DNA of 64,000 nucleotides from Bacillus gobiensis (GTDB taxonomy: Bacteria > Bacillota > Bacilli > Bacillales > Bacillaceae): the NCBI RefSeq assembly GCF_001278705.1, contig NZ_CP012600.1, forward strand, positions 4,127,417 through 4,191,416, read 5' to 3'. Below the pieces are notes generated by a model. That model worked only from the letters and a program-made list of their open reading frames with translations. It did not search any database and was not told the DNA's origin. Of this stretch, positions 1 to 64,000 are shown piece after piece. Within the stretch, counting starts at the first letter, position 1. Every line of letters begins with the position of its first letter. Position numbers and translations under genes: made by a program.

Positions 1-108
1 GACGCAACGGATGCCGCCTTGGAACCATTGCTCAATATTTGCAGCGACCGTGGTATTAAGGTGCTGCACGTCGTTACCTTTTTCGGAAGGGGAGATGCAG
101 ATGTCTAA
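1..108 (+). CDS. C-terminal end of an upstream Ter-operon gene (partial)
   Basis: An open frame enters from the left edge and stops at TAA 106-108. The visible 35 residues end in HVVTFFGRGDADV. The stop overlaps the next start by 8 nt (ATGTCTAA), and the ribosome binding site of the next gene lies inside this frame, so it is translated as part of the same operon. In Ter-type biosynthetic operons the genes next to a StiP-family gene are often phosphoribosyltransferase/TRSP, ATP-grasp or HpcH-type proteins. A phosphoribosyltransferase is my guess from context only; the fragment is too short to identify. Confidence 0.6.
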   Translation, partial: DATDAALEPLLNICSDRGIKVLHVVTFFGRGDADV

Positions 109-1201
109 TTTAACGGTGAAATTCGGGAGCTATGCTGAGGAAGATGTCATTTTTCTTTTAAAGGATTTATCTGGTATTCAAATAGAAAAAAGCACCCAAG
201 AACGGGAACAATCGATTCAAAAAGGAGTCCATTACTCTGAGATGCTCCCGGTTGAATACGAGCCAACGAAAGAATATTTGGAGTTATTTTACTCTTCCCT
301 AGAAACAAGCAAACGAAAAATTGCTGAAGCAGCAGGGATTGTCGCCGAGCTTCTAATGAAAAAACGAGGGAAGCGAACTGTGCTTTGCAGCTTGGCGCGC
401 GGAGGAACCCCGATTGGCGTTTTGATTAAACGGTACATTAAGCTTGTCTATAACGAAAGCTTGCCCCATTACAGCATTAGCATTATTCGCGGTCGCGGAA
501 TTGACGAACAGGCGTTGACCTTTATTAGGGAAAAGCATCCTGAGCATTCGATTTCCTTTATTGATGGCTGGACCGGCAAAGGGGCGATCACGCAAGAGCT
601 GCGTCAATCGATAGAGTCGTATAACGAAAAACATGGTACAGATCTTTCTGCCGAGCTTGCTGTTTTGGCAGATCCCGGACACTGCTCTGCCCTGTTTGGA
701 ACAAGAGAAGACTATTTAATTCCTAGTGCCTTGTTGAACTCAACCGTATCCGGGCTAGTCAGCAGGACTGTCCTGAATGCAAAATGGATTGGGGATGGAG
801 ACTTTCATGGTGCGAAATATTACAGCGAACTAACGGATGAGGACGTATCAAACGTATACGTTAATACAATTTCCGCTGAGTTTCCAGCTATTATCGAATC
901 GGCGAAACAAAAAGCATCAAACTCTTTCAATGAGGTAAATTGGAACGGACTGAATTCCGTAAAGAATATCCAAAGGGATTTCGGAGTGGAAAATATAAAT
1001 TTTGTAAAACCAGGTGTTGGGGAAACAACGAGAGTTCTTCTGAGAAGAGTTCCTTGGAAAATCCTGATTCAGCCCGGTTCCGAGGAAGAAATTAAGCATA
1101 TTCTTCTTTTGGCAAATGACAAGGGAGTGCCGGTTGAGGAATATACGGATATGACTTATAAGTGCTGTGGTTTAATCCGCCCATTGGAGGACAAGGCATG
1201 A
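101..1201 (+). CDS. StiP-family / phosphoribosyltransferase-like protein of Ter-type operon
   Basis: About 366 residues. The start at 101 follows GGAAGGGGAG by 6 nt; an ATG at 95 sits too close to that site, and the longer frame from 11 overlaps the previous gene. The stretch RTVLCSLARGGTPIGVLIKR and the middle part fit the family annotated as cysteine protease StiP / PRTase-like, found in tellurite-resistance-associated operons. The C-terminus has a paired cysteine (YKCCGLIRP). It overlaps the HAD gene by ATGA and is followed by yceG and yceH. Known of the family: it belongs to a gene set proposed to make or process a nucleoside-like metabolite under stress. The actual reaction is not established and cannot be read from this sequence. 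Confidence 0.75.
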   Translation: MSNLTVKFGSYAEEDVIFLLKDLSGIQIEKSTQEREQSIQKGVHYSEMLPVEYEPTKEYLELFYSSLETSKRKIAEAAGIVAELLMKKRGKRTVLCSLARGGTPIGVLIKRYIKLVYNESLPHYSISIIRGRGIDEQALTFIREKHPEHSISFIDGWTGKGAITQELRQSIESYNEKHGTDLSAELAVLADPGHCSALFGTREDYLIPSALLNSTVSGLVSRTVLNAKWIGDGDFHGAKYYSELTDEDVSNVYVNTISAEFPAIIESAKQKASNSFNEVNWNGLNSVKNIQRDFGVENINFVKPGVGETTRVLLRRVPWKILIQPGSEEEIKHILLLANDKGVPVEEYTDMTYKCCGLIRPLEDKA

Positions 1202-1998
1202 AAGCATTTGCTACCGATTTAGATCGTACTCTCATATACAGCAAGCGGATGCTCGAGACGTACCCGCCAGAAGACGCCTATGAGCTCGTTGAAATGTTTG
1301 AAGGAAAAGAGCGTTCCTACATGTCCGTTCAAGCGAAAAAGCATCTTCTGAAGATTCAGCAAGAGATGCATTTTATTCCGGTAACGACACGTACTACGGA
1401 GCAATATAATCGGATTTTTCTGTTTCAAAATGATATAAAGCCAAAATTTGCAGTGACAACCAACGGCGCGTGTATCTTAAAAAACGGAGTACCATTGCCA
1501 GAATGGACAGATCTCATGGAAAAAGAGATCGGCATGTGTCAATCGATTGATGACATGATTCAAGAAATTCAGTCGTTGGATTTGATTCCGCATATTAAAC
1601 AGATAAAAACCGCACAGCATTTTTTTATCTATTTAATTATAAAGGATGACAAAATCCCTTTTATTAGGCTGAAGGAAGTCATTCAATGGGCGGAACAAAG
1701 GGATTGGCGGGCTTCTTTACAAGGAAGAAAGCTGTATTTTATCCCTAAAGCGTTGAATAAATGGAGAGCAGTCAGCTATCTGAAGGAACTACTCAGTCTA
1801 GAAAAGATTTTCTCGGCGGGTGACTCTCTGTTGGATTATGAGCTGATTCAAGAAGCCGATTGTGGAATCGCACCCGCCCATGGAGAGGTACTTGCCAGTT
1901 ATCCGATGCTAGCCGCAACAGCATCGGAAGGAATGAGGGCATCAGATGAAATTTTGGAAATGATTATTAGCAGCTTCACACCTATTTTGGAAGTTTAG
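1198..1998 (+). CDS. HAD-superfamily hydrolase of Ter-type operon
   Basis: About 266 residues. The start at 1198 has GGAGG at 1186-1190 and overlaps the preceding stop (ATGA), which points to translational coupling. HAD motifs are visible in order: motif I FATDLDRTL near the N-terminus with the two catalytic Asp, motif II VTTRT around residue 60, the conserved Lys of motif III in ALNKWRAVSYL, and motif IV SAGDSLLDYEL near residue 210. The layout fits a Cof-type or sucrose-phosphatase-like phosphohydrolase. Inference: it dephosphorylates the product of the neighbouring phosphoribosyltransferase-like enzymes. The substrate is unknown. The frame upstream of 1198 overlaps the previous gene and is rejected as the start. 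Confidence 0.85.
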   Translation: MKAFATDLDRTLIYSKRMLETYPPEDAYELVEMFEGKERSYMSVQAKKHLLKIQQEMHFIPVTTRTTEQYNRIFLFQNDIKPKFAVTTNGACILKNGVPLPEWTDLMEKEIGMCQSIDDMIQEIQSLDLIPHIKQIKTAQHFFIYLIIKDDKIPFIRLKEVIQWAEQRDWRASLQGRKLYFIPKALNKWRAVSYLKELLSLEKIFSAGDSLLDYELIQEADCGIAPAHGEVLASYPMLAATASEGMRASDEILEMIISSFTPILEV

Positions 1999-2017
1999 TA
2001 AAAAGGAGGGGGACATC

Positions 2018-3625
2018 ATGATCACAGGCATCCATATCCATAACGCAGCTCCGCAAAATGAGGAATGGAAGCAGCTTCTCATACAAACGTTGCCGGAACG
2101 ATCCCCCTTTGAAAATGGAGACACACTTGCTTTTAGCCGGCTGTCCGGCAGGATTATGGGGACGCCATCCGATGAAACGGATTATTACATTTACTTGTAC
2201 GAGCTTAGTCAGATGGAGAATATGCATATTCTGAGTGAAACCTTGGATAAGACGATCGCTTCCGATAAGTTTCAGGCGGTACAAAACATTCATATGTTGA
2301 ATCAAAAAGAGAACGGGTTATCTGTGAACCGCTTAGTTGCTTTTTTAGATCGTGATCAGTTAATTGCCGGGCATAGCAATCCTGCCATGCATCGCCATAT
2401 CAGGCAGTCCTTGATGAAGGTTCTTCAGACGTTTATCACCTCTCATGCCCAAGGAACAAATGACCCCGACTTCAGAAGGCTTTTACTTGATATCGTCAAG
2501 TGGTCGTTGAATCATTTGCATCCTTGGATGGAACAAGCAGATATATCGAGGCAAATGCCGCGCGTCATTTGGTATGGAAACGGGACAAAAAGCAACATTT
2601 ATTTTTTGTATTATCTCATGCTGATCGGGTGCGATGTTTTGCTTTTTCATCCGGAAGGAAAAGATTTAATGAAGGAAATTGATCCTGAAAATGAGCATTC
2701 TTTCGTGTATACGTATCCTGCAGTTTCCTCTTTAGAGCCGTTTCCAAATGAGAAGCCGGAGCGTAAATCAACTGTAGCCTACAGATCAACAAAGGAATTG
2801 GATACCATTTTGCATCATGAAGGATCGCAATTATATAAACCGTGGCAATTCAGAGGGCATGAACCTGTAGCGATTACGTTAAAAACAACATATGATGAGT
2901 TATTTTTACTAGCGAAAGAAAAGGCTTTTATTCGCCCTAATTTTCTTGTGGATCGCAAACGAGTTGAAATCCCGAACCTTTTTGCAAAGGTCAACGGAAT
3001 CTCCGCCAATAAAAAGGAATATTGGGACAGGCTGCATACACTTGTTGATTATGAAGAATCACACGTGGTCCGCAAATTTCCTTTTACAAACGAAGTCACC
3101 GCGAATTATCAGTTTCATTATAGCCATTGCTTAACTAAGGAAGGGGATATCGATCCGGAAAAACTGGTTATGAGCAACGTATGGCAGTATAAGCATCTTC
3201 CGGAAGAGGTGCAGGCTAGTATGGCTCAAAGGATTTCCAGCATGGTCCGGAATCCAAAATTTCTTACTCAAGGCACTGAGACACTTGAACAGGTTCAGCT
3301 TTATTTATTTACCCAAGCTGTTCATCTTCAGCCGGAGCTCCTCAGGCTGATTCAAACGTTTGACTATTCACAAACGATTCCAAAGCTGATTTTATATCAT
3401 ACGGAAATGAATGGGGAATTAACCAGGTCAGATGCCGCAGCGATTTATTTTCTAAATGAACTGGGAATCGACATAATACTTTATAATCCGCCTGGACACA
3501 GAGATATCGAGCTTTTTATCGAAGAAAACCAATTTGATGTCCATTGGCTTGAGAACATGGTCTTTCAACAAGAGTTTATTGAACCGTCCCCTCTTCGAAG
3601 GTTTTTCAATCGTTTCACTAAATAA
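2018..3625 (+). CDS. yceG: YceG-family protein, toxic-anion-resistance operon component
   Basis: 535 residues, close to the roughly 537 of Bacillus subtilis YceG. It starts after AAAAAGGAGGGGG with good spacing. No signal peptide or membrane segment is visible, so it is probably cytoplasmic. It lies 19 nt after the HAD gene and 13 nt before yceH, the same order as in the B. subtilis yceCDEFGH operon, which belongs to the cell-envelope and general stress regulons there. Its biochemical role is unknown. The identification rests on length, order and overall sequence look, not on a catalytic motif. Confidence 0.8.
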   Translation: MITGIHIHNAAPQNEEWKQLLIQTLPERSPFENGDTLAFSRLSGRIMGTPSDETDYYIYLYELSQMENMHILSETLDKTIASDKFQAVQNIHMLNQKENGLSVNRLVAFLDRDQLIAGHSNPAMHRHIRQSLMKVLQTFITSHAQGTNDPDFRRLLLDIVKWSLNHLHPWMEQADISRQMPRVIWYGNGTKSNIYFLYYLMLIGCDVLLFHPEGKDLMKEIDPENEHSFVYTYPAVSSLEPFPNEKPERKSTVAYRSTKELDTILHHEGSQLYKPWQFRGHEPVAITLKTTYDELFLLAKEKAFIRPNFLVDRKRVEIPNLFAKVNGISANKKEYWDRLHTLVDYEESHVVRKFPFTNEVTANYQFHYSHCLTKEGDIDPEKLVMSNVWQYKHLPEEVQASMAQRISSMVRNPKFLTQGTETLEQVQLYLFTQAVHLQPELLRLIQTFDYSQTIPKLILYHTEMNGELTRSDAAAIYFLNELGIDIILYNPPGHRDIELFIEENQFDVHWLENMVFQQEFIEPSPLRRFFNRFTK

Positions 3626-3638
3626 TAAGGAGGAAAAA

Positions 3639-4745
3639 ATGATGACGAATTCAAATGATCTTACAACACTTGAAAAAATCGACGAAGCACCGGTAATTAC
3701 CGAAGAGAAAGCAAACGATATTCGCACAAAGCTAAGGAATGAACCAGAAGTTCAAAATCTTGCAAAGCAAATTGACGCAAAAAATCAGGTTGCATTATTG
3801 GAATACGGAAAAGAGCCTGCTGTACAAATTTCTCAATTTTCCGATCGGATTCTTGGCATGATGCGGTCATCAAGCGCTACGGATTCAGGGGAAATGCTGA
3901 ATCAGCTTGGCAAACTGATGGATCGATTTGATAAAAAGGATTTCGAAGAGAAAAAAGGATTCATGTCTAAGATCTTTAAACGCGGAAATGATTTTATTGA
4001 AAAAATCTTTAGCAAGTATCAAACGCTTGGCGGCGAAATTGAAAAGATCAATGTTGAAATTTCAAAGTACAAGGACGAGATGACGACTTCCACAGTCACT
4101 CTCGATGAAATGTATGAAAACAATCTTAATTATTATATGGAGCTTGAGAAATATGTGGTTGCCGGCCAGCTGAAGGTAGAAGAATTAAAACAAATGGTTC
4201 CGACCTACGAGCAGCAGGCAGCTTCCGGCAATCAACTTGCTGAATTGGAGCTCAATTCTCTCCAAAACGGGATTGAGGCACTCGAAGAACGTGTCTATGA
4301 TTTAGATATGGCCAGAATGGTTGCTCTGCAGACGGCTCCGCAAATTCGTTTGCTCCAGCGCGGAAATACGAAGCTGATCGGTAAGATCAATTCGGCGTTT
4401 ATCATTACGATCCCGATCTTTAAGAATGGAATCATTCAGGCGGTTACGGCGAAGCGGCAAAAGCTTGTGGCGGACAGCATGAATGAGCTTGATCGCCGGA
4501 CGAATGAAATGCTGAAGCGGAATGCCGAAAACATCAGCAATCAAAGTGTAGAAATCGCCAGAATGGCTGGACGGCCGAGCGTAAATATTGAAACGATTGA
4601 AGAGTCATGGAATACAATCGTCAAAGGGATGCAGGAAACGAAGCAAATTGAAGATGAGAACAAGCGTCTGAGAGAAGAAGGCACCCAGCGCATTTTGCAG
4701 CTGCAGGATAATATGAAGGAAGCTGTAAGGAAAGCCAGAACGTAA
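3639..4745 (+). CDS. yceH: TelA/YceH-family toxic anion resistance protein
   Basis: About 368 residues. AAGGAGG at 3628-3633 precedes a doubled ATGATG, so the start is 3639 or 3642; an upstream in-frame extension overlaps yceG and is rejected. The protein is rich in Glu, Lys and Gln with long heptad-like helices (around residues 95-200 and 290-365), as in the TelA family. It includes the QTAPQIRLLQRGNTKLIGKI stretch typical of the family. No membrane segment is seen. TelA proteins are linked to resistance to tellurite and some antimicrobials, by an unknown mechanism. This is the last gene of the operon and is followed directly by a terminator. Confidence 0.87.
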   Translation: MMTNSNDLTTLEKIDEAPVITEEKANDIRTKLRNEPEVQNLAKQIDAKNQVALLEYGKEPAVQISQFSDRILGMMRSSSATDSGEMLNQLGKLMDRFDKKDFEEKKGFMSKIFKRGNDFIEKIFSKYQTLGGEIEKINVEISKYKDEMTTSTVTLDEMYENNLNYYMELEKYVVAGQLKVEELKQMVPTYEQQAASGNQLAELELNSLQNGIEALEERVYDLDMARMVALQTAPQIRLLQRGNTKLIGKINSAFIITIPIFKNGIIQAVTAKRQKLVADSMNELDRRTNEMLKRNAENISNQSVEIARMAGRPSVNIETIEESWNTIVKGMQETKQIEDENKRLREEGTQRILQLQDNMKEAVRKART

Positions 4746-4746
4746 A

Positions 4747-4780
4747 ACAGACGGAACCGGAATGGTTCCCTCTGTTTTTT
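4747..4780 (+). terminator. Intrinsic terminator after yceH
   Basis: ACAGACGGAACC and GGTTCCCTCTGT form a 12-bp stem with one mismatch and a 5-nt loop, followed by a T run. Confidence 0.85.
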
Positions 4781-4890
4781 CTCATAATTGCCATCATAAG
4801 CTCTTCATTTTTCTCATTATTCCGATGAATCAGTTATTCAGGGTAATAGATAAGGAATGTTAAATATTACTACAAAACAGGAGATGAACT

Positions 4891-6660
4891 ATGGGAGAAA
4901 ACAACGTGCTGTTCACACTGCTATCCAGTCTCTTCTTTATCGTGCTCATTGGAATATGGACGTATAAAAAATCCAAAGGCATCAACAAAACAACGGAAGG
5001 CTATTTTTTGGCAGGAAGAGGGATGACCGGAAGTTTTATTGCAGGAGCTTTGATCTTAACGAATCTTTCAGCTGAACAAATGGTCGGGCTAAACGGGCAA
5101 TCGTACGGCGGCAATATGACAAGCATGGCATGGGAAGTCACTGCCGTTATTGCAATCATTATTATGGCTTTATTTTTGCTTCCGCGTTATTTAGGAGGCG
5201 CGTTCACCACTCTGCCGCAGTTTTTGCGTGACCGTTTTGATGAAGGAGTTAGAAGATTAGTCGTATTGTTATTTATGTTCGGCTACGTGTTAGTAACCAT
5301 ACCGTCTACTTTGTATTCCGGTGCTTTAGGTGTATTAAAGCTGTTTGATGTACCGGGATTGACCGGGCTTGATTATTCTCAATCCGTTTGGCTGATGGTT
5401 TGGGTCATTGGGGTTATCGGAGCTTTGTTTGCTGTATTTGGAGGAATGCAAGCTATTGCTGTTTCCGACAGCTTGATCGGAATAGGGCTCATCGTTATTT
5501 GTGCAATTATTCCAGCCGTCGGTTTATTCCAGCTTGGTGATGGAAGTATCATTGAAGGCGTTAAAATAGTTACGACGAATCATACAGAAAAACTGAATGC
5601 GATAGGTTCAAGTGAGGATGCTGTCCCGCTAGCAACGATTTTTACAGGGATGATTTGGGCAAACCTTTTTTATTGGGGAACGAATCAATACGCGATTCAA
5701 CGAACGCTTGGAGCGAAGAATTTAGCAGAAGGCCAGAAGGGTGTTCTATATACCGGTTTTTTCAAGCTGCTTGTCCCAATCTTTATGATGCTGCCTGGAA
5801 TTATCGCATTTCATTTGTATGGGGGAAATCTTCAATCAGTAGATCTTGCCTATCCGACACTGGTTTCACAAGCTCTTCCTTGGTACATGCAGGGACTCTT
5901 CTTAGTTGTCTTACTTGGTGCTGTATTTAGTTCATTTAATGCGTTAATTAATTCGGCAGCGACCATGTTTGCACTTGATGTGATTCAGCCAATAAAAAAA
6001 GACCTTTCAGATGAAAAGCTGCTGTCATTAAGCAAGTGGTTTGCCGGGGGACTTGCCTTGATCAGCTTCTTCATTTCTCCATTATTAATGTATGCACCAG
6101 AGGGTCTTTGGGATTTAATCCGCCGCTTCACCGGATTTTTTAACATCCCTATTATCACGATAGTACTCGTAGGAATCTTCATAAAAAAAGTGCCGCCTTT
6201 AGCAGCGAAAGTTGTCATCTGGTTTCATGTCGTGACGTACTATATGATCCTGTGGGGGACAGAGCAGCTATTCGGTATACCTCTTCATATTAACTATATT
6301 CACGTTTACGGTATCTTGTTTCTTACGGAAATAATCATTATGCTGGTCTTTGCGAAAGTAAAACCATCTGAAAAAGAATGGAAATTAACGACGAAACATA
6401 ATATAGATATGATGCCTTGGAAATATTCGCTTCCGATAAGCATCATTTTACTTGGTTTAATGTCAGGGTTTTATTTAGTCTTTTCTCCGATTGGTTTGGC
6501 CTATCCAGAAGGAATCGTTTCTCCTTATTTTTGGATTTCGTTTATAGCTTTAGGAATAGTTACTACGGGGTTGGCGATATGGTCTGTGAAGAAATGGAAT
6601 AATATGTACTTGGGTATTGTAGAGAAAGAAATGAACATCAAATTGAGAAAAACGAATTAA
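4891..6660 (+). CDS. Sodium/solute symporter family transporter (SSS, YidK-like)
   Basis: 589 residues with about 14 hydrophobic segments spread over the whole length. The N-terminal part (YFLAGRGMTGSFIAGALIL, then TNLSAEQMVGLNGQSY) is typical of the SSS/SLC5 family that couples sugar or other solute entry to Na+. WANLFYWGTNQYAIQRTLGA around residue 255 is the conserved core of the sugar branch. AGGAG lies 7 nt before the ATG. It is a single-gene unit with its own terminator. The next gene on the other strand is a LacI regulator beside a sugar porter, which suggests a sugar, perhaps a hexose such as galactose, as substrate. This is inferred from neighbours and from the resemblance to E. coli YidK, itself not well characterised. 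Confidence 0.85.
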   Translation: MGENNVLFTLLSSLFFIVLIGIWTYKKSKGINKTTEGYFLAGRGMTGSFIAGALILTNLSAEQMVGLNGQSYGGNMTSMAWEVTAVIAIIIMALFLLPRYLGGAFTTLPQFLRDRFDEGVRRLVVLLFMFGYVLVTIPSTLYSGALGVLKLFDVPGLTGLDYSQSVWLMVWVIGVIGALFAVFGGMQAIAVSDSLIGIGLIVICAIIPAVGLFQLGDGSIIEGVKIVTTNHTEKLNAIGSSEDAVPLATIFTGMIWANLFYWGTNQYAIQRTLGAKNLAEGQKGVLYTGFFKLLVPIFMMLPGIIAFHLYGGNLQSVDLAYPTLVSQALPWYMQGLFLVVLLGAVFSSFNALINSAATMFALDVIQPIKKDLSDEKLLSLSKWFAGGLALISFFISPLLMYAPEGLWDLIRRFTGFFNIPIITIVLVGIFIKKVPPLAAKVVIWFHVVTYYMILWGTEQLFGIPLHINYIHVYGILFLTEIIIMLVFAKVKPSEKEWKLTTKHNIDMMPWKYSLPISIILLGLMSGFYLVFSPIGLAYPEGIVSPYFWISFIALGIVTTGLAIWSVKKWNNMYLGIVEKEMNIKLRKTN

Positions 6661-6691
6661 AAGCCAGAAGCTTGAATTGCTTCCGGCTTTT
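6659..6691 (+). terminator. Intrinsic terminator after the symporter
   Basis: AAAAGCC-A-GAAGC pairs with GCTTC-C-GGCTTTT around a short loop. It overlaps the stop codon of the symporter gene and could act on both strands. Confidence 0.75.
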
Positions 6692-6806
6692 CCTGTTAGT
6701 TTGCCTGAACAGAAGGGGGAAATTGGACCGTTTGTTTCTTGTCCGATTACTCCGTATTTCAGCGGAAGTACCCCGCTGTTTTAGCTAGCTTGTTGGAGTA
6801 TACCTA

Positions 6807-7970
<1,164 letters not shown>

Positions 7971-9305
7971 TCAACCAGTCGTACGGTGTCGCAAATCTGC
8001 CTCAATTTCCTCAAGGCTGCGTCCGCGGGTTTCCGGCAGGAATTTCATCACAAAGATAAATGCAGCAATCCCAAAGGCGGCAAAGATTAAAAATACTTGT
8101 CCAATACCAATCGCGCGAGAGACCATCGGAAAGAATTGTGCAACGATCAGGCTTCCGATCGATAGAGCAAGCGCAGCAATGCCTGTTGCAGCTCCTCGGG
8201 CACGCATCGGAAATAATTCAGGAATCATCACCCAGAGAACAGGTCCCCAGGTGAAAGCGAAGAAAACGATAAACAATGTTAAGCTTGCAACGATAATCCA
8301 TGCTCCAAAGTTAGTATTCATCCCGACTGTCCATATAAGTACAGCCATGATCAACAACGATAAAACCTTCCCGATATTTCCAATCGCGAGTAATTTTTTG
8401 CGATCAATTTTGTCCATGATCATAATAGCAAAAATGGTGATGATAACGTTTACAGTACCGATTCCGACAGTTCCTAAAATGGCAGTAGCGTCACCTAATC
8501 CTGCTTCGCTGAATATGGTAGGTGCATAATAAATAATCGCATTAATCCCAATAATTTGTTGAAATAAAGCAAAAACACAGCCGATGAGGAGTGTAGGTCG
8601 CAGCCAGGAAGAGGACAAGACTTTCCAAGTTCCTTCAGAGATCCGGTTAATCTCTATCATTTCACGTATTTCAGAGTCAACTTTCTCCGAAGAACGTGTC
8701 AACTTCATTACTCGGTGCTTCTTCGCTCCGATGCTCAAGCAGCCATCTCGGACTTTCCGGCATAAACGTAACGCCGATCATCAAAATGAGTGAAGGGATG
8801 ACAGCAAGCCCAATCATCCAGCGCCAGCCTTCCATATCTGCAAACACATAGTTCACAATATAAGATGAAAGAATACCGACAGTAATCATAAGTTGGTTTA
8901 GCTTAAGGAACCGCGTGATTCGGTTGGCGCCATTTCCGATAAGTAGACCGGAACAATCGCAGTTGAACCGCCGACTGCGACACCAATAATGAATCTTCCA
9001 AGGACAAGCATTGCCATATTTGGTGCGAACGCAAGGATGAGTGATCCAGCAATAAACACAATGGAAATCATAAATACCATTCGCCGCCGGCCGAACCGGT
9101 CTGAAAGAGGACCGCTTAGGCCTGAACCTATGATCGCTCCAATTAACATCGAGCTGACAACGAGTCCTTCAGTAAAGCTGGTTAAAGGAATGTCGTTTTT
9201 AATAAAAAGTAATGCCCCCGAGATGACTCCCATGTCATAACCGTAGAGTAATCCTCCTAACGCTCCGAAGAAAAAGATTAGTTTTTTACTAAGTAATTTA
9301 CTCAT
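7971..9305 (-). pseudogene. MFS sugar porter (CsbC/YwtG-like) broken by two frameshifts
   Basis: Three overlapping open frames together give a full sugar-porter-family protein of about 445 residues. The first (start ATG 9305 after GGGGGGAAACC) runs from GALGGLLYGYDMGVISG through PLSDRFGRRRM to APTESRGSL. Near 8897 the frame changes; the next piece begins LNQLMITVGILSSYIV and runs to PESPRWLLEH. Near 8725 it changes back, and the third piece carries IYYAPTIFSEAGLG, the TWGPVLWVMIPELFP motif and the C-terminal PETRGRSLEEIEADL signature. The first shift meets a TAA at once. The intact hallmark motifs point to recent decay, or to two assembly errors. The family imports sugars such as galactose, xylose or inositol by proton symport. 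The LacI gene follows downstream. Confidence 0.85.
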
Positions 9306-9710
9306 GGTTTCCCCCCAAACCTTTATTGTAAGTGTTTTCACATAAGAGTGTACGCTTTCAAAGATTTTATGTAAAGTTTTTTTAACTTAGTATACTAATT
9401 TAATAGATTTATTTATAAATGAAATTTTACTAAATTTTTCAATTGTGTAACTGTGATTTTAACCATTATTATCGTTCGAATATTAAACATTTACATTGTC
9501 TATCCTTTTTTTTATCCATGCATATTCTAATATAGAATATTTGTATTTATAACTCCTTGTGGCAGTTACCTAATGAATGGATAATACCAGAGGGATTATG
9601 CTCGATTCATTATCATCTGCGATTAAATAACAGATGGGGGTGTCCTTACACAAAGCGGAGTAACTTCTCGTTAATGGAGTTTCAAAAAAAGGAGTTAGGA
9701 GAGATGAGTT
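9306..9710. other. Intergenic region between sugar porter and sulfotransferase
   Basis: About 400 nt, very AT-rich. It holds the operator-like sites above, a 12-bp palindrome TTAGTATACTAA at 9387-9398, one TTTACTAAA at 9426-9434, and the sulfotransferase ribosome binding site (AGGAG near 9698). No gene or gene remnant was recognised in the rest. Confidence 0.5.
9347..9361 (-). promoter_or_regulatory. cre-like / LacI-type operator upstream of sugar porter
   Basis: On the minus strand TTGAAAGCGTACACT fits the CcpA cre consensus WTGNAANCGNWNNCW at every position. It lies 42-56 nt upstream of the porter start. A second weaker site, TGTGAAAACACTTACA on the minus strand (9327-9342), lies next to it. 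The same 15-mer form with 12 of 15 identical bases occurs before galK (62632-62646), so it could be a shared LacI-paralogue operator instead of a cre. Confidence 0.55.
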
Positions 9711-10505
9711 ATGGACAATAAAAAAAGGGAAGACGATTTGGAACGGATTATAAGATATAAATTACCACTTTTTGATCAAAAAGTACCAATCATTCTGTTT
9801 TGGACTCCGAAAAGCGGGTGCACAACAATAATAAAATGGTTTTTCTTTCAATCTGAAGAATTAGAGAAAGCCTTGGAATACAATTCGTGGGTCCATGAAT
9901 ACTACAAACTTAAATATAGTAATAATGCAACACATAAAAATCTGGTATACTGGCACCTTTTACATGCAAAAAAAGACACTTATAAGCTTGTTCGAAACCC
10001 GTATAGAAGAGCAGTTAGTGCTTTCCTCATGCTTGTTAATGATTTTGAGCCTTATTGGCAGGAAGTATGGGGCACCATTAGGGAGCAATTATTTAACAAC
10101 CGGAACAGTACACAGGGGCTTTCTTTTAGAGAATTTTTATTATATCTCAAAAAAATGGGTGCGGATTCGCCATCCCTTGACCCTCACTTTGGCCAGCAAT
10201 ATATTATGGGTGAAGAAAAGTTTATTAACCAATATATATATATAGAGAATTTCAATGAACAAATCGCGGCAATAGAAGATAAGTATGGGTTGCGTAAATC
10301 CAATAGTGGAGAACTATCTGACTCGCCTCATAATTTGAGTTCAAGTATGGTGTTTGAAGGAGATTATTCAAACGTTAATATACTCGATCAGTCGTTCCCA
10401 CTGTACCCCAGTTATAAAAGTTTTTATAACTTGGAAACCAAAAGGCTTGTCGAGGAGATATTTAAAGACGATTTTGAAAAGTATGGGTATAAGATGGATG
10501 AATGA
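9711..10505 (+). CDS. Sulfotransferase-family protein (carbohydrate sulfotransferase type)
   Basis: 264 residues starting at ATG 9711 with AGGAG about 8 nt upstream. Two PAPS-binding signatures of the sulfotransferase 2 family are visible: the 5'-phosphosulfate loop WTPKSGCTTIIKW around residues 29-41 and the 3'-phosphate site VRNPYRRAVSAF around residues 92-103. There is no signal peptide or membrane anchor, so it should be cytoplasmic, unlike the Golgi-anchored eukaryotic relatives. The family moves sulfate from PAPS to a hydroxyl of a sugar or lipid. It opens a run of glycosyltransferase and nucleotide-sugar genes, which suggests sulfation of a cell-surface glycan or its precursor. The acceptor is unknown. 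Confidence 0.72.
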   Translation: MDNKKREDDLERIIRYKLPLFDQKVPIILFWTPKSGCTTIIKWFFFQSEELEKALEYNSWVHEYYKLKYSNNATHKNLVYWHLLHAKKDTYKLVRNPYRRAVSAFLMLVNDFEPYWQEVWGTIREQLFNNRNSTQGLSFREFLLYLKKMGADSPSLDPHFGQQYIMGEEKFINQYIYIENFNEQIAAIEDKYGLRKSNSGELSDSPHNLSSSMVFEGDYSNVNILDQSFPLYPSYKSFYNLETKRLVEEIFKDDFEKYGYKMDE

Positions 10506-10562
10506 ACAAAGGAAACGAACAAGCAGGAAGAAATCATACACCTGTTTTTCATATCGAAACAC

Positions 10563-10600
10563 AAAAAAGCCAAGTGCTCATAAAATGCATTGGCTTTTTT
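10563..10600. terminator. Bidirectional terminator between sulfotransferase and glycosyltransferases
   Basis: AAAAAAGCCAA and TTGGCTTTTTT form an 11-bp stem with T runs on both strands, placed between convergent genes. Confidence 0.85.
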
Positions 10601-10662
10601 AGTCGACTGAACATGTTATTAAAGAATCATGGCAAAATCGAACATGCTCTGCACCGCTTTTT

Positions 10663-11610
10663 CTATAACTTAAGTGAATTTTTTACGGAATAGTCACTTG
10701 GCGGAGCAGCATATAATAACGACTCATCCACATTTATTTTTTTCATTAATTTATTACCGCTTTCCCTAAGGCTCTTAATGTATGGCATATATATCAAGCT
10801 GCGAACTTCTTCGCTAAATGGCAAAATCTCTAATTTCCATAATTCAAATTCAAGTTCATTCAGGATAAGCATACTCCCGAAATGATACGCAACTAGTTCG
10901 GAATCATCTAAATAAACTCTGCCATCCTTTTTCCAAACCTTATGACTATTGTTCATCACTAGGTTCCATGGAGCCGCATTGATCCCTATATGCTCGAGTA
11001 TTTTAACAGAAGGGAAAAGGTGAGGGATGCGATCTAAATATTTTTGATCTCCCCAGCTCGTTTCTTCATAAACATCAAAGCACTTTTCGATACACCGGTC
11101 GTTCCACCAATGCAGAATTGTCATTCCTTGCTCGTTTCTTTTAAAGCCAATTAAACCGGCCTGGTATGAGCCATGAAGACGTTCCAATTCATGGCTGCCT
11201 CGTTGTCTGCACAAAAAAGCGGGGTGACTGCCCCACTCTGTATGAATTGGTTTAGGGTCTAAAAAGAAGTACATATCGGCGTCGCAATAAATGATATGGT
11301 CGATTTCTTTATAATGCTCCAGCACATAAATACACAATGGAGCTTTGATTGTCCAACAGTATTCGTTAAGCTTTCTGCCGCTTTTCACTTGTCGAAGCTC
11401 TTCATTCTCAATATCAGCAAGGTGGATGAGAGTCGCTTGCTCAAGCTCCATTTTGCTTAATGTATCATAGCTGGCATCATCCATGCAGCAAATCCAGACA
11501 TGGAAATTCTGCGTCTGATTTCTAAGGGAATCATAGAATGATAAACCTTTGATCAAATAGTCTTTACTGATGATTGTAGCGAAATAGAAGAACGGATCCG
11601 ATGATTTCAT
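10663..11610 (-). CDS. GT-A-fold glycosyltransferase, paralogue 1
   Basis: About 315 residues from ATG 11610; an upstream TTG at 11646 is possible, and neither start has a strong ribosome site. The catalytic DxD appears as YCDADMYFF near residue 110. Further conserved blocks are YQAGLIGFKR, GDQKYLD and HIGINAAPWNLV. These blocks recur in the three other putative transferases of this island, so all four are one fold family. No signal peptide or membrane helix is visible; it is likely cytoplasmic or loosely membrane-bound. It lies just downstream of its closest paralogue (11656-12630) in the same operon. Donor and acceptor sugars are unknown; use of the CDP-deoxyhexose made nearby is a possibility only. 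Confidence 0.75.
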   Translation of the reverse strand: MKSSDPFFYFATIISKDYLIKGLSFYDSLRNQTQNFHVWICCMDDASYDTLSKMELEQATLIHLADIENEELRQVKSGRKLNEYCWTIKAPLCIYVLEHYKEIDHIIYCDADMYFFLDPKPIHTEWGSHPAFLCRQRGSHELERLHGSYQAGLIGFKRNEQGMTILHWWNDRCIEKCFDVYEETSWGDQKYLDRIPHLFPSVKILEHIGINAAPWNLVMNNSHKVWKKDGRVYLDDSELVAYHFGSMLILNELEFELWKLEILPFSEEVRSLIYMPYIKSLRESGNKLMKKINVDESLLYAAPPSDYSVKNSLKL

Positions 11611-11655
11611 TCTAACTTCACACGTCCAATCTTTAAGTGATATCAAGTTATTAAT

Positions 11656-12630
11656 CTAATATGATGGATAACGATAGTAATTCTTGACCTGATCTCCTCC
11701 GTAATAGGGGGCTAGTGTTGCAAGCCAAGTATTCTCGTCAATCTCTTTAACTTCCTTCATGACTTCCCTTATCTTTGTCAAATATGGCACGTAAATATGA
11801 TACATAATAACGTCACTTATGTGTAAAGGTGTAATTGTCCACAGATCAAAGTCATCCTCGCTAAACATGGATATACTCGAAAAGTGAAAGGCGACCAGCT
11901 TCGAGTTATTGAGATAAACCTGATTATCTATTACGTGAATGTGAAAGTAATTATCACCATAAACGCAATTCCACGGGGCAGCGTCTACCCCGATATGAGT
12001 GGATACCTTTATATTTTGGAAAGCTACAGCCAACGTATCCAGATATTTTTGATCGCCGAAACGTTCTCCATCCGGTTGAGCAGAGCACCACTCCAGACAT
12101 CTTTCCTTCCACCATCTCAAGCCTTCCAACCCGTACTGATCGTTTTTAAATCCAATCAATCCTGCCTGGTATTTTCCATACGTCTGTTCCACGTAAGCAT
12201 AATCCCGTTGGGGGCAGAGATAAACAGAGCTCTCTCCCCAATCATCAAATATATCCTTTGGATCGGAAAAAAAGTAAATATCCCCGTCACAATAAATAAT
12301 TGAATCGATATTATTCTCTGTCAGCAAATGTTCAATTAAAATCGATTTGAGCGTCCAACAAAACTCAGCAACATTCCGTTCATTTCTCATTTGATGCACA
12401 CGTTCATCTGAAAAAGCGTCTAATCGAAACACCACAACATCCTGGAGGTCCATTCTTAATAACAAATTGTAACTAACATCATCTATACAGCAAATCCACA
12501 GCTTAAAATGTGCCGCATGTCTTTGTAAAGAATGGTGTAAGGCAATAACTCTTACGACATAGTCCTTTCCCGTAAGCGTGCAAAAGTTGTAGCATTCCGA
12601 TTTATTGTTTGAAATAGTTTTAGTATCCAA
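11656..12630 (-). CDS. GT-A-fold glycosyltransferase, paralogue 2
   Basis: 324 residues starting at TTG 12630 after GGGGG with 7-nt spacing. The DxD motif is YCDGDIYFF (around residue 115). The blocks YQAGLIGFKN, GDQKYLD and HIGVDAAPWNCV match paralogue 1 closely, and the N-termini are also alike (LWICCIDD versus VWICCMDD), so the two arose by tandem duplication. It sits 37 nt after the methyltransferase gene stop and is presumably co-transcribed with it. Family knowledge: retaining nucleotide-sugar transferases of the GT8-like group share the DxD and the late HxG motif. The specificity cannot be told. Confidence 0.77.
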   Translation of the reverse strand: MDTKTISNNKSECYNFCTLTGKDYVVRVIALHHSLQRHAAHFKLWICCIDDVSYNLLLRMDLQDVVVFRLDAFSDERVHQMRNERNVAEFCWTLKSILIEHLLTENNIDSIIYCDGDIYFFSDPKDIFDDWGESSVYLCPQRDYAYVEQTYGKYQAGLIGFKNDQYGLEGLRWWKERCLEWCSAQPDGERFGDQKYLDTLAVAFQNIKVSTHIGVDAAPWNCVYGDNYFHIHVIDNQVYLNNSKLVAFHFSSISMFSEDDFDLWTITPLHISDVIMYHIYVPYLTKIREVMKEVKEIDENTWLATLAPYYGGDQVKNYYRYPSY

Positions 12631-12667
12631 ATTGTCGCCCCCAGATTTTGAAATAATCGTTCATACT

Positions 12668-13534
12668 TTACTCCCAAAGTTTTTGCCATGCTTTACGAAT
12701 TGATAACATGGTTTTCTGGAAAAACCCAAGTTTGGCAGGTTCACTTGTAGTACTGTTAATGCCAGGTGCAGGTTTACCTGCAGTACTGTAAATACCAGGT
12801 GCAGATTTAGTACCTCCGCTCTTATTTGCAATGTTGTTTTTAATTACTGTGTAGAGTATATCGTTTGCGGATAAACCGTATCTAAATATATCCAACAGTC
12901 TGCTGTCCCCAAACGTTTGGACTAAATTAATTGGCACAACTGTAAATCCGGACTTTTCCAATTTTTTCACGAAGTCTTTTCTTCGATAAATTTTAACTGT
13001 ACTTTTATTGCTGTTATTAGCATGGAGAGCAATCGGAGCCTGCATTATGGCCCAGCCATCATTTCTCAGAACACGATGCAGTTCTTTCATAGCCTTTTCA
13101 TCATCCGGGACACGTTCTAGTACATGACTGCAGATGATTACATCGAATGTTTCGTCTGGATAGTCCAAGTTTGTCAAATCGAGTTTTCGGCTGCCGGATT
13201 CAGAAGTCACATATCCTCCCGAATATTCTACATTTGACATGTCTTTGAGCCAATTTCGCAAACTTGGTTCAAGCCCAATATGAAGAATACGGTTGAGGCC
13301 TTTTTTGAGATCTGTTTTCTCTTCGATATACAATCGGTACATTCTTTCTCGGTCCATTGAAAAACAATGGGGACAAATGGCAGTATTCTTGTTCCACACT
13401 TCTAAAGTCGCATCGGAATATTCTGATTTATCGGACCATGGAATGAACTGTTGAAACTTATTCTCACAAAACTGGCATTCAAAAGCAGTCGTGATCTCTT
13501 CCGTTTTATGTTCAGTATTAGGATTGTTATCCAT
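12668..13534 (-). CDS. SAM-dependent methyltransferase with N-terminal cysteine pairs and an 11-residue repeat
   Basis: 288 residues from ATG 13534, preceded by GGGGAGAGGG; a longer in-frame extension to 13696 has no ribosome site. Two CxxC pairs (CQFC near residue 20 and CPHC near 52) suggest a small zinc-binding module. The class I methyltransferase core follows: ILHIGLEPSLRNWL as an altered motif I, LDLTNLDYPDETFDVIICSH, then the VLERVPDD and ELHRVLRNDG segments. The C-terminal tail carries two tandem 11-residue repeats (TKSAPGIYSTA, GKPAPGINSTT). It heads the minus-strand operon with the two glycosyltransferases. Methylation of a sugar or glycan end is inferred from neighbours. Confidence 0.75.
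   Translation of the reverse strand: MDNNPNTEHKTEEITTAFECQFCENKFQQFIPWSDKSEYSDATLEVWNKNTAICPHCFSMDRERMYRLYIEEKTDLKKGLNRILHIGLEPSLRNWLKDMSNVEYSGGYVTSESGSRKLDLTNLDYPDETFDVIICSHVLERVPDDEKAMKELHRVLRNDGWAIMQAPIALHANNSNKSTVKIYRRKDFVKKLEKSGFTVVPINLVQTFGDSRLLDIFRYGLSANDILYTVIKNNIANKSGGTKSAPGIYSTAGKPAPGINSTTSEPAKLGFFQKTMLSIRKAWQKLWE
12747..12812 (-). repeat. 33-bp tandem repeat (two units) inside the methyltransferase gene
   Basis: Units 12747-12779 and 12780-12812 are both exactly 33 bp and match at most positions. They encode the 11-residue APGI-containing linker repeat of the methyltransferase tail, and the reading frame is kept. Confidence 0.85.
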
Positions 13535-13871
13535 ACTACTTCCCTCTCCCCTTAAGAAAATTCTCATTTTTATTCTCATTATTTTATGGGGAATCCCCCA
13601 TGATTGTGAATCGTACAAAAGCCCACTCACGATAAATTTGCAATATAGGCATTTCAAACAAGCAAGTAATCCACTAGTACATATACATAAAAGCAATCGT
13701 GTTAATTAACCAGAATTTATGACCAGCCATTCAGTTGATGATCTACCATTCGATTAGTTATCCGTGGAAGAGGCAGAACCAACTGTTCTAAGAGATAACG
13801 CTTCTTAAAGTAGATAATCAACATTACTGACACAAAATGTCAGATTCCAAATTCTGAGGAGGATAAGTAGA
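13535..13871. other. Divergent promoter region of the glycan island
   Basis: About 337 nt between the minus-strand methyltransferase operon and the plus-strand rfbF operon. It should hold both promoters. A small GC-rich hairpin ATGGGG/CCCCAT lies at about 13586-13601, and GAGGAGG before rfbF is clear. I could not fix -35/-10 boxes with confidence, and no gene is seen. Confidence 0.4.
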
Positions 13872-14657
13872 ATGAAGGTAGTAATTTTAGCGGGGGGATT
13901 TGGAACGAGGATCAGTGAGGAATCACATCTCAAACCAAAGCCGTTAATCGAGATCGGAGAAAAACCCATCCTTTGGCATATTATGAAGATCTATTCTCAC
14001 TTTGGATTTAATGATTTTGTTATCTGCTTGGGATACAAGGGCAACAAGATCAAAGAGTATTTTGCCAATTATTCGTTGTCTCAGTCCCATGTTACATTTG
14101 ATTTTCATAATGACAACAAAGTGGACATTAACCAGCATTCGGTAGAACCTTGGAGGGTGACCTTGGTAGACACAGGACTGAATTCGTTGACCGGGGGCAG
14201 AGTGAAGAGAGTAAAAGATTATTTGGATGGAGAGCCGTTCTTGCTCACTTACGGTGATGGTGTAGCGGATATTAATATCAAGGAATTAGTCGAGTTCCAT
14301 AAGAGCCATGGAAAATTAGCGACTGTGACCGCTGTACAGCCCGCTGGAAGGTTTGGAGCTCTAGATATTTCTGATGAAAACGGATCAGTTACGGGATTTC
14401 AGGAGAAGCCGCAAGGGGATGGAAATTGGATTAATGGAGGATTTTTTGTCATGCAACCCGAGGTTTTAGAGTATATAAAAGATGATCGAACAGTTCTGGA
14501 GAATGAACCATTAGTCAACCTTGCACGAGATGGACAGCTTAAGGCATTTAAGCATACTGGATTTTGGCAGCCGATGGATACGTTGCGTGATAAAAACTAC
14601 CTGGAGAAGATTTGGAAGTCTGGCGAAGCTCCATGGAGGAGGAATGACGGAAATTGA
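13872..14657 (+). CDS. rfbF: Glucose-1-phosphate cytidylyltransferase
   Basis: 261 residues, the usual size. The nucleotidyltransferase signature VVILAGGFGTRISEE is at the N-terminus, followed by KPKPLIEIGEKPILWHIM. Later come YGDGVADINI with the metal-binding Asp and INGGFFVMQPEVLEYI. It makes CDP-glucose from CTP and glucose 1-phosphate, the first step to CDP-deoxyhexoses. GAGGAGG lies 9 nt upstream. The stop overlaps the start of rfbG by one base (TGATG), so both are translated together. Confidence 0.95.
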   Translation: MKVVILAGGFGTRISEESHLKPKPLIEIGEKPILWHIMKIYSHFGFNDFVICLGYKGNKIKEYFANYSLSQSHVTFDFHNDNKVDINQHSVEPWRVTLVDTGLNSLTGGRVKRVKDYLDGEPFLLTYGDGVADINIKELVEFHKSHGKLATVTAVQPAGRFGALDISDENGSVTGFQEKPQGDGNWINGGFFVMQPEVLEYIKDDRTVLENEPLVNLARDGQLKAFKHTGFWQPMDTLRDKNYLEKIWKSGEAPWRRNDGN

Positions 14658-15754
14658 TGGACTCAGCATTTTGGAAAGATAAACGTGTATTTGTGACTGG
14701 TCATACAGGTTTTAAGGGTTCTTGGTTATGTTTATGGCTTTCTTCTCTCGGTGCAAAGGTTACAGGTTATGCATTGGAGCCTGATGTTAATCCAAGCTTA
14801 TATCATCTTTGTAATCTTGATGAGTTAATCACATCCCATATTGGAGATATCAGAGATGAAGACAAATTGCGTGAGGCTCTCCTGCAAGCCGATCCAGAAA
14901 TCGTAATTCATATGGCTGCTCAGCCTTTAGTTAGAGAAGCCTATTACCACCCAGTAAAAACCTACCAGACGAACGTGATGGGGACAGTAAATCTTCTTGA
15001 AGCTGTAAGGGTTGCTGTACAAAACGGAAAAGAGATTAAAGCAGTGATTAATGTCACCACCGATAAGTGCTATGAAAATAACAACTGGGTATGGAGTTAT
15101 CGGGAAAGTGATCGTTTAGGAGGCTATGACCCATATTCCAATAGTAAAGCTTGTTCTGAACTTGTTACCTCTTCTTACCGAAATTCATTTTTTAATCCAG
15201 AAAATTTTGAGTCCCACGGGGTATGCATTGCATCGGCAAGAGCAGGAAATGTAATCGGCGGGGGAGATTGGTCACTTCATCGCCTAATCCCGGATTGTAT
15301 AAAGGCTCTGTTAAACCACGATGAAATCATCATTCGAAATCCAAATTCGACGAGGCCATGGCAGCACGTATTAGAGCCGTTAAGCGGATATTTAATGTTG
15401 GCACAAAAGCTATACGAAGCTGGTCCAGACTACGGGGAATCATGGAATTTCGGGCCGGATGACATTGATGCTAAGCCTGTGGAATGGGTCGTGAAAAAAA
15501 TGTGTTCTTTATGGGGAGAAGACGCAGGATACAAGGTTGAGAATTTATCCAACCTCCATGAGGACCATTTTCTAAAGCTTGACAATTCCAAGGCTAGAGT
15601 GGAGTTAGGATGGCAGCCGCGATGGGATATCGAGCAAAGAATTGCAAAGGTTGTGGAGTGGACGAAAGCTTATAGAGAGAATCAAGATGTCCTGAAAGTG
15701 TGCTTGAATCAGATAGACGAATTCAACGGTTTACATGAGGTGATCACACCATGA
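14657..15754 (+). CDS. rfbG: CDP-glucose 4,6-dehydratase
   Basis: 365 residues. The Rossmann motif VFVTGHTGFKGSWLCLWL is at the N-terminus, HMAAQPLVREAYYHPVKTY follows as in characterised RfbG proteins, and the SDR Tyr-Lys pair is in YDPYSNSKACSEL. It converts CDP-glucose to CDP-4-keto-6-deoxyglucose using bound NAD+. The start at 14657 overlaps the rfbF stop, and a TTG at 14654 is a weaker option. The following gene overlaps by ATGA. No rfbH-like 3-dehydrase is nearby, so the pathway probably stops at a 6-deoxy rather than a 3,6-dideoxy sugar. Confidence 0.94.
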   Translation: MDSAFWKDKRVFVTGHTGFKGSWLCLWLSSLGAKVTGYALEPDVNPSLYHLCNLDELITSHIGDIRDEDKLREALLQADPEIVIHMAAQPLVREAYYHPVKTYQTNVMGTVNLLEAVRVAVQNGKEIKAVINVTTDKCYENNNWVWSYRESDRLGGYDPYSNSKACSELVTSSYRNSFFNPENFESHGVCIASARAGNVIGGGDWSLHRLIPDCIKALLNHDEIIIRNPNSTRPWQHVLEPLSGYLMLAQKLYEAGPDYGESWNFGPDDIDAKPVEWVVKKMCSLWGEDAGYKVENLSNLHEDHFLKLDNSKARVELGWQPRWDIEQRIAKVVEWTKAYRENQDVLKVCLNQIDEFNGLHEVITP

Positions 15755-16662
15755 CAGAAAATAAGACGACGCAGCTTACGGTGTTAGTGACTGGGGCCAC
15801 AGGTTTTGTTGGCTCCCATGTCGCACGTCGTTTTGTGGAAAGAGGGTGGTCGGTCCATATTCTTGTGCGTCCGAATTCGAGCTTGGCACCGATTCATTCT
15901 ATTGAACAGTCTGTAACGGTATACGAGCATGACGGTACAATGGAGGGGTTATTTGACATCGTAAAGGCCTCCAAGCCTGACATCGTAGTACACTTAGCTG
16001 CATTTTCATTTGTTCATTATGAACCAAAGGATATCGAACCTATGATTCGAAGCAACGTGCTTTTCGGAACGCACCTTGCAGAAGCAATGGTGGCAAATGG
16101 GGTAAACCATCTGATTGCTACCGGCACCTACTCTCAACATTATGAAAATAAGCCATACAGTCCCAGCTGTCTGTATGCATCCACTAAGCAGGCATTTTCA
16201 GACATCTTGCAATATTATACAGAAGCCACTCCCCTACAAGTGATCACCTTAAAATTATTTGATAACTTTGGCCCCAATGATCCTAGGTCGAAAATTATGA
16301 ACCTGCTGCACAAATCGGCTGTAGAACAAAAGCCTTTGGCAATGTCTCCTGGTGAACAATTTATCGATATTCTATATATTGATGATGTGGTTGATGCATA
16401 TGAAATGGCGGTCGAGCGGTTTGTTTTAGAACATGCAGGGAAAAACGAGGTTTATGCTGTATCCTCCGAGAACCCTCTTCGTCTGAAGGAATTAGTGGCT
16501 GTTTATGAAAAGGCATCCGGGAATAAATTGCAAATTGAGTGGGGAGCCCGTCCATATAGGGAAAGAGAAGCTATGGTTCTGTGGAATCAAGGGGAGCTTT
16601 TACCCGGTTGGAGAGCGAAAACTTCACTTGAGGAAGGAATCAAAAAGTTCATTAACTCTTAA
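15751..16662 (+). CDS. NAD-dependent epimerase/dehydratase acting on CDP-4-keto-6-deoxyhexose (predicted)
   Basis: 303 residues. The cofactor motif VTGATGFVGSHVARRFVERG is near the N-terminus. HLAAFSFVHYEP follows, then YASTKQAFSDIL with the catalytic Tyr and Lys. LKLFDNFGPNDPRSKI and YIDDVVDAYEMAVE fit sugar-nucleotide reductases and epimerases. It overlaps rfbG by 4 nt (ATGA). By position it should reduce or epimerise the 4-keto sugar made by RfbG, comparable in role to abequose, paratose or CDP-6-deoxyhexose synthases. Which stereoisomer forms cannot be read from the sequence. Confidence 0.8.
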   Translation: MTENKTTQLTVLVTGATGFVGSHVARRFVERGWSVHILVRPNSSLAPIHSIEQSVTVYEHDGTMEGLFDIVKASKPDIVVHLAAFSFVHYEPKDIEPMIRSNVLFGTHLAEAMVANGVNHLIATGTYSQHYENKPYSPSCLYASTKQAFSDILQYYTEATPLQVITLKLFDNFGPNDPRSKIMNLLHKSAVEQKPLAMSPGEQFIDILYIDDVVDAYEMAVERFVLEHAGKNEVYAVSSENPLRLKELVAVYEKASGNKLQIEWGARPYREREAMVLWNQGELLPGWRAKTSLEEGIKKFINS

Positions 16663-16677
16663 AAGGAGAGGTCCTAT

Positions 16678-17607
16678 ATGATTGTTTGTTCAGTCGTCAC
16701 TTCTGCTGATATACCGAAAGCGAAGGTAATGGCAACGTCGGTAAAAGATCATTTACCAGAGAGCAAGGTAGTGATCTGCCTTGTTGAAAAATTCATGGAT
16801 CCTGCAGCAGAGGGGTTTAAACACTTTGACAAGGTTTTGCTTGCAAACGAATTAGGTTTCCAGTGGCCCAAATTTGACAGGATCATCTTCAAATATAACG
16901 TGATAGAAGGAGTCAGTGCGATTAAAGGTCAGTTGTTAAAAGACCTTCTATATATTTATACCGAAGAAGATTATTTTTTATATCTTGACTCAGAGATGAA
17001 GGTCGTTAATAAGTGTCCCGAGATGTTTGAAGAACTTAAGAACCACTCTGTCTTGCTGACACCTCATCAATTATACCCTTCTAAGGATATTGAACGGGAG
17101 CATCAATTGTTAAACGAGGGGACATTCCATAGCGGTTTTATCGCTATCAAACGAACGGAGAATTCGACAAAGTTTATTGAGTGGTTTGCAGATCGGCTCA
17201 ATCAATTTTATGAAGATCCTTACAAGAGCCAGGAACTCGATAAAAAATTCTTAAATCTGGCGATGGGAGGCTTCGATATCCGTGTTTTAAAACACCCTGG
17301 TTATAACGTTGCTGCTTGGAATCTTCATGAAAGAATGATGGTAACGGATAAGGATGGAGCAACGCATGTACTTGGGCAGCCTTTACGAATTATCAATTAT
17401 TCTAATTTGGAGAGCTGGCGACAAGATGGCGAAATTCAAGGGTATGGATCGGATAAAAATAACTGGAGCTACAATTTCTATCAAAGCGGTGAAAGAATAT
17501 CACGGGAAGTAAGGTTCAAATATAGAATAAATCCAGAGGCATATGATTCCTATGAGGATCTTTTTGCAGAATCAAACAGCAGTCTTTTACAAATAAATAA
17601 TAAGTAA
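16678..17607 (+). CDS. GT-A-fold glycosyltransferase, paralogue 3 (DSE variant)
   Basis: 309 residues with AAAGGAGAGG upstream. The catalytic DxD position reads YLDSEMKV (about residue 103), with Glu replacing the second Asp. The blocks HSGFIAIKRTENSTKFIEWF, LDKKFLNLA and HPGYNVAAWNLHE line up with the other three transferases in the island. It is soluble-looking, without a membrane helix. It follows the CDP-sugar genes by 15 nt and precedes a close paralogue with the normal DSD. The DSE change may alter metal binding or mark a regulatory or inactive subunit; this is inference. Confidence 0.7.
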   Translation: MIVCSVVTSADIPKAKVMATSVKDHLPESKVVICLVEKFMDPAAEGFKHFDKVLLANELGFQWPKFDRIIFKYNVIEGVSAIKGQLLKDLLYIYTEEDYFLYLDSEMKVVNKCPEMFEELKNHSVLLTPHQLYPSKDIEREHQLLNEGTFHSGFIAIKRTENSTKFIEWFADRLNQFYEDPYKSQELDKKFLNLAMGGFDIRVLKHPGYNVAAWNLHERMMVTDKDGATHVLGQPLRIINYSNLESWRQDGEIQGYGSDKNNWSYNFYQSGERISREVRFKYRINPEAYDSYEDLFAESNSSLLQINNK

Positions 17608-17641
17608 GGGAGGTTCGTTCTTTTCCGCATATAAAGCATCT

Positions 17642-18715
17642 ATGCGAAAAGAAAACAAAATGATCATAATTACTACGACCAGTGCGGGCCATTTATACAA
17701 AGCTAAGGTTATGGCAAGGTCGGCTAAAACTTATATGCCGGATGCCAAGATTGTGACATGTTTGATTGAAAAAGAATTGCATCCCTTTGATACTAATGCA
17801 TCCGCGACTTCAGATACGCCGGAAGGCCAGGCTGCAGACCTAAGAAGATCCACCCTTCTCAAAGGTTTTGAATACTTCGATGAAGTGGTGCTTGCCAAGA
17901 ATATGGGCATTCCAAATTTTGATAAACTGGCGTTCAAGCACAGCGCACTTGAATTTTCGTGTATTTTGAAATATTACACTATGATCTATGCTATGAAAAA
18001 ATATCCGAATGAAAAGTATTTTGTTTATCTTGACTCAGATATGAAAGTGTATGGTCCTTTTGTAGAAGTAATGAGCGGATTTGAAAATAACTCAATTGTA
18101 CTCACACCCCATCGTGTCGATCCGGACCCTTGGGAACACTTTTTGAAGGACGGCACATTTAATGGCGGTTTTTTTGCAGTAAAGAGAACAGAAGATGGAG
18201 AGAAATTTCTTAATTGGATGACAAGCAGATTGTCAGTGAAAAACTATATTGATGAGGAGCAGGGACTATTCGTTGATCAAAAATGGCTGAATCTGGCTCC
18301 GGCATACTTTGATGTACACATCCTCAGACATCATGGTTATAATTTAGCGGGATGGAACTTACACGAACCCGAAAGAAAGCAAATAAATAATATCGGCGGA
18401 GCTTACAGAGTAAAGGATAAATATTTACGTTTGATCCATTTCTCAGGCATAGGAATCTTTTTAGAGCGGGTAATAAATGATTGGTTTCCGACGAATAAGA
18501 CCCATCCTTTATTCTCTTTACTTGATGAATATAAAAATGAATGGGATGAGATGGGGAGAAGCGCCATCAAAAACTTGCCATGGAGCTACGATTTCTTTGA
18601 AAGCGGTGAACGAATCACCTCTGAAACCCGTGGGAAAATCAAATATCAGCCAGAGCTGCTAGATAGGCATCCTAATCCGTTTGCCAAGTCAAATAAAGAT
18701 TATGAGTTTCAATAA
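17642..18715 (+). CDS. GT-A-fold glycosyltransferase, paralogue 4
   Basis: 357 residues; DxD as YLDSDMKVYGPF near residue 127. It also has NGGFFAVKRTEDGEKFLNWM, VDQKWLNLAP and HHGYNLAGWNLHEP. It differs from paralogue 3 by an insertion around residues 50-70 (DTPEGQAADLRRSTLL). The start is unsure: the nearest good ribosome site (AAGGGAGG, 17606-17613) lies 28 nt before ATG 17642, and ATG 17660 has none closer. It ends the rfb operon and is followed by a strong terminator. Substrates are unknown; a role in a surface glycan containing the CDP-linked sugar is inferred. Confidence 0.75.
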   Translation: MRKENKMIIITTTSAGHLYKAKVMARSAKTYMPDAKIVTCLIEKELHPFDTNASATSDTPEGQAADLRRSTLLKGFEYFDEVVLAKNMGIPNFDKLAFKHSALEFSCILKYYTMIYAMKKYPNEKYFVYLDSDMKVYGPFVEVMSGFENNSIVLTPHRVDPDPWEHFLKDGTFNGGFFAVKRTEDGEKFLNWMTSRLSVKNYIDEEQGLFVDQKWLNLAPAYFDVHILRHHGYNLAGWNLHEPERKQINNIGGAYRVKDKYLRLIHFSGIGIFLERVINDWFPTNKTHPLFSLLDEYKNEWDEMGRSAIKNLPWSYDFFESGERITSETRGKIKYQPELLDRHPNPFAKSNKDYEFQ

Positions 18716-18734
18716 GATCTTAAATAATCGCCGT

Positions 18735-18765
18735 AAACTGCCATCTATCTAATGGCAGTTTTTTT
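18735..18765 (+). terminator. Intrinsic terminator of the rfb/glycosyltransferase operon
   Basis: AAACTGCCAT and ATGGCAGTTT form a perfect 10-bp stem with a 7-nt loop and a T run. Confidence 0.92.
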
Positions 18766-18844
18766 CGTATCCTAAACCCATGGAGCGATGTGTCATAATA
18801 GTTTTTTGGTAACCTGAATCCATTATGAAAGAAACCTTGATAAC

Positions 18845-18867
18845 AAAAAAGGAGAGAACTTCTCCCC
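18845..18867 (-). terminator. Intrinsic terminator of aguA-aguB
   Basis: On the minus strand GGGGAGA and TCTCTCC pair (one G-U) around AGT, followed by six T, right after the aguB stop. Confidence 0.8.
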
Positions 18868-18873
18868 ATTTCT

Positions 18874-19749
18874 TCACACATTCAATTCCCCATCAGATGA
18901 GGTGATTGTTTTATATAATTCCGGCCGGCGGTCACGAAAGATTCCCCATTCAGTTCGTTGATATTCAAGCTGATTCAAATCAAATTCGGCGATTAGAATA
19001 CTTTCCTCCGTCCTCCCGGCTTCTTTGATCTTATTGCCTTGAGGCCCGGCGATAAAGGAGGAGCCGTAGAATGTAATCGTAGAATCATCATCACTTTCAA
19101 CCCCGATACGGTTAGAAGCAATAACCGGCACAAGGTTTGATGCTGCATGCCCAAGCATGCAAGCCTGCCAGTGATCCTTGCTGTCGACCTGCGAATCCTC
19201 AGGCTCTGAACCGATGGCTGTCGGGTAAAGCAATAATTCGGCTCCCATTAAGGCCATCGCGCGCGCTGCTTCAGGGAACCATTGATCCCAGCAAACACCT
19301 ACGCCGATTTTGCCATAACGCGTGTCCCATACTTTAAAGCCGGTATCTCCAGGATTAAAATAGTACTTTTCTTCATACCCAGGACCGTCCGGAATATGGC
19401 TTTTTCGATAGGTGCCAAGCACTTTTCCATCTGCGTCTATCATCGCGATCGAGTTATAGCGCGCATTGTTTTTCTTTTCGTAATAGCTGATCGGAAGAAC
19501 GACTTCAAGCTCCCTGGCAATTTCTTTAAAATAATTGACGGCTTTGTTATGTTCAAGCTCTGTCGCGTAAGCATAATACTCTGGTTTTTCTTTCTGGCAG
19601 AAATATGGTGTCTCAAACAGCTCTTGCAGCAGGATGACTTGAGCTCCTTGCTCAGCTGCTTTGCGTACGAGTATTTCGGCCTTGCTTATATTTTCATCGA
19701 TATTCGGTGAGCAGCTCATTTGAGTGGCTGCAACTTTAACCTTTCTCAT
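18874..19749 (-). CDS. aguB: N-carbamoylputrescine amidase
   Basis: 291 residues from ATG 19749 (ribosome site GGAGAGGG inside the aguA end). It is a nitrilase-superfamily enzyme: catalytic Glu in LLQELFETPYF, Lys in GTYRKSHIPDGPGYEEKYYF, and Cys in GVGVCWDQWFPEAARAM, with the DQWFPE stretch typical of AguB. It hydrolyses N-carbamoylputrescine to putrescine, CO2 and ammonia. Only one base separates it from the aguA stop, so the two enzymes of the agmatine deiminase route are made together. An in-frame extension to 19809 overlaps aguA and is not used. Confidence 0.95.
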   Translation of the reverse strand: MRKVKVAATQMSCSPNIDENISKAEILVRKAAEQGAQVILLQELFETPYFCQKEKPEYYAYATELEHNKAVNYFKEIARELEVVLPISYYEKKNNARYNSIAMIDADGKVLGTYRKSHIPDGPGYEEKYYFNPGDTGFKVWDTRYGKIGVGVCWDQWFPEAARAMALMGAELLLYPTAIGSEPEDSQVDSKDHWQACMLGHAASNLVPVIASNRIGVESDDDSTITFYGSSFIAGPQGNKIKEAGRTEESILIAEFDLNQLEYQRTEWGIFRDRRPELYKTITSSDGELNV

Positions 19750-19750
19750 G

Positions 19751-20797
19751 TTATCCCTCTCCATTTCTAGTAGATACAGCTGGCATTTGCTGCGTTGTGC
19801 AATGGACATTCCCGCCTTCTTTTACAACGGCCATTCCATCGATCTTACGAATTCTATAGTCCGGAAATACATTTTGCAGCGCTTCTTCCGCCATTTTGTC
19901 ATATTCTAAAGCATCACCGCCGAAAACAGGAAGGATGATCCCTCCGTTAACAAAGTAAAAATTTAAATAGCTCAGAGTTAATCTTTTTCCATTATAGTGA
20001 CGGGCAGGAGGCTGCTGTATCGGTATGATTTCGATCGTTCTGCCTTTAGCATCAGTTGCATTTCGTAATATCGCTAAATTTTCCTGGCTGATTTCATAGT
20101 TTTCATCCGATTGGTCGTCACAAACCTGAATAAGCACCTTTCCTGGAGCGGCGAAGCAGGCGACATTATCTACGTGACCGTCCGTTTCATCTCCGATAAG
20201 TCCGCGATTTAACCAAATGACTTTTTCGATATTTACATGCTTTTTTACAATCGATTCAATCTCTTCTTTTGTTAAGTCTGGATTGCGATTCGGATTTAGA
20301 AGACATTCCTTCGTCGTAAGCAAAGTGCCATCGCCGTCGACATGAATGCTCCCGCCTTCCAAAACGAGAGGCGCATCGAATTTTTTTGTGCCAAAATGCT
20401 TTAATAGCTCTGGCGCCACTTGGTCATCAAGATCCCATGGCTCGTATTTTCCGCCCCATGCATTAAATCCCCAATTAATCCCGGCAAGCTCGTTATTTTT
20501 ATTGATAATAAATGTTGGACCGTTATCTCTCAGCCAGGCGTCATTATGAGGAATCGCCAGTATTTCTATGTTTTCAGCAGAAAAGCGTGAAGCGACTGCT
20601 TCTTCGTCGCCTGGATTCACAATCACAGTAACAGGTTCAAACTCGGAGATGGCTTGAATCAGTTCAGTATACCCTTTACAGACGTTATCGTAATCATCCG
20701 GGTAAATCATTGAATCCTGAATGGGCCAGGAAATTAACGTACGCTCATGCTGTGCCCACTCTGGAGGCATTTTATATGTCAAATCACTAGGATTCAT
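19751..20797 (-). CDS. aguA: Agmatine deiminase
   Basis: 348 residues, typical length. It has MPPEWAQHERTLISWP at the N-terminus, the DNGPTF segment, the GGSIHVDGDGTLL region and GLIGDETDGHVDNVACF with conserved Asp/His. The catalytic Cys is near the C-terminus in EGGNVHCTTQQMPA. The enzyme converts agmatine to N-carbamoylputrescine and ammonia. It starts the aguA-aguB operon. The upstream 560 nt are non-coding, so its promoter lies there, but I could not place it with confidence. Confidence 0.95.
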   Translation of the reverse strand: MNPSDLTYKMPPEWAQHERTLISWPIQDSMIYPDDYDNVCKGYTELIQAISEFEPVTVIVNPGDEEAVASRFSAENIEILAIPHNDAWLRDNGPTFIINKNNELAGINWGFNAWGGKYEPWDLDDQVAPELLKHFGTKKFDAPLVLEGGSIHVDGDGTLLTTKECLLNPNRNPDLTKEEIESIVKKHVNIEKVIWLNRGLIGDETDGHVDNVACFAAPGKVLIQVCDDQSDENYEISQENLAILRNATDAKGRTIEIIPIQQPPARHYNGKRLTLSYLNFYFVNGGIILPVFGGDALEYDKMAEEALQNVFPDYRIRKIDGMAVVKEGGNVHCTTQQMPAVSTRNGEG

Positions 20798-21359
20798 TTT
20801 GTCATCACTCTTTTTCTATATAAACTTTGCAATCTTTTTCAAGCTATATCATATATCAATTTACCTGCAAGCTCAATTGGTAGGTTTTATATAAGGGGAA
20901 TTTACTAAAAGTGCCATGGGATTGCATGGGCGCAGGTACGTGGTAAAATTGCACGGATAGGCCATGGAATTGCATAGAAACAACGGTTTGCCTCTGCATT
21001 TTTGCTGCTGTTTCCCTGCTGCAAGCATGTAATGCAGCTTCCCGACATTCGAAAGAAGTGAGTTGTATCAAAACTGTCATACCAAATATAAATTTTTTAA
21101 ACTTCCACTTAAATATTTTCCATTTTACAGTGTGATTTACTATAATATAGTAATGATGGCATAGTAGAGCGAAAATGTGAGGATAACATGTGACTAATCC
21201 GAATTTGAGTAGAATATTATAATGTCTGCATAGTTTTTTCGGTATTTTAGTACTAACCAAGTGTATAGATTTATATATTTAATAGTTAAATGTTCCAAGT
21301 AGCTATTTTTAAATTATAGAAAGAAATAAACACCTATACTCTAGAAGGAGAGAATTAAA
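20798..21359. other. Intergenic region between aguA and rtcB, with a short TGCAATT repeat
   Basis: About 560 nt without a recognised gene. A 134-codon open frame on the minus strand (20856-21260) has no ribosome site and low-complexity content and is not called. On the minus strand two GCAATT-containing units lie exactly 21 nt apart (AATTGCAC 20947 and AATTGCAT 20968 on the plus strand), with a further copy 27 nt away. They resemble the arrays at 38834 and 51773. Confidence 0.5.
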
Positions 21360-22590
21360 GTGATAAAAATCACAGGGACGCAAACAGAAGCGAGAGTATT
21401 TTCAAATCATCCTCAGGATGCTGCGATTGAGCAAATTCAAGAACTATGCAATCAACCTTTTTTAAAGGGCACGAAAATTAGCATTATGCCAGACTATCAT
21501 GCAGGCAAAGGGTGTGTGATAGGGACTACCATCCAGCTGAAGGATAAGGTCGTACCTAATTTAGTAGGTGTAGACGTCGGCTGCGGTGTTTTAACGGTCA
21601 AGCTTAAAGAAAAGGACATCGATTTTGACAGATTGGACAAAGTCATTCGTACATTCGTTCCAAGCGGACAGGACGTTCACTCAGATCAGACTGTATCTTA
21701 CATAAGCACGAGCTTTCCGGCACCTGAACTATTTAAAGCGAATCACGTATTGAGTCAAGAGAAAAGCGTGCATAGCTTAGGTACACTTGGAGGCGGCAAT
21801 CATTTTTATCGAAGTGTCTGCCGATACCGAAGGCTTTCACTATTTAACAATCCATACAGGCAGCAGATATGTAGGTGAAAAGATTGCTAATTATTATCAA
21901 AAGACAGCCATCTCAAACCTGCGTAAACGGGATGTGTCCACTCTGATTAAACAATTAAAAGCAGAGGGCAGGTACAATGAAATCGAAGCAGCGATAAAAA
22001 ACTATAATGAGAAAAATCCGATTATTCCTGATGATTTAGCGTATTTAGAAGGTGAGTATTTTCATAATTACATTCATGACATGAAATTGGCGCAAAACTA
22101 TGCTAAAGCAAATCGAGAAGAAATTGCCAGAGCGATCATAGAGAATATGGGCTTTGTGGAGCTTGATCGCTTTGATACGGTTCATAATTATATTGATACG
22201 GATCAAATGATTTTGCGAAAAGGAGCAGTGTCTGCTCAAAAGGGTGAACGGCTCATTATTCCTATTAACATGAGAGATGGGTCGATCCTGGCTGTCGGTA
22301 AAGGCAATGAAGAGTGGAATTATTCTGCGCCACATGGTGCTGGTCGTATATTGAGCCGCAGACAGGCGATGAAAACCTTAAGCATGAACGAATTTCAAAG
22401 TACAATGAGAGATATTTGGACCACCTCAGTATCTAAAGAAACATTGGACGAAGCACCAATGGCCTACAAGCCATTAAATGAAATATTAGAGAAAATTGAA
22501 GAAACAGCGGAGATTGCAGGTTTTATCAAGCCAATCTACAACTTCAAAGCCAGTGAAAAGTTTGTTCCTTTTCATAAAAGAAGAGCGTAG
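21360..22590 (+). pseudogene. rtcB: RtcB-family RNA ligase gene with a single-base frameshift
   Basis: The two reading frames together give a protein of about 409 residues. The first (GTG start at 21360, AGGAG upstream) holds the metal-binding part GVDVGCGVLTVKL and SLGTLGGGNHF. The second resumes at IEVSADTEGFHYLTIHTGSR and holds the catalytic-His motif YSAPHGAGRILSR plus the C-terminal region. The break lies in the T run 21803-21807: with four T instead of five the frame reads NHFIEV without interruption. RtcB joins 2',3'-cyclic phosphate or 3'-phosphate RNA ends to 5'-OH in RNA repair. One indel in a homopolymer could be a true mutation, slippage-correctable, or a sequencing error. Confidence 0.85.
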
Positions 22591-22646
22591 AAAGAGAAAA
22601 AGCTAATCCCTTTTATTGTAGCTTTAGAATTCCTTGAACAAAAGAA

Positions 22647-22685
22647 AAGAGCGTGTTTTGGAAAAATTGATCAAAACGCGCTCTT
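22647..22685 (+). terminator. Intrinsic terminator after rtcB
   Basis: AAGAGCGTGTTTTG pairs with CAAAACGCGCTCTT (14 bp, one G-U). The T run after it is weak. Confidence 0.7.
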
Positions 22686-22760
22686 AATATATTAAAATTG
22701 AACCTGAATCTTACTCTATTAAAGTGCTCCATTTAGTTTATGACCTTTAGTGAAGCGCTA

Positions 22761-23153
22761 TTATTTATACTTCTTTGAATATATGTACTCTGTAATCGGA
22801 AGTGTAACAAATGTAAGACCAACCACAGTAAGCAAAGGATAATTCTTAATATCATTAAAATTAGATACACCTTCAGAAATGAACAGAACTAAACCTGCCA
22901 AAATCATTAACACAAAATACCCTATCTTTGCACTCTGGGTTTCAATATGTCTGTCTAATTCGTCTTTCTCTCCATTGCCTTCACGGTTACTCCAATTAAG
23001 CCAATTAAAAAATTGTGAAAAGGAAAGTAGACTTAAGAAAACAGAACCTCCATCTATAGTCCCGAAGCTCACCCACTTGTATAAGGTAAATCCAGCTAAC
23101 GTACAAAATACAGCAAAGGCTATTACAGGGATGACTTTTTTTGATTTATTCAT
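22761..23153 (-). CDS. Small membrane protein paired with an Xre regulator
   Basis: About 130 residues from ATG 23153, which follows GGAGGG; an ATG at 23174 is a second option. There are four hydrophobic segments: VIPVIAFAVFCTLAGFTLY, a weak one around FLSLLSFSQFFNWL, IGYFVLMILAGLVLFI and LLTVVGLTFVTLPITEYIY. A charged stretch (GEKDELDRHIETQSAKIG) lies in the middle. The start overlaps the Xre stop by 8 nt (ATGAATAA), so expression is coupled. Pairs of a short HTH regulator and a small membrane protein are common in Firmicutes and mostly uncharacterised. No function is claimed. Confidence 0.75.
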   Translation of the reverse strand: MNKSKKVIPVIAFAVFCTLAGFTLYKWVSFGTIDGGSVFLSLLSFSQFFNWLNWSNREGNGEKDELDRHIETQSAKIGYFVLMILAGLVLFISEGVSNFNDIKNYPLLTVVGLTFVTLPITEYIYSKKYK

Positions 23154-23361
23154 TCCTTTTCCCTCCGTTTTCATAATGTATAAATAATTCTTCCATTGTG
23201 ATTCCTAACTTTTTGGCAATATCAAATGCTAACTGTAAACTTGGATCATATTTGTTGTTCTCAATCGCGTTAATCGTTTGCCTGCTTACATTACATAGTT
23301 CTGCTAATTTGCCTTGTGAAAGACTATTTTTCTCTCTGTATTCCTTAATTCTATTTTCCAT
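23146..23361 (-). CDS. Xre-family HTH regulator (YozG-like, 71 aa)
   Basis: 71 residues, almost entirely one Cro/C1-type helix-turn-helix: REKNSLSQGKLAELCNVSRQ is followed by TINAIENNKYDPSLQLAFDI. Such minimal proteins act as dimers that repress their own operon. The promoter just upstream has a perfect 10-bp-arm palindrome, which supports autoregulation. The start at 23361 has GAGGCGG about 10 nt upstream. It is translationally coupled to the membrane protein downstream. Confidence 0.9.
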   Translation of the reverse strand: MENRIKEYREKNSLSQGKLAELCNVSRQTINAIENNKYDPSLQLAFDIAKKLGITMEELFIHYENGGKRNE

Positions 23362-23383
23362 TTCATATACCGCCTCTACACTC

Positions 23384-23407
23384 AGGTGTAAAAAATCTTT
23401 TACACCT
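23384..23407 (-). promoter_or_regulatory. Palindromic operator of the Xre operon
   Basis: AGGTGTAAAA and TTTTACACCT are perfect inverted arms around the 4-nt spacer AATC. The site covers the region just downstream of the -10 box, a typical repressor position. Confidence 0.8.
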
Positions 23408-23409
23408 AT

Positions 23410-23451
23410 ATGATAAAATATACCAAAGAAGGTGTCAAAAACATTTTACAC
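23410..23451 (-). promoter_or_regulatory. Promoter of the Xre operon with second operator
   Basis: On the minus strand a perfect TTGACA (plus-strand 23433-23438), a 17-nt spacer and TATCAT (23410-23415). A second, imperfect copy of the operator (GTGTCAAAAACATTTTACAC on the plus strand) overlaps the -35 box. Confidence 0.8.
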
Positions 23452-23596
23452 ACTTCATTGGCTAAAGATTTATTCCATATAAACTGTAAACTTTGAATTA
23501 AATCTTGTTTTCCGAAGCATTACTGCTTTTCAATAGGCGAACGTCTTCGTTTATGGTACACTTCTTCATAATAATGAGAAAGTGGAGGAAGTTTTA

Positions 23597-24112
23597 ATGG
23601 AGAAAGCAACATTTGCTGGCGGCTGCTTTTGGTGCATGGTGACGCCGTTTGACGAATTACCTGGAATTGAAGGAATTGTATCAGGATATGCGGGCGGCGA
23701 AACTGAAAACCCTAGCTATGAAGACATAAAAACAGGAACCACAGGTCATAGGGAAGTGGTTCAAATTACATTTGAACCGGATATTTTTCCATATGAAAAG
23801 CTGTTGGAGCTATATTGGCAGCAGATTGATCCGACAGACGTGGAGGGGCAATTTCACGACCGCGGGCCGCAGTATCGTACAGCGATTTTTTACCATAATG
23901 AACTCCAGATGGAACAAGCTATTGAATCTAAGAAAAAATTAGAACAGAGCGGGATATTTAAAAAGCCAATTGTGACAGATATTCTACCTGCAGCGCCTTT
24001 TTACCCGGCTGAGGATTACCATCAAGACTTTCACAAAAAAAATCCGGATGAGTATAAGCTTGATCGAAAAAAATCCGGCCGTGATGAATTTATAAAAGAG
24101 CATTGGGATTAA
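23597..24112 (+). CDS. msrA: Peptide methionine sulfoxide reductase A
   Basis: 171 residues. The catalytic GCFWC motif is at the N-terminus (ATFAGGCFWCMV), and SGYAGGETENPSYEDIKTGT and GHREVVQITF follow as in all MsrA. It reduces methionine-S-sulfoxide in proteins. The ATG at 23597 has GGAGGAAG upstream; the GTG at 23582 overlaps that ribosome site. No msrB is attached, and a terminator follows, so it is a single-gene unit. Confidence 0.96.
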   Translation: MEKATFAGGCFWCMVTPFDELPGIEGIVSGYAGGETENPSYEDIKTGTTGHREVVQITFEPDIFPYEKLLELYWQQIDPTDVEGQFHDRGPQYRTAIFYHNELQMEQAIESKKKLEQSGIFKKPIVTDILPAAPFYPAEDYHQDFHKKNPDEYKLDRKKSGRDEFIKEHWD

Positions 24113-24124
24113 GTTTAAGAAAAT

Positions 24125-24162
24125 AAGGCTGTTACGCTCTCCATTGGGCAGCAGCCTTTTTC
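24125..24162 (+). terminator. Terminator after msrA
   Basis: AAGGCTG and CAGCCTT pair around a larger loop, followed by a T run. Confidence 0.6.
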
Positions 24163-24185
24163 AAAATAGATGGGAGCTCCGATCA

Positions 24186-24992
24186 ATGAACTTAACCGAG
24201 GCAAAACCAGAAGTTGGCCACATTATCGGTTCTTACGAGAAAAACGTCTCTCTTTGCATCTGTACAGATGATGGTGAAATCAATATCAATGACAATCAGC
24301 GAATGGCAGCTGCAAGTGTGATTAAGCTTCCAATTTTGCTTGAAGGATTTCGCCAGTCTAATGTAAATCTGCTCAATTTGGAAACAAAAATAGAAGTAAC
24401 GGATCAAGATCGAGTCGGCGGTTCAGGCGTTTTAAAGAGTTTTCGTGGAGTGGAGCAGCTATCGGTTAGAAATCTGATGGCACTTATGATAACGGTTTCC
24501 GACAATACGGCTTCCAATCTATTGATTGATCTTATTGGTATGAAGAATATCCAATCCTTTGTAAACAGTGTTGGATGCTCAAATAGCTTTCTAAGGCGGC
24601 ATTTCATGGATACGCAAGCAATGAAAGCGGGAATAGAAAATGAAACAACTGCACGTGATATGGTCGGGTGTTTAAAGCTGATTGCCGAAAAAAATTCTAT
24701 TTTTACGGAATTAAATAGAGAAGAAATGCTGAGTATGCTGTCAGGTCAGCAATTTCACAAGCTGATAAACCAACCTGTAGGTCCGAATATAGAGCTGTAT
24801 AACAAAACAGGAGACCTGCCTGGAATTGACCACGATGTAGCAATTCTAAAGCACAAGGAACGACTCGTATACATTGCGATGCTGACGAAAGGATGGAAGG
24901 ATAGGGAGACTGGTCTCAAAATAATCAAGAGAATCGGACAGCTGATGATGAGATACATAAAGGAGGCAGCAGCAGATGAAAATACTTGCTAG
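24186..24992 (+). CDS. Class A beta-lactamase-like serine hydrolase without signal peptide
   Basis: 268 residues from ATG 24186 (GGGAG 11 nt upstream). The three active-site motifs of the beta-lactamase/transpeptidase fold are in order: SxxK as ASVIKLPIL near residue 46, SDN as VSDNTASN near 106, and KTG as NKTGDLPGIDHD near 206. The omega-loop Glu motif is replaced by ETTARDM, which matches the ETTA pattern of this group of uncharacterised hydrolases. There is no Sec signal or lipobox, so it would be cytoplasmic, which makes a classic role against antibiotics less likely. Its end overlaps the start of a small gene by 17 nt. Confidence 0.82.
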   Translation: MNLTEAKPEVGHIIGSYEKNVSLCICTDDGEININDNQRMAAASVIKLPILLEGFRQSNVNLLNLETKIEVTDQDRVGGSGVLKSFRGVEQLSVRNLMALMITVSDNTASNLLIDLIGMKNIQSFVNSVGCSNSFLRRHFMDTQAMKAGIENETTARDMVGCLKLIAEKNSIFTELNREEMLSMLSGQQFHKLINQPVGPNIELYNKTGDLPGIDHDVAILKHKERLVYIAMLTKGWKDRETGLKIIKRIGQLMMRYIKEAAADENTC

Positions 24993-25272
24993 TCACCGTT
25001 GTTTCGAAGTTCGCCAGGAAATCGGCTGGGTTGAAAAACGAACGGTTGAATCTTCTTTTGATATTAATCTATTTGAAGATGGTATTGCTGTTAAAGCTGA
25101 CAAGTATCCTTTAGAATCTGTTTGGGATGTTTCCTATCGAAAAAAAGGAAATTTCGGATTTCTTTATCTGCATACATCAAGAGGAGTACGTTCATATTTA
25201 ATAAAGGAAGCTCCCGATGATTTTATCAATGCCTATAAAAAACTAAAAAGCGACAATCCTGATCTTTTTTAA
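24976..25272 (+). CDS. Conserved-looking 98-aa protein of unknown function
   Basis: 98 residues starting at ATG 24976, with AGGAGG inside the end of the hydrolase gene. The protein is soluble, with alternating beta-like stretches (FDINLFEDGIAVKADKYPLE, then SVWDVSYRKKGNFGFLYLHT). It ends in a helix with DFINAYKKLKSDNP, a layout like a small PH-like or bacterial beta-sandwich domain. I do not recognise the family. The 17-nt overlap means it is co-translated with the serine hydrolase. Confidence 0.7.
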   Translation: MKILASHRCFEVRQEIGWVEKRTVESSFDINLFEDGIAVKADKYPLESVWDVSYRKKGNFGFLYLHTSRGVRSYLIKEAPDDFINAYKKLKSDNPDLF

Positions 25273-25285
25273 AAAGACCAGGATT
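25255..25285 (+). terminator. Hairpin overlapping the end of the 98-aa gene
   Basis: AATCCTGATCTTTTT and AAAAAGACCAGGATT pair with a single mismatch. The stop codon lies in the loop region, and only a short T-rich tail follows. Confidence 0.55.
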
Positions 25286-25413
25286 TCTCTTGTTTTAGGA
25301 TGTGGAGAGTTGAATAACTATTACCATATATAATCCTAGTATTATTGATGAAAAGTAATAAAATACTATCAATTGTGTTATAAAGGTGAATCTGCTAATG
25401 GTTATGTTACTAA

Positions 25414-26613
25414 TCAACTTTTCTCATTTTTAGCAAGATCGAATGCTTTATTTACACGATGCAATAATGATGGATCTGTTAAAAGGCGGTAGCCGGCTCT
25501 TGCGAGAGCTTTGGCACCTTTGATTAGTGCTTGATTACCAAGTTCAGACTTTGCGGCTTCTCTGAAATCGTTTGTGTGTGCAATTAAGTCATCAGGGCCA
25601 ATTCTTATATAGGGGTGCGCAGTAGGCACTTCATAGCTAATATTACCGGCATCTGTTGAGCCTTTACCAGTAGACTTTTCTAAATTGACCGTTTCTCCTA
25701 CTGACTCTAATTCTTTATGTAAAATTTCGTCTAATACTGGATTTAGTATTAGATCTTTTACTTCATTTTGGAATCTTTCTATTTTTACAGTCGTACCAGT
25801 TGCAAGTGCAGCTCCTTCTGCAACGGAGCGGACTTTAGCAGAAACTTCTTCTGTTTTTTTCCAAGATTCTGCTCGGATATAGAAACGAGCCGCTGCGTAT
25901 TCAGGAATAATATTTGGCGCATCGCCGCCATGTGTAATAATTCCATGAATACGAATATCATCAGGGAGCTGTTGGCGAAGTGCATTAATGCCATTAAATA
26001 GCTGGATAACGGCATCTAAGGCATTAATTCCCTTCTCGGGGGAACCAGCTGCATGAGCAGCCTTTCCATAAAAATGAAAATCAAGTGGATCAACTGCAAG
26101 GGATCCGCTAGTTAAAGAGGTTTTTCCGGATGGATGTATCATTAATGCGACATCAACGTCTTTTAAATAGCCATGTTTAACAAAGCTGCCTTTTGCACTT
26201 CCGTTAGGACCGCCTTCTTCAGCTGGTGTTCCTAACACAACAACACGTCCGCCTGTTTCTGCAAGTGTTTGAGAAAGGGCAATTCCAGCAGCAACGCTAG
26301 TTGTCCCAATGATGTTGTGGCCGCATGCATGCCCTAACCCTGGCAAAGCATCATATTCTGCAAGAAAAGCGATGGTTGGACCTGAAATTCCACTGTCTTT
26401 TACAGCATAAAAGGATGTTTCGTGTCCTGCTACTGCAGTATCTACTGTAAAACCAGCATTTGTAAGAATGTTTACATGTGTTTTACTTGCAAAAAACTCT
26501 TGGTTCCCAATTTCAGGTTTTGCGTGAATAGCTTGGCTTGTTTGTATATATAGCTCTTTATTTTCATTGATAGAATTTGTAATCAATTCTATGCCAGTCA
26601 ATGTTTCGCTCAT
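25414..26613 (-). CDS. M20-family amidohydrolase in the methionine uptake operon
   Basis: 399 residues. It has the M20 metal site: FLAEYDALPGLGHACGHNIIG with Asp/His/Cys, then GTPAEEGGPNGSAKGSF with the catalytic and metal Glu. The dimerisation domain starts at DFHFYGKAAHAAGSPEKG, and the late GSTDAGNISYEVPTAHPYI holds the last His. It resembles N-acyl amino acid deacylases of the M20D and AbgB type. It is the last gene of an operon with metNIQ under a SAM-I riboswitch, so it probably frees methionine or a related sulfur amino acid from an N-acylated or dipeptide form brought in by the transporter. The substrate is inference. Confidence 0.88.
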   Translation of the reverse strand: MSETLTGIELITNSINENKELYIQTSQAIHAKPEIGNQEFFASKTHVNILTNAGFTVDTAVAGHETSFYAVKDSGISGPTIAFLAEYDALPGLGHACGHNIIGTTSVAAGIALSQTLAETGGRVVVLGTPAEEGGPNGSAKGSFVKHGYLKDVDVALMIHPSGKTSLTSGSLAVDPLDFHFYGKAAHAAGSPEKGINALDAVIQLFNGINALRQQLPDDIRIHGIITHGGDAPNIIPEYAAARFYIRAESWKKTEEVSAKVRSVAEGAALATGTTVKIERFQNEVKDLILNPVLDEILHKELESVGETVNLEKSTGKGSTDAGNISYEVPTAHPYIRIGPDDLIAHTNDFREAAKSELGNQALIKGAKALARAGYRLLTDPSLLHRVNKAFDLAKNEKS

Positions 26614-26626
26614 GATAATCCCCCTC

Positions 26627-27487
26627 TTATAGGTCTTTAAATTGTTTTATTAAATCCTCTTTTGAAGTGTCTACAACAATAGATCCACCATTTGTATCTG
26701 CCTCAACGGCTTTTATCACATCTGCTTCATGATATAACTCAACAATTCGTTGATAGGTTTTATTATTTTCATCTTCTGCACGTGCAGCAAATACGTTGAC
26801 ATAAGGAAGAGCATTTTTATCACTAGCGTCTTCTAGAAAAATCGGATCTTTTACAGGGTCTAATCCGGCTTGTCCTGCAACACCATTGTTAATGACGGAT
26901 GCAGCAACATCTGGAAGAACACGTGGTGTTTGTTGTGCCACAACGGGAAAGATATCTAGATTTTTTGGATTTTCAACTATTTTTGATGGATCGCCGAAAA
27001 GTCCAAAATCATCCGCTAATTTGATTAACCCAGCTGATTCAAGGAGCTTTAATGCACGAGCTTGGTTAGAAGGATCATCAGGAATAGCAATTCTTTGTCC
27101 ATTTTTGATATCATTAATATCTTTTATTTTCTCGGAGTAGATCCCCATAGGTGCAATGACAGTTGCGCCGATAGGCACTAAATCAGCATTGTTTTCTTTT
27201 GTGAATTGGCTCAGAAAAGCGATGTGCTGGAAAGAGTTAATATCAATTTCTTTATTAGCTAATGCTTGATTAGGAAGGGTGTAGTCAGAAAACTCAATAA
27301 GCTCAATTTCTATTCCTTCTTTTTTAGCTTTTTCTTTTAAAGTGGGCCACACTTCTCCATCTGTACCAGTAACCCCGATTTTTACTTTAATAGTTTTATT
27401 GGAGCCGCCTGATGCTGAGTCATTGCCGCAAGCAGCAAGCACCCATACTGCCAATAATAATAAAAATAATAGTGTTATTTTTTTCAT
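26627..27487 (-). CDS. metQ: Methionine ABC transporter substrate-binding lipoprotein
   Basis: 286 residues. The lipoprotein signal is FLLLLAVWVLAACGNDSASG with the lipobox Cys at about residue 20. The mature part has the NlpA/MetQ features: IKVGVTGT-like start (VKIGVTGTDGEVWP), LIEFSDYTLPNQALANKEID and NSFQHIAFL, then PDDPSNQARALKLLESAGLI. It catches methionine or methionine derivatives outside the cell and hands them to MetI. It lies between metI and the M20 gene; the ribosome site AAAGGAG is clear. Control is by the riboswitch upstream of metN. Confidence 0.95.
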   Translation of the reverse strand: MKKITLLFLLLLAVWVLAACGNDSASGGSNKTIKVKIGVTGTDGEVWPTLKEKAKKEGIEIELIEFSDYTLPNQALANKEIDINSFQHIAFLSQFTKENNADLVPIGATVIAPMGIYSEKIKDINDIKNGQRIAIPDDPSNQARALKLLESAGLIKLADDFGLFGDPSKIVENPKNLDIFPVVAQQTPRVLPDVAASVINNGVAGQAGLDPVKDPIFLEDASDKNALPYVNVFAARAEDENNKTYQRIVELYHEADVIKAVEADTNGGSIVVDTSKEDLIKQFKDL

Positions 27488-27516
27488 TTTAACAATCTCC
27501 TTTATTCTGTTTGGTT

Positions 27517-27556
27517 TTTATCCCGCATTAACGGTCAGATTGAAGTTTCACTTTAT
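27517..27556. repeat. Short dispersed repeat, copy 1
   Basis: TTTATCCCGCATTAACG, then a short middle part, then GTTTCACTTTAT, between metI and metQ. The same two ends enclose a 15-nt longer middle at 55906-55960. It resembles a mobile or processed intergenic repeat unit. Confidence 0.6.
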
Positions 27557-28215
27557 CTGCGCATTATTTTTCGAGACAATGTATTCCCGATCCATTGCGC
27601 TAGCTGGACAAGCAAAATTAATATGACAACGGTAACCAGCATGACGCTGCCATCAAAACGTTGGTAGCCATAAGTCATGGCAACATGACCTAATCCACCG
27701 CCTCCGACTGTTCCGGCCATGGCAGAAAAATCTATTAAACCGATGGTTACAAAAGTTAATCCAAGGATAAGAGGCCCTAAAGCTTCAGGAATTAATACAG
27801 TAAAGATAATTTGAAGAGGGTTTGCTCCCATTGCCTTTGCTGCTTCAATTACGCCAGGATCAATGCTGATTAAATTATTCTCCACAATTCTTGCTATACC
27901 AAAAGATGCTGCGATGGTCATTGGGAAAATGGCTGCCCAAGTTCCGATAGTTGTCCCAATAATGGAGCGAGTTAGAGGGCTAATAGCAACAAGAAAAATA
28001 ATAAAAGGAATAGGCCTAATGATATTAATTAAAATGTTCAATGCCTGAAATAAAATTTTATTTTCTAATATATTTCCTTTTCTAGTGATAAAAAGCAATA
28101 AACCAATGATGATGCCAAGAATGGAACCAAATATTAAAGTCGCAATTACCATTAGAATCGTTTCTCCTGTTGATTCCACTATCCTTGGCCAAAATGTTGT
28201 CCAGTCCACTCTCAT
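27553..28215 (-). CDS. metI: Methionine ABC transporter permease
   Basis: 220 residues with five membrane segments. The permease coupling loop EAAKAMGANPLQIIFTVLIP (about residues 127-146) fits the EAA motif. RPIPFIIFLVAISPLTR is typical of MetI. Start and metN stop share one base (TAATG). It forms the membrane channel of the MetNIQ importer, and in B. subtilis the same gene is called metP. Confidence 0.95.
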   Translation of the reverse strand: MRVDWTTFWPRIVESTGETILMVIATLIFGSILGIIIGLLLFITRKGNILENKILFQALNILINIIRPIPFIIFLVAISPLTRSIIGTTIGTWAAIFPMTIAASFGIARIVENNLISIDPGVIEAAKAMGANPLQIIFTVLIPEALGPLILGLTFVTIGLIDFSAMAGTVGGGGLGHVAMTYGYQRFDGSVMLVTVVILILLVQLAQWIGNTLSRKIMRR

Positions 28216-29231
28216 TAAATGATCACCTCCTCTATTTCAACGGTTTCTTTTAACTCGGAAATTACATTGTCGATAGCTGCTTGATGCCCTTCAAATGATA
28301 CCAATAAGTTTCCGTAAAATTTTTCTTGAAGCTCTTTGATAGATCCATAAATAATATTTATGTCTATATCATGTTTTCTTGTAATCTGGGATAGAACGGG
28401 ATTGTTTGTTAATTCGCCGCTGAAAACAATCCGATATAAATTTTTCCCTCCATTTTCCTTCCATTGAGATAGTAATACTTCAGAAGGACGATCCTGCTGA
28501 ACAGATTGAATAAACCGTTTAGTTGTCAAATGCTGTGGTTTTGTGAAGGTATCAAAAACTGATCCTGTTTCAACAACTGTGCCATTTTCCATCACAGCAA
28601 CCCTATCACAGATGGATTGAATTACATGCATCTCATGTGTAATGAGCAAAATAGTGATCCCTAAACTCTTATTGACCCTTTTTAAAAGGCGGAGAATTTC
28701 TCCTGTTGTATCTGGGTCTAAAGCAGATGTAGCTTCATCACAAATTAGGATATCTGGAGAGGTGGCAAGGGCGCGCGCTATTCCTACCCTCTGTTTCTGC
28801 CCGCCAGATAACTGCTCCGGATAATCATTTGCTTTATCAGTTAAGCCTACAAACTGCAGCAGCTCTGTAACTCTAGCCTTTATTTCCTTTTTGGGGAACC
28901 CAGCAAGTTTAAGAGGATAAGCTATATTTCCAGCTACTGTCCGAGAGGAAAATAAATTAAAGTTTTGAAAAATCATGCCAATTCGTCTGCGGAGACTTCG
29001 AATCTCTTTTTGGGAAAGGCTAGATATGTCCTCTCCCTGAACCGTAATAGAACCGTTAGTGGGATTCTCCAACATATTAACAAGTCTCAATAGTGTGCTT
29101 TTTCCAGCGCCACTAAAACCTATAATTCCAAAAATTTCACCTTGAGAAATAGAGAGAGTAACGTCTTTTACTGCGTGAATTTCCCTTTTTCCTAATGTGA
29201 AAGTTTTTGCTACTTGCTTAAATTCAATCAA
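28215..29231 (-). CDS. metN: Methionine ABC transporter ATPase
   Basis: 338 residues. Walker A GFSGAGKSTLLRL, signature LSGGQKQRVGIARALA, Walker B ILICDEATSALDP and the H-loop His in LLITHEMHV are all present. A C-terminal NIL-type regulatory domain of about 80 residues follows (IYGSIKELQEKFYGNLLVSF), which in MetN senses intracellular methionine. I choose TTG 29231 as start because AAGGAG lies 8 nt before it; the GTG at 29240 overlaps that site. It is the first gene after the SAM-I riboswitch. Confidence 0.94.
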   Translation of the reverse strand: MIEFKQVAKTFTLGKREIHAVKDVTLSISQGEIFGIIGFSGAGKSTLLRLVNMLENPTNGSITVQGEDISSLSQKEIRSLRRRIGMIFQNFNLFSSRTVAGNIAYPLKLAGFPKKEIKARVTELLQFVGLTDKANDYPEQLSGGQKQRVGIARALATSPDILICDEATSALDPDTTGEILRLLKRVNKSLGITILLITHEMHVIQSICDRVAVMENGTVVETGSVFDTFTKPQHLTTKRFIQSVQQDRPSEVLLSQWKENGGKNLYRIVFSGELTNNPVLSQITRKHDIDINIIYGSIKELQEKFYGNLLVSFEGHQAAIDNVISELKETVEIEEVII

Positions 29232-29259
29232 TGCACACACTCCTTAAAAAAATTAGAAC

Positions 29260-29303
29260 AAAAAGCCCCACTATTTTCTTATTCAGAAGAAAATAGTGGG
29301 GCT
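29260..29303 (-). terminator. Expression-platform terminator of the SAM-I riboswitch
   Basis: On the minus strand AGCCCCACTATTTTCTT pairs with AAGAAAATAGTGGGGCT (a long perfect stem), followed by TTTTTG. Closing of this hairpin in the SAM-bound state would stop transcription ahead of metN. Confidence 0.92.
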
Positions 29304-29318
29304 CTCGGAAATAAGCTA

Positions 29319-29424
29319 CCTCATTCTCATCTTCCAATGCAGAAGCATTTGCAGGAATTGGCACGGTGTCATAAACCCGTTGCCGAGACTTCATTGGGCC
29401 TGTCCCTCAGTCTCTCTGGATAAG
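29319..29424 (-). ncRNA. SAM-I (S-box) riboswitch aptamer
   Basis: The minus strand carries the conserved S-box order: CTTATCCAGAGAG at the 5' end (29412-29424), GGGACAGGCCC, a GCAAC core in CGGCAACGGG, then CCGTGCCAATTCCTGCAAA and a 3' P1 strand with GAAGATGAGAATGAGG. It lies directly between a good promoter and the terminator hairpin. It turns the metN-metI-metQ-M20 operon off when S-adenosylmethionine is plentiful. Confidence 0.95.
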
Positions 29425-29463
29425 AAAAAATTAATATTAAGTTATTGGTTAGATTTGTTTACA

Positions 29464-29492
29464 AATATATTGTTATAATTAAAAAATGTCAA
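29464..29492 (-). promoter_or_regulatory. Promoter of the metNIQ operon
   Basis: On the minus strand TTGACA (29487-29492), 17-nt spacer, TATATT (29464-29469), about 40 nt before the S-box 5' strand. A sigma-A type promoter. Confidence 0.85.
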
Positions 29493-30232
29493 GGGTTTCT
29501 TTTCTATAAAATTTTAATGGGATTTTACTTTTGAAAGAATATCAGTTTATGTTTAAATTATATTGAAAAAATATAAAGTGTATTATTTATAAATAAAATA
29601 CGATATAATAATTATATCAATTTAATTATAAAGAGAGTAATGAATGATCAAAACCTATTAAATAGGGCGGAATTATATTGTAATAAAACCTTCTTTGTTT
29701 TGTTCATCAAAATAAAATTTATGAATTGTTGGGGTAGAGATTGGCATAGGGATGATGGAAGAACTTGTTAGTGAGAGTCAATCAGAGGATATTGAAAAAT
29801 TATCTATAACTGTAAAAATAAACATTGAAAAAACTGCACTGATCAATTTTTTCTCAATGTGTATCAACAAGGTTCGCTAATTCATACTTGACAGGTAAGG
29901 AAACTATGGATATTATAATGGCAGAATTTATCGATATCTTTCCGCTTAGCAAGTGCAGTCCGGACTGCAAAGCCAAATTGAACCTCTTAATTTAGTTTGT
30001 ATTTATGACTGTAGTGGTAGAAAAGTGGCAATTGTGGATGAAGTCAAGATTTCTTATATTTTTAGTCTGCTAGTATGGTTCAGTGTTAATCACCGTTAAC
30101 GATGAATAGATTACACAAATTGACAAGACAGAGAAAAATCATTTCTTGCTAAATAAGAATAAATATTGATTTATAAGAAAAGTTTTCTTTAATTTCTTCC
30201 AAATCCAAATAAATGGTCGACTGGATAACCAG
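29493..30232. other. Gene-poor region with decayed coding pieces
   Basis: About 740 nt with no intact gene. It is strongly AT-rich from 29493 to 29650. A GNAT-like fragment lies at 29740-29880. A further coding-like stretch on the plus strand, 29861-29995, translates to FANSYLTGKETMDII and then runs to a stop. It vaguely resembles the small frame at 34710-34871 ([19 protein letters not shown]). I do not recognise the parent family. Confidence 0.45.
29740..29880 (+). pseudogene. Remnant of a GNAT-like acetyltransferase
   Basis: Reading from 29740 gives IGIGMMEELVSESQSEDI followed by EKLSITVKINIEKTALINFF and a stop. The pattern (glycine-rich acetyl-CoA loop, helix, beta strand with LSITVKIN, then an N/E/K...NFF end) fits motif A and B of GNAT enzymes. 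No start or N-terminal half is intact; the frame upstream is closed by TGA at 29722. Confidence 0.45.
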
Positions 30233-30278
30233 AGACTCTTATCTTACGTAAAGACGTAAATTGATAAGAGTCTTTTTT
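30233..30278 (+). terminator. Strong hairpin terminator upstream of the sulfonate operon
   Basis: AGACTCTTATC and GATAAGAGTCT form an 11-bp stem, with an inner TTACGT/ACGTAA stem, then a six-T run. No intact gene precedes it, so it may be a leader attenuator of the downstream sulfonate operon. Confidence 0.8.
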
Positions 30279-30304
30279 ATTTTCTCTTAGAAGGAGTGTT
30301 TTTC

Positions 30305-30440
30305 TTGCTTAACAATACGAAGGTTAGTGAATCAATACTATGACCTGCTTCTAAAGGCGGATATTTTAGTTATTGGTGGGGCTCCCTCCGGAAATGGGGT
30401 CTGGTATATCCCTCCAGCGAACCCTAAATTTTATTTATAA
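30305..30440 (+). pseudogene. Remnant of a flavoprotein N-terminus before the sulfonate transporter
   Basis: AAGGAG (30290-30295) leads to a TTG-started frame LNNTKVSESIL that stops at 30343. A second frame from 30345 reads LLLKADILVIGGAPSGNGVW and ends at 30440. Joined, this gives the usual N-terminus of FAD-dependent AprA/succinate-dehydrogenase-like flavoproteins (short lead, then the ADxLVIGGGPAG dinucleotide motif). Such genes often sit beside ssu/tau-type operons in Bacillaceae. All of the enzyme body is missing, so a deletion fused its 5' end to the permease gene. Confidence 0.55.
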
Positions 30441-30453
30441 AGGAAGATGTCAA

Positions 30454-31245
30454 ATGGAGAACAGTCATACGTATGGAAAGCACAATTTGATAGTGAAAGG
30501 CATTTCCTTAGCCAGTGTAATCATTTTATTCATTGTGTGGACAATCATTACAAATTTGAAGTGGGTAGATCCATTTTTTATTCCTACACCACAGGCTGTA
30601 TGGGCTTCATTTATTGAACTTTTCACACAAGGGTATAAAGGAGCTTCGCTGCTTTCTCATATTTCTAATAGTATGTATCGTCTCTTTTCCGCGCTGTTTC
30701 TTGCATTCTTAATAGCTGTCCCACTAGGGCTATTATGCGGATATTCAAAATATATACGTGCTGTTTTTGATCCGATTATTGAATTTTATCGTCCTCTGCC
30801 GCCACTTGCATATTATGCAATTCTAGTATTATGGCTTGGTATCGACGATAAGTCAAAAATTGCTTTATTGTTTTTAAGCGCTTTTGCACCATTATTTATC
30901 ACCATAGTATCAAGTGTCCAAAAATTACCTAGTGATCGTATCAATGCGGCGCTTTCTCTTGGGGGAACAAAAAGCAAAGTATTATGGCATATCATCTTGC
31001 CCTCTTGTCTGCCTGATATTATTACAGGATTACGGACAGCCATTGGTATAACGTATGCAACACTTGTTGCGGCTGAAATGGTTGCGGCAACAAGTGGAAT
31101 TGGCTGGATGGTTCTTGATGCGAGTAAATACTTACGAAGTGACATTGTTTTTGCGGGCATCATCCTAATGGGGGCGATTGCGATTATCTTAGACAGTTTG
31201 ATTCGTCTTTATCAGCGTAGTCGTTTTTCATGGGTAGGAAAATAA
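30454..31245 (+). CDS. ssuC: Sulfonate/taurine-type ABC transporter permease
   Basis: 263 residues from ATG 30454 (AAAGGAAG upstream); the in-frame extension to 30373 runs through the flavoprotein remnant and is not used. Six hydrophobic segments. The permease EAA loop is INAALSLGGTKSKVLWHIIL (about residue 170-190), and FYRPLPPLAYYAILVLWLGI is typical of the SsuC/TauC/NrtB family. It is the first gene of the ABC set, followed 21 nt later by the binding protein. The substrate may be an alkanesulfonate or taurine; ssuC is used for the family, not as proof of substrate. Confidence 0.88.
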   Translation: MENSHTYGKHNLIVKGISLASVIILFIVWTIITNLKWVDPFFIPTPQAVWASFIELFTQGYKGASLLSHISNSMYRLFSALFLAFLIAVPLGLLCGYSKYIRAVFDPIIEFYRPLPPLAYYAILVLWLGIDDKSKIALLFLSAFAPLFITIVSSVQKLPSDRINAALSLGGTKSKVLWHIILPSCLPDIITGLRTAIGITYATLVAAEMVAATSGIGWMVLDASKYLRSDIVFAGIILMGAIAIILDSLIRLYQRSRFSWVGK

Positions 31246-31266
31246 ATAGAAAAGAAGGAATATAAA

Positions 31267-32301
31267 ATGAACCTATTAAAAAGAAATGTTTTGTTAATCA
31301 TCCTGTTAGCTTTTACAGTTAGTGCGGCTTGTTCAAATCAAGTTTCATCTAATTCAGCGTCAGAAAATAAATCAACATCTTCATCCGAAAATGTACCAGA
31401 AAAAATTGTTATTGGATATCAAGCATCACCAAGCGGAGAGTTGCTTGCAAAGGCGCTCGGACTGCTTGAAAAAAAATATCCCGACACCAAGGTTGAATGG
31501 GTGAAGTTTGATGCTGGACGTGATGTTAATAATGCGATCGCAAGCGGAAGCATTAACTTTGGAACTGTTGGAACACCGCCAACCTCTATTGGTATTGCGA
31601 ATAAACTCCCGTACAGTGTGTATAACTTGCACGACATAATTGGAGAGAGTGAAGCTCTTGTCGTAAAGGATGATACCGGAATTCAGTCATTACATGATTT
31701 GAAGGGGAAGAAAATTGCAACAACTTTCAGTTCTACTTCTCATTATAGTTTGCTTGGTGCATTGAAAGAAGAAGGACTTGATCCTGTAAAAGAAAACATT
31801 ACGATTTTAGACATGACCCCGCCTGATATTTATGCCGCATGGCAGCGTGGAGAAATCGATGGAGCCTATTTATGGCAGCCAATGCTGGAAAAATTAAATC
31901 AAGACAAAGGAAAGGTCATTGTGAACTCAAAAGAGCTTGCAGAAAAAGGAGTGTTAACTGCAGAACTAGGTTACGTGCATAATGATTTTGCTAAGAAATA
32001 TCCGGAAGTTGTCAAGGACTACGTAAGCGTATTGGATGAGGCGGTTAAATATTATCGTGATAAGCCGAAAGAATCTGCTGATTTGCTTTCGAAAGAACTT
32101 GGATTGTCGCCAGAGGAAAGTTTAAAAACAATGAAACAACTTATCTGGCTTGACGCATCTCAGCAAAAAGAATACTTCTCAGGACCCTTAGCTGAAACGT
32201 TAAAAGAAACAGCCGATTTTCTTGTAGAACAAAAATCCATTTCAAGTGCACCCGATTTAGAAGTATATCAAAAATCACTATTGAAAGAAATTCATGAATA
32301 A
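31267..32301 (+). CDS. ssuA: Sulfonate/taurine-type ABC transporter binding lipoprotein
   Basis: 344 residues. The lipoprotein signal NVLLIILLAFTVSAACSNQV has its lipobox Cys near residue 22. The SsuA/TauA/NrtA-like ligand domain follows: IVIGYQASPSGELLAKALGL, ASGSINFGTVGTPPTSIGIA and TPPDIYAAWQRGEIDGAYLW. It delivers the substrate to SsuC. The gene lies in the order permease, binding protein, ATPase, TauD-like enzyme. The last two match a sulfonate importer with its own dioxygenase; taurine would fit best because of the TauD neighbour. Confidence 0.88.
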   Translation: MNLLKRNVLLIILLAFTVSAACSNQVSSNSASENKSTSSSENVPEKIVIGYQASPSGELLAKALGLLEKKYPDTKVEWVKFDAGRDVNNAIASGSINFGTVGTPPTSIGIANKLPYSVYNLHDIIGESEALVVKDDTGIQSLHDLKGKKIATTFSSTSHYSLLGALKEEGLDPVKENITILDMTPPDIYAAWQRGEIDGAYLWQPMLEKLNQDKGKVIVNSKELAEKGVLTAELGYVHNDFAKKYPEVVKDYVSVLDEAVKYYRDKPKESADLLSKELGLSPEESLKTMKQLIWLDASQQKEYFSGPLAETLKETADFLVEQKSISSAPDLEVYQKSLLKEIHE

Positions 32302-32322
32302 AGTGAAACGGATGGTGAAGAT

Positions 32323-33150
32323 ATGAGCGGAGTCACAGCAACAACTTCTCCACATGAAAATGAAGTCAATCATCTGAAAAGAAAAGTAATTGAATTAAAA
32401 GAAATCTCTCTACAGTTTTCATCAAATCGAGCAGTACAACCTGTATTGGGAAATATCAATTTAGATTTGCACCAAGATGAGTTTGTCTGCATTCTCGGAC
32501 CATCGGGATGCGGAAAATCAACATTATTAAATATTCTAGCAGGCTTTCAGAAACCAACAACCGGTCAAAGGTTTATAAATGGAGAAAAATATTCAAAACC
32601 GAATGCTGACATTGGGGTTGTTTTTCAACACCCAAATTTATTTCCATGGTTAACGATTCAAAACAATGTAGGCTTTGGTTTAAAAATGAAAGGTATGTCA
32701 AAAAAGGATAAAGAACGAATTATTGCTCATTACTTACAACTTGTCCAACTTGAATCATCTGCAGATCTACTTCCCCACCAGCTTTCAGGAGGGATGAAAC
32801 AGCGAGCTGCCATTGCTAGAACATTAGCTGCAGAACCTAAAGCTATTTTAATGGATGAGCCATTTAGTGCACTTGATACATTAACGAAAGAAACAATGCA
32901 AAATCATCTATTGACCATTTGGAAAAAAACAAAGAAAAGTATATTTTTTATTACGCATGATGTCGAAGAGGCGCTTCTTCTTGGAACGAGAATTTTGGTT
33001 ATGTATCCTGCACCTGGAAGGATAGCGATTGATATTGCGAATCCATTAATAAAGCAAAATCAATCGAATTCAGAGTTGAAAAATACGAAAGAATTTCTGG
33101 ATTTGCGTACGTATTTAGTTTCCGTCATTAAAAAAGCTAAGGAGGAGTGA
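32323..33150 (+). CDS. ssuB: Sulfonate/taurine-type ABC transporter ATPase
   Basis: 275 residues. Walker A GPSGCGKSTLLNILAG, Q-loop VVFQHPNLFPWLTI, signature LSGGMKQRAAIARTLA, Walker B AILMDEPFSALD and H-loop FFITHDVEEAL are all seen. The sequence is of the SsuB/TauB/NrtD group. An N-terminal extension of about 25 residues before the ABC domain is charged and has no recognised role. The ribosome site is weak (GGTGAAG). Confidence 0.92.
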   Translation: MSGVTATTSPHENEVNHLKRKVIELKEISLQFSSNRAVQPVLGNINLDLHQDEFVCILGPSGCGKSTLLNILAGFQKPTTGQRFINGEKYSKPNADIGVVFQHPNLFPWLTIQNNVGFGLKMKGMSKKDKERIIAHYLQLVQLESSADLLPHQLSGGMKQRAAIARTLAAEPKAILMDEPFSALDTLTKETMQNHLLTIWKKTKKSIFFITHDVEEALLLGTRILVMYPAPGRIAIDIANPLIKQNQSNSELKNTKEFLDLRTYLVSVIKKAKEE

Positions 33151-33156
33151 GTAAAG

Positions 33157-34089
33157 ATGTCAAAAGAGTTAACGAATTATCCTAGACCACTTCATTTTGA
33201 AGGACGTACAGATAAGGAAGGACCACGCATAATACGGCGCGGAACAAATGCTGAGAATGGGTATAACTATACTAATTTTCGCGTCAAACCTTTAACCCCT
33301 ATTATCGGTGCGGAAATTGAAGGAGTGGATTTAACAAAATCTCCAACAGAAGAGTTAAGAGATGAATTAAATCAAGCATTGCTAGATTGGAAGGTTATTT
33401 TCTTCCGTAATCAGCCGATTACAAGTGACCAGCAACTGGAATTGGGACGTTTATGGGGAGAGCTTGAAGTCCATCCTTTTTACTCAGTTCCAAAAGACCG
33501 ATCAAATCATGTGATTCAGTTTGCTCGAAATCATAAACAAAGCGGCCACGAAAATATTTGGCACGCTGATGTAACTTTTCGTGAAAAACCAGCTAAAGCA
33601 TCTATTTTACGGTTAATTGATGTACCGCCCGTTGGTGGCGACACCTTGTGGGCAGATATGGGTGCTGCATACGATAACTTACCCGAGGAAGTAAAAAAGA
33701 AGATTGATGGATTGCAAGCTTTACATGATTTTACTCCTTCATTCAGTCATTTATTGAGCCCTGAGGAATTACGTGAAAAACAGTCAGAGTTCCCTGCAGT
33801 TGCACACCCGGTGGTCCGTACTCATCCGGAAACAGGACAAAAGCTTTTATTCGTTAATCCTTCTTTTACAACGAGAATAATAGGTTTAGAAGAACAGGAA
33901 AGTGAAGAGCTTCTTCGTTATTTATTTCTTCAAACGCACGTTCCTGAATATCAAGTGCGCTTTAAGTGGGAGCCTAACTCTATTGCTTTCTGGGATAATC
34001 GAGCTACGCAGCATTATGCTGTTTCTGATTATTTTCCACATAATAGAAAAGCTGAGAGGGTAACGATTGCCGGTGATCAGCCGTTTTGA
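33157..34089 (+). CDS. tauD: TauD/TfdA-family alpha-ketoglutarate-dependent dioxygenase
   Basis: 310 residues. The 2-His-1-Asp iron site is visible: WHADVTFREKPAKASIL with His-x-Asp near residue 136, and the distal His in DNRATQHYAVSDY near 290, followed by the Arg that binds 2-oxoglutarate (AERVTIAGD). It oxidises taurine or related sulfonates with O2 and 2-oxoglutarate, releasing sulfite. It is placed directly behind the sulfonate importer with an AAGGAGGAG site. The exact sulfonate is unproven; other TauD-family members act on sulfate esters or herbicides. Confidence 0.87.
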   Translation: MSKELTNYPRPLHFEGRTDKEGPRIIRRGTNAENGYNYTNFRVKPLTPIIGAEIEGVDLTKSPTEELRDELNQALLDWKVIFFRNQPITSDQQLELGRLWGELEVHPFYSVPKDRSNHVIQFARNHKQSGHENIWHADVTFREKPAKASILRLIDVPPVGGDTLWADMGAAYDNLPEEVKKKIDGLQALHDFTPSFSHLLSPEELREKQSEFPAVAHPVVRTHPETGQKLLFVNPSFTTRIIGLEEQESEELLRYLFLQTHVPEYQVRFKWEPNSIAFWDNRATQHYAVSDYFPHNRKAERVTIAGDQPF

Positions 34090-34158
34090 TGGACAAGTCA
34101 AGCATTGACGTTTCATTTATTCTTTATCAGTTCAATGAATGTATAAGGAGAAAAGTAG

Positions 34159-34497
34159 ATGAGCTGGATTTATTTAATCTTAGGTATTTTTGCTGAAATT
34201 ATTGGCACAACGTCAATGAAGTTTTCTGTTGGTTTCACAAAATTGATTCCATCTTTTTCAATTTTTATATTTTACGGGCTCAGTCTAACACTTGTAACGT
34301 TATCACTTGAAAAAATTGATGTGAGTGTAGCCTATTCGATCTGGTCTGGTGTTGGAACAGCTATAATTGCTGTGATTGGAATAATCTACTTTAAAGAACC
34401 TCTTTCCACGATAAAAATCTTATCAATCCTGCTCATTATTGCGGGTGTCATTGGGCTAAATTTAGATGGAAACCTTATGAAGAACGGCCAACAGTAG
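34159..34497 (+). CDS. Small multidrug resistance (SMR) family transporter
   Basis: 112 residues with four membrane helices. The essential proton-coupling Glu sits in helix 1 (GIFAEIIGTTSMKFSVGFT, at residue 12). LSLEKIDVSVAYSIWSGVGT in helix 3 is the SMR signature. Members act as dimers, often as pairs with a second SMR gene. Here only one is present, so it could be a homodimer of the EmrE or Gdx (guanidinium) type. The adjacent sulfonate genes suggest no direct link. AAGGAG precedes the start and a terminator follows. Confidence 0.93.
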   Translation: MSWIYLILGIFAEIIGTTSMKFSVGFTKLIPSFSIFIFYGLSLTLVTLSLEKIDVSVAYSIWSGVGTAIIAVIGIIYFKEPLSTIKILSILLIIAGVIGLNLDGNLMKNGQQ

Positions 34498-34572
34498 CTT
34501 TATCTGTCAATATAAATAAATTGCATTTTAAAATGATGAAGAAACTCTGTTTAAATAACCGGTATTATTTAT

Positions 34573-34598
34573 AAAACCCTTTTTATTTAGGGTTTTTT
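34573..34598 (+). terminator. Terminator after the SMR gene
   Basis: AAAACCCT and AGGGTTTT form an 8-bp stem followed by a T run. Confidence 0.8.
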
Positions 34599-34602
34599 CT
34601 GT

Positions 34603-34710
34603 TCATTGAATACCTCGATCTGTGTAGGATACGTCAAATGTTTGCTTGATCCATTCACGAACTAAGAAGGACGTCCAATTCATTTCGGCAGGAAAACCAA
34701 CGTCGGAACA
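34603..34710 (-). pseudogene. Remnant of an IS630-like transposase (N-terminal HTH part)
   Basis: On the minus strand the frame reads FPAEMNWTSFLVREWIKQTF followed by DVSYTDRGIQ and a stop. The pattern (W-T...LV..WI...F.V.Y..RG) matches the winged-helix region that precedes the DDE domain in IS630-family transposases. Everything after it is missing, and no terminal inverted repeats or TA duplication could be made out. Confidence 0.55.
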
Positions 34711-34871
34711 TGGTTATCTTTAAGGAAGGTATTTTTCATCATATTCGTTTGTTACCTAATACCCATAAATTTAAAGCAAACTATAAAACCGAGTTGACAG
34801 GTAAGAAAAGTTTGAATATTATTGATATATCTCATGAAGAGTTAAAATTTAAGATTTTCCAGAAAAAATAA
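34710..34871 (+). CDS. Doubtful 53-aa open frame before the sulfate-binding gene
   Basis: ATG 34710 to TAA 34871, with no good ribosome site. The translation is basic and contains [20 protein letters not shown]. It may be the 3' remnant of a lost gene. A related string occurs at 29861-29995. The family is not recognised. Confidence 0.25.
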
Positions 34872-34891
34872 GAATTGTAGGGGGAAATACT

Positions 34892-35938
34892 ATGAAACTT
34901 TTTAAAACTTTAACTATCGGATTGACTGCAATCTTTTTGGCTGCGGGATGCTCTTCGGGTAATACATCCTCTGAAAGTGAGAGCAAAGATCAACCGGTAG
35001 AATTGCTTAACGTATCCTATGATCCTACACGAGAGCTTTACCAGGAGTACAATAAAGAGTTTCAGGATCATTGGAAAAAAGAGACAGGTCAGACAGTTAC
35101 GTTTCAGCAATCTCATGGAGGTTCAGGGAAACAGGGACGATCGATTATCGATGGACTGGAGGCGGATGTCGCAACACTGGCTCTTGCTTACGATATTGAT
35201 AGCATTGCAGGTGCGGGTTTGATTGATGAAGGGTGGCAGAAGGAGCTTCCTGATAATTCATCACCTTATACTTCAACAATTGTGTTTCTCGTAAAGAAAG
35301 ACAATCCGAAGAATATCAAAAGCTGGAATGATTTAATCCGTGATGATGTTTCAGTGATTACGCCAAATCCGAAAACCTCGGGAGGTGCACGCTGGAATTA
35401 CTTAGCTGCTTGGGATTATGCGGATAAGAAATATAACGGTGACGAAAACAAGATCAAACAATACATGAAAGAGTTGTTCCAAAATGTAGAAGTCCTTGAC
35501 TCAGGGGCAAGGGGGGCAACCACTACGTTTGTAGAACGAGGAATCGGTGATGTCCTGCTGGCTTGGGAAAACGAAGCGTACTTATCTATAAATGAACTTG
35601 GAAAAGATCAATTTGAAATCGTTTATCCAGAAAGCAGTATTCTTGCTGAGCCATCAGTTGCCATTGTTGACAAGGTGGCAAAACGAAAAGGCACAGAGAA
35701 AGTAGCTAAAGCGTATTTGGAACACTTATATTCCGATGAAGGGCAAAAAATAGCTGCCAAAAATTATTACCGCCCTCGAAATGAAGACATTCGTAAAGAA
35801 TATAGCAAGACATTTCCTGATATTGATCTTGTAACGATTGATGATGAAAAATTCGGAGGCTGGAAAAAAGCTCAGGAAACACATTTCAGTGACGGCGGGA
35901 CATTCGATCAGATTTACTCAGGTAAAAAGGGGGAGTAA
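34892..35938 (+). CDS. cysP: Sulfate ABC transporter substrate-binding lipoprotein
   Basis: 348 residues. The signal peptide with lipobox [19 protein letters not shown] (Cys near residue 20) is typical of Gram-positive Sbp. The sulfate-binding protein signatures [37 protein letters not shown] and [16 protein letters not shown] are present. It binds sulfate (or thiosulfate) and delivers it to CysT/CysW. GGGGG lies before the start. It is the first gene of a four-gene operon that ends with cysA. Confidence 0.95.
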
Positions 35939-35941
35939 ACG

Positions 35942-36769
35942 ATTAAACCTGCAGCTGCAACAAGACAAAAACGATTACTTCCAGGCTTTACGATCAGTAT
36001 GGGAATTACGTTGTCCTATCTGAGTCTTATTGTCATTATTCCATTATCGATGATCTTTGTGAAAACAGCTGCTCTCGGGCCGGGCGAATTATGGGAAATC
36101 ATTAAAGATCCAAGGGTGCTGGCGAGCCTGCGTCTTACTGTGTTAACTTCCTTAGCCGCAGCTGTTTTTAATGCAATATTCGGCCTGTTATTAGCTTGGG
36201 TACTTACCCGCTACAGCTTTCCGGGAAAGAAAATGATTGACGGTTTAATTGACCTCCCGTTCGCCCTGCCTACTGCTGTGGCGGGTATTGCTTTGACGGA
36301 GCTGTATGCGCCGAATGGCTGGATCGGCCAGCTGTTTCATACAAAAGTGGCTTTTACTCCGATCGGAATCATTATTGCCCTTATATTTATCGGGATACCG
36401 TTCGTTGTAAGGACAGTGCAGCCGGTCATTAAAAGCCTAGATAAAGAAATGGAGGAAGCCTCTGCCACACTCGGTGCCAGCAGAGGCCGCACATTTATTA
36501 GCGTGATTTTTCCACAGCTATTGCCATCGCTGATCACAGGATTTTCTTTGGCATTTGCGAGATCCTTGGGCGAATATGGCTCAGTTGTTTTTATTGCAGG
36601 AAACATCCCGCTGAAAACAGAGATTGCACCACTCATTATTATGTCAAAGCTTGAACAATATGATTATAATGGAGCAGCCGCGGTTGCCTGCATCATGCTG
36701 GTCATTTCATTTATTCTCTTGCTCCTCATTAATCTGTGGCAGTGGAAAGTTTCAAGAAACGGGCTGTAG
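35942..36769 (+). CDS. cysT: Sulfate ABC transporter permease CysT, probable ATT start
   Basis: Six membrane segments and the EAA loop EEASATLGASRGRTFISVIF. IDLPFALPTAVAGIALTELY is typical of CysT/CysU. The first ATG (35999, 256 residues) has no ribosome site and would cut the conserved N-terminal tail. In the same frame ATT at 35942 lies 6 nt after GGGGGAG and begins IKPAAATRQKRLLPGFTISM, which fits the N-terminus of relatives. I therefore give 35942, with 35999 as the fallback. Either the gene uses a rare ATT start or its ATG was mutated. The next gene follows after 12 nt. Confidence 0.85.
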   Translation: MKPAAATRQKRLLPGFTISMGITLSYLSLIVIIPLSMIFVKTAALGPGELWEIIKDPRVLASLRLTVLTSLAAAVFNAIFGLLLAWVLTRYSFPGKKMIDGLIDLPFALPTAVAGIALTELYAPNGWIGQLFHTKVAFTPIGIIIALIFIGIPFVVRTVQPVIKSLDKEMEEASATLGASRGRTFISVIFPQLLPSLITGFSLAFARSLGEYGSVVFIAGNIPLKTEIAPLIIMSKLEQYDYNGAAAVACIMLVISFILLLLINLWQWKVSRNGL

Positions 36770-36781
36770 GAGGCAGAAGAA

Positions 36782-37687
36782 ATGAACACGATCGCACAAA
36801 AGAAACAACAAGAATCAGTGAAAGCACATAAATCTATCCGACGTCATGAACCATCATCCGAATCAAGATGGGTCAAGGTTAGTTTGATCTCTCTTTGTTA
36901 CTTGTTTGTCGCTTTGTTTTTGCTGCTCCCTCTTTTTTTAGTATTCATTAAAGCCTTTGAAAGAGGATTTGGCACTTATCTGGAGGCGATTACGAATCCG
37001 GATGCAATTGCGGCAATTAAGCTGACTTTGCTTGTCTTAATCATATCCGTCCCTTTAAATGCCCTGTTCGGCGTAGCTGCTGCATGGTTTGTCACGAAAT
37101 ACGAGTTTAAAGGGAAACAGGTTTTGACAACTATTTTGGACATTCCATTTGCCGTTTCTCCAGTCATTGCCGGTTTAATTTTTGTTCTTTTGTTCGGGTC
37201 AACCGGAGTTTTTGGACCTTGGTTAATCGAGAATGGCTTAAAGATCATTTATTCAGTACCAGGCATTATTTTGGCTACGTTATTTGTGACCTTTCCGTTT
37301 GTTGCACGTGAGCTGATTCCGTTTATGCAGAGCCAGGGAACGTCAGAGGAAGAAGCGTCTCTTACGCTCGGAGCGGGCGGCTTTAAGACATTTTGGCTTG
37401 TGACTCTTCCTAATATTAAATGGCCGCTGCTATATGGGGTTATCCTGTGCGGGGCAAGGTCTGTTGGTGAATTCGGCGCCGTTTCTGTCGTTTCCGGGCA
37501 CATTCGCGGATTGACGAATACGATGCCTTTGCATATTGAAATCCTTTATAACGAGTATCAATTTTCTGCAGCCTTTGCAGTAGCATCCCTACTATCAATT
37601 TTTGCCGTTTTGACCCTAATTATCAAAGGATTGTTAGAGCGAAAAGCAAAATCGGCCGAAAAATCGTTTTCCAAGAACGGAGTGTAA
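36782..37687 (+). CDS. cysW: Sulfate ABC transporter permease
   Basis: 301 residues: a basic N-terminal tail of about 30 residues, six membrane segments, and the EAA loop EEEASLTLGAGGFKTFWLVT. ILDIPFAVSPVIAGLIFVLL and ARSVGEFGAVSVVSGHIRG are hallmark stretches of CysW. It pairs with CysT to form the sulfate channel. Its stop overlaps the cysA start by one base (TAATG). Confidence 0.95.
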   Translation: MNTIAQKKQQESVKAHKSIRRHEPSSESRWVKVSLISLCYLFVALFLLLPLFLVFIKAFERGFGTYLEAITNPDAIAAIKLTLLVLIISVPLNALFGVAAAWFVTKYEFKGKQVLTTILDIPFAVSPVIAGLIFVLLFGSTGVFGPWLIENGLKIIYSVPGIILATLFVTFPFVARELIPFMQSQGTSEEEASLTLGAGGFKTFWLVTLPNIKWPLLYGVILCGARSVGEFGAVSVVSGHIRGLTNTMPLHIEILYNEYQFSAAFAVASLLSIFAVLTLIIKGLLERKAKSAEKSFSKNGV

Positions 37688-38748
37688 TGATGGGTATCAC
37701 CATTGAACAGATTGACAAGTCCTATGGTACGTCTACTATCATAAAAGACCTTAGCTTAACCATTCAGAAAGGAGAGCTGATTTCTCTGCTGGGGCCTTCT
37801 GGATCGGGGAAGACGACGCTGCTTCGCATAATTGCCGGGCTGGAGCATGCAGACAGAGGAAAAATTCTTTTTGAAGGAATTGACCAGACAAATACGCATG
37901 TGAAAGAACGTAATGTAGGGTTTGTTTTTCAGCACTATGCCCTTTTTCAAAACATGACTGTATTTGATAACATCGCATACGGATTACGGGTGCGGCCGCG
38001 AAAGGAAAGGCCGACCAAAAAACAGATTGCAGAACGTGTGAATGAGCTGCTCGAAGTGGTGAAGCTGACCGAATGGAAAGACCGTTATCCTGCGCGGCTG
38101 TCAGGAGGACAAAGGCAGCGGGTGGCTTTGGCCCGCGCGCTTGCTGTTAATCCCAAAGTGCTCCTTCTCGATGAACCATTCGGTGCGCTGGATGCGAAGG
38201 TGAGAAAAGAGCTTCGGCGCTGGCTGAGGAAAGTGCATGATGAGTTTCAAATTACCAGTGTTTTTGTTACTCATGATCAGGAGGAAGCATTGGATATTTC
38301 GGATCGAGTGGTCATTATGAATGAAGGGGAAATTGAACAAATCGGCACACCTGAAGAAGTATATGACAGACCAGCCACGCCGTTTGTTTATGATTTTCTC
38401 GGAAATGTAAACCAATTTAGCGGAAAGATTTCTGACGGCTATCTCCTTGATGGAACAATCAAAATCGAAATCCCTAAAGAGCTTGATAAGAGTCCTGGTT
38501 CAGGAGTAGCCTATGCGAGGCCACATCGTTTTTCCATCAGCAAAGAGCCGGCAGGTGAGCATTCTATTCACTCAGTTGTGCTGCATGTTCAAAAGCTCGG
38601 CCCCATCGTTCGATTAGAATTACAGAGAAAAGATACCAATAGACAAATTCATGTCGAATTATCCGAGGATGAATTCGCAGAGTTAAAGCTTGAAGAAGGC
38701 GAAGAGGTCTTTGCAACAGCAAAGGAATTGACGGTTTTTTCATCTTAA
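37687..38748 (+). CDS. cysA: Sulfate ABC transporter ATPase
   Basis: 353 residues. Walker A GPSGSGKTTLLRIIAGLEHA, Q-loop FVFQHYALFQNMTVFDNIAY, signature LSGGQRQRVALARALA, Walker B VLLLDEPFGALDAKVRKEL and the H-loop FVTHDQEEALDIS are present, followed by the C-terminal TOBE-type regulatory domain. It drives sulfate uptake. Two tandem ATG (37687 and 37690) are possible starts. It is the last gene of the operon and is followed by a perfect terminator. Confidence 0.95.
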   Translation: MMGITIEQIDKSYGTSTIIKDLSLTIQKGELISLLGPSGSGKTTLLRIIAGLEHADRGKILFEGIDQTNTHVKERNVGFVFQHYALFQNMTVFDNIAYGLRVRPRKERPTKKQIAERVNELLEVVKLTEWKDRYPARLSGGQRQRVALARALAVNPKVLLLDEPFGALDAKVRKELRRWLRKVHDEFQITSVFVTHDQEEALDISDRVVIMNEGEIEQIGTPEEVYDRPATPFVYDFLGNVNQFSGKISDGYLLDGTIKIEIPKELDKSPGSGVAYARPHRFSISKEPAGEHSIHSVVLHVQKLGPIVRLELQRKDTNRQIHVELSEDEFAELKLEEGEEVFATAKELTVFSS

Positions 38749-38756
38749 ATATTTTG

Positions 38757-38789
38757 CCTTATCTCTATTTGCCAGAGATAAGGTTTTTT
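38757..38789 (+). terminator. Terminator of the sulfate operon
   Basis: CCTTATCTCT and AGAGATAAGG form a perfect 10-bp stem with a 7-nt loop and six T. Confidence 0.93.
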
Positions 38790-38833
38790 ATATGTATAAT
38801 TAAGAAGTAAATCAATATCTGGGCGACGGCTTT

Positions 38834-38980
38834 TGTACAATTATCATGGTGAACTGTGCAATTCTGTCACGTTTTTGTTCGATTATCTTGGTGATTTGTG
38901 AAATTCCGTCCCTCTTCTGAGCAATTGACTCAGTAAATTGTGCAATTCCGGCTGACATTTGTGCAATTAAGCAGGGTATT
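38834..38980 (+). repeat. 21-nt periodic array, seven units with TGTGCAATT core
   Basis: Seven consecutive units start at 38834, 38855, 38876, 38897, 38918, 38939 and 38960, each exactly 21 nt. Each begins with a form of TGTGCAATT (for example TGTACAATT, TGAGCAATT) followed by 12 more variable bases. Units 1 and 3 share ATCWTGGTGAWY, and units 2 and 4 share CYGTC, which suggests an older 42-nt unit. The array is intergenic; its last part runs close to the TatD-like gene. It is not CRISPR-like: there are no long identical repeats. Confidence 0.9.
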
Positions 38981-39032
38981 TCATCCGTGCATGTGGAACG
39001 AGAATTTTGGTTATAGATTAGGAGTGAAAATC

Positions 39033-39806
39033 TTGAAAAAAATCATAGATGCCCATATTCACTTGGATCAATATAAAGAAGAAGAGCTGACTGCTATTTT
39101 TCAAGAGGCTTCCTTGCTAGAAGCGATCGTTTCAGTCTCTTTTGACCTCCAATCGTGCAAAAAGAACCTATCGCTATCGAAAGCGCACTCGAAAGTGAAG
39201 CCTGCGTTTGGCTTTCATCCTGAACAACCTCTCCCATCTGAAAGCCAGCTGCAAACACTTGTGGCCTGGATTGAAAAGAACCGCTATGACATGGCAGCTA
39301 TCGGGGAAGTGGGGCTGCCTTATTACCTTAGAAAACAAAAGAAAAATGGCAGCTTTTCATTAAACAAGTATATTGAACTGTTGGAGACCTTTATCGTTCT
39401 AGCAAAAAAATGGGAGAAACCAATTGTCCTGCATGCCGTTTATGAGGATGCTCCTATTGTGTGTGACCTTCTGGAGAAACATTCCTTATCAAAAGCACAT
39501 TTTCATTGGTTTAAAGGTGATCCGAAAACGATTGAACGAATGATACAGAATGGTTATTTTATTTCCGTAACTCCCGACGTCGTTTATGAGAAAGAAATTC
39601 AAGATTTGGTCAGGGTGTATCCTATGGAGCGATTAATGGTCGAGACAGATGGACCTTGGCCATTTGAGGGACCATTTAAAGGAATAATGACGAGTCCATT
39701 GATGATTCACCAGTCCATTGAAACCATCGCGGCTTTAAAAAAAGCTTCAATAGAGGACACATATCTAAAAATATTAGTGAATACAAAAAAATTCTACAGG
39801 ATTTAA
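39033..39806 (+). CDS. TatD-family metal-dependent hydrolase
   Basis: 257 residues from TTG 39033, placed 6 nt after AGGAGTG; an in-frame GTG at 38940 lies inside the repeat array and is rejected. The metal-binding DAHIHLDQY is at the N-terminus, with the AIGEVGLPYY Glu near residue 87, the VLHAVYEDAP His near 134, HFHWFKG near 160 and VETDGPWPFEG with the last metal Asp. The order is that of TatD/YcfH amidohydrolases, which act as DNases or on other phosphodiester or amide substrates. The sequence is a divergent branch, so the substrate is open. Confidence 0.85.
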   Translation: MKKIIDAHIHLDQYKEEELTAIFQEASLLEAIVSVSFDLQSCKKNLSLSKAHSKVKPAFGFHPEQPLPSESQLQTLVAWIEKNRYDMAAIGEVGLPYYLRKQKKNGSFSLNKYIELLETFIVLAKKWEKPIVLHAVYEDAPIVCDLLEKHSLSKAHFHWFKGDPKTIERMIQNGYFISVTPDVVYEKEIQDLVRVYPMERLMVETDGPWPFEGPFKGIMTSPLMIHQSIETIAALKKASIEDTYLKILVNTKKFYRI

Positions 39807-39833
39807 AAAGGGCCCTGCGTTTCAGGGCCTTTA
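39806..39833 (+). terminator. Terminator after the TatD-like gene
   Basis: GGCCCTG and CAGGGCC pair around CGTTT with flanking A and T runs. Confidence 0.75.
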
Positions 39834-39837
39834 AATC

Positions 39838-39975
39838 TTGCTCAGCTTGCCATATGAAGTGTGTTCGATTGTAGAAATCGATGGAACAATGATTGGGAAA
39901 GGTGTACCAGGCAGCTGTACGCGCCGGATTCAGTCTGAATTTAACAATCTTCTATTATCTTTAACATCGCATTAA
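39838..39975 (+). pseudogene. 3' remnant of a class IV (D-amino acid) aminotransferase
   Basis: The frame reads LPYEVCSIVEIDGTMIGKGV followed by PGSCTRRIQSEFNNLL and a stop at 39975. It matches the C-terminal part of D-alanine/branched-chain aminotransferases (SxTxEVxPVxEIDGxxIGxGKPGPxTxxLQxxF). No start, no ribosome site and no PLP-binding half remain. It lies just upstream of an intact class I aminotransferase, which may have replaced it. Confidence 0.65.
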
Positions 39976-40080
39976 GTTCCTTTGCCGTAATATAACCTCA
40001 CAAATGGAGTGTAGGAATTATCAAATGATTTATAATGAAATGATAGGTGAAATGTAATCTTAAAATTGGGGGTTTTATCA

Positions 40081-41301
40081 ATGCATCAATTGACGGAATT
40101 TTCCTTCTCTAAACGTTTTCCTGAATTGCCTTTAATATCTGCTGCTCTTGCAGAAGAGCATCCTGACTTTGTCCCTCTTTCATTCGGATTTCCCGCTAAG
40201 GAATCTTTTCTTATTCCTTTACTTTCGGAAGCAGCAGTTTCCGCTCTCCAAACGCAGGGTCTGGAATCACTCCAATATACTGGGGGGACAGGTCCTAAGA
40301 AGGTAAATGAGTGGATTAAAAAACGTTCTGAATTACGTTCGATTCAATCAGAGAATGAAAATATCTTAGTCACTTCTGGGTCGATGCAAGCCATTGATTT
40401 AGCGACTAGAACACTCGCTGATCCGGGAGATCATGTCTGGATTGAAGCCCCTTCTTTTTTCGGAGCGATCCGCCAGTTCTCCCTAGCTGAAGTCGAGCTA
40501 ACCTCTTTTCCTATTGATGAGGATGGATTGCGAGTCGATCTCGTGGAACAAGCACTGATTGAAGCAAAGGTTAAAGGCAAACCGATGCCGAAAATGTTTT
40601 ATGTGATGCCGAATTACCACAACCCGACAGGAGTTAATTTGTCTCTTGCAAGAAGAAAGAAGTTAGCTGAGCTGGCCTATGAATATAATTTTTATGTGCT
40701 AGAAGATGATGCGTATGTTGAATTGAGCTTTAGCGGAGGTTTTGTCCCTTCCATTTACTCTTTCGGACCCGAACGAGTCATTTATATAAGCACATTTTCT
40801 AAAATCATTGCACCTGGTATACGTATGGGATGGGCCATTGCAGGTGAACAAGTCATTAATAAAATGAGGATGCTGAAATCCGATGGCTCTACGAGTGTGT
40901 TTGTTCAAGAGATAGTTTCTCAATTTCTAGCAAAAATAGATTTTGAGCAGCACGTCCAATATTTAACATCGATTTATCGCGCTAGAAAAGATGCGATGGT
41001 TCGAAGTATTCATGAATATTTCGGCAATGAAGTTTCCTATCAAATGCCTGAGGGCGGCTTTTTCCTTTGGCTCACATTCCCTGCTGAGGTAGATACGAGT
41101 GAGTTTATGGAGAAGTCACTTAAAAATGGGGTGGGTTATCTTGACGGGAAGCATTTTTACTTGCAGAACGATGAGTTAAACCATATCCGTCTTAGCTTCA
41201 CCTTCTGTGATGAAGAACAAATTAGACGGGGAATTCAACGGATTGCCGAATCCTACAATGATTATAAAAACAATCGTGAGGTTTTAGAGGAGGCTTTGTA
41301 A
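40081..41301 (+). CDS. PLP-dependent aminotransferase, class I/II
   Basis: 406 residues from ATG 40081 (GGGGG 8 nt upstream). It has the fold type I aminotransferase motifs ILVTSGSMQAIDLATRTLAD, VMPNYHNPTGVNLSLARRKK, LEDDAYVELSF, the PLP-binding Lys in STFSKIIAPGIRMGWAIA, and GGFFLWLTFP near the end. It resembles the aminotransferase domain of MocR regulators and 2-aminoadipate aminotransferases but has no DNA-binding domain. Its end abuts (one-base overlap) a D-2-hydroxyacid dehydrogenase gene. Together they could convert an amino acid to a 2-oxo acid and then to a 2-hydroxy acid. The substrate is unknown. Confidence 0.87.
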   Translation: MHQLTEFSFSKRFPELPLISAALAEEHPDFVPLSFGFPAKESFLIPLLSEAAVSALQTQGLESLQYTGGTGPKKVNEWIKKRSELRSIQSENENILVTSGSMQAIDLATRTLADPGDHVWIEAPSFFGAIRQFSLAEVELTSFPIDEDGLRVDLVEQALIEAKVKGKPMPKMFYVMPNYHNPTGVNLSLARRKKLAELAYEYNFYVLEDDAYVELSFSGGFVPSIYSFGPERVIYISTFSKIIAPGIRMGWAIAGEQVINKMRMLKSDGSTSVFVQEIVSQFLAKIDFEQHVQYLTSIYRARKDAMVRSIHEYFGNEVSYQMPEGGFFLWLTFPAEVDTSEFMEKSLKNGVGYLDGKHFYLQNDELNHIRLSFTFCDEEQIRRGIQRIAESYNDYKNNREVLEEAL

Positions 41302-42299
41302 TGAGTGTTTCAATGACTGAATCTAAAAAAACAGCTCCAGTCATTTATATCAGACTGGATATCTCTGAAGAATACGTTAAAAAATTTAAAGAGGTATGTT
41401 CAGAAGTGATCATTGAACCCTGGAAGTTGGGCGAACCTGAACCTGAGTCGACTATGGATGTATCAGACTGTGAGGTACTCTTTACTTTGGGGCTGCACGA
41501 TAACCTGAACATTCTAAAAAAAGCGCCAAACGTCAAATGGGTTCATTCGGTCAGTGTTGGATTGGATGCGATGTTACATGAAGAGATCCTTTCTAACGAT
41601 CTCATCATCACCAACTCAAAAGGATGTACGTCTGTTCCAATTGCGGAGCATACGATCGCTCTTATTACTTCATTTGCCAGAGGCATCCCCACGATGATTA
41701 AAAACCAAATGAATAAAGAATGGGCAAGTCTTCCGTTAACTGATCTCTCCTATTCTACAGTAGGAATCATTGGGTATGGCGAAATCGGCTTTGAAATCGC
41801 CAAACGATGTAAAGCGCTTGGCATGGGAGTGATCGGCTGCCGTAAAAATCCCGGCAAAAGAAGGGAAAATGAGCCGGCTGATTCAGTAGTGGGAATGGAT
41901 CGAGTGGATGAAGTTCTGTCACAGTCCGATTTTATCGTCTTAGCTCTTCCGTCCACGAAAGAGACACAATCTTTTTTAAATAAAAAACGGTTAAGCAAAA
42001 TGAAAAAGGATAGCTTCTTAATAAATATCGGCCGTGGAAATACAGTGGTGGAAAATGATTTAATAGAGTTCTTGAGCGACGGACGAATAGCCGGAGCTGC
42101 GCTTGATGTGTTTGAAGTTGAGCCATTGCCGAAGGACCATCCGTTTTGGGAGCTCGAAAATGTGATCGTTTCTCCACATAATGCCTACAACTCCGCAAGA
42201 CACCATGATCGTGTCATGGACTTATTTTTGCAAAACTTAAAGCGTTATTCCGAAGGCAAGCCACTGTTAAATGTGGTGAATAAAGAAACGGGATATTAA
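41301..42299 (+). CDS. D-2-hydroxyacid dehydrogenase
   Basis: 332 residues. NAD(P)-binding motif VGIIGYGEIGFEIAKRCKAL in the middle. The catalytic Arg is in LINIGRGNTVVENDLI, Glu in LDVFEVEPLPKDHPFW and His in VSPHNAYNSA. The family includes glyoxylate/hydroxypyruvate reductases, phosphoglycerate dehydrogenase and 2-ketoacid reductases. The start overlaps the aminotransferase stop by one base, with GAGGAGG upstream. The function probably follows the aminotransferase reaction, in either direction. Confidence 0.9.
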   Translation: MSVSMTESKKTAPVIYIRLDISEEYVKKFKEVCSEVIIEPWKLGEPEPESTMDVSDCEVLFTLGLHDNLNILKKAPNVKWVHSVSVGLDAMLHEEILSNDLIITNSKGCTSVPIAEHTIALITSFARGIPTMIKNQMNKEWASLPLTDLSYSTVGIIGYGEIGFEIAKRCKALGMGVIGCRKNPGKRRENEPADSVVGMDRVDEVLSQSDFIVLALPSTKETQSFLNKKRLSKMKKDSFLINIGRGNTVVENDLIEFLSDGRIAGAALDVFEVEPLPKDHPFWELENVIVSPHNAYNSARHHDRVMDLFLQNLKRYSEGKPLLNVVNKETGY

Positions 42300-42300
42300 T

Positions 42301-42335
42301 AAAAAAGGTGGTCAGCTGATGCTGGCCGCCTTTTT
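42301..42335 (+). terminator. Terminator of the aminotransferase-dehydrogenase operon
   Basis: AAAAAGG-T-GGTCAGC pairs with GCTGGCC-G-CCTTTTT around TGAT, with flanking A/T runs. Confidence 0.85.
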
Positions 42336-42492
42336 GGTATGGAAGTTCTATTTTCTTTCTTGATTGTAGTGCCCAGGTTTTACAAAATAAGGATAGAAAA
42401 GTGTTGGGATATATTAGAGTAGAGCAACTTGACCTTGAAGGTACGAGACTTAAAGCGAGGGTTCTGAGTCGGGAGAGAGTAGGAGATTTATA

Positions 42493-42720
42493 ATGAATAA
42501 GGATAATTTCAAACGAATAGCAAACATCTTTGGAGCTTTTGTGATCCTATCTCTTTTTGTGTATGATTTTTCACCTGAATCGATTAAGGTGTATGTTAAA
42601 TTTTTTTCTTTTGGGATGTTGACCATATCATATGTTTTTTTTACTTTGAATTCTGGTGAAAAATGGGTGATTCTTCTTTTCGCTGTTTCTTGGTTTATTA
42701 TTGTCTTTTATGCTTTTTAA
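42493..42720 (+). CDS. Small membrane protein of unknown function (75 aa)
   Basis: 75 residues with three hydrophobic segments: IFGAFVILSLFVYDF, FFSFGMLTISYVFFTL and WVILLFAVSWFIIVFYAF. GTAGGAG is about 8 nt before the ATG, and a perfect 12-bp hairpin follows, so it is a real small transcription unit. Family not recognised. Confidence 0.7.
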   Translation: MNKDNFKRIANIFGAFVILSLFVYDFSPESIKVYVKFFSFGMLTISYVFFTLNSGEKWVILLFAVSWFIIVFYAF

Positions 42721-42724
42721 ATGA

Positions 42725-42757
42725 AAGAGCTGAAGCGTTTTATATGCTTCAGCTCTT
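42725..42757 (+). terminator. Hairpin after the 75-aa gene
   Basis: AAGAGCTGAAGC and GCTTCAGCTCTT form a perfect 12-bp stem; the T tail is short. Confidence 0.75.
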
Positions 42758-42889
42758 AATTTGTTTCAATTGTTAGAGTCAAACTGTTCGGCAGTTTAGT
42801 GTTCGTGTTTTCTAAAAAATAGGTATCATTACCTAAGTGTTCCTATTATAATAAAGTCGGATTTATTTTTATTCAAAGGAGAAACACAT

Positions 42890-43237
42890 ATGAGAACTTC
42901 TATACCTTGCCCTAGTTGTGAAGAAGCACTTACTATTGAACATTTCGAGGACTTTTCTACCCCATTTACTATGAAATGTCCTCACTGTCGCGCAAAGCTT
43001 AAAGAAACGAAGATGACTCCGTTATTGCTTCTAATAGCAGTAATCGCAATTCCTTTGTTAGTTTATCTGGGTATTGCAGTACAGAGTTTCCTGGCTGGTT
43101 ACTTTCCTATCATAGAAAAAGTACCTACGATATTTGTTTTTCTAGCATTCTGCTATCCTATTTATGCTTTATATGAAGCTTTTAATGCTGTTGTCATATT
43201 TAATAAAGGCAATTTACAATTGAAAAAACGCCAGTAA
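42890..43237 (+). CDS. Zinc-ribbon membrane protein of unknown function (115 aa)
   Basis: 115 residues. The N-terminus carries two Cys pairs (CPSCEEA and CPHCRAK, about 24 residues apart), a small zinc ribbon. Two hydrophobic segments follow (LLLLIAVIAIPLLVYLGIAV and IFVFLAFCYPIYALYEAF). AAAGGAG lies before the start and a terminator after it. The layout is like other short zinc-ribbon membrane proteins. No function is recognised. Confidence 0.75.
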   Translation: MRTSIPCPSCEEALTIEHFEDFSTPFTMKCPHCRAKLKETKMTPLLLLIAVIAIPLLVYLGIAVQSFLAGYFPIIEKVPTIFVFLAFCYPIYALYEAFNAVVIFNKGNLQLKKRQ

Positions 43238-43242
43238 TACAT

Positions 43243-43270
43243 AAAAACCCCTTCATCAGGGGTTTTTTTT
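43243..43270. terminator. Bidirectional terminator between convergent genes
   Basis: AAAAACCCC and GGGGTTTTT form a 9-bp stem with runs on both sides; it overlaps the end of the ArsR gene. Confidence 0.85.
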
Positions 43271-43624
43271 AGGTGCAGTTTTTAAGTCTGCTGCATCCGT
43301 ATTTTCTTGGTTTTCAACCACGTGCTTAAGAATGGATAGTTTGTTATCCCAAAATTGTTCATAATACGAAAGCCATTCTTTCAATTCTGTTAGGGGCTCT
43401 GGATTCAGCCAGTAGCGTTTTTCTCTGCCGACCTTCCTCCCGCTGACCAGGTTTGCTTCTGAAAGAATGACAAGGTGCTTGGCAATGGCTGTACGGGTCA
43501 TTGGAAAATGCTCCGTTATTTCTGAAATTGGCAGTTCTTTTTCAGAAAGCAGTTTTAGCACTTCTCTGCGTGTTGGATCAGCAATCGCTTGAAAAACATC
43601 ATGCTTTTTTGCTGATTCCGCCAT
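43256..43624 (-). CDS. ArsR-family HTH regulator
   Basis: 122 residues. The winged helix has DVFQAIADPTRREVLKLLSE, the recognition helix segment MTRTAIAKHLVILSEANLVS and the wing GRKVGREKRYWLNPEPL. No metal-binding Cys pairs of the ArsR/SmtB metal sensors are seen, so it is of the type paired with AHSA1 proteins. Its start shares one base with the AHSA1 stop (TAATG), and both are read from the promoter at 44106-44135. It probably represses that promoter. Confidence 0.92.
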   Translation of the reverse strand: MAESAKKHDVFQAIADPTRREVLKLLSEKELPISEITEHFPMTRTAIAKHLVILSEANLVSGRKVGREKRYWLNPEPLTELKEWLSYYEQFWDNKLSILKHVVENQENTDAADLKTAPKKNP

Positions 43625-44055
43625 TAATTTTCAGTAACCTTTCTAAGGCTTTCAACAATTTTAACCCAGCCGTGATCCATTCTGTCACGAATAATTGAGC
43701 TTTTCTCATTTGCTTTCGGAAGAATGTCATCAGGATGCTTCCATCCGCCATGGATAAGCGTAAACTCAGTCTTGCCGTCCAACTCCTTTAAAAGAAATGA
43801 CACAATCCAGCCGTCGACATCCCACGTAAAAGAGAGTCGATGGGGAGGATCGAATTCTACTACTTTACATGGAGATGGTCCAAAAGGTGTTTGTAAATGG
43901 AACTCGTGTCCTTCTTCCGGTTGAAAATCATTTGACATGAACCATGATTCGATACCTTCTGACGTTGAAACGGTGTTCCACACTTTTTGAATCGGCGCGT
44001 CAATAAGAATGGTCTGCTTAATGTCCTCCAGCTGAGTTTGATTATTATTTTCCAA
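43624..44055 (-). CDS. SRPBCC / AHSA1-domain protein
   Basis: 143 residues of the START/Bet v1-like fold. [20 protein letters not shown] is the typical opening, and the [21 protein letters not shown] and [11 protein letters not shown] parts agree with Hsp90-activator-like AHSA1 proteins. Such proteins bind small hydrophobic ligands in a cavity and often pair with an ArsR regulator, as here. Ligand unknown. The ribosome site AAAGGAG is good. Confidence 0.9.
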
Positions 44056-44084
44056 AGTGATTCTCCTTTTAATATAAAATATGA

Positions 44085-44135
44085 AACCATTTGGTTCTGT
44101 TTCGGATTATATAACACCATTTGGTTTCGTGTCAA
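44085..44135 (-). promoter_or_regulatory. Promoter of AHSA1-arsR operon with two operator copies
   Basis: On the minus strand TTGACA (44130-44135), 18-nt spacer, TATAAT (44106-44111). CCATTTGG palindromic cores lie at 44087-44094 and 44117-44124, exactly 30 nt apart. One is inside the spacer and one just downstream of the start point. They are likely sites of the ArsR regulator. Confidence 0.82.
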
Positions 44136-44163
44136 ACTTATTAGAGCGAAAAAAATCCAAACA

Positions 44164-44267
44164 GGTAACAATAAATTATAATGTGGTCACAATTAATCGC
44201 AAACCGGGCAGAAAAAAGCAAAGGTGGGTAGAATAAATCGTAGCAAGGTAAGAAAAAGCTTTGTGAA
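44164..44267. repeat. Second 21-nt periodic array (GGTNACAATAAATCG type)
   Basis: Units start at 44164, 44185, 44206, 44227 and 44247 (spacing 21, 21, 21, 20). Each starts GGT or GGG, then a variable base or two and AA-rich stretch such as ACAATAAAT, ACAATTAATCGC, AGAATAAATCG. It is intergenic, between the divergent AHSA1 promoter and the ggt terminator. The consensus differs from the TGTGCAATT array, but the period is the same. Confidence 0.75.
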
Positions 44268-44283
44268 ACACCAACAGAATACC

Positions 44284-44323
44284 AAAAAAGCTCCGATTGG
44301 GAGGATTTCATCCCAATCAGAGC
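44284..44323 (-). terminator. Terminator of the MFS-GGT operon
   Basis: GCTC-C-GATTGGGA and TCCCAATC-A-GAGC pair; a six-T run follows on the minus strand. Confidence 0.85.
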
Positions 44324-44353
44324 GTCGTTTGTCTCAAGTAATAGCAGAAACAA

Positions 44354-45934
44354 CTACCTCCCCACAGCCTCTCCATCACTTCTTGGATCAACGCCGGCGT
44401 GCAGAAAGCCTTGTTCATCAATTAAAATGGCATGGGCATGGCCCATGACTCCGTCGAATTCAGCGACTCGATTGACGATATGGCCGGCTTTTTCCAACTC
44501 ATCAGACACGTTCTGGCTGATCCTGCTTTCGAGTTTTAATTCCTGTGTGGCTTCTCCCCATGTTCTTCCCCACAAAAATCTCGGTTCATTGATGGCTTGC
44601 TGAGGATTCATGTGATAGTCAAGCATTCTTGTAATTATGGCTGCTTGAGTTTGCGGCTGTCCTTCACCGCCTTGCGTGCCGTACAAAATATACGGCTTTC
44701 CGTTTTTACACGCCATCGCGGGCATCAGCGTATGGAAGGTGCGCTTATTCGGTTCCAAACGATTCACGTGTGAAGGATCGAGAGAAAAGAAAGAGCCTCT
44801 GTTTTGCATAATGATCCCAGTATCCCCTGCAACGACGCCTGATCCAAATTCAAAGTAAATGCTTTGGATAAAGGAAACACAATTGCCTTCCTCATCGACT
44901 ACGGCTGCATAAGCCGTGTCATTTCCAACCGGTTCGCTAAAACTATCTTTCGCTTTGCTGAAATCAATCGACTGTGCCATTTCACTTGCATAGGACGCGC
45001 TGAGTAATTTTTCAAGCGGGATCGGATGAAAATCGGGATCCGTTAATACGGCATTCCGGTCTTGGAAGCTTGCTTTTATCACTTCTGTCAGCAAATGATA
45101 ATATTCGTAAGAACCGTGTGGTATTGATGCGAGATCATAGTTTTCAAGAATATTCAAGATCATCAAGCCAGCGAACCCTTGAGAATTAGGGGGGACTTGA
45201 AACATCGTGCAGTCACGGTAGGAAGCGGATATTGGTTCTGTCCAATTTCCGGAGTGCCCAGAAAAATCTTCGAACGTCAATAACCCCCCTTTTTCTTGCA
45301 GGCTTGTTACGATCCGTTTCGCAAGCTCGCCCTTATAAAATTCATCTCTGCCTTTTTCTGCAATCTGTTTTAAGGTATTTGCCAGATTTCGCTGTACAAA
45401 TCGTTCATTTTTATTTGGAAGCCGATTGTCAGGCAGGAAAATAGATGCTGTATCGGAATCTTGGCGTAACACGTCAGCTCTTTGGACAGTATTTTCATAT
45501 TGGTCGTTAGAAAGCGGAAAGCCCGAAGCCGCGTATTCGATAGCTGGTGCAAGTACTTCAGCTAATGTGAGTCTCCCGTACTTTTTCAATATTGCGTCCC
45601 AGCTGTCTATCATTCCGGGTACAGTGATAATACTTTTGATTCCTCGGTAAGGAATTGAGTCGAGTCCGCTGAAGAACTCGCGGTCAGCTTTTGATCCAGC
45701 TCGTCCGCTTCCATTATATGCACGTGCTTTTTGCTCCTTCGAGCAGTACGTTAGCCAAAATGAGTCTCCTCCGAGCCCGGTCATATGGGGATAAACAACT
45801 GCTAAGCAAGCACTCACAGCGACCGCTGCATCAAAGGCATTTCCTCCCCGCAGCAAAATTGTATTCCCGGCTGAAGAGGCCAGATAATGCGGACTTACAA
45901 CCATCGTTTTTGAACCGACTAGCGATTGATTCAT
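44354..45934 (-). CDS. ywrD: Gamma-glutamyltransferase-family protein without signal peptide
   Basis: 526 residues, the size of B. subtilis YwrD. Family motifs: GNAFDAAVAVSACLAVVYPH, TGLGGDSFWL, PPNSQGFAGLMILNILENYD, and the self-cleavage/catalytic Thr in GNDTAYAAVVDEEGNCVSF. FHTLMPAMACKNGKPYILYG and TQGGEGQPQTQAAIITRML mark the small subunit. Unlike secreted Ggt it starts without a signal peptide (MNQSLVGSKTMVVSPH), so it acts inside the cell on gamma-glutamyl or acylated compounds. The start overlaps the stop of an MFS transporter (ATGA), suggesting that the transporter brings in its substrate. Confidence 0.9.
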   Translation of the reverse strand: MNQSLVGSKTMVVSPHYLASSAGNTILLRGGNAFDAAVAVSACLAVVYPHMTGLGGDSFWLTYCSKEQKARAYNGSGRAGSKADREFFSGLDSIPYRGIKSIITVPGMIDSWDAILKKYGRLTLAEVLAPAIEYAASGFPLSNDQYENTVQRADVLRQDSDTASIFLPDNRLPNKNERFVQRNLANTLKQIAEKGRDEFYKGELAKRIVTSLQEKGGLLTFEDFSGHSGNWTEPISASYRDCTMFQVPPNSQGFAGLMILNILENYDLASIPHGSYEYYHLLTEVIKASFQDRNAVLTDPDFHPIPLEKLLSASYASEMAQSIDFSKAKDSFSEPVGNDTAYAAVVDEEGNCVSFIQSIYFEFGSGVVAGDTGIIMQNRGSFFSLDPSHVNRLEPNKRTFHTLMPAMACKNGKPYILYGTQGGEGQPQTQAAIITRMLDYHMNPQQAINEPRFLWGRTWGEATQELKLESRISQNVSDELEKAGHIVNRVAEFDGVMGHAHAILIDEQGFLHAGVDPRSDGEAVGR

Positions 45935-47172
45935 ACTGTTTTTCCTTCCTTAGGTAAATAATCAATTTTCACAGAATCATTGGAATTATTTGCATGTTTA
46001 TCAGTGAACAGGAACAATACAGAGCCTATGATCAGTAATCCACCTGATAGATAAAAACCAAACTCAAGGCTTCCGGTCAGATCGGCAAAGTATCCAGTAA
46101 TATATGGGGCAAATACCGAAGAGAGCATGCCGCTGAAATTGAAAAATCCGTAAACTCTTGAATACATTGAAGCGGGTGTAATATCTGCCATATATGAGAT
46201 TAAAACTGGATCCAGCGCCAGTTTTCCGAGCAATCCGTACATCACCAATCCGACGATCATTAACGAGTAGTTTTGCGTATAAGGAATGACAAATTGAAAA
46301 AGTGCTCCAGCTATGCCCAAAAATACGATCAGAGGCTTTTTGCTTTTAATTTTATCTGATAAATAACCAAACAAAATGGCACCTGGAATTGAGGCCCACG
46401 GAACTAGGGAAGCGATGATCCCTGTTTGTGACCCTTCTATTTCTCTTACGGTTTGCAAATAATACGGTAGCCAGGTCAGCATACCGAAAAATCCGTATAA
46501 GGAACAAAAGATAATAATGTAAACAAAGATATGATTTTTGGTAAATAGGAGCTTCACATTTGGTTTTTCTTGAGGCTGCTCCGCTTCATTGTTTTTTGGG
46601 GTATGGTTGTTATCACGTACAAAAATTCCAATCAGTATGGCGATAATGACTGTTGGAATCGCAAATATATAAAACGAGAATTGCCATCCATGATTTAGCG
46701 TATAAGTGAAATGGCTTGCCATAATAAATCCGAGCGAGATACCAAAAGCCATTCCGCTATTAATAATGGCAGAGACAAGTCCCCGATATTTTTTCGGGGT
46801 CGTATTGGAAGAAATGGCGTATTGAGTTCCGTAATACGTCCCTTCTCCTAGTCCGGTTAACGCGCGCATAAGCAAAAACATTCCAAAAGTTGCAGCGATT
46901 CCGCTTAAATAAGTGGCAACTCCAAACAGAAGATAACCGGCAACCAAAATCTTTACGCGGCCGAATCGATCAGCCAAAAAACCAGTGGGAATCTGCATCG
47001 CTGCATAAGCAGCAAAAAAGACGGTAGACATCAACCCTAATTGCGCCTTATCCAAATTCCACTCTTCCCCAATGCTTCCCATTACGGGTGAAAGAATGTT
47101 TCGATCAGCATACATAAAGACCCAGCCTAAAAAGAACAGAAAAATAATAAGTGCAGGATGTGTTTTTTTCAT
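45931..47172 (-). CDS. MFS transporter of the anion:cation / hexuronate-like group
   Basis: 413 residues from ATG 47172 (AGGAGAG upstream); the extension to 47211 is not used. Twelve hydrophobic segments. It has the loop 2-3 MFS motif GFLADRFGRVKILVAGYLLF and the ALTGLGEGTYYGTQ stretch of the ACS family (hexuronate, phthalate, tartrate and similar organic anions). The gene stop overlaps the ywrD start by 4 nt, and no other gene intervenes, so both form a two-gene operon. Substrate inferred to be a small organic or gamma-glutamyl anion. Confidence 0.88.
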   Translation of the reverse strand: MKKTHPALIIFLFFLGWVFMYADRNILSPVMGSIGEEWNLDKAQLGLMSTVFFAAYAAMQIPTGFLADRFGRVKILVAGYLLFGVATYLSGIAATFGMFLLMRALTGLGEGTYYGTQYAISSNTTPKKYRGLVSAIINSGMAFGISLGFIMASHFTYTLNHGWQFSFYIFAIPTVIIAILIGIFVRDNNHTPKNNEAEQPQEKPNVKLLFTKNHIFVYIIIFCSLYGFFGMLTWLPYYLQTVREIEGSQTGIIASLVPWASIPGAILFGYLSDKIKSKKPLIVFLGIAGALFQFVIPYTQNYSLMIVGLVMYGLLGKLALDPVLISYMADITPASMYSRVYGFFNFSGMLSSVFAPYITGYFADLTGSLEFGFYLSGGLLIIGSVLFLFTDKHANNSNDSVKIDYLPKEGKTV

Positions 47173-47504
47173 GAAATATTCTCTCCTTTTATTATCTGAA
47201 TTTTGAATCATTATAGCAATGAATCATTTGGATTTATCTGATGTTGTTAGAAAACCTATCGTATTTTTTAAAAATTCGTAATTATTTACCATTATTTTCT
47301 TTCGTTATGAACAGAAAAAAATAATTTGTATTTCGAAATGAAATCGCTCTGATTTTCCTCACAAGAAATTAGTTTAATGAGAAAGAGGAAAACATAATAT
47401 TTTCAATACATATAAAAATAATATATAATATATTTAGTTTATAACTTAATGCAATTAAAATTCATCGCTTCAAACTGAATCTAACTACTCTAGGAGGTTT
47501 TTTC
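47173..47504. other. Divergent intergenic region before SDR gene
   Basis: About 330 nt, very AT-rich, between divergent genes. It must hold both promoters. I see no repeat, RNA or gene remnant in it, and no promoter pair stands out. Confidence 0.4.
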
Positions 47505-48410
47505 ATGCAATCTGTCGTGGTCACCGGTGTTTCCTCAGGTATCGGATGGGGAACAGCCAAAATCTTGATTGAAAAAGGGTTCCATGTTTTTGGAAGTGTC
47601 CGTAAGAGTGAAGACGCTGATCGGCTGAGTGCCGAATGGGGAGAGGCATTTACTCCGCTTTTCTTTGATGTTACTGACGAGGAAGCCGTTCAGCGGGGAG
47701 CCGCCGTGGTGCGGGATCGTCTTCAAGGAAGAACCTTGTTTGGGTTGGTCAACAATGCTGGTATCGCTGTTCCTGCTCCGCTGATCCATCAGCCGATTAG
47801 CGATTATCGCTGGCAAATAGAAGTAAACCTTATCGGTCCGTTAATCGTAACCCAGGCATTTGCCGAGCTGCTCGGAGCAGACGATCAACTATCGGGCGAT
47901 CCAGGCCGGATTGTTAATATCAGTTCAATTGGCGGAAAGATAGCAGGTCCATTTCTTGGAGCGTACCATGCATCGAAGTTTGGAATCGAGGGTTTTTCAG
48001 AGACCCTTCGCCGAGAATTGATGATCCATGGAATTGATGTCATTGTGATAGGGCCTGGATCCGTTGCGACAGCGATCTGGGATAAGGCAGAACAGGATGA
48101 TTTCTCTTCTTACCAAAACACCGAATATGCCTCAGCTATGGAGACATTTCGCCAGTACATGATTGAAAATGGAAAGAAAGGATACACTGCTGAACGACTA
48201 GGAGAGATCGTATGGAAGGCTTTGACGGCGACCAATCCTCCTGTTCGATACGGGTACAAGGCCGTGCAGCGTCCGATAAGTAATTGGGTCATCCCTCGGC
48301 TGCTTCCTAAGCGGATTGTTGATATGTTTCTGGCAAATAATTTAGGATTGAAGCGCAAATCTAAGGAAGAGAATGCTCATTATAAGAAGGCACAGAATAA
48401 AGAGGTCTGA
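47505..48410 (+). CDS. Short-chain dehydrogenase/reductase
   Basis: 301 residues. Cofactor motif VVVTGVSSGIGWGTAKILIE at the N-terminus, NNAG in GLVNNAGIAVPAP, catalytic Ser in VNISSIGGKIAG and the YxxxK in AYHASKFGIEGF. A C-terminal extension of about 90 residues (from SYQNTEYASAMETFRQYM on) is longer than in basic SDRs. This fits the retinol-dehydrogenase-like or steroid-dehydrogenase-like classical SDRs. AGGAGG precedes the start. Substrate unknown. Confidence 0.88.
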   Translation: MQSVVVTGVSSGIGWGTAKILIEKGFHVFGSVRKSEDADRLSAEWGEAFTPLFFDVTDEEAVQRGAAVVRDRLQGRTLFGLVNNAGIAVPAPLIHQPISDYRWQIEVNLIGPLIVTQAFAELLGADDQLSGDPGRIVNISSIGGKIAGPFLGAYHASKFGIEGFSETLRRELMIHGIDVIVIGPGSVATAIWDKAEQDDFSSYQNTEYASAMETFRQYMIENGKKGYTAERLGEIVWKALTATNPPVRYGYKAVQRPISNWVIPRLLPKRIVDMFLANNLGLKRKSKEENAHYKKAQNKEV

Positions 48411-48515
48411 ACTAGCTTTGTAAAAAAGGCGACTTACTATTAAATAGAGATTTTTCCTGAAATTTGGTATGATATTCGTATTATTCTTACAATTATTATG
48501 GATACAGGAGAAATT

Positions 48516-49526
48516 ATGGAAAATAAGAAGAAAATAACGATTACTGATGTGGCTGATAAAGCTGGTGTTTCGAAAAGTACAGTCTCCCAATATCTTAATA
48601 AACGATATCAGTATATGAGTTCAGAAACAAAAAATAAAATAGCAAAAGTAATTGAAGAGCTGAATTTTCGCCCAAATGACAACGCACGAAATTTAAAAGT
48701 GAAGAAAACGAAAGTTGTGGGGATCGTTTTAGCGAATCTGCTTCACCACCTTTCAACAGAAATTGTTCGTGTTGTAGAAGAACGGCTCCAATCTCATGAA
48801 ATTAAAGTGTTTATTTGTAATTCAGATGACAGCCCTGAAAAGGAATCCGACTATATAGACTTATTAATTTCAAAACAAGTGGATGGCATTATTATTTTTC
48901 CAGTTGGGAATGACCCTAAAGTTTACAATTACGTGATTTCATACGGAATTCCACTCGTTTTTATTGACCGGATCGTGGATGGTGTGACGACAGATTGTAT
49001 CCTTTTGGACAATAAAGCGGCTTGTCGCCTGGCTGTTTCTCAGCTGCAAAACAAAGGCCATGAAAATATTGCTTTCTTGACACTGCCGACAGACATCCCG
49101 GTGTCAACAAGGAGAGAAAGAATTGAAGGGTTTAAGGAGGCAATGTCTTTTTATCAATTGGAGGTACAAGAGAACAATGTGTTTTCTGTTCCGAGAGAAG
49201 AAATACAAGGAGTTTTGGAACAACGGTTTCTGCAGGAAAATAAACCGACGGCGATCGTTGCGGGAAATGACCTGGTGTTGCGCGAAGTACTTTCTTTTAT
49301 TAATAAGGTCAGCTTGTCTATGCCGAACGATTTGGCATTGGTGAGCATCGATGAAGTAACATACTCCAATTTGTATAATCCCTCGATTACGACCGTTAAC
49401 CAGCCCGTAAAAGAAATGGGAGAAAAAACCGCAGACATTTTGTTGGACAGGATTAACGGAAAGACAGATGACCCGTTTCGTGTTTACCGATTTGCGCCTG
49501 AGTTAATCATTAGAGGTTCGTGTTAA
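48516..49526 (+). CDS. LacI-family transcriptional regulator
   Basis: 336 residues from ATG 48516 (AGGAG 5 nt upstream). HTH: ITDVADKAGVSKSTVSQYLN, hinge region FRPNDNARNLKVKKTKVVGI, then the type I periplasmic-binding-like domain. The Q in VSQYLN and the RPNDNARNLK hinge resemble KdgR-type regulators of hexuronate and ketogluconate use. It is followed by its own terminator and a Gdh-like dehydrogenase gene. A role in gluconate or uronate metabolism is inferred from that neighbour and is not certain. Confidence 0.88.
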   Translation: MENKKKITITDVADKAGVSKSTVSQYLNKRYQYMSSETKNKIAKVIEELNFRPNDNARNLKVKKTKVVGIVLANLLHHLSTEIVRVVEERLQSHEIKVFICNSDDSPEKESDYIDLLISKQVDGIIIFPVGNDPKVYNYVISYGIPLVFIDRIVDGVTTDCILLDNKAACRLAVSQLQNKGHENIAFLTLPTDIPVSTRRERIEGFKEAMSFYQLEVQENNVFSVPREEIQGVLEQRFLQENKPTAIVAGNDLVLREVLSFINKVSLSMPNDLALVSIDEVTYSNLYNPSITTVNQPVKEMGEKTADILLDRINGKTDDPFRVYRFAPELIIRGSC

Positions 49527-49535
49527 TTATATCGG

Positions 49536-49565
49536 AAGCAGAGCTATAATGGCTTTGCTTTTTTT
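49536..49565 (+). terminator. Terminator after the LacI gene
   Basis: AAGCAGAGC pairs with GCTTTGCTT (one G-U) followed by a T run. Confidence 0.75.
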
Positions 49566-49634
49566 GTGTCTTTGTTTTAAATCAAAAGAATTGGGGAAAT
49601 TTATTGATAGCATTTCAGAAATGGAGGAAGTTAA

Positions 49635-50414
49635 ATGTATACCGATTTAGCAGGAAAAACAGCAATTGTTACAGGCTCTTCCAAAGGGATTGGAAAGGCG
49701 ATTGCCGAACGATTTGGCAAAGAAAAAATGAACGTAGTGGTCAACTATCGCAGTGATCCTGAAGGCGGGGAGGAAACTGCAAAAAATATTGAAAAAAGCG
49801 GCGGCAAAGCAGTTGCGGTGAAAGCGGATGTTTCTTCCGAAGAAGGCATCTCCGCGCTGATAAATGCAGCAGTCGAAAATTTTGGAACGATAGATGTTAT
49901 GGTGAATAATTCTGGATTTAACGGGGATGAGGTTCTCCCGCATGAAATGACGCTTGAACAATGGAGAAAAGTAATAGATGTCAATCTGACAGGAACCTTT
50001 TTAGGAGCAAAAGAAGCAATCAGTTATATGCTTGAAAATGATATCAAAGGAACGGTTTTGAATATTTCAAGTGTTCACCAGCAAATTCCGCGTCCAGGCA
50101 ATGTCCATTATTCTTCATCTAAGGGCGGAATGAAGCTGATGACCGAAACGCTGGCATTGGATTATGCGGAAAAATCAATTCGTGTCAATTCACTTGCACC
50201 GGGTACAATTGCGACAGAAAGCAATCCCGATCTAGAAGGTGAAGCGAAAGAGGCACAGCTGAAAAAAATCCCAATGAAAACGTTCGGGAAACCGGAAGAA
50301 GTAGCAGCTGCCGCAGCATGGCTTGTATCTGAAGAAGCAAGCTATGTAACAGGAGCAACTCTCTTTGTGGATGGCGGAATGACCTTGTATCCTTCTCAAC
50401 TAGAGTCGAATTAA
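49635..50414 (+). CDS. gdh: SDR, glucose 1-dehydrogenase-like
   Basis: 259 residues. It begins MYTDLAGKTAIVTGSSKGIG and has the NNSG variant of NNAG (MVNNSGFNGDEVLPHE), catalytic Ser in NISSVHQQIPRPGNVHYSSS with the Tyr, and Lys in SSSKGGMKLMTETLALDYA. SYVTGATLFVDGGMTLYPS is the C-terminal signature of Bacillus glucose dehydrogenases. The family oxidises glucose to gluconolactone with NAD(P)+. The match is clear overall, but enzymes with such sequences can act on other sugars or alcohols. Confidence 0.85.
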   Translation: MYTDLAGKTAIVTGSSKGIGKAIAERFGKEKMNVVVNYRSDPEGGEETAKNIEKSGGKAVAVKADVSSEEGISALINAAVENFGTIDVMVNNSGFNGDEVLPHEMTLEQWRKVIDVNLTGTFLGAKEAISYMLENDIKGTVLNISSVHQQIPRPGNVHYSSSKGGMKLMTETLALDYAEKSIRVNSLAPGTIATESNPDLEGEAKEAQLKKIPMKTFGKPEEVAAAAAWLVSEEASYVTGATLFVDGGMTLYPSQLESN

Positions 50415-50430
50415 TTATAAAGTCTTTAAT

Positions 50431-50478
50431 AAAGGAGAGCACATATTGTTATGTACGATATGTGCTCTCCTTTTGTAT
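50431..50478 (+). terminator. Long terminator after gdh
   Basis: AAAGGAGAGCACATA and TATGTGCTCTCCTTT form a perfect 15-bp stem with a 13-nt loop, then a T-rich tail. Confidence 0.9.
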
Positions 50479-50779
50479 TTTTTTCTTACCCGTTATTTGA
50501 CTATCAAATTTATTTCGACTAGCTCTTTACTATATAGTTCTAAATCAATTTTTTCTCCGGTAGTTAACATGCTCATTAGCGATAGCTCCTTGTATCACAA
50601 TGAAACCGCTGCACTTGTCAAAGAAATTTTACCTAAAAAACACGGCAATACTCAAAGGAAATAGACAAATAGTCTGATTTATCGGGTTGATTTGACATAT
50701 GGTCAAGATTGTAGGTTATCTGGTAGAATAAATCCTAGAAGACGGTTCATTCTATTATAATCAATAAAGGAGTCGTATT
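50479..50779. other. Intergenic region before ppaC
   Basis: About 300 nt. A frame ending at 50664 shows a coding-like tail (SLYHNETAALVKEILPKK) without start or ribosome site. It could be a gene remnant of unknown origin. The AAAGGAG of ppaC is at its right end. Confidence 0.35.
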
Positions 50780-51709
50780 ATGGGAAAAACACTTATCTTT
50801 GGTCATAAAAATCCAGACACAGACACGATCTGTTCTGCAATCGCGTATGCAGATTTAAAAAACAAATTAGGCATGGATGCTGAACCCGTCCGTTTAGGTA
50901 CGGTCAATGAAGAAACACAATATGCACTTGATCAATTTCAAGCGGAAGTTCCCCGCCTCGTAGAAACAGTGGCGGATGAAGTTGAACAAGTCATCCTGGT
51001 TGATCATAACGAACGCCAGCAAAGTGCGGCTGATATTCAGAATGTCCGCGTCATTGAAGTCATCGACCATCACCGTATTTCAAATTTCGAAACAAGTGAT
51101 CCGTTGTATTACCGCGCTGAGCCTGTTGGATGTACGGCAACCATTTTAAACAAGCTGTACAAGGAAAACGGAATTTCAGTGCCAAAAAATATTGCGGGTT
51201 TAATGCTGTCTGCAATTATTTCTGATTCACTCTTATTCAAGTCGCCAACGTGTACTGAAGAAGATGTTGCCGCGGCAAAAGAATTAGCTGAAATTGCAGA
51301 AGTCGATGCTGATAGCTATGGTTTAGAAATGCTTAAAGCAGGTGCCGATCTCAGTGGCAAATCGATCCAAGAGCTGATTACTCTTGATGCAAAAGAATTT
51401 CAAATGGGAAGCTACAAAGTGGAAGTTGCTCAAGTAAATACAGTAGACACGAATGAAGTGCTTGCCCGTCAGGAAGAACTGGAAGCTGCATTTGCGAAAG
51501 CGATAGCCGACAAAGATTTAAATTTATTCTTATTTGTCATTACAGATATTTTAAATAATGATTCTGTTGTCCTCGTCTCAGGTGACGCTTCAAATGCAGT
51601 AGAGGAAGCCTTTGACGTAAAGCTTGAAAATGGTACAGCCCTTTTAAAAGGAGTCGTTTCCCGCAAAAAACAAATCGTACCGCCGCTAACAGCAACGTTA
51701 AAAAATTAA
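50780..51709 (+). CDS. ppaC: Manganese-dependent inorganic pyrophosphatase
   Basis: 309 residues, the normal family II PPase length. DHH-domain motifs: [20 protein letters not shown] (His, Asp, Asp metal ligands), LVDHNERQQ and [20 protein letters not shown], then the DHHA2 domain with the [20 protein letters not shown] stretch and the RKKQIVPPL substrate-binding tail. It cleaves pyrophosphate to phosphate and needs Mn2+. A single-gene unit with AAAGGAG and its own terminator. Confidence 0.97.
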
Positions 51710-51716
51710 TAAAAAT

Positions 51717-51752
51717 AGGCCATTCTGCTCAGCAGGGTGGCCTTGTTTTTTC
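51717..51752 (+). terminator. Terminator after ppaC
   Basis: AGGCCA/TGGCCT and CTGC/GCAG pair in one hairpin with a bulge, followed by a T run. Confidence 0.75.
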
Positions 51753-51772
51753 ATGTGGGCCAATTATGCGGC

Positions 51773-51814
51773 TGTGCAATGATCAGTGTAATTTGAGCAA
51801 TTAATTGGTATAAC
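51773..51814 (+). repeat. Two 21-nt units of the TGTGCAATT type
   Basis: TGTGCAATG at 51773 and TGAGCAATT at 51794 start two 21-nt units. An eroded unit may precede at 51752. Same core and period as the array at 38834-38980. Confidence 0.75.
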
Positions 51815-51959
51815 AGTAAATTAATATGTTGTCTATTCAGTTAAATGGGTATTAGTCATTAAGTGATGCCTAATTGAGTCACCAGTACAAAGAATGGCGC
51901 CGAAACAAGCTCCGTGCGTCTTCTGCTATGGCGATCCCGTGGTAATAAATACTTAAAAC

Positions 51960-51988
51960 TTGACATAAAATCTAACCATGTTACGATT
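51960..51988 (+). promoter_or_regulatory. Probable promoter of proI-proB-proA
   Basis: TTGACA at 51960-51965, then 16 nt, then TACGAT at 51982-51987 as a weak -10. ACGAT-TAAT-ATCGT, an inverted repeat, covers the -10 and start point. Confidence 0.45.
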
Positions 51989-52025
51989 AATATCGTTGTT
52001 ATTAACATACGAACAAAACAGGGAG

Positions 52026-52877
52026 ATGTTAATTATTATTAACAATAAGAACATTGCATTTATCGGAGCAGGTTCTATGGCAGAAGGAATGATCTCAGGC
52101 ATTGTCCAATCAGATCAAATCCCTGCAACACAAATTTATGTAACAAACCGCAGTAACAAAAACCGCTTAGAAGAGCTTCATCAAACGTACGGTATTCAAG
52201 GTAAAGGAAATGAAGAGCTGGATTTTGACCAAATCGATACATTTATTTTAGCTATGAAACCTAAAGACGCTGAGGCTGCATTATCCGCCTTGAAAAATAA
52301 AGTGAAACCCCATCAATTGGTCTTGTCAGTACTAGCTGGCATTACGACTTCCTATCTTGAAGATTTATTACACGATCAACAGCCTGTGATACGGGTTATG
52401 CCCAATACCTCAAGCACAATCGGGGCTTCTGCGACAGCGATGTCGTCCGGACGTCATGTTTCTAAAGAGCAAGAACTCATGGCAAAAGAAATCCTGGGAT
52501 GCATGGGCGAAGTTTACGCAATTGAAGAAAACAAAATGGACGTTTTCACAGGGATTGCAGGCAGCGGACCCGCTTATTTCTACTATTTAATGGAGCATAT
52601 AGAAAAAGCAGGAGAAGCAGCTGGCCTTGATAAAAAAATGTCGTGTGCGATTGGCGCGCAAACCTTGCTTGGAGCAGCAAAAATGTTATTGGAAACTGGT
52701 GAAACCCCAACTGTTCTAAGAGAAAAGGTTACTTCTCCGAACGGTACGACTGCAGCAGGATTGCATGCATTAGAGCAATTCGGAGGCGGCGAAGCAATCG
52801 AGCAGGCGATTAAAGAGGCCGCAAAGCGTTCAGAAGAAATTAGCAAAGAAATGAACCAATTAAATCTTATACGATAA
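52026..52877 (+). CDS. proI: Pyrroline-5-carboxylate reductase
   Basis: About 283 residues. The dinucleotide motif IAFIGAGSMAEGMISGIVQS opens the protein, and VMPNTSSTIGASATAM, FTGIAGSGPAYFYYLMEHIE and LREKVTSPNGTTAAGLHALE are the P5CR signatures. It makes proline from pyrroline-5-carboxylate with NAD(P)H. The start is unclear. ATG 52026 directly touches its GGGAG, while the following codons are three ATT with better spacing (52032, 52035); the longer frame from 51978 begins before the predicted transcription start. It leads the operon with proB and proA, covering proline synthesis from glutamate. Confidence 0.93.
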   Translation: MLIIINNKNIAFIGAGSMAEGMISGIVQSDQIPATQIYVTNRSNKNRLEELHQTYGIQGKGNEELDFDQIDTFILAMKPKDAEAALSALKNKVKPHQLVLSVLAGITTSYLEDLLHDQQPVIRVMPNTSSTIGASATAMSSGRHVSKEQELMAKEILGCMGEVYAIEENKMDVFTGIAGSGPAYFYYLMEHIEKAGEAAGLDKKMSCAIGAQTLLGAAKMLLETGETPTVLREKVTSPNGTTAAGLHALEQFGGGEAIEQAIKEAAKRSEEISKEMNQLNLIR

Positions 52878-52900
52878 GAAAAAACAAATGGAGTGATAAA

Positions 52901-54016
52901 ATGACCCCCGAAACAAATAAAAAACGGGTTGTCGTCAAAATAGGAAGCAGTTCATTAACCAGCTTACACGGAGAAATCAGCAGAAGAAAACTTGAAAAAT
53001 TGGTCGAACAAGTGGTACGGCTTAAGGATAGCGGACACGAAGTCATTCTAGTCTCATCCGGAGCTGTAGCGGCAGGATATCGAAAACTTGGATTCATTAA
53101 AAGGCCTGAGTCGCTGCCTGAAAAGCAAGCTGCAGCATCTATAGGCCAAGGTCTTTTAATGGAGGCTTACTCAGAGATCTTTTTATCTCATGGCTATGTG
53201 GCGTCCCAAATTTTGATAACAAAAAATGATTTTTCTGATGAAAATCGCTATAACAACGTCAGGAACACGTTGAATGTATTGCTGGATCGCGGAATTGTAC
53301 CAATTATTAATGAAAATGATACAGTTACCGTTAACCGCTTAAAATTTGGCGATAACGATACCCTTTCTGCAAAAGTTGCAGGATTAATAAACTCAGATCT
53401 TCTTGTGATTCTATCTGATATTGATGGTCTTTATGACGCAAATCCAATGAAGTATCCTGATGCTAAGCGAATTAAAAAAGTGACGGAAATTACCCCGGAA
53501 ATAGAAGCTGCGGCCGGAGACGCTGGAAGCTCAGTCGGCACCGGCGGAATGAGATCGAAGCTGGATGCTTTTAACATCACTATGGCATCTGGAATCAACG
53601 GGTTTTTAGGTCAAGCGGACAGTCCGAACATTTTGCAAGAAGTAGTGAATGGGAGTGCGAGTGGAACCTATTTTGAACCGAATTCAAGCGCGTATTGCCT
53701 TTCTCAAAAAATGCAGTGGATTGCTTTTAATTCCGGACCTGAAGGTGATTTAGTTATTGGGAATAAGAAGAAAGAAGATATAATAAACAACGGAAGCAGC
53801 CTTCATCCTTCAGAGGTTTTAGAAGTGAGAGGCGAATTTCACAAAGGCTCAGTCGTCCGAATCATCGACTCAGAAGAAACGGAAATCGGCCTCGGCATCG
53901 TGAACTATGCATCTGACGAATTTCAGCAGATAACAGAAGAAGATGGAGCATGTGAAGAGGCGATTGATAATGAGACATTTGTATGTCAGTTGGACGTAAA
54001 GATCCCCGTTTGTTAA
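52901..54016 (+). CDS. proB: Glutamate 5-kinase
   Basis: 371 residues: amino acid kinase domain (VVVKIGSSSLTS, LVSSGAVAAGYRKLGF, PIINENDTVTVNRLKFGDND, LSDIDGLYDANP and the GTGGMRSKLDAFN loop) followed by a PUA domain of about 75 residues (LEVRGEFHKGSVVRIIDSEE). It phosphorylates glutamate at the gamma position. A ribosome site GGAGTG precedes the start. It stands 24 nt after proI and 22 nt before proA. Confidence 0.96.
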   Translation: MTPETNKKRVVVKIGSSSLTSLHGEISRRKLEKLVEQVVRLKDSGHEVILVSSGAVAAGYRKLGFIKRPESLPEKQAAASIGQGLLMEAYSEIFLSHGYVASQILITKNDFSDENRYNNVRNTLNVLLDRGIVPIINENDTVTVNRLKFGDNDTLSAKVAGLINSDLLVILSDIDGLYDANPMKYPDAKRIKKVTEITPEIEAAAGDAGSSVGTGGMRSKLDAFNITMASGINGFLGQADSPNILQEVVNGSASGTYFEPNSSAYCLSQKMQWIAFNSGPEGDLVIGNKKKEDIINNGSSLHPSEVLEVRGEFHKGSVVRIIDSEETEIGLGIVNYASDEFQQITEEDGACEEAIDNETFVCQLDVKIPVC

Positions 54017-54037
54017 CAAACATGGAGGAGGATAACG

Positions 54038-55300
54038 ATGAGTAAATTGGTTGAGATAAGTCTGGTTGAAAAACAAGCCATACAAGCTAAAAAAGCAGCA
54101 AAATCTTTAAGCCTGCTGTCCGAACAAGAAAAAAATGAAGCCTTATTTACTTTGGCTGATCATTTAGAAAAAAATACTCAAACAATTCTTGCTGCTAATG
54201 AGAAGGATTTAGAAGCAGGAAAACAAAAAGGGTACGATGCGGCATACCTTGATCGCTTATCCCTTACGAAAGAGCGAGTTTTTGACTTTGCTGAAGGGCT
54301 GCGAACGGTTGCAGCATTAAAAGATCCCGTCGGAGAAACGTTGTCAGAATGGACGCTTGAAAATGGGTTGAAAGTGAAAAATGTCCGTGTCCCTCTCGGG
54401 GTCATCGGAATGATATACGAAGCAAGGCCAAATGTTACCGTTGATGCAACCGGCCTTGCCCTTAAATCAGGAAATGCCATCGTGCTAAAAGGCGGGTCTT
54501 CTGCAATTTCGTCAAATAAAGCAATTGTATCCGTCATGCACGAAGCGCTGGAGAATACAAAAATCTCGCGAGATGCTGTTCAATTTATTGAAAGCACCGA
54601 CCGAAGCGCCACAAAAGAGCTGTTTACGATGAAGCAGCACATTGATGTGTTAATCCCTCGCGGCGGAGGGGCATTGATCCAGGCGGTCGTTGAGAACGCT
54701 ACGGTTCCCGTACTTGAGACGGGAGTTGGGAACTGTCATTTGTATATTGATCGCGAAGCAGACACAGAAAAAGCTATCAATATCATGGTGAATGCCAAAA
54801 CTGACCGGCCTGCTGTGTGCAATGCGTTGGAAACATTGATCGTACATGAAGACTGGCTGAACGTAAACCATGAAGCATTGGCGAAGGCGTTCAAAGAGCA
54901 TGGTATTCAGGTACATGGCGACGAAAAAGCTGTAAACGTGTTTCCTGAGGCGATTCCTGCTGAAGAAACAGATTGGAAAGACGAATATTTAAGCCTCGAT
55001 ATTGCAGTAAAAGTAGTGGAGAGCCTTGAAGAAGCTGTTGCCCACATTGATCAGTATGGGACAAAGCATTCGGAAGCGATCGTAACAGAAAACGATCAAA
55101 CCGCTCTTTTCTTCATGAACGTTGTAGACGCAGCAGCTCTTTATCATAATGCTTCTACCCGATTTACTGACGGAGGAGCGCTGGGCTTTGGTGCAGAAAT
55201 CGGCATTTCTACGCAAAAGCTTCATGCCCGTGGTCCAATGGGATTACCGGCGCTGACAACCAGTAAGTATTTAATGGTTGGAAACGGACAAACGAGATAA
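54038..55300 (+). CDS. proA: Glutamate-5-semialdehyde dehydrogenase (gamma-glutamyl phosphate reductase)
   Basis: 420 residues. Typical stretches: VPLGVIGMIYEARPNVTVDA, ALKSGNAIVLKGGSSAISSN, HIDVLIPRGGGALIQAVVEN and TDRPAVCNALETLIVHED with the catalytic Cys, then NASTRFTDGGALGFGAEIGI near the end. It reduces gamma-glutamyl phosphate to glutamate semialdehyde. GGAGGAGG lies before the start. Last gene of the proline operon. Confidence 0.97.
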   Translation: MSKLVEISLVEKQAIQAKKAAKSLSLLSEQEKNEALFTLADHLEKNTQTILAANEKDLEAGKQKGYDAAYLDRLSLTKERVFDFAEGLRTVAALKDPVGETLSEWTLENGLKVKNVRVPLGVIGMIYEARPNVTVDATGLALKSGNAIVLKGGSSAISSNKAIVSVMHEALENTKISRDAVQFIESTDRSATKELFTMKQHIDVLIPRGGGALIQAVVENATVPVLETGVGNCHLYIDREADTEKAINIMVNAKTDRPAVCNALETLIVHEDWLNVNHEALAKAFKEHGIQVHGDEKAVNVFPEAIPAEETDWKDEYLSLDIAVKVVESLEEAVAHIDQYGTKHSEAIVTENDQTALFFMNVVDAAALYHNASTRFTDGGALGFGAEIGISTQKLHARGPMGLPALTTSKYLMVGNGQTR

Positions 55301-55304
55301 AGTG

Positions 55305-55337
55305 AATCAGTGGGGGTTCATCTCCCGCTGATTTTGT
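55305..55337 (+). terminator. Terminator after proA (first)
   Basis: AATCAGTGGGGG pairs with CTCCCGCTGATT (two non-Watson-Crick positions); the tail is TTTGTT. Confidence 0.7.
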
Positions 55338-55356
55338 TAATGGGAATTGTTTTTTT

Positions 55357-55385
55357 AGCTCCGAATAGGAATTCGGGGCTTTTTA
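55357..55385 (+). terminator. Second hairpin after proA
   Basis: AGCTCCGAAT and ATTCGGGGCT pair around AGGA with a T run on the 3' side. Confidence 0.7.
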
Positions 55386-55434
55386 AATTGCTAATAAACT
55401 TTAGTAAAGTTGTAACAAAATGAAAGGAAAATAT

Positions 55435-55896
55435 ATGAAAAAATTTTCACGCTTACTTGTTCTTATTTTACTTGGAATTTACTTATGTGTTCTTACAAAG
55501 GTAATATTAATTAAATCCTTACACCTGGTAGACTTTTCCAAAGTCATTTTCAGTTTTCATACAAGAGGGACAGTAAATCTAATCCCTTTTCGTACAATTT
55601 CTAATTACCTGTTTGCAGATATCAACTTAAATATCATAATTGAAAATCTTGTGGGGAATATTCTCGCTTTCTGTCCTCTTGGTATCTTATTGCCTTTTCT
55701 TTCGAATAGGTTCCATAAGTGGAGGACGATATTGCTTTCAGGCCTAGCCGTAAGCTTGTTCTATGAGATAATCCAATTCACTACCGCCTTGGGAAGCTTT
55801 GATGTTGATGACTTGATTTTGAATGTAACGGGAGCCGCACTGGGCTTTTTGCCGGTGAAAGCTGTCCTTTCCATCCGTCAGAGACAATCGAAATAG
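55435..55896 (+). CDS. VanZ-family membrane protein
   Basis: 153 residues from ATG 55435, preceded by AAAGGA. Four hydrophobic segments. VanZ hallmarks: NLIPFRTISNYL, NIIIENLVGNILAFCPLGIL and FYEIIQFTTALGSFDVDDLI, then LNVTGAALGFLP. VanZ proteins are linked to low-level teicoplanin resistance in enterococci; the general function of chromosomal copies is unknown. Confidence 0.88.
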   Translation: MKKFSRLLVLILLGIYLCVLTKVILIKSLHLVDFSKVIFSFHTRGTVNLIPFRTISNYLFADINLNIIIENLVGNILAFCPLGILLPFLSNRFHKWRTILLSGLAVSLFYEIIQFTTALGSFDVDDLILNVTGAALGFLPVKAVLSIRQRQSK

Positions 55897-55905
55897 TGAA
55901 TCCCA

Positions 55906-55960
55906 TTTATCCCGCATAAACGCGCAGTAAAACCCCCAGTGATTGTAAGTTTCACTTTAT
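55906..55960. repeat. Short dispersed repeat, copy 2
   Basis: TTTATCCCGCATAAACG at the left end and GTTTCACTTTAT at the right end, with CAGTAAAACCCCC in between. It shares both ends with 27517-27556, where the middle is shorter by 15 nt. Confidence 0.6.
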
Positions 55961-56028
55961 AGACAAAATGTAATCGGAGTGCTAAATTAAAGGATATTGT
56001 ATAAAATTTAACAGTAGGGGTGCTGGAA

Positions 56029-56958
56029 GTGGTTGAGCAAAAGGAACAGACTGCAGGGGTCATCGCCGGCTCACTGGCTTATTTGATTTGGGGAGTATTG
56101 CCGATTTATTGGAAGCTGGCGGGCGGTGTCGATTCAGCGGAAGTTTTGGCAAACCGTATTGTTTGGTCATTTGTTTTTATGATTGTCCTGCTTTTATGTC
56201 TGGGCAAGCTGTCGGGTACATATAAGGAATCAAAAAGTGTGTTTTCGAACAAAAAAAGATTCCTGGCAATAACTGCGGCATCGGCTTTGATTACGTTAAA
56301 CTGGTTTATTTTTATTTTCGTTGTTCATAGCGATCATGTCATAGATGCGAGTTTAGGATATTATATCAATCCGCTGATGAACATTGTTTTGGCAACAATA
56401 TTTCTTAAAGAGCGATTGACTAAGGCAGAAACAGTTTCAGTCGTTTTAGCCACAATCGGTGTCATTATTCTTTCGATTCATCATGGAGCTATACCTTGGT
56501 CGTCATTGGCTATGGCTTTGACTTTCAGCCTTTACGGATTAATTAAGAAGGTACTTCCGATCGGTGCGTGGTCGGGATTAACGATTGAAACATTATTAAT
56601 TACTCCGTTTGCCCTTCTCTATTTGTTTATCGTTCCAAGCCGTGGATTTATGGCTTATGACACTGGGACACTATTCGTCTTAATAGGTGCTGGTATTGTA
56701 ACAGCAGTACCGTTATTGCTGTTTGCCCTGGGTGCAAAGAAAATTTCGTTTTCCTTGATCGGGTTTTTGCAGTATATTGCACCGACTATGATGCTGGTAT
56801 TGGGTGTTTTTCTATTTCATGAACCGTTTGACGAGACACAATTGCTTGCTTTCATATGGATTTGGGTTGCACTCATCCTTTTTACTGCTTCGCGTACGGC
56901 TGCTGCTTCCAGATTGAAGAAAGAGGCTGGAGCTGTAAGACAAAACATGGGTGGATAG
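56029..56958 (+). CDS. rarD: EamA-family transporter RarD
   Basis: About 309 residues with ten membrane helices. IAGSLAYLIWGVLPIYWKLA is the RarD opening, and NWFIFIFVVHSDHVIDASLG followed by YYINPLMNIVLATIFLKERL is characteristic. The start is GTG 56029, after AGGGG with about 7-nt spacing; GTG 56020 overlaps that site. RarD is a putative permease of the drug/metabolite superfamily with unknown substrate; the E. coli name comes from chloramphenicol sensitivity. Confidence 0.9.
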   Translation: MVEQKEQTAGVIAGSLAYLIWGVLPIYWKLAGGVDSAEVLANRIVWSFVFMIVLLLCLGKLSGTYKESKSVFSNKKRFLAITAASALITLNWFIFIFVVHSDHVIDASLGYYINPLMNIVLATIFLKERLTKAETVSVVLATIGVIILSIHHGAIPWSSLAMALTFSLYGLIKKVLPIGAWSGLTIETLLITPFALLYLFIVPSRGFMAYDTGTLFVLIGAGIVTAVPLLLFALGAKKISFSLIGFLQYIAPTMMLVLGVFLFHEPFDETQLLAFIWIWVALILFTASRTAAASRLKKEAGAVRQNMGG

Positions 56959-57018
56959 AAAGAAATTACGGCGGATATATTCTCGAGATGATCGGATCAA
57001 ATCAACCATACTGCAGAT

Positions 57019-57047
57019 AAAAAAGGAGCATTAATTTGCTCCTTTTT
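57019..57047. terminator. Bidirectional terminator between rarD and melA
   Basis: AAAAAGGAGCA and TGCTCCTTTTT form a perfect 11-bp stem with runs on both sides, between convergent genes. Confidence 0.9.
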
Positions 57048-57059
57048 GCATGGTCTTCA

Positions 57060-58358
57060 TTATTTATACTCAGGCAGCCAGTCACCGTGGGCTGCGAATA
57101 AATCGTCGCACATAGAGACGATATCCTGAAGCGAAAGCTCGGCGCTTGTATGTGGATCGAGCATGGCCGCTTGGTATACGTGCTCTTTCTTCAGCGTAAC
57201 GGCAGCTTCAATCGTTAGTAGTTGGGTATTAATATGGGTGCGATTCAGGGCGGCAAGCTGTTCAGGGAGCTCGCCGACATAGCACGGCGTGATTTGGTTG
57301 CGGTCTGCAAGGCACGGGGCTTCCACGACCGCTTTATCCGGAAGGTTCGTGATCAATCCTGTATTTAATACGTTTCCTCCGAATTTAAAGGGAACATTGG
57401 TCTCCATCGCTTCGATAATCCTTGAGCCGTATTCCCTCGACCGTTCATGGGTCAAACTGCTGTTATTCGTAATTTCGTCCCGCATCGTCTCCCAATCGTT
57501 AATTTGTTTTTCGCATCTTCGCGGATATTCATCTAAAGGAATGTTTAATTTCTCAATTAGATCAGGATAATTGCGTTTGATAAAATAAGGGTGGTATTCG
57601 GCATTATGCTCTGAGGATTCGGTGACATAATAACCGAACTTATCCATAAGCTCGAAACGGACCATATCGTGATGTAGTGTTTTTTGCTTTTCTTTTGCAC
57701 GCTGCTTAATTTCCGGATATAAGTCTTTGCCGTCCTTTTTAATGTCCAAAAGCCAAGCCATATGGTTGATTCCGGCAATTCGTTCCTCAATTCCTTCACG
57801 ATCCATGTCCAGCAGTTCAAATAATTCCTTCGTGCAAACCTGGACGCTGTGGCAAAGCCCGACTGACTTAACGTTAGTGTATCGAAGCATGGCTCCGGTT
57901 AATGCTGCCATTGGATTGGTATAGTTGAAAAACCATGCATCGGGACAAACCTCCTCCATATCTTTCGCGATATCGAATAAGACAGGTATCGTCCGCAGGG
58001 AGCGAAATATTCCTCCGATTCCCACGGTATCCGCAATTGTCTGCTGCAGCCCGTATTTTTTGGGAATCTCAAAATCTATCACTGTACTAGGCTTGTAACC
58101 TCCGACTTGAATGGCATTGATTACATATTTCGCCTGATGCAAAGCTTCTTTTCGATCATCGTAAGCTTTGATCGAAATGGTTGGATTATATTTTTCTTTT
58201 AAATGAGTCAGCATTTGTCTCGATTCATTTAAGCGTTTGGCATCAATATCAAATAAGGCAAATTCAAATCCGTTTAGTGCTTCAACCATCAAACAGTCAC
58301 CAAGTACATTTTTTGCAAAAATTGTGCTTCCAGCCCCGATAAAAGTGATTTTTTTCAT
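57060..58358 (-). CDS. melA: Alpha-galactosidase, glycoside hydrolase family 4
   Basis: 432 residues from ATG 58358 (GGAGG 10 nt upstream). The GH4 features are clear: ITFIGAGSTIFAKNVLGDCL binds NAD+, the FNYTNPMAALTGAML segment follows, SVGLCHSVQVC carries the metal-binding Cys, and GINHMAWLLDIKKDG carries the His. GH4 enzymes need NAD+ and Mn2+ and split alpha-galactosides such as melibiose by an oxidation-elimination path. It is the last gene of a melE-melD-melC-melA operon of B. subtilis type. Confidence 0.95.
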   Translation of the reverse strand: MKKITFIGAGSTIFAKNVLGDCLMVEALNGFEFALFDIDAKRLNESRQMLTHLKEKYNPTISIKAYDDRKEALHQAKYVINAIQVGGYKPSTVIDFEIPKKYGLQQTIADTVGIGGIFRSLRTIPVLFDIAKDMEEVCPDAWFFNYTNPMAALTGAMLRYTNVKSVGLCHSVQVCTKELFELLDMDREGIEERIAGINHMAWLLDIKKDGKDLYPEIKQRAKEKQKTLHHDMVRFELMDKFGYYVTESSEHNAEYHPYFIKRNYPDLIEKLNIPLDEYPRRCEKQINDWETMRDEITNNSSLTHERSREYGSRIIEAMETNVPFKFGGNVLNTGLITNLPDKAVVEAPCLADRNQITPCYVGELPEQLAALNRTHINTQLLTIEAAVTLKKEHVYQAAMLDPHTSAELSLQDIVSMCDDLFAAHGDWLPEYK

Positions 58359-58380
58359 CTTTTTGATACCTCCTGAAATG

Positions 58381-59202
58381 TTAGCCTTTAACTGCCCCTG
58401 AGGATAGCCCGGCAATAAAGTACTTTTGTAGAAACAAGAAAAGCAGAGTCATTGGCAGCATTGCCATTAGTGAAGCAGCAGCGACCAAGTGTAAATTGTT
58501 TGCATTTTGGCCAAAAAAGCCAGCGATGGCAACCGTCAACGTTTGTACTTCCTTGCTTTGCAGGAAGAAAATCGCAAATTGGTAATCATTCCAGATAAAA
58601 ACGCTTGATATAATACAAACGGTTGCTGTGATTGGTTTTAATAACGGAAAAACGACTCGGAAAAAGATGCCGATCATACTTGCTCCATCCATTCGCGCCG
58701 CTTCCTCCAACTCTTTAGGCACGGATGAGCGGATAAAACCTGCGTAAAGAAAAATTGTCAATGGCAAAAAGGAAGCCGCGTTAACTAGTACAGCAATTAA
58801 ATGAGTGTTCATGAGCCCGGCATCGACAACCATTCGATACAAAGGAACCATCGATGTCAAAGGAGGTATGATCATTATTGATATGAACAAAGCATAAACC
58901 ATTTTATTGAGCTTTGTTGACCTTCGTGCCAACGGATAGGCAGCGAGCGAACCTGCAAAGACTAAAAGAAGAGCGGCGGCCGCGGTTATGATGATCGTAT
59001 TGACGAATGATTGGCCGAGTCCAGCTTTCTCCCATGCCTCCAAGAAGTTACTGAAGGAAAAATAGTCGGGAAGAAGCCATTTTGAACTGTAATCACCCTT
59101 CGCTTTTAAGGCGGTCGTAATCAAAATATAAAAAGGGATAAAATGAACGATTGTAACTGCCGCAGCAAGAATCGCGAACGATATTTTTTTCTTCTTTTTC
59201 AT
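58381..59202 (-). CDS. melC: Alpha-galactoside ABC transporter permease (MalG-type)
   Basis: 273 residues with six membrane segments; permease motif EEAARMDGASMIGIFFRVVF near residue 165. The start overlaps the stop of the partner permease by one base. It carries the features of MsmG/AmyC-type carbohydrate permeases. No ATPase gene is present in the operon, so a shared ATPase such as MsmX would be needed, as in B. subtilis. Confidence 0.93.
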   Translation of the reverse strand: MKKKKKISFAILAAAVTIVHFIPFYILITTALKAKGDYSSKWLLPDYFSFSNFLEAWEKAGLGQSFVNTIIITAAAALLLVFAGSLAAYPLARRSTKLNKMVYALFISIMIIPPLTSMVPLYRMVVDAGLMNTHLIAVLVNAASFLPLTIFLYAGFIRSSVPKELEEAARMDGASMIGIFFRVVFPLLKPITATVCIISSVFIWNDYQFAIFFLQSKEVQTLTVAIAGFFGQNANNLHLVAAASLMAMLPMTLLFLFLQKYFIAGLSSGAVKG

Positions 59203-60128
59203 CAGGCCTCAATCTCCTTCCTCTTAAAGTAAATAAGAGCCGCGAAACTGATAATCAAGATGATGAACGCCATAAAGATACCTTGAGTTGCTGCATAGCC
59301 AGCATCCTGCCTTCTGAAATAGAGGTTGTACATAAACGTTGACATCGATTGTGATGCATTGCCGGGACCGCCGCCTGTTAAAGCAAAAATTACATCAAAC
59401 AATTTCAACCCGCCAATAATATTAATAACCGCATTGATCGTAATCGCTGGCATTAACAACGGAAGAGTGATGTTCCGAAATTGCTGAAACGTGCTTGCGC
59501 CGTCAATTTGGGCTGCCTCATAATAATCCTTCGGAATGCTCTGCAACCCGGCGAGATAGACGATCATAGCGATGCCCACATATTGGTACGTATTAATCAT
59601 GACGATGATAAGCGGATTTGCTTCAGGAATGGCCAGTGCGTTAATCGGACCCAAACCGAAAACTTGCAGCAAATCATTCAAGGCTCCTCCGTCGAAGGAG
59701 AAAAAGAAATACCAGATATAGCCCATTATTAAGGGGCTGATAATGACGGGGAGGTAAACGATCGTCCTGGTAATCGCTTTCATTTTTAGGCTTTGATTGA
59801 GTAGAAGGGCATAAAGCAATCCAACGGCATTTTGTAAAATTGTGCTGCCTAATCCATAGAGAAGTGTATTTTTTAAAATTAACCAGGTATCACTATCAGT
59901 TAGAAGCCTTTTATACTGTTCAAGTCCCACCCACTGGTATCCTTGGGAAAAGCCATTCCAATTTGAAAAGGAGATGCTTACACCTTTTAAAAAAGGATAG
60001 ATCATAAAGACAATGACCAAGATCAAGGCGGGCAGATACATCCACCATAGAGAGGACGTTTTTGGAAACTTCACTTGGTATTGTTTCTTTGCCGAAGAAA
60101 GCTTTTTCTCAGTGATGATCTGACTCAT
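59202..60128 (-). CDS. melD: Alpha-galactoside ABC transporter permease (MalF-type)
   Basis: 308 residues with six membrane segments after a short basic N-terminus. The EAA loop is [40 protein letters not shown] is typical of MsmF/AmyD-like permeases. The ribosome site AGGTGAGGAGC is good. It lies 27 nt after melE and is joined to melC by a one-base overlap. Confidence 0.93.
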
Positions 60129-60155
60129 TGCTCCTCACCTCACAATCCATACATA

Positions 60156-61409
60156 TTATTTATTTCTTAATCTGAGATATTCTTCACGCATCTTTTTTGA
60201 AACATCTTCAGGTGTTTTCATCCCTGCAAGAAGCTCCTGTCCGGTGGTACCCATGACATCCCACATGCCGTTCGGCAAATAAACACGGTCAAAGTAAGGC
60301 TCTACACGTACATGTTCATATCTCTTATAAGACTCAGAATAATAAATTTCTGCCTCGACATTGGTTAGCGCAGAAGGAAGGGAAGTAGCTTCCGCCATCT
60401 TTTTTGCATTTTCCGGTTCAGCGATAAATGCTAGAAACTGCTTTGCTTCATCCAAATGCCGAGAATCCTTCCAAGCGGCTAATGTGTGTCTTTCTCCTCC
60501 AATCCAGCTTGGTTCGTCTCCTTCGTGTAGAGCGGGGTTCGGCATGATTCCCAGCTGTACTTCTGGATTCACGTTCGCAACATCTTGTCCCAGAGAACCT
60601 CCGCTTATCGTAAATGCAATCTTGTTTTGCGCCATTAAATCAATCAGCTGTGAAGGTTTGGCTGTAACAGCATCAACATTTAATAGTTTCTGATCGTTCA
60701 TTTCTTTAAGGATAGCAGGCAGAGCTGTATAGTTGGGCCAATCAAATGTACCATTCTTCAAGCTCTCCCGACGGTCATGTTTTTTGTCAGTAATTAATAG
60801 AGGTGTCGCAAATTGATCAAAGAATTGGGCAATTGAACTTTTATCGTAGCCTGCAAACCAAAAGGGTACAACTTCACCATTGCTTTTTTCTTTTACCGAT
60901 TTCATCGCTGTCATAAATTCGTCGATGGTTTCTGGAGGCTCAATGTGGTACTTATCCAGCAATGTCTTGTTGTAGGTGATTCCGTCTTTCGCTTGATTTA
61001 ACGGCAAGGCATAGACTTTACCGTTCTCATCCTTTAAGATTTGATCGAGATTAGGATCCAAGTTTTGCACCCAATCCATATCCTGCAGGTCGGCGGTGTA
61101 CTCTCCATAACGAAGCTTTCCCCAGCCGTGGGTATCAAAAAGGTCAGGTAAATCGTTTGCTGCCATTTTGACCCGAAGCATATTTTCATACTCTTCTCCC
61201 GGAAAATTCATATCGATATGGATATTAGGATGCTCTTTTTCGTAATCAGCCACAATGCTACTAAGCATTTCTCGTTCGCTATCATTGACGATACTGCTGT
61301 AAAGAGATAGAACAGTTTTTCCTTCCTGTTCACTGCTTGTTTCCTGTGAACATCCTGCAGCAACGCCTATACATAAGAGCAAGGCCAGTAAAAGCGCAAT
61401 TTTTTTCAT
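60156..61409 (-). CDS. melE: Alpha-galactoside ABC transporter binding lipoprotein
   Basis: 417 residues. The lipoprotein signal ALLLALLLCIGVAAGCSQET places the lipidated Cys near residue 20. It is an extracellular solute-binding protein family 1 member: IHIDMNFPGEEYENMLRVKM, ADLQDMDWVQNLDPNLDQIL, FTISGGSLGQDVANVNPEVQ. It captures melibiose, raffinose or stachyose-type sugars by analogy to MelE/MsmE. GGAGGAG lies just upstream. Confidence 0.93.
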   Translation of the reverse strand: MKKIALLLALLLCIGVAAGCSQETSSEQEGKTVLSLYSSIVNDSEREMLSSIVADYEKEHPNIHIDMNFPGEEYENMLRVKMAANDLPDLFDTHGWGKLRYGEYTADLQDMDWVQNLDPNLDQILKDENGKVYALPLNQAKDGITYNKTLLDKYHIEPPETIDEFMTAMKSVKEKSNGEVVPFWFAGYDKSSIAQFFDQFATPLLITDKKHDRRESLKNGTFDWPNYTALPAILKEMNDQKLLNVDAVTAKPSQLIDLMAQNKIAFTISGGSLGQDVANVNPEVQLGIMPNPALHEGDEPSWIGGERHTLAAWKDSRHLDEAKQFLAFIAEPENAKKMAEATSLPSALTNVEAEIYYSESYKRYEHVRVEPYFDRVYLPNGMWDVMGTTGQELLAGMKTPEDVSKKMREEYLRLRNK

Positions 61410-61430
61410 TGGTCATCTCCTCCCATAATA

Positions 61431-61443
61431 TTAAGCGCTTACA
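61431..61443 (-). promoter_or_regulatory. AAGCGCTT operator-like site before melE
   Basis: TTAAGCGCTTACA on the plus strand contains the perfect palindrome TAAGCGCTTA, 22 nt upstream of the melE start. A half-matching TGTAAGCGCTG lies in the galK promoter (62700-62710). Likely a LacI-type (MelR) or CcpA site. Confidence 0.5.
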
Positions 61444-61482
61444 AAATGATGATACAATCACCTCCTTAAATGGAGAGAACGG

Positions 61483-62529
61483 TTAGTCCGTCCTCTTGCT
61501 TCCACAGCTTTCCCGGATAATTAAATTTGTCGCTACTTTTACCTGCAATGGAATCGTTCTACCGTTCATTCGGTCCAGCAAGAGTTTGACGCCGGTTCTT
61601 CCCATTTCTTTCATATGCACATTCACAGTCGTTAACGGAATGCTTGCAAACTCAGCTGCATCAATCCCGTTGAAGCTGACGATAGCGAGATCCTGCGGAA
61701 CTTTTATTTGCTGTTCGTGCAAGGCTCGTAGTGCGCCAATTGCCATCGAGTCGCTTCCGATAAAAAAAGCATCAGGCAATTTTCCTTTTTCGATTGCCTT
61801 TTTCATTAATCCATAGCCTTGAAACATATTGTATTCACCAATATGGATATGCTCTTGGCTGTCAATCTTTTTTTCTTTGGAAAATTGCCGGAAAGTGGTC
61901 AGTCGTTTATCCTCAATGATTTTTGTCGTTGTTTGATTATTTTTAGTATAAAAATGCTCTTTCTCTTTACCGCCGATATAGCCTAACGTTTGATAGCCGA
62001 TAGATAGAAGGTGCTCCAGAGCCTGCCTGGTAGCCGTTTCAAAGTCGATGAAGACAGAATCGCAGCTATCGTCTTTCGTCGTATGATTGATAAAGACAAT
62101 GTTATTCAATGAAGAACTGATGCGAGCCAAGCTTTCCATACTGATCCTTCCGATAACAATCAGGCCGTCGAGGTCACGGATCGCCTGATTCATAAGGAGC
62201 GTGCTTAGATGGATGGTTTTCGTAATAAAAATACCATTTTCATAGCATTCCTTTTCGATTCCCTGTCTTATGGAATAATAGAATGGATCGTTAAGCTCTT
62301 CTTCCTGGGTCATACTAACGACCATGCCGATCCGTAATTCACTGGGGACCGAAGTTTGGGAGTGCTTTCTTTTCCCGCGTGCTTTTTCATAGCCAAGATT
62401 TTTAGCTGTCTTCAAAATTCGTTCTCTTGTTTTTTCTGTAACTGATAGGGAACGATCGTCGCTAAGTACTCTTGACACGGTGGCTGTGGATACATTGGCC
62501 ATAGAAGCGATATCTTTTATTGTAGCCAT
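61483..62529 (-). CDS. melR: LacI-family regulator of the alpha-galactoside genes
   Basis: 348 residues from ATG 62529, preceded by AGGAGG. HTH: IKDIASMANVSTATVSRVLS, followed by the LacI hinge and effector domain with GYQTLGYIGGKEKEH and FFIGSDSMAIGALRALHEQQ. It leads the melR-melE-melD-melC-melA set as in B. subtilis and faces galK on the other strand, so it can sit on the common control region. Close to the LacI protein at 6807-7799 in sequence. The effector is probably an alpha-galactoside or galactose. Confidence 0.92.
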   Translation of the reverse strand: MATIKDIASMANVSTATVSRVLSDDRSLSVTEKTRERILKTAKNLGYEKARGKRKHSQTSVPSELRIGMVVSMTQEEELNDPFYYSIRQGIEKECYENGIFITKTIHLSTLLMNQAIRDLDGLIVIGRISMESLARISSSLNNIVFINHTTKDDSCDSVFIDFETATRQALEHLLSIGYQTLGYIGGKEKEHFYTKNNQTTTKIIEDKRLTTFRQFSKEKKIDSQEHIHIGEYNMFQGYGLMKKAIEKGKLPDAFFIGSDSMAIGALRALHEQQIKVPQDLAIVSFNGIDAAEFASIPLTTVNVHMKEMGRTGVKLLLDRMNGRTIPLQVKVATNLIIRESCGSKRTD

Positions 62530-62763
62530 ACAAGCGCCTCCTCTCATGAATCATTTACTAAAGATAAACATAACCGCTTTTAAAAGAATAGAAGTTATCC
62601 GAAAATTTACTAAATTGATAGTAACATTTTTAGTAAACGTTTTCAATATTTTTTGAAAAATAGATTCCTTTTAATAAATAATTCACTTGCAATATTGTAT
62701 GTAAGCGCTGTATTTGCTACTATATATTTAGTAAAAATTTTATTGAATAAGGGAGAGATGGTC
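62530..62763. promoter_or_regulatory. Divergent control region between melR and galK
   Basis: About 230 nt with four copies of TTTACTAAA or its complement (62554, 62606, 62629, 62727). The last overlaps the predicted galK start point. Also AGTAAACGTTTTCAA at 62632-62646, which fits the cre consensus on the minus strand at every position. Confidence 0.55.
62695..62723 (+). promoter_or_regulatory. Probable galK promoter
   Basis: TTGTAT (62695-62700), 17-nt spacer containing TAAGCGCTG, TACTAT (62718-62723). The start point would be near 62730, about 34 nt before the galK ATG. Confidence 0.55.
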
Positions 62764-63951
62764 ATGCTTCAAACAGTTATAAGAGCGTTTAGAGATATAT
62801 TTCCTGAATCAAATGAAGAGACGAAACTATTTTTTTCTCCGGGAAGAGTCAATTTAATCGGTGAGCATACCGATTATAATGGCGGACATGTATTCCCATG
62901 CGCCCTTAATATAGGAACTTATGCTGCAGCCAGATTACGACAGGATAACCAGGTGAATTTGTACAGTACGAATTTTCCGGATCAGCCAGTTTCTTTTCTG
63001 CTTGATGAGCTTTTTTACAAAGAAAAGGATGGCTGGGGGAATTATACGAAAGGTGTTCTGGCTGCGTTTATCGATCAAGGCTATAAAATTGGAAAGGGGC
63101 TTGATCTATTATTCTACGGAAATATTCCGAATGGAGCCGGTCTATCGTCCTCTGCTTCGTTAGAGCTCGCTGTTTCCGTCGTACTGAACAACTTTTTTTC
63201 ATTGTCGGTCGACCCGGTACACATGGCGAAATTAAGCCAAAAGGCGGAAAACGAATTTGTAGGGATGAATTGTGGGATTATGGATCAATTCGCTGTAGCC
63301 ATGGGAAAGAAAGACCATGCGGTACGCTTAAACTGCCAAACGATGGAGTATCAATACAGCCCTCTTACCCTGACGAATGAGTCTATCATCATCGCAAACA
63401 CGAATAAGCGCCGGGAACTCTCCGATTCGAAGTATAATGAACGCAGGGAGGAATGCGAACGTGCACTAGCTGCCTTGCAAACCAAGCTGGATATCCGTTC
63501 GCTTGGCGACGTAACGATCGAGCAGTTTGAAGAGAACCAGCACCTCATTGTAAATCCAACAGACCGTAAGAGGGCAAAACACGCTGTTTATGAAAATATC
63601 CGAACTATTCAGGCGGTTGATCTTTTAAACAAAGGTGATATTCAAGGATTTGGACAGTTAATGAACCAATCTCACTTGTCACTTCGAGATGATTATGAAG
63701 TGTCAGGGAGGGAGTTGGATGCTCTTGCAGAGGCGGCATGGATGCAGGATGGCGTTATCGGATCGCGGATGACAGGAGCAGGATTTGGCGGCTGCACAGT
63801 GAGTATCGTGAAAAATGAGAAAATTGAATCATTTAAAGAGAATGTTGGTTTGCTTTATAAGAAGGAAACTGGGCTCGAAGCAGATTTTTATCTCGTTGAA
63901 ACCGGAAACGGCGCAGGAGAAATTTTCAATACCGAAAATAGTGTACTTTAG
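62764..63951 (+). CDS. galK: Galactokinase
   Basis: 395 residues from ATG 62764, which has GGGAGAG at the right distance; ATG 62758 is too close to it, and the frame from 62653 starts before the promoter. GHMP-kinase motifs: FSPGRVNLIGEHTDYNGGHV binds galactose, PNGAGLSSSASLELAVSV is the ATP-binding motif 2, and GSRMTGAGFGGCTVSIVK is motif 3. It makes galactose 1-phosphate for the Leloir pathway. With melA and its transporter it completes use of alpha-galactosides. The next gene follows after 12 nt. Confidence 0.97.
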   Translation: MLQTVIRAFRDIFPESNEETKLFFSPGRVNLIGEHTDYNGGHVFPCALNIGTYAAARLRQDNQVNLYSTNFPDQPVSFLLDELFYKEKDGWGNYTKGVLAAFIDQGYKIGKGLDLLFYGNIPNGAGLSSSASLELAVSVVLNNFFSLSVDPVHMAKLSQKAENEFVGMNCGIMDQFAVAMGKKDHAVRLNCQTMEYQYSPLTLTNESIIIANTNKRRELSDSKYNERREECERALAALQTKLDIRSLGDVTIEQFEENQHLIVNPTDRKRAKHAVYENIRTIQAVDLLNKGDIQGFGQLMNQSHLSLRDDYEVSGRELDALAEAAWMQDGVIGSRMTGAGFGGCTVSIVKNEKIESFKENVGLLYKKETGLEADFYLVETGNGAGEIFNTENSVL

Positions 63952-63963
63952 GGGCTGTTAGCT

Positions 63964-64000
63964 ATGAATATCGATATTTACCAACAAATTGAGAAGCTGA
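63964..64000 (+). CDS. galT: Start of a probable galT (partial)
   Basis: ATG 63964 opens a frame MNIDIYQQIEKL that runs off the window. A GGGGC lies about 8 nt upstream. The N-terminus resembles UTP-hexose-1-phosphate uridylyltransferase of the Bacillus type (xIYQxIExL), and galK-galT order is usual. Twelve residues only, so the call rests mainly on context. Confidence 0.55.
   Translation, partial: MNIDIYQQIEKL

Follow-up and report, generated by a model that had tools for sequence, protein, structure and literature searches.

The STAR elements of staphylococci (Staphylococcus aureus repeat) appear to be the nearest described kind of repeat to the arrays considered here. In the excerpted account of these elements, they are direct repeats that are interspersed between genes and have a conserved motif and a start signature (PMC3532100). 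The motif is 14 bp long and GC-rich, T(G/A/T)TGTTG(G/T)GGCCC(C/A), and its copies are separated by spacers of about 40–44 bp, and at least 40 bp (PMC3532100). These spacers are locus-specific and stable within a lineage, the number of units changes, and the function is stated there as unknown (PMC3532100).

At the level of mechanism, two protein–DNA systems are of interest, again as portrayed in excerpted accounts. E. coli gyrase has a 130-bp motif with G/C phased at 10 bp, which is enriched downstream of operons and in BIME-2 elements (PMC6379681). RemA forms octameric rings around which repetitive DNA is proposed to be wrapped, with six protected 7-bp regions that lie 3 bp apart (PMC8481266). 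REPs, as these partial accounts give them, are palindromic and alternate in orientation within BIMEs.

Other comparable repeats include plasmid iterons, which are direct repeats near 20–22 bp, DNA uptake sequences, which form lineage dialects of a genome-wide word, CRISPR arrays, in which constant and variable parts alternate, and the bcr repeats of B. cereus. No description of the 21-nt arrays reported below was found in the open-licence PMC literature searched, and this conserved non-coding family of common Bacillaceae seems to be undescribed there.

The array and its family in the Bacillus gobiensis chromosome

The window analysed here is a stretch of 64,000 nucleotides, bases 4127417–4191416 of a single 4,597,587-bp contig. 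It contains seven intergenic units whose cores, read off the window sequence, begin at 38834, 38855, 38876, 38897, 38918, 38939 and 38960, in exact 21-nt steps, and carry in order the words TGTACAATT, TGTGCAATT, TGTTCGATT, TGTGAAATT, TGAGCAATT, TGTGCAATT and TGTGCAATT. The coordinates and cores claimed in a first-pass annotation are as found here, and its statement that the units follow without a slip holds for this array, while 20- and 22-nt steps occur elsewhere. The similar units that it placed at 51773 and 20947 are real, but they are only two-core matches with two mismatches each (Table 1). TRF reports part of the array at a 42-nt period with 81% matches. A separate 33-nt tandem repeat of 2.3 copies (85% matches) is found at window positions 12735–12809.

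Table 1. Features of the window that bear on the array and its surroundings.
Feature	Position in window	Strand	Basis
Seven-unit array of 21-nt units with a TGTGCAATT-like core at unit positions 1–9	38834..38980	+	Sequence, pattern search
G-rich stretch preceding the first core, possible weak left end	38820..38829	+	Weak inference; GGG is weakly favoured immediately before arrays in the B. gobiensis chromosome (0.3 bits per position)
Intrinsic terminator of the upstream gene, 49 nt ahead of the array	38756..38784	+	11 pairs; 1 found vs 0.3 in shuffles
Upstream gene, ABC-transporter ATP-binding protein with TOBE-like domain	37687..38748	+	
Downstream gene, TatD-family DNase	39033..39806	+	Likely start TTG 39033 after AGGAG, picked by eye; longest ORF begins at 38940, within the array
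Two-core match, 2 mismatches, possible remnant	51773..51802 (genome 4179189)	+	Pattern search
Two-core match, 2 mismatches, possible remnant	20947..20976 (genome 4148363)	-	Pattern search

The array is one of many in this chromosome. The pattern TGTGCAATT-N12-TGTGCAATT, with up to three mismatches, has 126 chromosome matches (68 + 58) compared to 2 (1 + 1) for the reversed pattern. Exact GTGCAATT pairs with a gap of 5–34 nt number 50, and their spacing is 21 nt in 24 cases, 42 nt in 15 and 41 nt in 8, with one each at 20, 22 and 39 nt and none in the control. This means that 49 of the 50 lie at 20–22 or 41–42 nt. A scan blind to the core also puts the arrays above other periods, with 18 places at period 21 compared to a total of 6 at 19 other periods (14–33), in 216,021 bases comprising the window and 21 stretches chosen for holding arrays. 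The earlier suggestion of a real element family, with more periodicity than control sequence, is therefore upheld.

About 25 array loci in this chromosome are counted among the matches listed, some of them with no more than two or three cores. The fetched stretches gave 21 arrays with at least three units and 19 with at least four; the number of units is exactly seven in 11 of the 19. The ends of the element are weak in B. gobiensis. No replication-orientation bias of the arrays was seen by eye from their positions. The two largest array-free gaps (1.37 Mb and 0.87 Mb) cover the position opposite dnaA and the dnaA locus (3556197); among 20,000 random placements, a gap of such size falls at dnaA in 3.6%, opposite dnaA in 0.17%, and at both in none, in a post hoc comparison that uses a hand-made list of 25 loci. 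In addition, a group I intron (Rfam RF00028, 81.8 bits) lies on the minus strand at L188:76-403 (genome about 2693075–2693402); a flagellin-like gene and the array that most resembles that of the window are both within 7 kb of it.

Each unit combines a conserved core with a variable remainder. In 250 units from 57 arrays (of 70, after 13 from homogeneous or foreign loci were dropped), positions 2–9 (GTGCAATT) carry 1.5–1.9 bits each and positions 12–18 at most 0.16 bits, with mostly A or C at position 10. The A/T fraction is 0.69–0.81 at positions 17–20 compared to 0.37–0.52 at positions 12–16 in each dialect group, and the bases differ; FJAT-47783 is an exception in that position 20 is mostly C. 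Because A/T rises again at positions 17–20, the A/T-rich parts are about one helical turn apart. The spacing of the units by two helical turns, also noted at first pass, is likewise supported.

A second order of repetition is present in the unit middles. The identity of middles at lag 2 minus that at lag 1 is +0.139 in 19 B. gobiensis arrays and +0.124 in 22 Mesobacillus/Cytobacillus arrays, values reached by 0 of 2000 unit-order shuffles, and the 42-nt alternation surmised from the window array is therefore real beyond it. The difference is small in B. pinisoli and in FJAT-47783, whose arrays have about eight units, first steps of 20 nt, last steps of 21 nt and position-specific sequence. Taken over lineages, arrays contain some 5 to 8 units at steps of 20–21 bp and span roughly 105–170 bp in total.

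The arrays lie mostly just past gene 3′ ends. Gene positions were tallied for 90 arrays, 19 from B. gobiensis and 71 from elsewhere, with genes taken as simple longest ORFs; 46 of 119 loci, with non-Bacillales titles (one an unplaced Bacilli MAG), were left out. Distance to gene ends, which the first-pass annotation had singled out for plotting, has a median of 64 nt past the stop codon in the 59 of 90 arrays with a same-strand gene at most 500 nt upstream. Genes occur within 500 nt on both sides of 71 of the 90, with 27 convergent and 6 divergent pairs, and with tandem pairs running with the array direction in 24 cases and against it in 14, a weak bias; these arrays are not independent, because seven homogeneous or coding-repeat loci and several orthologous copies are included. 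The other genomes without those seven loci (n = 64) give 17 convergent, 16 and 11 tandem, and 5 divergent. Seven of the 90 arrays fall within a longest-ORF call, and most of these are homogeneous arrays or simple ORF calls. A terminator precedes the window array and often precedes arrays elsewhere.

The neighbouring genes have little in common. Among 33 proteins flanking B. gobiensis arrays, no family has more than two members and no common function is apparent. Ten proteins beside large arrays comprise eight with ordinary Pfam domains (enzymes and one flagellin-like protein) and two without a match.

Distribution, core dialects and evolution in place

The pattern is found in at least 119 stretches of a species-representative collection, counted among the matches listed, and 73 of these have Bacillales titles. 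In a sample of 397 genomes of the order, a three-core match occurs in 61 genomes and in 30 of 135 genera, and at least five matches with a zero control occur in 22 genomes of 10 genera. The reversed-pattern control is non-zero in 12 genomes, and weak positives are partly background because in a few genomes (e.g. G124, G132, G183 and G288) the matches do not exceed the control.

Within the genus the picture differs. The ten other congeners in the 397-genome sample have no three-core match, and 43 same-genus genomes have 0–12 weak two-core matches compared to 0–7 in controls, which is background. When 400 kb of one congener was scanned without reference to the core, period 21 came up at two places, no more often than other periods. 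The expected enrichment in many relatives therefore holds for related genera, mostly outside genes, but not for the sampled members of the genus itself. The best congener match beside the window array has 75% identity over 650 nt of the ABC gene, and B. gobiensis is therefore a deep branch; its congeners may have lost the arrays long ago. Terrilactibacillus (L122, L126, L132 and L179) has long, near-homogeneous arrays of this period that reach 28 units, some of them inside longest-ORF calls; these arrays are possibly recent expansions.

Lineages differ in the word that serves as core. Other lineages use GCGCAATT, CTGCAATT, GAGCAATT or TTTACTGTCCAATT, and the period is unchanged. ISL-41 has GTGCAATT arrays together with many in which GGCACGATT is followed by GGGCAATT or GGGAGATT. 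At the two sites with alignable middles that were examined, X and Y, the arrays of ISL-41 and the GTGCAATT arrays of its sister species are orthologs, so the core has changed within orthologous arrays. Middles of the same index are 0.65–0.68 identical there compared to 0.32–0.45 for other indices. None of the ten ISL-41 cores matches its ISL-37 counterpart, and seven of them differ by T to G at position 3; species of the common dialect also vary in their cores at these sites, with identities of 0.88 and 0.92. At a further site, Z, both dialects are present and the middles do not align, and therefore whole arrays also get replaced. These lineage cores, together with the core change at orthologous arrays, the near-constant unit number per lineage and the Mesobacillus ends described below, go beyond what the first-pass annotation had noted.

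Some individual loci add to this variety. GTAGTGATT arrays at 21-nt steps behind ATGTAAAAA (L143:4107 and L284:1528) represent a further Mesobacillus core type, and an array with a TTTACTGTCCAATT core at 21-nt steps (L241:1431) has the same dialect as genome G140. At L063:2556-2830, two arrays of differing dialect stand in succession, each with its own left end.

Arrays adjoin the same genes across Mesobacillus species and between Mesobacillus and Cytobacillus. At such orthologous arrays the GTGCAATT core changes about 3–4 times slower than the unit middle, a contrast that is somewhat inflated because the loci were found through their cores. Seven pairs from ISL-55 and M. selenatarsenatis differ at 34/512 in the core and 102/448 in the middle, counted from both sides (Fisher p = 4e-7 with halved counts), at 286/1637 in the flanking 60 nt and at 617/7805 on the gene side. 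Ten other ortholog pairs differ at 19/439 in the core, 65/377 in the middle and 702/3947 in the upstream 400 nt. Units are lost or gained in exact 21-bp steps.

Mesobacillus arrays have defined ends. The right end AAGAGAATAATTTTTCCAG, with up to two mismatches, has 42 matches in five Mesobacillus genomes compared to 1 in controls. Thirty of these loci were fetched, two of which cover the same array pair and many of which are orthologs; five units precede the right end in 23 and four units in five, generally behind a left end like TTTTCCAAAATTAGGATGA, and the other two are one remnant and one probable chance match. These ends are common to different core types. At the L288 site, two genomes have no array and two have an array of the second dialect that has the same left end. 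At the one filled and empty site compared, no target duplication was seen.

The L285 site has a 21-nt array in other species and another tandem repeat, about 52 nt long and with the inverted ends TGTGACC...GGGCACA, in ISL-55, ISL-37 and M. boroniphilus (L320, L326 and relatives). In Cytobacillus oceanisediminis (L321), this site seems to keep only a left end and one core-like word, by eye a possible decayed array.

A putative DNA-binding protein and competing readings

The array may be a copy of a dispersed DNA-level element that is read by a putative oligomeric, probably bending, DNA-binding protein of shifted specificity. This reading is given about an even chance of being correct. Constant geometry, changing words, slow cores and helically placed A/T together point to a protein that reads and bends DNA, and the different core words of the lineages suggest, likewise, that a putative DNA-binding protein reads the arrays. 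The location after genes suggests a role in insulation or topology. Cooperative binding of a protein, already proposed for the window array, is a good inference from the sequence that is strengthened by the slow evolution of the core and the helical placement of A/T.

In such a mechanism, some 5 to 8 like sites, one every 20–21 bp or two helical turns, would all face the same side of the DNA, and each core would be followed about one turn later by an A/T-rich stretch. The putative oligomeric protein would recognise the cores and probably bend or wrap the roughly 105–170 bp of the array. A nucleoprotein block would then form just past gene ends and terminators, where it would most likely limit how far transcription reads through, or supercoils spread, from one gene to its neighbour. 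The word that is recognised would differ by lineage because the specificity of the protein had shifted and the sites had followed; selection in trans would thereby drive the dialects.

A bolder version of this idea, which is doubtful, is a DNA-packaging or insulator system with a nucleosome-like footprint. Here a dedicated wrapping protein would act on elements of ~147 bp at gene 3′ ends and co-evolve with 20–30 arrays per genome. The length of ~147 bp would correspond to left end + 5 x 21 + right end in Mesobacillus, or to 7 x 21 in B. gobiensis, and a lineage would adopt a new core word in place, one unit at a time.

It is also conceivable, if rather unlikely, that the arrays are non-autonomous mobile or self-copying repeats (MITE-like or STAR-like) which land after terminators and have no host function, the core and ends being what the copying machinery recognises. 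Dispersed copies, the patchy presence in 61 of 397 genomes, ends shared by different core types, filled and empty sites, and the 77% identity of two B. gobiensis arrays to each other would all fit, and insertions would do least harm past gene ends. However, copies keep to the same genes across species, and their cores evolve more slowly than both middles and flanks. Moreover, no transposase or other common gene family was found beside the arrays examined (33 + 10 proteins), the one site compared lacks a target duplication, and at sites X and Y the homology of the middles counts against fresh copying.

An explanation by strong gyrase sites, or by binding sites for RemA or another general wrapping protein, is unlikely. 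An anisotropically bendable array would capture the wrapping enzyme where positive supercoils gather past gene ends. A/T phasing of about one turn and the location after gene ends and between convergent ones are consistent with this, as are the excerpted descriptions of an E. coli gyrase motif that is phased and enriched downstream of operons (PMC6379681) and of RemA rings proposed to wrap repetitive DNA (PMC8481266). Eight near-invariant core bases and lineage dialects nonetheless exceed the specificity that either protein is described to need. Both gyrase and RemA are also expected in relatives without arrays.

An RNA-level 3′ UTR element, whose transcribed core would be bound by a protein or small RNA, is improbable. 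Such an element would agree with the 59 of 90 arrays that follow a same-strand gene and with the strong hairpin (folding z = -3.2) of the array at genome 1900419. Yet for 67 arrays in four groups the mean folding z against segment-swapped controls is only -0.26 to +0.13 over both strands, and in a matrix of pairing between 183 neighbouring segments the high values (z up to 3.8) are isolated cells that form no continuous antidiagonal. Hairpins between neighbouring units are therefore rejected as a general feature. In addition, a terminator precedes the array in the window and often does so elsewhere, a Rfam search of six loci (E up to 0.1) gave three hits, none of them on an array, and unpaired RNA would presumably not need strict two-turn spacing.

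It is very improbable, and rejected here, that the array derives from a gene encoding seven-residue protein repeats, the repeat-gene origin that the first-pass annotation had named as a refutation: 21 nt equals seven codons, the most-open frames are open in 31/67 arrays (minus strand) and 25/67 (plus strand, core frame), and third codon positions 3 and 9 of the plus frame vary more (10/64 each), but position 6, also a third codon position, differs in 2/64, the core has eight nearly invariant bases in succession, any frame is broken by the 20- and 22-nt steps, and none of the frames is open in as many as half of the 67 arrays. The arrays thus have no coding or RNA-structure signal. A plasmid, phage or viral origin is likewise rejected, since the window array has no plasmid or phage match and the six viral contigs with the three-core pattern all hold near-identical or palindromic repeats (five within an ORF of at least 80 aa).

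If one protein does read the arrays, their dialects would be a natural record of a DNA-binding specificity changing along with dozens of sites, and the joint change of a regulator and its genome-wide sites would become directly testable. The arrays may also reveal how Bacillaceae insulate neighbouring genes from read-through or supercoiling.

Comparison with known repeat systems

Unlike plasmid iterons, the arrays occupy about 25 chromosomal loci, and the one in the window is without plasmid or phage match. As regards an adjacent replication initiator gene, such as iteron arrays have, no family is shared among the 33 flanking proteins and the proteins beside the large arrays are ordinary, at the loci that were annotated. 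The variable parts are much shorter than CRISPR spacers and stay at their locus as they are inherited.

Like STAR elements as partially described, the arrays consist of direct repeats that share a conserved motif and are dispersed between genes. They differ from that description in having an 8-bp core, GTGCAATT, a remainder of 12–13 nt and a period of 20–22 nt, as well as a near-fixed unit number and lineage dialects. With regard to the STAR start signature, Mesobacillus arrays have a clear left end of other sequence, and the left end in B. gobiensis is weak.

REP/BIME elements and gyrase sites, in the excerpted accounts, resemble the arrays in being dispersed between genes and after operons and in having phased base composition; as in a strong gyrase site, where it extends over about 130 bp, this composition follows the helix, with two A/T-rich stretches per 21-bp unit. 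Units of the arrays are all direct and form no general hairpin, in contrast to REPs. The RemA regions of Bacillus subtilis are similar in that they are repetitive, AT-rich direct repeats of helical period with a proposed wrapping around a ring. RemA sites are described, however, as poorly conserved with a 10-bp step, whereas the arrays have a strong core every 21 bp at many loci. By these partial descriptions, gyrase/BIME sites and RemA-type wrapping would be the closest mechanistic analogies to the arrays.
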